DNA of 11,033 nucleotides, taken from contig JAFUFG010000067.1 in assembly GCA_017470045.1 (NCBI GenBank), forward strand, positions 1 to 11,033, written 5' to 3'. A program made the translations under genes and the position numbers. This stretch comes from Bacilli bacterium (GTDB lineage: Bacteria > Bacillota_I > Bacilli_A > RF39 > UBA660). How positions within the stretch are numbered: the first letter of the stretch is position 1; the number at the start of each line of letters is the position of its first letter. Shown here one piece after another: positions 1-11,033 of this stretch. The notes below the pieces were generated by a model, which did no database searches, was not told where the DNA came from, and saw nothing but the letters and a program-made list of their open reading frames with translations.

Positions 1-441
1 ATTAAGTCGAATAGTTTAGATCATCGAAATGATTGCTTATTAACAACTCTTACTTTAATATCTAGTATTCTTAGTAAATATTCTGTTCCTTATGTAGATG
101 GTATTATTGGAATTGCTATTTCGTTATGGATTTTACGATCTGCGATTGAGATATTCCTTGAAAGTTATGATGTATTGATGGATAAAGCAATTAGTGAAGA
201 TGCAAAGGAAAAAGTATTTGAAATTATTAAGAGACATCCAGAGATTAAAAAAGTGATTCATTTTAATTCCACTCCAGTAGGATATTTATATCAAATTTCT
301 TTTACTATTTATGTTGATGGTGATATGTCTACTTATGATTCTCATTTTATTGCGAATTCTTTAGAGAAAGAAATTGATAAAGAAGTAGACGAGGTATATT
401 TAACTGTGATTCATGTAAATCCAATTGAGAAGGAGAAATAA
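1..441 (+). CDS. Cation diffusion facilitator (CDF) family metal exporter, 3' part only
   Basis: The open frame enters from the left edge (frame 1) and stops at 439-441, giving the last 146 residues of a CDF antiporter that exports divalent metal across the membrane. The fragment starts at the TM5 metal site, with D7 and D11 in a DHRND motif. TM6 follows (about residues 33-50, containing VDGIIGIAISLWIL), then ESYDVLMD and the cytoplasmic ferredoxin-like C-terminal domain (about 57-143). Zinc CDFs usually carry HxxxD in TM5. The DxxxD form here is typical of the Mn/Fe clade (MntE-like), so manganese or iron export is inferred; TM1-TM4 lie outside the window. The last codons contain the ribosome binding site of the next gene, so the two are translationally adjacent. 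An ATG at 178 and a TTG at 175 are internal to the protein and are not starts. Confidence 0.87.
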   Translation: MKSNSLDHRNDCLLTTLTLISSILSKYSVPYVDGIIGIAISLWILRSAIEIFLESYDVLMDKAISEDAKEKVFEIIKRHPEIKKVIHFNSTPVGYLYQISFTIYVDGDMSTYDSHFIANSLEKEIDKEVDEVYLTVIHVNPIEKEK

Positions 442-443
442 TA

Positions 444-995
444 ATGGTTTTTGCGAGTAATAATAAAGGTAAATTAAAAGAAATTCTAGAAATTCTAGGA
501 AATGATATTAAATCTTTAAAAGATATTCATTTAGATATTGATGTTGTGGAAGATGCAGATAGTTTTTATGGAAATGCATCGAAAAAAGCCAAAGAAATTT
601 ACGAAGCATGTGGGAAAACTGTGATTGCGGATGATTCAGGTTTATGCATTGATGCATTAGATGGATTTCCTGGAGTTATGACTGCAAGATTCTTAGGAGA
701 AAATTCTACTAAAGAGATGCGTAATCAATATTTATTAGATCAATTAAAGAATCAAGATAATCGTACTTGTCATGTAATTTGTACTTTAGTGTATTATGAT
801 GGAGATAAGGAACTTGTTGCAGAGGGAGATTTGGTTTGTAAGATAGCAGACTCTCCTCGTGGAGAAAATGGATTTGGATTTGACGAAATTGTAGAGTTAG
901 AAGATGGTCGAACTTTAGCCGAATTATCGAGTGAAGAAAAAAATACAAAGAGTGCTAGATATTTGGCTGCAGTAAAACTAAAAAGTATGTTATAA
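444..995 (+). CDS. rdgB: RdgB/HAM1 non-canonical purine NTP pyrophosphatase
   Basis: Hydrolyses dITP, ITP and XTP to the monophosphate plus pyrophosphate, keeping deaminated purines out of DNA and RNA; cytosolic, normally a dimer. Length 183 aa is slightly short for the family (about 190-200). Visible motifs: substrate-binding SNNKGK (residues 5-10), E13, catalytic ADDSGL (62-67), PGVMTARF (76-83), GENGFGFDEI (140-149) and AELSSEEKN (159-167). The family's closing S-H-R base-contact motif reads S170-A171-R172, so the usual histidine is missing. AGGAG at 431-435 lies 8 nt before the ATG, inside the end of the CDF gene; the intergenic gap is two bases. The stop codon at 993-995 is part of a TGTTATAAT extended -10 box for the next gene. 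Confidence 0.95.
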   Translation: MVFASNNKGKLKEILEILGNDIKSLKDIHLDIDVVEDADSFYGNASKKAKEIYEACGKTVIADDSGLCIDALDGFPGVMTARFLGENSTKEMRNQYLLDQLKNQDNRTCHVICTLVYYDGDKELVAEGDLVCKIADSPRGENGFGFDEIVELEDGRTLAELSSEEKNTKSARYLAAVKLKSML

Positions 996-996
996 T
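988..996 (+). promoter_or_regulatory. Extended -10 promoter for the AAA+ gene, overlapping the rdgB stop
   Basis: TGTTATAAT at 988-996 is a perfect extended -10 element (TGn plus TATAAT). The predicted start near 1003 leaves a leader of about 15 nt before the ATG at 1018. No good -35 is visible 17 bp upstream, as is usual for extended -10 promoters. The same nonamer, followed by CTT, occurs before the EamA gene at 5208-5216. It would allow the AAA+ gene to be transcribed apart from the upstream genes. Confidence 0.5.
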
Positions 997-1017
997 CTTA
1001 CTTGAGGAGTGACGGAT

Positions 1018-1974
1018 ATGAACGAAAATTTTGATATTAAGGAAAAAAGAATTAGTGTATTAAAAACTTATGGAGAAAATTTTCAAGAGAAGGAGTATAT
1101 TACGAATCCTGCGATTGGTAGAGATGAACAAATTAAACAACTAATTTTAATTCTTCTTACTCCTGATAAATCCGCTGTATTATTGGGTAAACCTGGTGTT
1201 GGTAAAACTGCTACTGTAGAAGGTCTTGCTTATCGTATTCAAAAAGGACTAGTACCAGATGTATTAAAAGGATATCAAGTTATTAAAGTTAATACTTCTG
1301 CATTACTTGGAGTTGATCCAGTTACTGGAGAAGCAAAAGTAAATACTTTATTAGATGAATTAAAAGAACAAACAAAATTAATTTTATTTATTGATGAAAT
1401 TCATACTCTTGTTGGTGGAAAGGATGAAGCATTAGATTTTGCGAATATGTTTAAACCAGCATTAGATCGTGGAGATATTAAAGTTATTGGTGCAACGACT
1501 ACAGAAGAGTATGAACGTTATATTTTAAGAGATAAGGCATTTGTTAGACGTTTTCAAAAAGTAGAGATTCAAGAACCTACTAGAGAAGAAAATATTCAAA
1601 TATTAATTGGTACGTTACCTAAGATTGAAAAAAGAACTGGTGCAAAAATGATGTATACTCCTTTTATTCAAAGAAAGATGATGGAATTTATTACGGATAT
1701 CACTAGCGAATATAAGAGAGTATATGAAATTGGATCAAGATACCCAGATGTATCTTTAACTATGGTACAAGAAGCTTTTTCGAATGCTTTATTTAATAAT
1801 CGATTTGAAGTATCTGCATTAGATTTTCGTAATGCAATTACTAATAGTAAGAATATTTATCCAGATGTTATTCAAAAATCTTTGCCAATTTTTGATACTA
1901 CATTTGCAGAACAATTAGCAGAAATTAATCGTCCTCCAGAGGGAGTAGAACGATTAGGTAGTGACTTCGAATAA
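1018..1974 (+). CDS. Stand-alone AAA+ ATPase, ClpB/ClpC D1-like module
   Basis: A 318-aa protein with a single AAA+ domain most like the first ATPase domain (D1) of ClpB/ClpC. Visible are NPAIGRDEQ (30-38), Walker A GKPGVGKT (57-64), EGLAYRI (68-74), Walker B LILFIDEIHTLVG (121-133), KPALDRG (146-152), sensor-1 IGATTT (157-162), arginine-finger region FVRRFQ (175-180) and a sensor-2-like stretch with RYPDVSL. It lacks the Clp N-terminal repeats, the middle coiled coil and the D2 domain. The pore-loop segment (KYRGEFE in Clp proteins) is replaced by residues around GVDPVTGEAKV (98-108) with no aromatic residue, so an ordinary threading unfoldase is doubtful. The start is ATG 1018, because GAGGAG at 1004-1009 sits 8 nt upstream; a GTG at 1009 overlaps that site. 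Partner and substrate are unknown. Confidence 0.85.
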   Translation: MNENFDIKEKRISVLKTYGENFQEKEYITNPAIGRDEQIKQLILILLTPDKSAVLLGKPGVGKTATVEGLAYRIQKGLVPDVLKGYQVIKVNTSALLGVDPVTGEAKVNTLLDELKEQTKLILFIDEIHTLVGGKDEALDFANMFKPALDRGDIKVIGATTTEEYERYILRDKAFVRRFQKVEIQEPTREENIQILIGTLPKIEKRTGAKMMYTPFIQRKMMEFITDITSEYKRVYEIGSRYPDVSLTMVQEAFSNALFNNRFEVSALDFRNAITNSKNIYPDVIQKSLPIFDTTFAEQLAEINRPPEGVERLGSDFE

Positions 1975-1976
1975 AA

Positions 1977-2006
1977 ATGTCTCTTTCAAAGAGACATCTT
2001 TTTTTT
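1977..2006 (+). terminator. Intrinsic terminator of the CDF-rdgB-AAA+ unit
   Basis: A perfect 9-bp stem, ATGTCTCTT (1977-1985) with AAGAGACAT (1989-1997), has a TCA loop and is followed by C and eight T residues (1999-2006). It begins 3 nt after the AAA+ stop codon and separates that unit from the large RNA gene downstream. Confidence 0.93.
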
Positions 2007-2027
2007 ATTTCTGTAATATACTTATAT
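1991..2027 (+). promoter_or_regulatory. Possible promoter of the large structured RNA
   Basis: Some promoter must lie between the terminator and the RNA start. One candidate is GAGACA (1991-1996, matching the GACA end of TTGACA), a 17-bp spacer and TAATAT (2014-2019), predicting a start near 2026. A second candidate is TTATAT (2022-2027) without a good -35, predicting a start near 2034. Neither is strong, and the first overlaps the preceding terminator stem. Confidence 0.3.
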
Positions 2028-2038
2028 CGTGTTAAGCA

Positions 2039-2633
2039 ATTAACGGTCTTTGACAAATGAATTAAGAACCATGTGAAAAACTGCTTACAAAGTAGCATGG
2101 AAGTCCTGTCTTACTGAGTAGTAGGGAGTGCGAATTTCTTACGGTTTCAGTGAAATCTATTCGTAAGTTTAGGTTTGGGAGTTACGAGAGTAGCGAATGA
2201 GAGGATTGTTGTTCTATAGGTGAGAGTAAAGGTAGGGATACTATCGATGTCAATCTCTGAAAAAAGAAGGAGTTCAATCCTTCTTGGAGTAGGACAGAAT
2301 CATTACTATCTGTGGTGGATAGAGATGTAAGTCTGTAAAACCATAAGGCATAAAGGAGCTTGCAGTTGAGGCTATGTGAGTAGCTATAAGATGGAACCCC
2401 TGTACCCCGGCGTAAATCTGCAATATGAAGATCAGTAAGAATAATGATTTTTTGATCTAGTGTATGTTGGAGTTGCGAGTATTAATCTCGTGTGGTCTAG
2501 GAGCTTAGGCTTAGGTAAAAGTGGAAAAGGAGTCGCTATCCTTCAGGGCTTTTACTTACCAGTGACTGAATATACTTGTATCTATAGGGCCAATGTGAGG
2601 AGCATCTTAATTTATTTGTTAAGGACCGTTAAT
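2039..2633 (+). ncRNA. Large ornate structured RNA (~595 nt), possibly ROOL class
   Basis: This stretch has no plausible protein gene and is far richer in G and structure than the neighbouring intergenic DNA. Positions 2039-2067 pair with 2605-2633 in an uninterrupted 29-bp terminal helix. Its only non-Watson-Crick positions are three G.U pairs, which work on the + strand RNA but would be A-C mismatches on the minus strand. Internal helices include AAGAAGGA 2264-2271 with TCCTTCTT 2278-2285, TTGCAG 2360-2365 with CTGCAA 2418-2423, AGATCA 2429-2434 with TGATCT 2453-2458, and GTAAAAG 2515-2521 with CTTTTAC 2549-2555. An unpaired-looking C-rich segment occurs near 2396-2410. Length, closed ends and likely host fit the ROOL family of Bacillota/Tenericutes RNAs. 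OLE or an undescribed class remain possible, and I cannot align it to a consensus from memory. No U-tailed terminator follows its 3' end. Confidence 0.8.
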
Positions 2634-2635
2634 CC

Positions 2636-2664
2636 TTGACATTATTACAATTTAATGATAATAT
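2636..2664 (+). promoter_or_regulatory. Near-consensus sigma-A promoter for the HTH-like gene
   Basis: TTGACA (2636-2641), an exact 17-bp spacer and TAATAT (2659-2664) give a strong housekeeping promoter with a start near 2671. The -35 begins 3 nt after the terminal helix of the large RNA. The resulting leader is about 97 nt, long compared with the 15-35 nt leaders of most genes here. Confidence 0.8.
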
Positions 2665-2729
2665 CTTAGTGATTTAAATTTGATTTAAGTCATACAACTG
2701 AAATTTTGTGAAAGAAATAGTTATGTGAT

Positions 2730-2747
2730 CAATTATTAGGATAATTG
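2730..2747 (+). promoter_or_regulatory. Small hairpin in the leader of the HTH-like gene
   Basis: CAATTAT (2730-2736) pairs with ATAATTG (2741-2747) around a TAGG loop, ending 7 nt before the TGGAGG ribosome binding site (2755-2760). It could be an operator-like inverted repeat or an RNA hairpin, but a 7-bp AT-rich palindrome is weak evidence in such DNA. Confidence 0.3.
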
Positions 2748-2767
2748 CGCAAAATGGAGGGATATGT

Positions 2768-3139
2768 ATGAATCAATTAAGCCAATATTTAAATCAAATG
2801 AAAACTTCAAGTTTTCAACAACTACTTTTTTCGTTTATCGATAAAAGTGGTAAGTCCGATTCGGACATTTACAACTATGTAGGTATCGATAGAAGATTAT
2901 TTTCTAAGGTAAGATGTAATGAAAATTATATTTTATCGAAAGAAAATATCTTGAGACTATGTGTATCTTTAAGACTTGATCTTGAGGATACATCAAAGTT
3001 ATTAGGAAGTGCTGGGTATAGCCTATGTACCAATAATGATTTTGATTTAGTCATTCGATATTGCATTGATCACAATATCTATGATATTGATGAAATCAAT
3101 GGCTACTTGTTTGACTTGACGAAAACTGTCTTGTGTTAA
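2768..3139 (+). CDS. Small XRE-like helix-turn-helix protein
   Basis: A 123-aa soluble protein. Residues about 14-115 match a domain I recognise from many Bacillota proteins, both alone and at the C-terminus of larger ones: SFQQLL, FIDKSGKSDSDIYNYVGIDRRLFSKVR (the helix-turn-helix-like part, about 23-49), LSKENILRLCVSLRLDLEDTSKLLGSAGY, then FDLVIRYCIDHNIYDIDEINGYLF. The phage-repressor-like fold suggests DNA binding or protein interaction; no target is visible. TGGAGG at 2755-2760, 7 nt upstream, sets the ATG. The gene has its own promoter directly after the large RNA and the two share a single downstream terminator, so a functional link is possible but unproven. The frame runs into the terminator, whose first arm encodes part of the last residues. 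Confidence 0.75.
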   Translation: MNQLSQYLNQMKTSSFQQLLFSFIDKSGKSDSDIYNYVGIDRRLFSKVRCNENYILSKENILRLCVSLRLDLEDTSKLLGSAGYSLCTNNDFDLVIRYCIDHNIYDIDEINGYLFDLTKTVLC

Positions 3140-3157
3140 CTTGACAGTTTTTTTGTT
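3122..3157 (+). terminator. Intrinsic terminator overlapping the HTH-like gene's stop
   Basis: AAAACTGTC (3122-3130) pairs with GACAGTTTT (3143-3151) around a loop that contains the TAA stop (3137-3139), followed by a T-rich tail. It probably also ends any read-through transcript from the large RNA, which has no terminator of its own. Confidence 0.85.
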
Positions 3158-3164
3158 TGTTTCT

Positions 3165-3194
3165 TTGACATTTTTATTCCGAATTCCATATAAT
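3165..3194 (+). promoter_or_regulatory. Sigma-A promoter of glmS
   Basis: TTGACA (3165-3170), an 18-bp spacer and TATAAT (3189-3194) are both exact consensus hexamers. The predicted start near 3201 puts about 35 nt of RNA in front of the ribozyme cleavage site. Confidence 0.85.
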
Positions 3195-3230
3195 AAAATT
3201 AGAATGGGAAAAAGAAAGGTTGTAGTTCCA

Positions 3231-3362
3231 TTTAAGCGCCAGGCCTTTAATTAGGTGACGAGGTTGGTAGGTAATCGAAAGATTCGGCGGGTACTACTGC
3301 GGATAAGTGGTTCGTTAGATATATCGGAAAAAGTAAAATCAACATTACAACAAATGATATAT
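3231..3362 (+). ncRNA. glmS self-cleaving ribozyme/riboswitch
   Basis: This leader has the conserved glmS ribozyme landmarks: AAGCGCCAG at 3234-3242 (cleavage expected between A3235 and G3236), GGTGACGAGG at 3254-3263 and AATCGAAAGATTCGGCGGG at 3273-3291. A 3' P4-like stem is formed by two copies of the self-complementary GATATATC, near 3319 and 3356. Family knowledge: glucosamine-6-phosphate binds and acts as the cofactor for self-cleavage, and the product with a 5'-hydroxyl is degraded, lowering GlmS when amino sugar is plentiful. It lies directly before a glmS gene, as expected. The 3' boundary is approximate. Confidence 0.95.
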
Positions 3363-3390
3363 CCTCACTAATATATTTTCATAGTGGAGG
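3363..3390 (+). promoter_or_regulatory. Hairpin that can mask the glmS ribosome binding site
   Basis: CCTCACTA (3363-3370) can pair with TAGTGGAGG (3382-3390), leaving one bulged G, so the GGAGG ribosome binding site (3386-3390) is the 3' arm of a stem with an 11-nt AU-rich loop. It sits immediately after the ribozyme and 7 nt before the glmS ATG. This is a visible pairing; any regulatory effect is inference. Confidence 0.5.
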
Positions 3391-3397
3391 AAAACAA

Positions 3398-5176
3398 ATG
3401 TGTGGAATAGTTGGATATGTTGGAGAACAACATCCAAAAGAAATTTTATTAGACGGTTTAAAAAAATTAGAGTATAGAGGGTATGATTCTAGTGGAATTG
3501 CTCTTTTAGGAGAAAAAGGTGTTCAAATATTAAAAAGTGTAGGGCGTATTAGCAAGTTGGAACATCAGTTAAATCATGCTGATTTATGTGATTCTCATAT
3601 TGGTATTGCTGATACAAGATGGGCAACTCATGGAGAACCAACGGTTGCGAACGCTCATCCTCATCGAGTTGGAAGAGTTACTTTAGTTCATAATGGAATT
3701 ATTGAGAATGCGGGTAGCTTAAAGAAAATGTTAAAAGCAGAGGGTGTTATCTTTCAAAGTGATACGGATACAGAAGTTGCTTGTGCTTTAATCAATAAAT
3801 ATTTTGATGGAACAAATCCAGTAGAAGCGATTAATAAAGCAATGGAAAAACTACGTGGTAGTTATGCTTTTGGAATTCTATTTGATGAAATTGATAAATT
3901 ATATGCAGTAAGAAAAGATTCTCCATTAATCTTTGGAGTAGGAAATAAGAATTATTACATTGCATCCGATATTAGTGCCATTATTAAATATACGGATGAA
4001 TATATTTTATTAGATGATTATGAAGTAGTAGAAGTATCTGATGATGGTTATTCTATTACTAGAAATGGTAGAGAAGTTCCTAAGAAAATTGAAGTAGCAA
4101 CGATTCGCGAAGATGATGCTTCTAAGGGTGAATACGAACATTTCATGTTAAAAGAAATCATGGAAGAACCTACTGTATTAGAGAAAACTTTAAACAATTA
4201 TATTAACGATATGAATAAGATGATTGATGTTAGTAAGTATGAAGATATTCATATTGTTGCTTGTGGATCTGCATTATATGCCGGTATGATTGGAAAAACA
4301 TTATTAGAAGAAAAAGCAAATATTAAATGTTTTGTGGAATGCGCATCTGAGTATCGTTACGAAAAAGTGATTTATGACAGAAAGACATTAGTTATTTTAG
4401 TATCTCAATCTGGAGAAACTGCCGATACGATTGCTGCTATGCGTAAAGCAAAAGAGGCTCATATTGATACATTAGGTATTGTTAATGTAAAAACTAGTAC
4501 AATTGCTAGAGAATGTGATAATTGTTTATTTATTGAAGCTGGTCCTGAAATTGCAGTTGCTACGACAAAAGCTTATTTATTACAAGTTGCGATGTTTTCT
4601 TTAATTGCTTTAAAAGCAGCACAAAGAAGAGGATTAGAACCAGATTATGATAAAGTGATTGAAGAGGCAAAAGAACTTCCTAAGAAGTTAGAAAAAGTAT
4701 TAAAAGATTCAGAATACTTTCGAGCAGTAGCAGAAGATATTTATTCTTCTAAAGATGCTTTCTTTATTGGTAGAGGAATTGACTATGCAATGTGTCTAGA
4801 AGGAAGTTTAAAACTAAAAGAAGTATCTTATATTCATAGTGATGCTTTTCAAGCTGGAGAATTAAAACATGGAACGATTTCTTTAATCGATGATGGAGTT
4901 CCTGTATTTGCGATTATTACAGATGATAAGATTAAGGATAAAACAGAATCTAATGTTATTGAAGTAGAGGCTAGAAAAGCAAAAGTATTTACGATTACGA
5001 ATGATGAGTCTATTACGGATCATCACTTCCGTTATGTTGTAGAAAAACTTAGTTATTATTTCCAACCAATTCTTGTAGTGCCACCATTACAATTAGTTGG
5101 ATATTATGTAGCAAATTTAAGGGGATTAGATATTGATAAACCTCGTAATTTAGCAAAATCTGTTACAGTAGAATAG
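3398..5176 (+). CDS. glmS: Glutamine--fructose-6-phosphate aminotransferase (isomerizing)
   Basis: Makes glucosamine-6-phosphate from fructose-6-phosphate and glutamine, the first committed step to UDP-GlcNAc for peptidoglycan; cytosolic. The protein has 592 aa, against about 600-609 for the family. It starts MCGIVGYVG with the processed N-terminal nucleophile C2. The class II glutaminase domain (about 1-220) holds EYRGYDSSGIAL, RWATHG and HNGIIEN. Two SIS sugar-isomerase domains follow: the first with CGSALYAG from C289 and SQSGETADT, the second with GRGIDYAMCLEGSLKLKEVSYIHSDAFQAGELKHG (about 457-492) carrying the catalytic Lys, Glu and His. The conserved C-terminus reads PRNLAKSVTVE. All key residues appear intact. 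Expression is controlled by the ribozyme in its leader. It is monocistronic: the terminator overlaps the stop codon. Confidence 0.98.
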   Translation: MCGIVGYVGEQHPKEILLDGLKKLEYRGYDSSGIALLGEKGVQILKSVGRISKLEHQLNHADLCDSHIGIADTRWATHGEPTVANAHPHRVGRVTLVHNGIIENAGSLKKMLKAEGVIFQSDTDTEVACALINKYFDGTNPVEAINKAMEKLRGSYAFGILFDEIDKLYAVRKDSPLIFGVGNKNYYIASDISAIIKYTDEYILLDDYEVVEVSDDGYSITRNGREVPKKIEVATIREDDASKGEYEHFMLKEIMEEPTVLEKTLNNYINDMNKMIDVSKYEDIHIVACGSALYAGMIGKTLLEEKANIKCFVECASEYRYEKVIYDRKTLVILVSQSGETADTIAAMRKAKEAHIDTLGIVNVKTSTIARECDNCLFIEAGPEIAVATTKAYLLQVAMFSLIALKAAQRRGLEPDYDKVIEEAKELPKKLEKVLKDSEYFRAVAEDIYSSKDAFFIGRGIDYAMCLEGSLKLKEVSYIHSDAFQAGELKHGTISLIDDGVPVFAIITDDKIKDKTESNVIEVEARKAKVFTITNDESITDHHFRYVVEKLSYYFQPILVVPPLQLVGYYVANLRGLDIDKPRNLAKSVTVE

Positions 5177-5199
5177 TAGAAATACTATTCTCTTTTTTT
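5170..5199 (+). terminator. Intrinsic terminator of glmS
   Basis: AGAATAGTA (5170-5178) pairs perfectly with TACTATTCT (5183-5191) around a GAAA loop, followed by C and a run of seven T. The TAG stop codon (5174-5176) lies in the first arm. Confidence 0.95.
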
Positions 5200-5207
5200 C
5201 TTTTTGG

Positions 5208-5216
5208 TGTTATAAT
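5208..5216 (+). promoter_or_regulatory. Extended -10 promoter of the EamA-family gene
   Basis: TGTTATAAT (5208-5216) is a perfect extended -10 box placed directly behind the glmS terminator, with only a weak -35 (TTCTCT, 5188-5193). The start is predicted near 5223, 17 nt before the ATG. GGAGG at 5228-5232 is the ribosome binding site. Confidence 0.55.
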
Positions 5217-5239
5217 CTTCTTGTTTTGGAGGAAGTATT

Positions 5240-6139
5240 ATGTGGTTATTATGTACATTTTTGACATTCTTTGCTTGGGGAACAGCTGACTTATTTTACA
5301 AGATGGGTAACAATAGTAAAGACAATTATAATTTTTTAAAGACTGGAATATTAGTAGGACTAGTAATGGGAATTCATGCGACAATCTACTTATTTGTAAA
5401 ACATTTAAGTATCAATCCAATGGATTTAATCAAGTATTTACCAGTATCTTTATGCTATATCGCTAGTATGGTAATTGGATATCGTGGTTTAAAATACTTG
5501 GAGTTAAGTATTTGTAGTCCAATTCAAAATACAAGTGGAGTAATTACAGCTTTATTATTATTAATTTTCTTTAAAGAACAATTACATCCAGCAGCATATT
5601 TTGCTTTCGTACTTATCTTTATTGGAATTGTTGAATTATCTCTTATTCAATTAAAAGAAAATGAAAAAGAGCGTAAGGATTTTCAAAAGAAGAATACTCT
5701 TAAAAAGATTCTTACGTTAACAATTTTATTTCCACTTGCATATTGTTTTATTGATGGACTTGGAACATTCTTGGATGCTATATACTTAGACTATGGAGAA
5801 TTAATTAGTGAAGATGCAGCATTACTTGCTTATGAATATACATTCTTAATTTATGGAATCATTACTTATATTTATTTAAAAGTAAAAAAACAACCATTTG
5901 AAATTACAAAAGAAAAGAATAAATTGTTCGCAGCTATTTTTGAAACTGCAGGACAATTCTTCTATGTATTCGCAATGAGTGGAAGTAGTGTTATTGCAGC
6001 ACCAATTGTTGGTTCTTATTGTATTCTATCTATGTTATTATCTAGAGTATTCTTAAAAGAAAAACTAACAAAAAAAGAATATGTTTCCATATTCCTTGTT
6101 CTTGTTGGTATCGTTATTCTAGGTGTTCTAGATATTTAA
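5240..6139 (+). CDS. EamA/DMT-family transporter, 10 TM
   Basis: A 299-aa polytopic membrane protein of the drug/metabolite transporter superfamily. It has two tandem EamA repeats (about 1-135 and 153-298) of five hydrophobic helices each, separated by a charged linker (KENEKERKDFQKKN, about 138-151). The fifth-helix regions of each half resemble one another: PIQNTSGVITALLL...FKEQLHPAAYFAFVLIFIGIVEL and APIVGSYCILSMLL...FLKEKLTKKEYVSIFLVLVGIVIL, the usual duplication signature. These proteins move small metabolites; the substrate cannot be read from the sequence. The gene is alone behind its own promoter, and nothing links it functionally to glmS. Its stop overlaps the stop of the opposing gene by 4 nt, and no terminator is seen between them. 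Confidence 0.9.
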   Translation: MWLLCTFLTFFAWGTADLFYKMGNNSKDNYNFLKTGILVGLVMGIHATIYLFVKHLSINPMDLIKYLPVSLCYIASMVIGYRGLKYLELSICSPIQNTSGVITALLLLIFFKEQLHPAAYFAFVLIFIGIVELSLIQLKENEKERKDFQKKNTLKKILTLTILFPLAYCFIDGLGTFLDAIYLDYGELISEDAALLAYEYTFLIYGIITYIYLKVKKQPFEITKEKNKLFAAIFETAGQFFYVFAMSGSSVIAAPIVGSYCILSMLLSRVFLKEKLTKKEYVSIFLVLVGIVILGVLDI

Positions 6140-6753
6140 CGAATATTTAATTTTACAGTACCTAATTTAATGGTATTATCACTATAATCTAATGTCATCG
6201 TATTGATGGCATTATTTTTTTTCACAATCGTAATTCCATCTGGTATAACACAATTGAAGTTACCATCTTTATCCATACAACCAGCTTCTACTGTTAATGT
6301 TATTTTATTACCATCAATAGAGTAGGTACCAGTAATAGATTCTGTTGATAAATAATTATCAATATTTAATAAATATCTGTGATCAATTGTATCATTTCCG
6401 TTTGTAACTCTTCTTTTACTTTCTGTTAGTACTAAATAATATTTGTCATCTTGACTATAATAATATTTTGTAGAAGAATTGGTTTCTATTTTTGGTTCTT
6501 CTTTTGCTTCTTGTTCTTTTTCTTCTTCTATCTCTTTTTCGACACTATTATTAGTTGTTGTATTGGTATTTGGATATTGGTTGATTGTAGAAGATCCATC
6601 TTGAAATGTTTCTTCTACTGTAGTATTTGTTTCTTTTTTGTCTTTTTTTAAATCTTTAAAAGTACTATTATTTCGGATAGCAATACTTACAAATATCGCA
6701 ACAATTAGAAAAATTACAATAAACATTAAATTTCTTTGTTTTGTATCATCCAT
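6136..6753 (-). CDS. Membrane-anchored extracytoplasmic protein of unknown function
   Basis: A 205-aa protein (start at 6753) that I do not recognise. A short basic N-terminus precedes one hydrophobic helix, LMFIVIFLIVAIFVSIAI (about 9-26). Then comes a low-complexity linker rich in Thr, Asn and Glu (about 27-90, with a Glu/Lys run before PKIETNSS), and a C-terminal domain (about 90-205) of beta-strand-like segments (YYYSQDDKYYLVLTE, GTYSIDGNKITLTVEAG, TMTLDYSDNTIKLGTVKLNI) with two cysteines in GCMDKDGNFNC. The pattern suggests a single-pass anchor holding an outside domain; no lipobox is present. The start is chosen at 6753 because AGGGG lies 8 nt upstream. An ATG at 6777 sits at the -10 box and would not be transcribed. 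Confidence 0.7.
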   Translation of the reverse strand: MDDTKQRNLMFIVIFLIVAIFVSIAIRNNSTFKDLKKDKKETNTTVEETFQDGSSTINQYPNTNTTTNNSVEKEIEEEKEQEAKEEPKIETNSSTKYYYSQDDKYYLVLTESKRRVTNGNDTIDHRYLLNIDNYLSTESITGTYSIDGNKITLTVEAGCMDKDGNFNCVIPDGITIVKKNNAINTMTLDYSDNTIKLGTVKLNIR

Positions 6754-6777
6754 AAACATTACCCCTTTACGTCGCAT

Positions 6778-6806
6778 ATTATAGCATAAAGTTTTACTTT
6801 TTTCAA
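6778..6806 (-). promoter_or_regulatory. Sigma-A promoter of the minus-strand membrane protein
   Basis: Read on the minus strand: TTGAAA (complement of 6801-6806), a 17-bp spacer and TATAAT (complement of 6778-6783). Transcription should begin near 6771, which places the upstream ATG at 6777 outside the transcript and supports the start at 6753. Confidence 0.8.
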
Positions 6807-6810
6807 GATT

Positions 6811-6816
6811 TATAAT
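6811..6816 (+). promoter_or_regulatory. -10 box for the divergent NDT-like gene
   Basis: TATAAT at 6811-6816 is followed by a short leader and GGAGG (6834-6838) before the ATG at 6844. The -35 at the right distance (AAAGTT, 6788-6793) is poor. The element lies just beyond the -35 of the opposing promoter, so the two promoters share DNA. Confidence 0.5.
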
Positions 6817-6843
6817 ACTATAGAAGTGTAAATGGAGGATATT

Positions 6844-7266
6844 ATGAAAAAAATAATGATTGTATGTAGTAGTTTCTTATATGATAAAATTCCAGAAATT
6901 GAAAAAGAATTAAAAGACTTTGAGATTATTTATCCAAATGGATATGGAAAAACATATGATGATACTAGATATGAAGATATGACTCATCAAGAATATGTAG
7001 ATTTTTTTAAAGAAATGTATTTTATGAGTAGAGATAAAATAAGCAAAGTAGATGCTTGTTTGGTATTAAACTTTGATAAAACTAAGAATGGTCAAACATT
7101 AAATAATTATATTGGAGCAAGTACTTTTTTGGAAATGTATGAAGCTTTTATGCAAGGAAAAGAAATCTATTGTATGAATGAGTTACCAGATAATTTATTA
7201 AATGAAGAGTTGAGAGGGTTTGATCCAGTAATATTACATGGTGATTTGTCTCTTATAAAACGTTAA
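6844..7266 (+). CDS. Nucleoside 2-deoxyribosyltransferase-like protein
   Basis: A 140-aa soluble protein with a Rossmann-like beginning (KKIMIVCSSFLY), a middle part with charged helices, and a C-terminal half reading VDACLVLNFDKTKNGQTLNNYIGASTFLEMYEAFMQGKEIYCMNELP. The 'D-ACLVLN ... NYIG..TFLEM..A...GK.IY..N' arrangement is what I associate with the nucleoside 2-deoxyribosyltransferase-like/DUF4406-type superfamily, where the Glu after FL is the candidate catalytic residue. Members are often annotated only by fold, so activity on nucleosides is not established. GGAGG at 6834-6838, 5 nt before the ATG at 6844, fixes the start. An in-frame ATG at 6832 overlaps that ribosome binding site and is rejected. 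The gene is monocistronic, with its own promoter and terminator. Confidence 0.65.
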   Translation: MKKIMIVCSSFLYDKIPEIEKELKDFEIIYPNGYGKTYDDTRYEDMTHQEYVDFFKEMYFMSRDKISKVDACLVLNFDKTKNGQTLNNYIGASTFLEMYEAFMQGKEIYCMNELPDNLLNEELRGFDPVILHGDLSLIKR

Positions 7267-7272
7267 TTTTGT

Positions 7273-7296
7273 GCACACAAAATTGTGTGCTTTTTT
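7273..7296 (+). terminator. Intrinsic terminator of the NDT-like gene
   Basis: GCACACAA (7273-7280) pairs with TTGTGTGC (7283-7290), followed by six T residues (7291-7296). The innermost pairs are opened by the tight loop. Confidence 0.93.
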
Positions 7297-7328
7297 ATTG
7301 CCTTTTCACAGAAAACAGTTGTGTTTCA

Positions 7329-7337
7329 TGGTATAAT
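7329..7337 (+). promoter_or_regulatory. Extended -10 promoter of the giant glycine-rich protein gene
   Basis: TGGTATAAT (7329-7337) is an extended -10 element (TGn plus exact TATAAT); no convincing -35 is seen. The start is predicted near 7344, giving a leader of about 35 nt with AGGGG (7368-7372) 6 nt before the ATG. Confidence 0.6.
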
Positions 7338-7378
7338 ATATTATGAGTAAAAATAGACAAAAAAGGTAGGGGATAAGC

Positions 7379-10300
7379 ATGAGAAAATTCCAATGGAATC
7401 GTCTTTGTACAATTCTTGTTTTAATCATGTTTGTTACTGTTACCTATGCGTCTTTTAATACGGAATTATTTGTTAATGGAAATGCTTATTTGAGAGTGAA
7501 TAAAGATATTCGAATTACTAATATTCGTTTATTTGAAACAGAATATAATGGGTATGAAAATACAAATTCAGAATATACTGCAGATTCTGTATCTATGGAT
7601 GTTTCACTACCTAGACAAGCATCTTCTGTTACTTATCAGGTTACTGTTTCTAATGTATCGGATAAACGTTATAAAATAACGGATATTTTAGAAAGTTCTT
7701 ATAACAATAAAGATGTTAAATACGAGTTAGTAGATGCCTCTATTGGAAACATTGTAGAACCTCACACAGAAAAGACTTTTACGATTAAATTTACGAATAA
7801 TGTAACCATTGTAGAAGAAGAAGATGTATACGAAACAGAAGAATATACTTTTGACTATACTGGAGGAGAACAAGTATTCACAGTTCCATACGATGGAGAG
7901 TATACTCTAGAAGTATGGGGAGCACAAGGTGGTAAAACTAGTAATTACCGTGGTGGATATGGCGGATATTCAAGGGGGATAATTTCTCTAAAGAAAAATA
8001 AAAAGATATATATTAATATTGGTGGAGCTGGAAAAACTGCTATTTTAGAAGCTCAAAGTGGTGGATACAATGGTGGCGGTGCAGGAAATGGAGGAGAATG
8101 CAATAATACTTATCGTTATGCAGCGCCAGGTGGCGGTGCTACCCACATTGCATATACTACAGGAACACTAAATAAATTAGCAAGTTTTAAAGGTACTTTG
8201 GTAAATAATAGTTATTATAATTCGAATCAAATCTTAATTGTTGCTGGTGGCGGAGGCGGAGCCCAAGAAATGTCGAAGGCATATGGAGATGGTGCTAGTG
8301 CCGGAGGTTATATAGGAAATAAATCATTCTGGACTAATAATGGACATAATTATTTTGTGAGAGCAGGCGGAGGAACACAAACATCAGGTGGCACTGTAGG
8401 TTATTCTTATATGGTACAAGAAGCAAGTGGAAATCGAATCGGTTCTTTTGGACAAGGTGGATATCATACTGGAGGAAATTGTGGTAACTGGTCCGGAGGA
8501 GGTGGAGGCTTCTATGGTGGTGGATCAGGAGAATTTGCTCCTGGTGGAGGAGGTTCTGGATATATTGGAACTTCTAATTTAACAAATAAAGAAATGTATT
8601 GTTATCAATGTTCAGAGTCAGAGGACGAATCAACAAAAACAGTCTCTACTAATAATCATTCTACAACTCCAACTAGTAACTATGCAAAAGAGGGAAATGG
8701 TTATGCAAAGATTACTTTAAAACGTAAGATACAAGATAATAGTGAATTTGATTTTGATTATACTGGTACCGAACAAACTTTATCTGCACCATATACTGGA
8801 ATTTATAGACTTGAAGCATGGGGTTCTGAAGGTGCTTTATCAAAGTGGGGAGGAACTGCTGGTAGAGGTGGTTATGCAACCGGTTTAATAAATCTTACAA
8901 AAAATGAGCAACTACATATTTATGTAGGCGGAAAAACGCCTTTTAATGGAGGTGGTGGTACAGAAGCTGATGGTGAAAATGGTGGTGCCAAAGGTGGAGG
9001 TGCTACTCACATAGCTACTGTTACTGGTGAATTAAAAACTTTATCCAATAAATTAAATGATATTCTTATTGTTGCTGGTGGCGGAGGAGCTGCTGAACGA
9101 CTTGTAGGAGGCTCTGGCGGAGGCTTTGAAGGTAATAATGGTACATCTAGTACTACTTATCCAGGTTATGGTTCTGGTGGAACACAAACCGCTGGTGGAC
9201 AAGGAATGACAAATAATGATAAAAATCCGAGTAGAAATATAAATGGTTCTTTTGGACAAGCGGGAATTGGTACAGCTACTGATTCTGGTCCTGGTGGCGG
9301 AGGCGGTTTCTATGGCGGAGGAGCTGTTACTTATGCAGGTGCTGGAGGTGGAGGTTCTGGTTATATTGGTAATTCTAGACTTTATGACAAAGTAATGTAT
9401 TGCTATAACTGTAAACAATCAGACGATGCTAATACTAAAACAGTATCCACGAAAGCATATTCTTCCACTCCAAAAGTTTACCAAGCAAAAACAGGACAAG
9501 GATTTTCTAGAATCACATTAGTAAAAAGAACAATTAATCAAACATCATTGACTCTTGATTTTACTTTTGAAGAATATTCGAATGGAAATGAATACGTGTT
9601 TGGATTTACTGGTGAAGAACAGACTTTTAATGTTCCTAGAACTGGATATTATAAAGTAGAGTTGTGGGGAGCAGAAGGAGGAGCTGGTAGATTAGATTGG
9701 AGTACAATTAGAGCTGGTGGACTTGGTGGATATACAAGTGGAACGATCAAATTGAATAAAGGCGAAAAATTATATGTTTATGTTGGTGGTCATCCAGAAA
9801 TAAGTGGAACTATTGATAAATACACCGGTGGAACAGGTGGTTACAATGGTGGTGGAAATGGTGGAAATGATGGTAACAAGGATGCAGACTCTGAACCTGG
9901 TGGAGCTGGAGGAGGAGCAACAGATATTCGTTTATTAAATGGTAGTTGGGATGACTTTGATTCTTTAAAATCACGTATCATGGTAGCTGGAGCTGGTGGT
10001 GGAGGAACTTACTTCAATTTAGGAGGTGTTGGTGGAACACTTACTGGTTCTACTTATCAATTTGGTATTGGACAAAATGGTGTTGATTTTAACTCTGGTA
10101 CCGGAGGTGGAGGTTCTGGATATTATGGAGGTTCTACTAATGATACAACTTCTGGAGGTTTAGGTTCTGGTGGTACTTCTTATATTTCCGGTCATGAAGG
10201 TTGTGATAGCATTTCTGATTCTTCTACAGAGGATAATATTTCTCATACTGGAAGTAGTAATCATTATTCTCATTATATTTTTACCAATACTACTATGATT

Positions 10301-11033
10301 GATGGTGCTGGTTACTCTTGGACCGATACTCGTGGTACTGAAGTTGTTGGAATGCCAACACATGATGGAAGTACAACTATGACTGGAAATAGCGATGATG
10401 GTTTTGCTAAAATCACGTTTATTGAGGAAGTGCCTGAATATACTTTTGAGTATACAGGTGATGTTCAAGCATTTACTGCTCCATATAAAGGAACCTATAA
10501 AATTGAATTATGGGGAGCACAAGGTGGAAATGTTGGCTCACTTATAGGTGCTTTAGGTGGTTATACCTCTGGCACTATTCAATTAGATAGAAATAAAAAA
10601 CTTTATCTTTATGTTGGAGAACATCCTGCGGCTATAGAAGACCGATATTCCTTTAATGGTGGTGGACGTGGAACTGTTGCTACTGCCAACAATACTACGA
10701 AAGCTGGAGGCGGAGGAGGAGCAACGGATATTCGTCTAGAAAAAGATGATTGGAATAGTTTCTCTTCTCTAAAAAGTAGGATTATGATTGCTTCTGGTGG
10801 TTCTGGATTTACTAGATGGGATTCTCGTTCTATTCCTGGAGGAGAAGCTGGAGGTTTAATTGGATATAATGGTTACTCTTCGAAAACAAGCGAAGCAACA
10901 AATTATTTAGCGAATGCAACTGGTGCCACTCAAATCTCGGCTGGTTTAGGTTCTGCTCAAGATGAACCTACTTCAGAAGAACCATTTGTAGGTAAATTTG
11001 GTATGGGAGGTTATCATCAATACTTCACAAAAG
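7379..11033 (+). CDS. Giant secreted protein with tandem ALK/LTK-like glycine-rich domains, 3' end outside window
   Basis: An open frame of at least 1218 codons, without a stop to the right edge. Residues 1-24 form a signal peptide or anchor (basic MRKFQWNR, hydrophobic core, T-Y-A before S25). Residues about 25-155 are a beta-rich domain starting SFNTELFVNGNAYLRV, vaguely like TasA-type surface proteins. At least four glycine-rich domains follow, starting near F158, F459, F743 and F1023. Each opens with F-x-Y/F-T-G-x-x-Q, then (V/A)P-x-x-G-x-Y-x-(L/V/I)-E-x-W-G. Next comes a (I/L)Y-(I/V/L)-(N/Y)-(I/V)-G strand, and the three complete domains close with a (Y/F)-(A/S)-(K/R)-I-T strand. Glycine clusters lie between. 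This layout matches the glycine-rich domain family (Gly_rich) of the ALK and LTK receptors. A role in the cell surface or adhesion is inferred. The ribosome binding site AGGGG (7368-7372) fixes the start. Confidence 0.88.
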   Translation, partial: MRKFQWNRLCTILVLIMFVTVTYASFNTELFVNGNAYLRVNKDIRITNIRLFETEYNGYENTNSEYTADSVSMDVSLPRQASSVTYQVTVSNVSDKRYKITDILESSYNNKDVKYELVDASIGNIVEPHTEKTFTIKFTNNVTIVEEEDVYETEEYTFDYTGGEQVFTVPYDGEYTLEVWGAQGGKTSNYRGGYGGYSRGIISLKKNKKIYINIGGAGKTAILEAQSGGYNGGGAGNGGECNNTYRYAAPGGGATHIAYTTGTLNKLASFKGTLVNNSYYNSNQILIVAGGGGGAQEMSKAYGDGASAGGYIGNKSFWTNNGHNYFVRAGGGTQTSGGTVGYSYMVQEASGNRIGSFGQGGYHTGGNCGNWSGGGGGFYGGGSGEFAPGGGGSGYIGTSNLTNKEMYCYQCSESEDESTKTVSTNNHSTTPTSNYAKEGNGYAKITLKRKIQDNSEFDFDYTGTEQTLSAPYTGIYRLEAWGSEGALSKWGGTAGRGGYATGLINLTKNEQLHIYVGGKTPFNGGGGTEADGENGGAKGGGATHIATVTGELKTLSNKLNDILIVAGGGGAAERLVGGSGGGFEGNNGTSSTTYPGYGSGGTQTAGGQGMTNNDKNPSRNINGSFGQAGIGTATDSGPGGGGGFYGGGAVTYAGAGGGGSGYIGNSRLYDKVMYCYNCKQSDDANTKTVSTKAYSSTPKVYQAKTGQGFSRITLVKRTINQTSLTLDFTFEEYSNGNEYVFGFTGEEQTFNVPRTGYYKVELWGAEGGAGRLDWSTIRAGGLGGYTSGTIKLNKGEKLYVYVGGHPEISGTIDKYTGGTGGYNGGGNGGNDGNKDADSEPGGAGGGATDIRLLNGSWDDFDSLKSRIMVAGAGGGGTYFNLGGVGGTLTGSTYQFGIGQNGVDFNSGTGGGGSGYYGGSTNDTTSGGLGSGGTSYISGHEGCDSISDSSTEDNISHTGSSNHYSHYIFTNTTMIDGAGYSWTDTRGTEVVGMPTHDGSTTMTGNSDDGFAKITFIEEVPEYTFEYTGDVQAFTAPYKGTYKIELWGAQGGNVGSLIGALGGYTSGTIQLDRNKKLYLYVGEHPAAIEDRYSFNGGGRGTVATANNTTKAGGGGGATDIRLEKDDWNSFSSLKSRIMIASGGSGFTRWDSRSIPGGEAGGLIGYNGYSSKTSEATNYLANATGATQISAGLGSAQDEPTSEEPFVGKFGMGGYHQYFTK
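7850..11033 (+). repeat. Four tandem glycine-rich domain repeats within the giant gene
   Basis: Units: 7850-8725 (residues 158-449), 8753-9529 (459-717), 9605-10420 (743-1014) and 10445 to the edge (1023 onward, cut). Order inside a unit: the opening strands; GGY.(S/T).G.I.L; the Y(I/V)..GG strand; (P/K)GGGATH(I) in units 1-2 or GGGATDIR in units 3-4; I(L/M)(I/V)A(G/S)GG; then GSFGQ..., GGGGGFYGGG and GGGGSGYIG in units 1-2. Units 1 and 2 are closest to each other and share a CYxC motif; units 3 and 4 share ATDIRL and form a second subtype. Repeats are diverged, so they are old duplications rather than recent copies. Confidence 0.85.

Follow-up and report, generated by a model that had tools for sequence, protein, structure and literature searches.

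A ROOL RNA gene between AAA ATPase and helix-turn-helix-like genes in a Bacilli lineage

The analyzed stretch of DNA (hereafter the window; 11,033 nt of contig JAFUFG010000067.1 from a Bacilli bacterium) contains at positions 2039–2633 of the forward strand a gene that almost certainly encodes a ROOL RNA (RF03087). The class is already known; what is added here is a chromosomal slot shared by five loci without a tRNA nearby. As an overall explanation, we consider it likely that this is a chromosomal ROOL gene that forms a stable homo-oligomeric RNA cage and is inherited with the chromosome.

Family assignment and conserved fold

In an Rfam search of positions 1970–2770 with relaxed filters, RF03087 was matched end to end (model positions 1–574 of 574, window positions 2045–2624) at 137.4 bits (E = 2.9e-30), the gathering score of the family being 99.1 bits. 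The gene boundaries combine this match with a longer closing helix, and the assignment also draws on covariation. Three other Rfam matches in the same region had E-values from 0.41 to 7.2, and no covariance-model match to OLE, GOLLD, or introns (group II introns included) was obtained there up to E = 10. With default settings and the whole window as query, Rfam overlooked ROOL and gave a single match, the glmS ribozyme at 3224–3372. The ROOL model could be mapped onto the window for 152 of its 159 pairs, with standard pairs at 138 of the 152. The original prediction, made from the letters of the DNA, had described a large noncoding RNA with nested hairpins. Its guess of ROOL is now backed by the full-length match, covarying helices in homologues, and conserved contacts outside the nested model, whereas the new RNA class that it had offered as an alternative is contradicted by the end-to-end match. 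The covariance search that it had suggested placed ROOL above the cut-off and left OLE and GOLLD without a match, and the group II intron that it had named among the opposing outcomes is absent from the matches up to E = 10. Another RNA family or an intron was accordingly rejected as a candidate, given the full-length match of 137.4 bits.

The two ends of the RNA form the closing helix P1 (5' arm 2039–2067, 3' arm 2605–2633), which comprises 29 consecutive base pairs (26 Watson–Crick, 3 G·U) and no mismatch. In 60 dinucleotide-preserving shuffles of positions 1975–2767, uninterrupted helices grew no longer than 17 bp, with the longest per shuffle averaging 12.9 bp; the predicted 29-bp helix is present and far beyond chance. 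The minimum free energy of positions 2030–2645 is −197 kcal/mol versus −151.65 (SD 7.44) for 20 shuffles, none of which was as low (z = −6.1). The longest uninterrupted P1 run is 32 bp in L014, 27 and 26 bp in the two copies of L026, 19 bp in L029, and 12 bp in L025. Runs of 26–32 bp are long for the family as sampled, since five ROOLs from elsewhere reach 10 to 21 bp. The G·U pairs had been taken as a direct sign of selection on the RNA; all three are real, but the argument is weak by itself, and we conclude that selection acts on the RNA because its helices covary in relatives. A conserved protein within the RNA is not apparent, since the longest start-to-stop frame is 58 aa in the window and 58 (on the other strand), 57, 52, and 28 aa in the four relatives.

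Homologue collection, as proposed earlier, gave four related loci with which covariation was examined. The alignment holds six copies, five of which are independent (two from L026 are identical over 583 nt); 86.3% of its cells are paired, and in 51 of the 152 pairs both partners have changed. No value as high arose in 500 shuffles, and the slid controls, which keep the relatedness of the sequences while the shuffles do not, gave 7–15. Model helices 12, 13, and 18 fit the clade poorly, pairing in 14, 43, and 0% of cells, respectively.

Two contacts outside the nested model keep their complementarity while their letters change. The first joins UGGU in a loop (2313–2316) to ACCA in a junction (2340–2343); it is complementary in all clade copies, as UGGU/ACCA or, in L014, UGGC/GCCA, and its counterpart in the phage ROOL L206 is UAGC/GCUA. 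We infer that it is bridge B4 (J6/8 with L8), a conserved intermolecular contact in the solved ROOL cages (PMC12286853). This contact was read by hand because the alignment was misaligned around J6/8; the ROOLs of L211 and L085 were read by eye, and that of plasmid pMP118 was excluded from the hand reading. The second contact is a pseudoknot between UUGCAG (2360–2365) and CUGCAA (2418–2423), which is invariant across the six clade copies, whereas the Rfam consensus has UUGCCU/AGGCAA and L206 letters that are also different yet complementary. Between the two pseudoknot halves lies a hairpin (2371–2384; helix 15, 100% paired in the alignment) with the GNRA loop GUGA (2376–2379), a loop type found in all seven ROOLs tabulated by hand. 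The variable stretch at 2424–2461, which the Rfam model leaves unpaired as a long loop and which is poorly conserved in the alignment, probably corresponds to the disordered linker directed towards the cage interior in solved ROOLs (PMC12286853). The model hairpin at 2527–2543 has the loop UCGCU, which reads UCGC(U/C) in all of the six clade copies except that of L029 (UUGCU), and is probably the self-complementary contact loop L18. The ROOL fold and its contacts are conserved as RNA.

The window RNA shares with RF03087 the full-length covariance match, the helices, the non-nested contacts, the GNRA loop, and the variable linker, and differs in its low family score, longer closing helix, and chromosomal slot without tRNAs. 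Typical ROOLs score far higher (346.7, 330.1, and 296.8 bits versus 137.4). GOLLD and OLE are likewise large ornate bacterial RNAs, described as RNA-only homo-oligomers (PMC12286853), to which the window region has no match up to E = 10.

Genomic context and the shared slot

The AAA ATPase gene upstream of ROOL ends at 1974, and on the downstream side lies a 123-aa ORF (2768–3139, forward strand). Also upstream are genes for a cation efflux protein and a Ham1 family protein, and the 123-aa protein gene is followed by the glmS ribozyme, glmS, and an EamA transporter gene. The ribozyme (58.6 bits), upstream of glmS at 3398, is ordinary. A glycine-rich protein of great length is encoded at 7379–11033 and continues beyond the window; Pfam recognizes ALK_LTK_GRD domains in it (E = 1.8e-90 for the first 874 aa). 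Pfam assigned no phage structural family to any of the nine window proteins tested, and no mobile-element gene was seen in the window; in the relatives, phage genes were judged from synteny. By ARAGORN, tRNAs are absent from the window and from L014, L025, L026, L029, and L006. Location in a prophage, phage, or tRNA array, which is common but not obligatory for the family, was therefore not observed for the window ROOL.

Relatives were collected from species genomes by searching with the C-terminal portion of the AAA ATPase (best 80 of 188 loci). By blastn, the RNA matches four of the 80 loci: L014 (146.4 bits with the ROOL model), L025 (125.2), L026 (two copies, 147.2 each), and L029 (106.7), all above the cut-off. 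Each of the four is labelled as a Bacilli or Firmicutes bacterium, and the Bacillota host of the original prediction is plausible. The order AAA ATPase gene, ROOL, HTH-like gene is the same in all five ROOL loci, with RNA identities of 68–82% between them, and glmS comes next in four (the window, L025, L026, and L029). In L014 (4734–10467), the place of glmS behind the HTH-like gene is taken by four similar consecutive ORFs, judged histidine-kinase-like by eye. The L026 copies lie in tandem (7474–8060 and 8154–8738) and have different flanks; the pair is a recent duplication or, the genome being a MAG, possibly an assembly effect.

Twenty-seven gaps downstream of the AAA gene were inspected by ORF content and blastn, and the other 53 of the 80 loci by blastn alone. 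The known ROOLs account for four of these gaps. Among the remaining 23 gaps, an ORF of at least 60 aa is present in 21, and two are short and lack one. Further AAA slots concealing a ROOL were rejected on these grounds for the inspected gaps. The slot of L006, to which the Rfam search of slots was applied, contains no ROOL by that search; there, a 217-aa ORF (7534–8187) occupies the place that holds ROOL in the sister loci. A loose genome-wide first look with Rfam at ten genomes found ROOL in three, and the ROOL of L025 (7488–8062, 125.2 bits) escaped it.

The 123-aa protein adjoins ROOL in all five loci and, judged from its predicted structure, is probably an XRE-type helix-turn-helix protein. 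It has no match in Pfam, NCBIfam, or PADLOC, and among PHROGs it matches phrog_4031, a family of unknown function (E = 1.1e-5). The model (mean pLDDT 88.6) resembles in shape the XRE regulators C.BclI, DdrO, and SinR, the best Foldseek E-value being 0.28, and two homologues have HTH_26 below its cut-off. Seven of the 12 genomes searched encode the protein. The four ROOL genomes have one copy apiece, the L006 genome has two (second hit E = 1.1e-4), and the L007 and L003 genomes have a single copy each, around which no ROOL was found. The family numbers 195 proteins, 120 of which were listed. Seven plasmid records and two phage records also hold relatives; some members are annotated as HTH or macro-domain proteins, and none was found in viral contigs. 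A special partnership between ROOL and the HTH-like protein was considered and appears weak, the family being wide and also found without ROOL. At L213 (16–2086), a relative of the protein stands beside an ORF that looks, by eye, like a von Willebrand A-type protein.

Several presumed expression signals surround the RNA, all of them consensus readings. A terminator-like hairpin of the AAA gene (1977–1997, forward strand) has counterparts in the other four loci by eye. It is followed by a −10-like box, TATACT (2017–2022, forward strand), the presumed ROOL promoter, which has no clear −35 element; the corresponding box of the other four loci reads TATAAT or TATAAC (by eye). Directly after the RNA, a scan found the sigma-70-like arrangement TTGACA-17-TAATAT (2636–2664, forward strand), the presumed promoter of the HTH-like gene. 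By eye, a TTGAC(A/T) box, a spacer of 17, and a TATAAT-like box follow P1 in all five loci. This was the one match of the scan in the window, below the shuffled mean of 2.7 and hence not above chance by count.

Comparison with other ROOLs, origin, and alternative readings

The ROOL of the Ligilactobacillus salivarius megaplasmid pMP118 likewise belongs to RF03087 (130.4 bits) and has a Cro/C1-type HTH gene 3' of it on the same strand. It differs in its megaplasmid location, in an RNA 39% identical to that of the window, and in an HTH protein without sequence similarity to the window protein. An HTH-type gene 3' of ROOL on the same strand is thus observed both in the clade (window 2768–3139) and in pMP118 (L212, 27914–28186); in phage Javan246 and a Paraclostridium plasmid, ROOL is followed by genes with other annotations. 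The nearest ROOL outside the clade (L211, 56–60% identical, 178.9 bits) comes from a viral contig; unlike that of the window, it is part of a six-tRNA array with phage-like genes around it. Locus L085, a ROOL by Rfam from a viral contig, has eleven tRNAs, and the ROOL of L206 lies behind a phage lysin gene. Neither the window ROOL searched by blastn against phages and plasmids nor the ROOLs of L211 and L085 searched against phages gave a match. Among the pattern searches of viral contigs, one led to a single locus (L085), another to none, and a further one to four loci, of which L211 is a ROOL and L208–L210 are not; yet another gave at least 120 matches, taken as mostly chance.

In the AAA protein tree, whose 47 rows comprise the window and 46 of the 80 loci (none from L048 onwards), the five ROOL loci form one clade (95/82) with L006 as its sister (95/84), whereas L026 sits on a long branch of unsure placement. 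In the RNA tree, built without pMP118, the clade plus L211 is supported at 99.8/100 and the clade without L211 at 97.1 SH-aLRT and 56 bootstrap, and branching inside the clade lacks support. Given these values, chromosomal inheritance is argued from synteny together with the AAA tree. In L006, ROOL was lost or not yet gained, as the HTH-like gene is present and another ORF takes the slot; a single gain before the five loci split and an earlier gain with loss in L006 both fit. Probably a single acquisition, plausibly from a phage ROOL like that of L211, brought ROOL into the lineage, where it has since been passed on with the chromosome.

Three other readings of the stretch were weighed. That it belongs to a different family or to a new class merely resembling ROOL could be argued from its detection solely under laxer filters and from the 38–48% identity of the clade RNAs with the ROOLs of L206, L207, L085, and pMP118; the full-length 137.4-bit match without OLE, GOLLD, or introns up to E = 10 in 1970–2770, the bridge that L211 forms between the clade and typical ROOLs, and the retained non-nested contacts make this reading wholly improbable. 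That the stretch serves the HTH-like gene as a long leader or attenuator, rather than being a free RNA, would agree with the common strand and 134-nt spacing of the two genes, with the failure to find an intrinsic terminator after ROOL, and with retention of the pair in all five ROOL loci. We nevertheless hold a leader to be very unlikely, given the promoter-like site directly 3' of the RNA in five of five loci, the HTH-like gene without ROOL in L006, and the separate transcript reported for the downstream HTH gene in L. salivarius (PMC5643018).

A more serious contender is that ROOL, perhaps together with the HTH-like gene, is a passenger from a phage or mobile element, structured but jobless for the host. 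ROOLs are mostly phage-linked (PMC12286853), as the phage or tRNA-array settings of L206, L085, and L211 illustrate; the HTH-like protein matches the phage family phrog_4031 and has two phage-record relatives; and the sister locus L006 has the HTH-like gene with another ORF replacing ROOL. Set against this are the window without any mobile-element gene seen in it and the persistence of one slot with compensatory changes over five diverged loci, which implies long selection on the RNA fold, so that a passenger seems rather unlikely to us. It is quite possible, if short of probable, that a Bacilli lineage has instead domesticated a phage-type ROOL, acquired in one event between the AAA ATPase and HTH-like genes and usually ahead of glmS, with the cage contacts kept since and a tandem duplicate in one species.

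Proposed mechanism and biological meaning

As a cage-forming chromosomal gene, ROOL would be transcribed from its own promoter behind the terminator of the AAA gene, and the unusually long closing helix would shield the RNA ends. By analogy with the solved ROOLs, which are RNA-only octamers or hexamers (PMC12286853; PMC12191101; PMC12515178), the RNA may self-assemble into a protein-free homo-oligomeric cage, and we regard cage formation by the window ROOL as probable. It would probably be abundant and long-lived, as in L. salivarius, where ROOL is a very stable RNA that in stationary phase attains the level of 16S rRNA (PMC5643018). With low confidence, the cage could hold or sequester RNA or protein cargo in late growth; that cargo holding is its cellular job seems unlikely at present, and deletion of the L. 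salivarius ROOL did not clearly identify a role (PMC5643018).

The literature search found no paper linking ROOL with RF39. Nor did it find a paper title on such a ROOL slot, in a body of literature without the original ROOL description, which reportedly dates from 2017. The novelty is modest, because non-prophage regions are already in print among ROOL locations (PMC12191101). The family may be undercounted, given that the 137.4-bit window ROOL and the 125.2-bit ROOL of L025 escaped searches. ROOL cages, whose structures are solved, are mostly discussed as phage-linked. Retention of this ROOL in a single chromosomal slot, with structural selection visible, makes it a case in which the RNA should be of importance to the cell, and if the domestication reading is true, ROOL cages would serve the bacterial cell and not phages alone.
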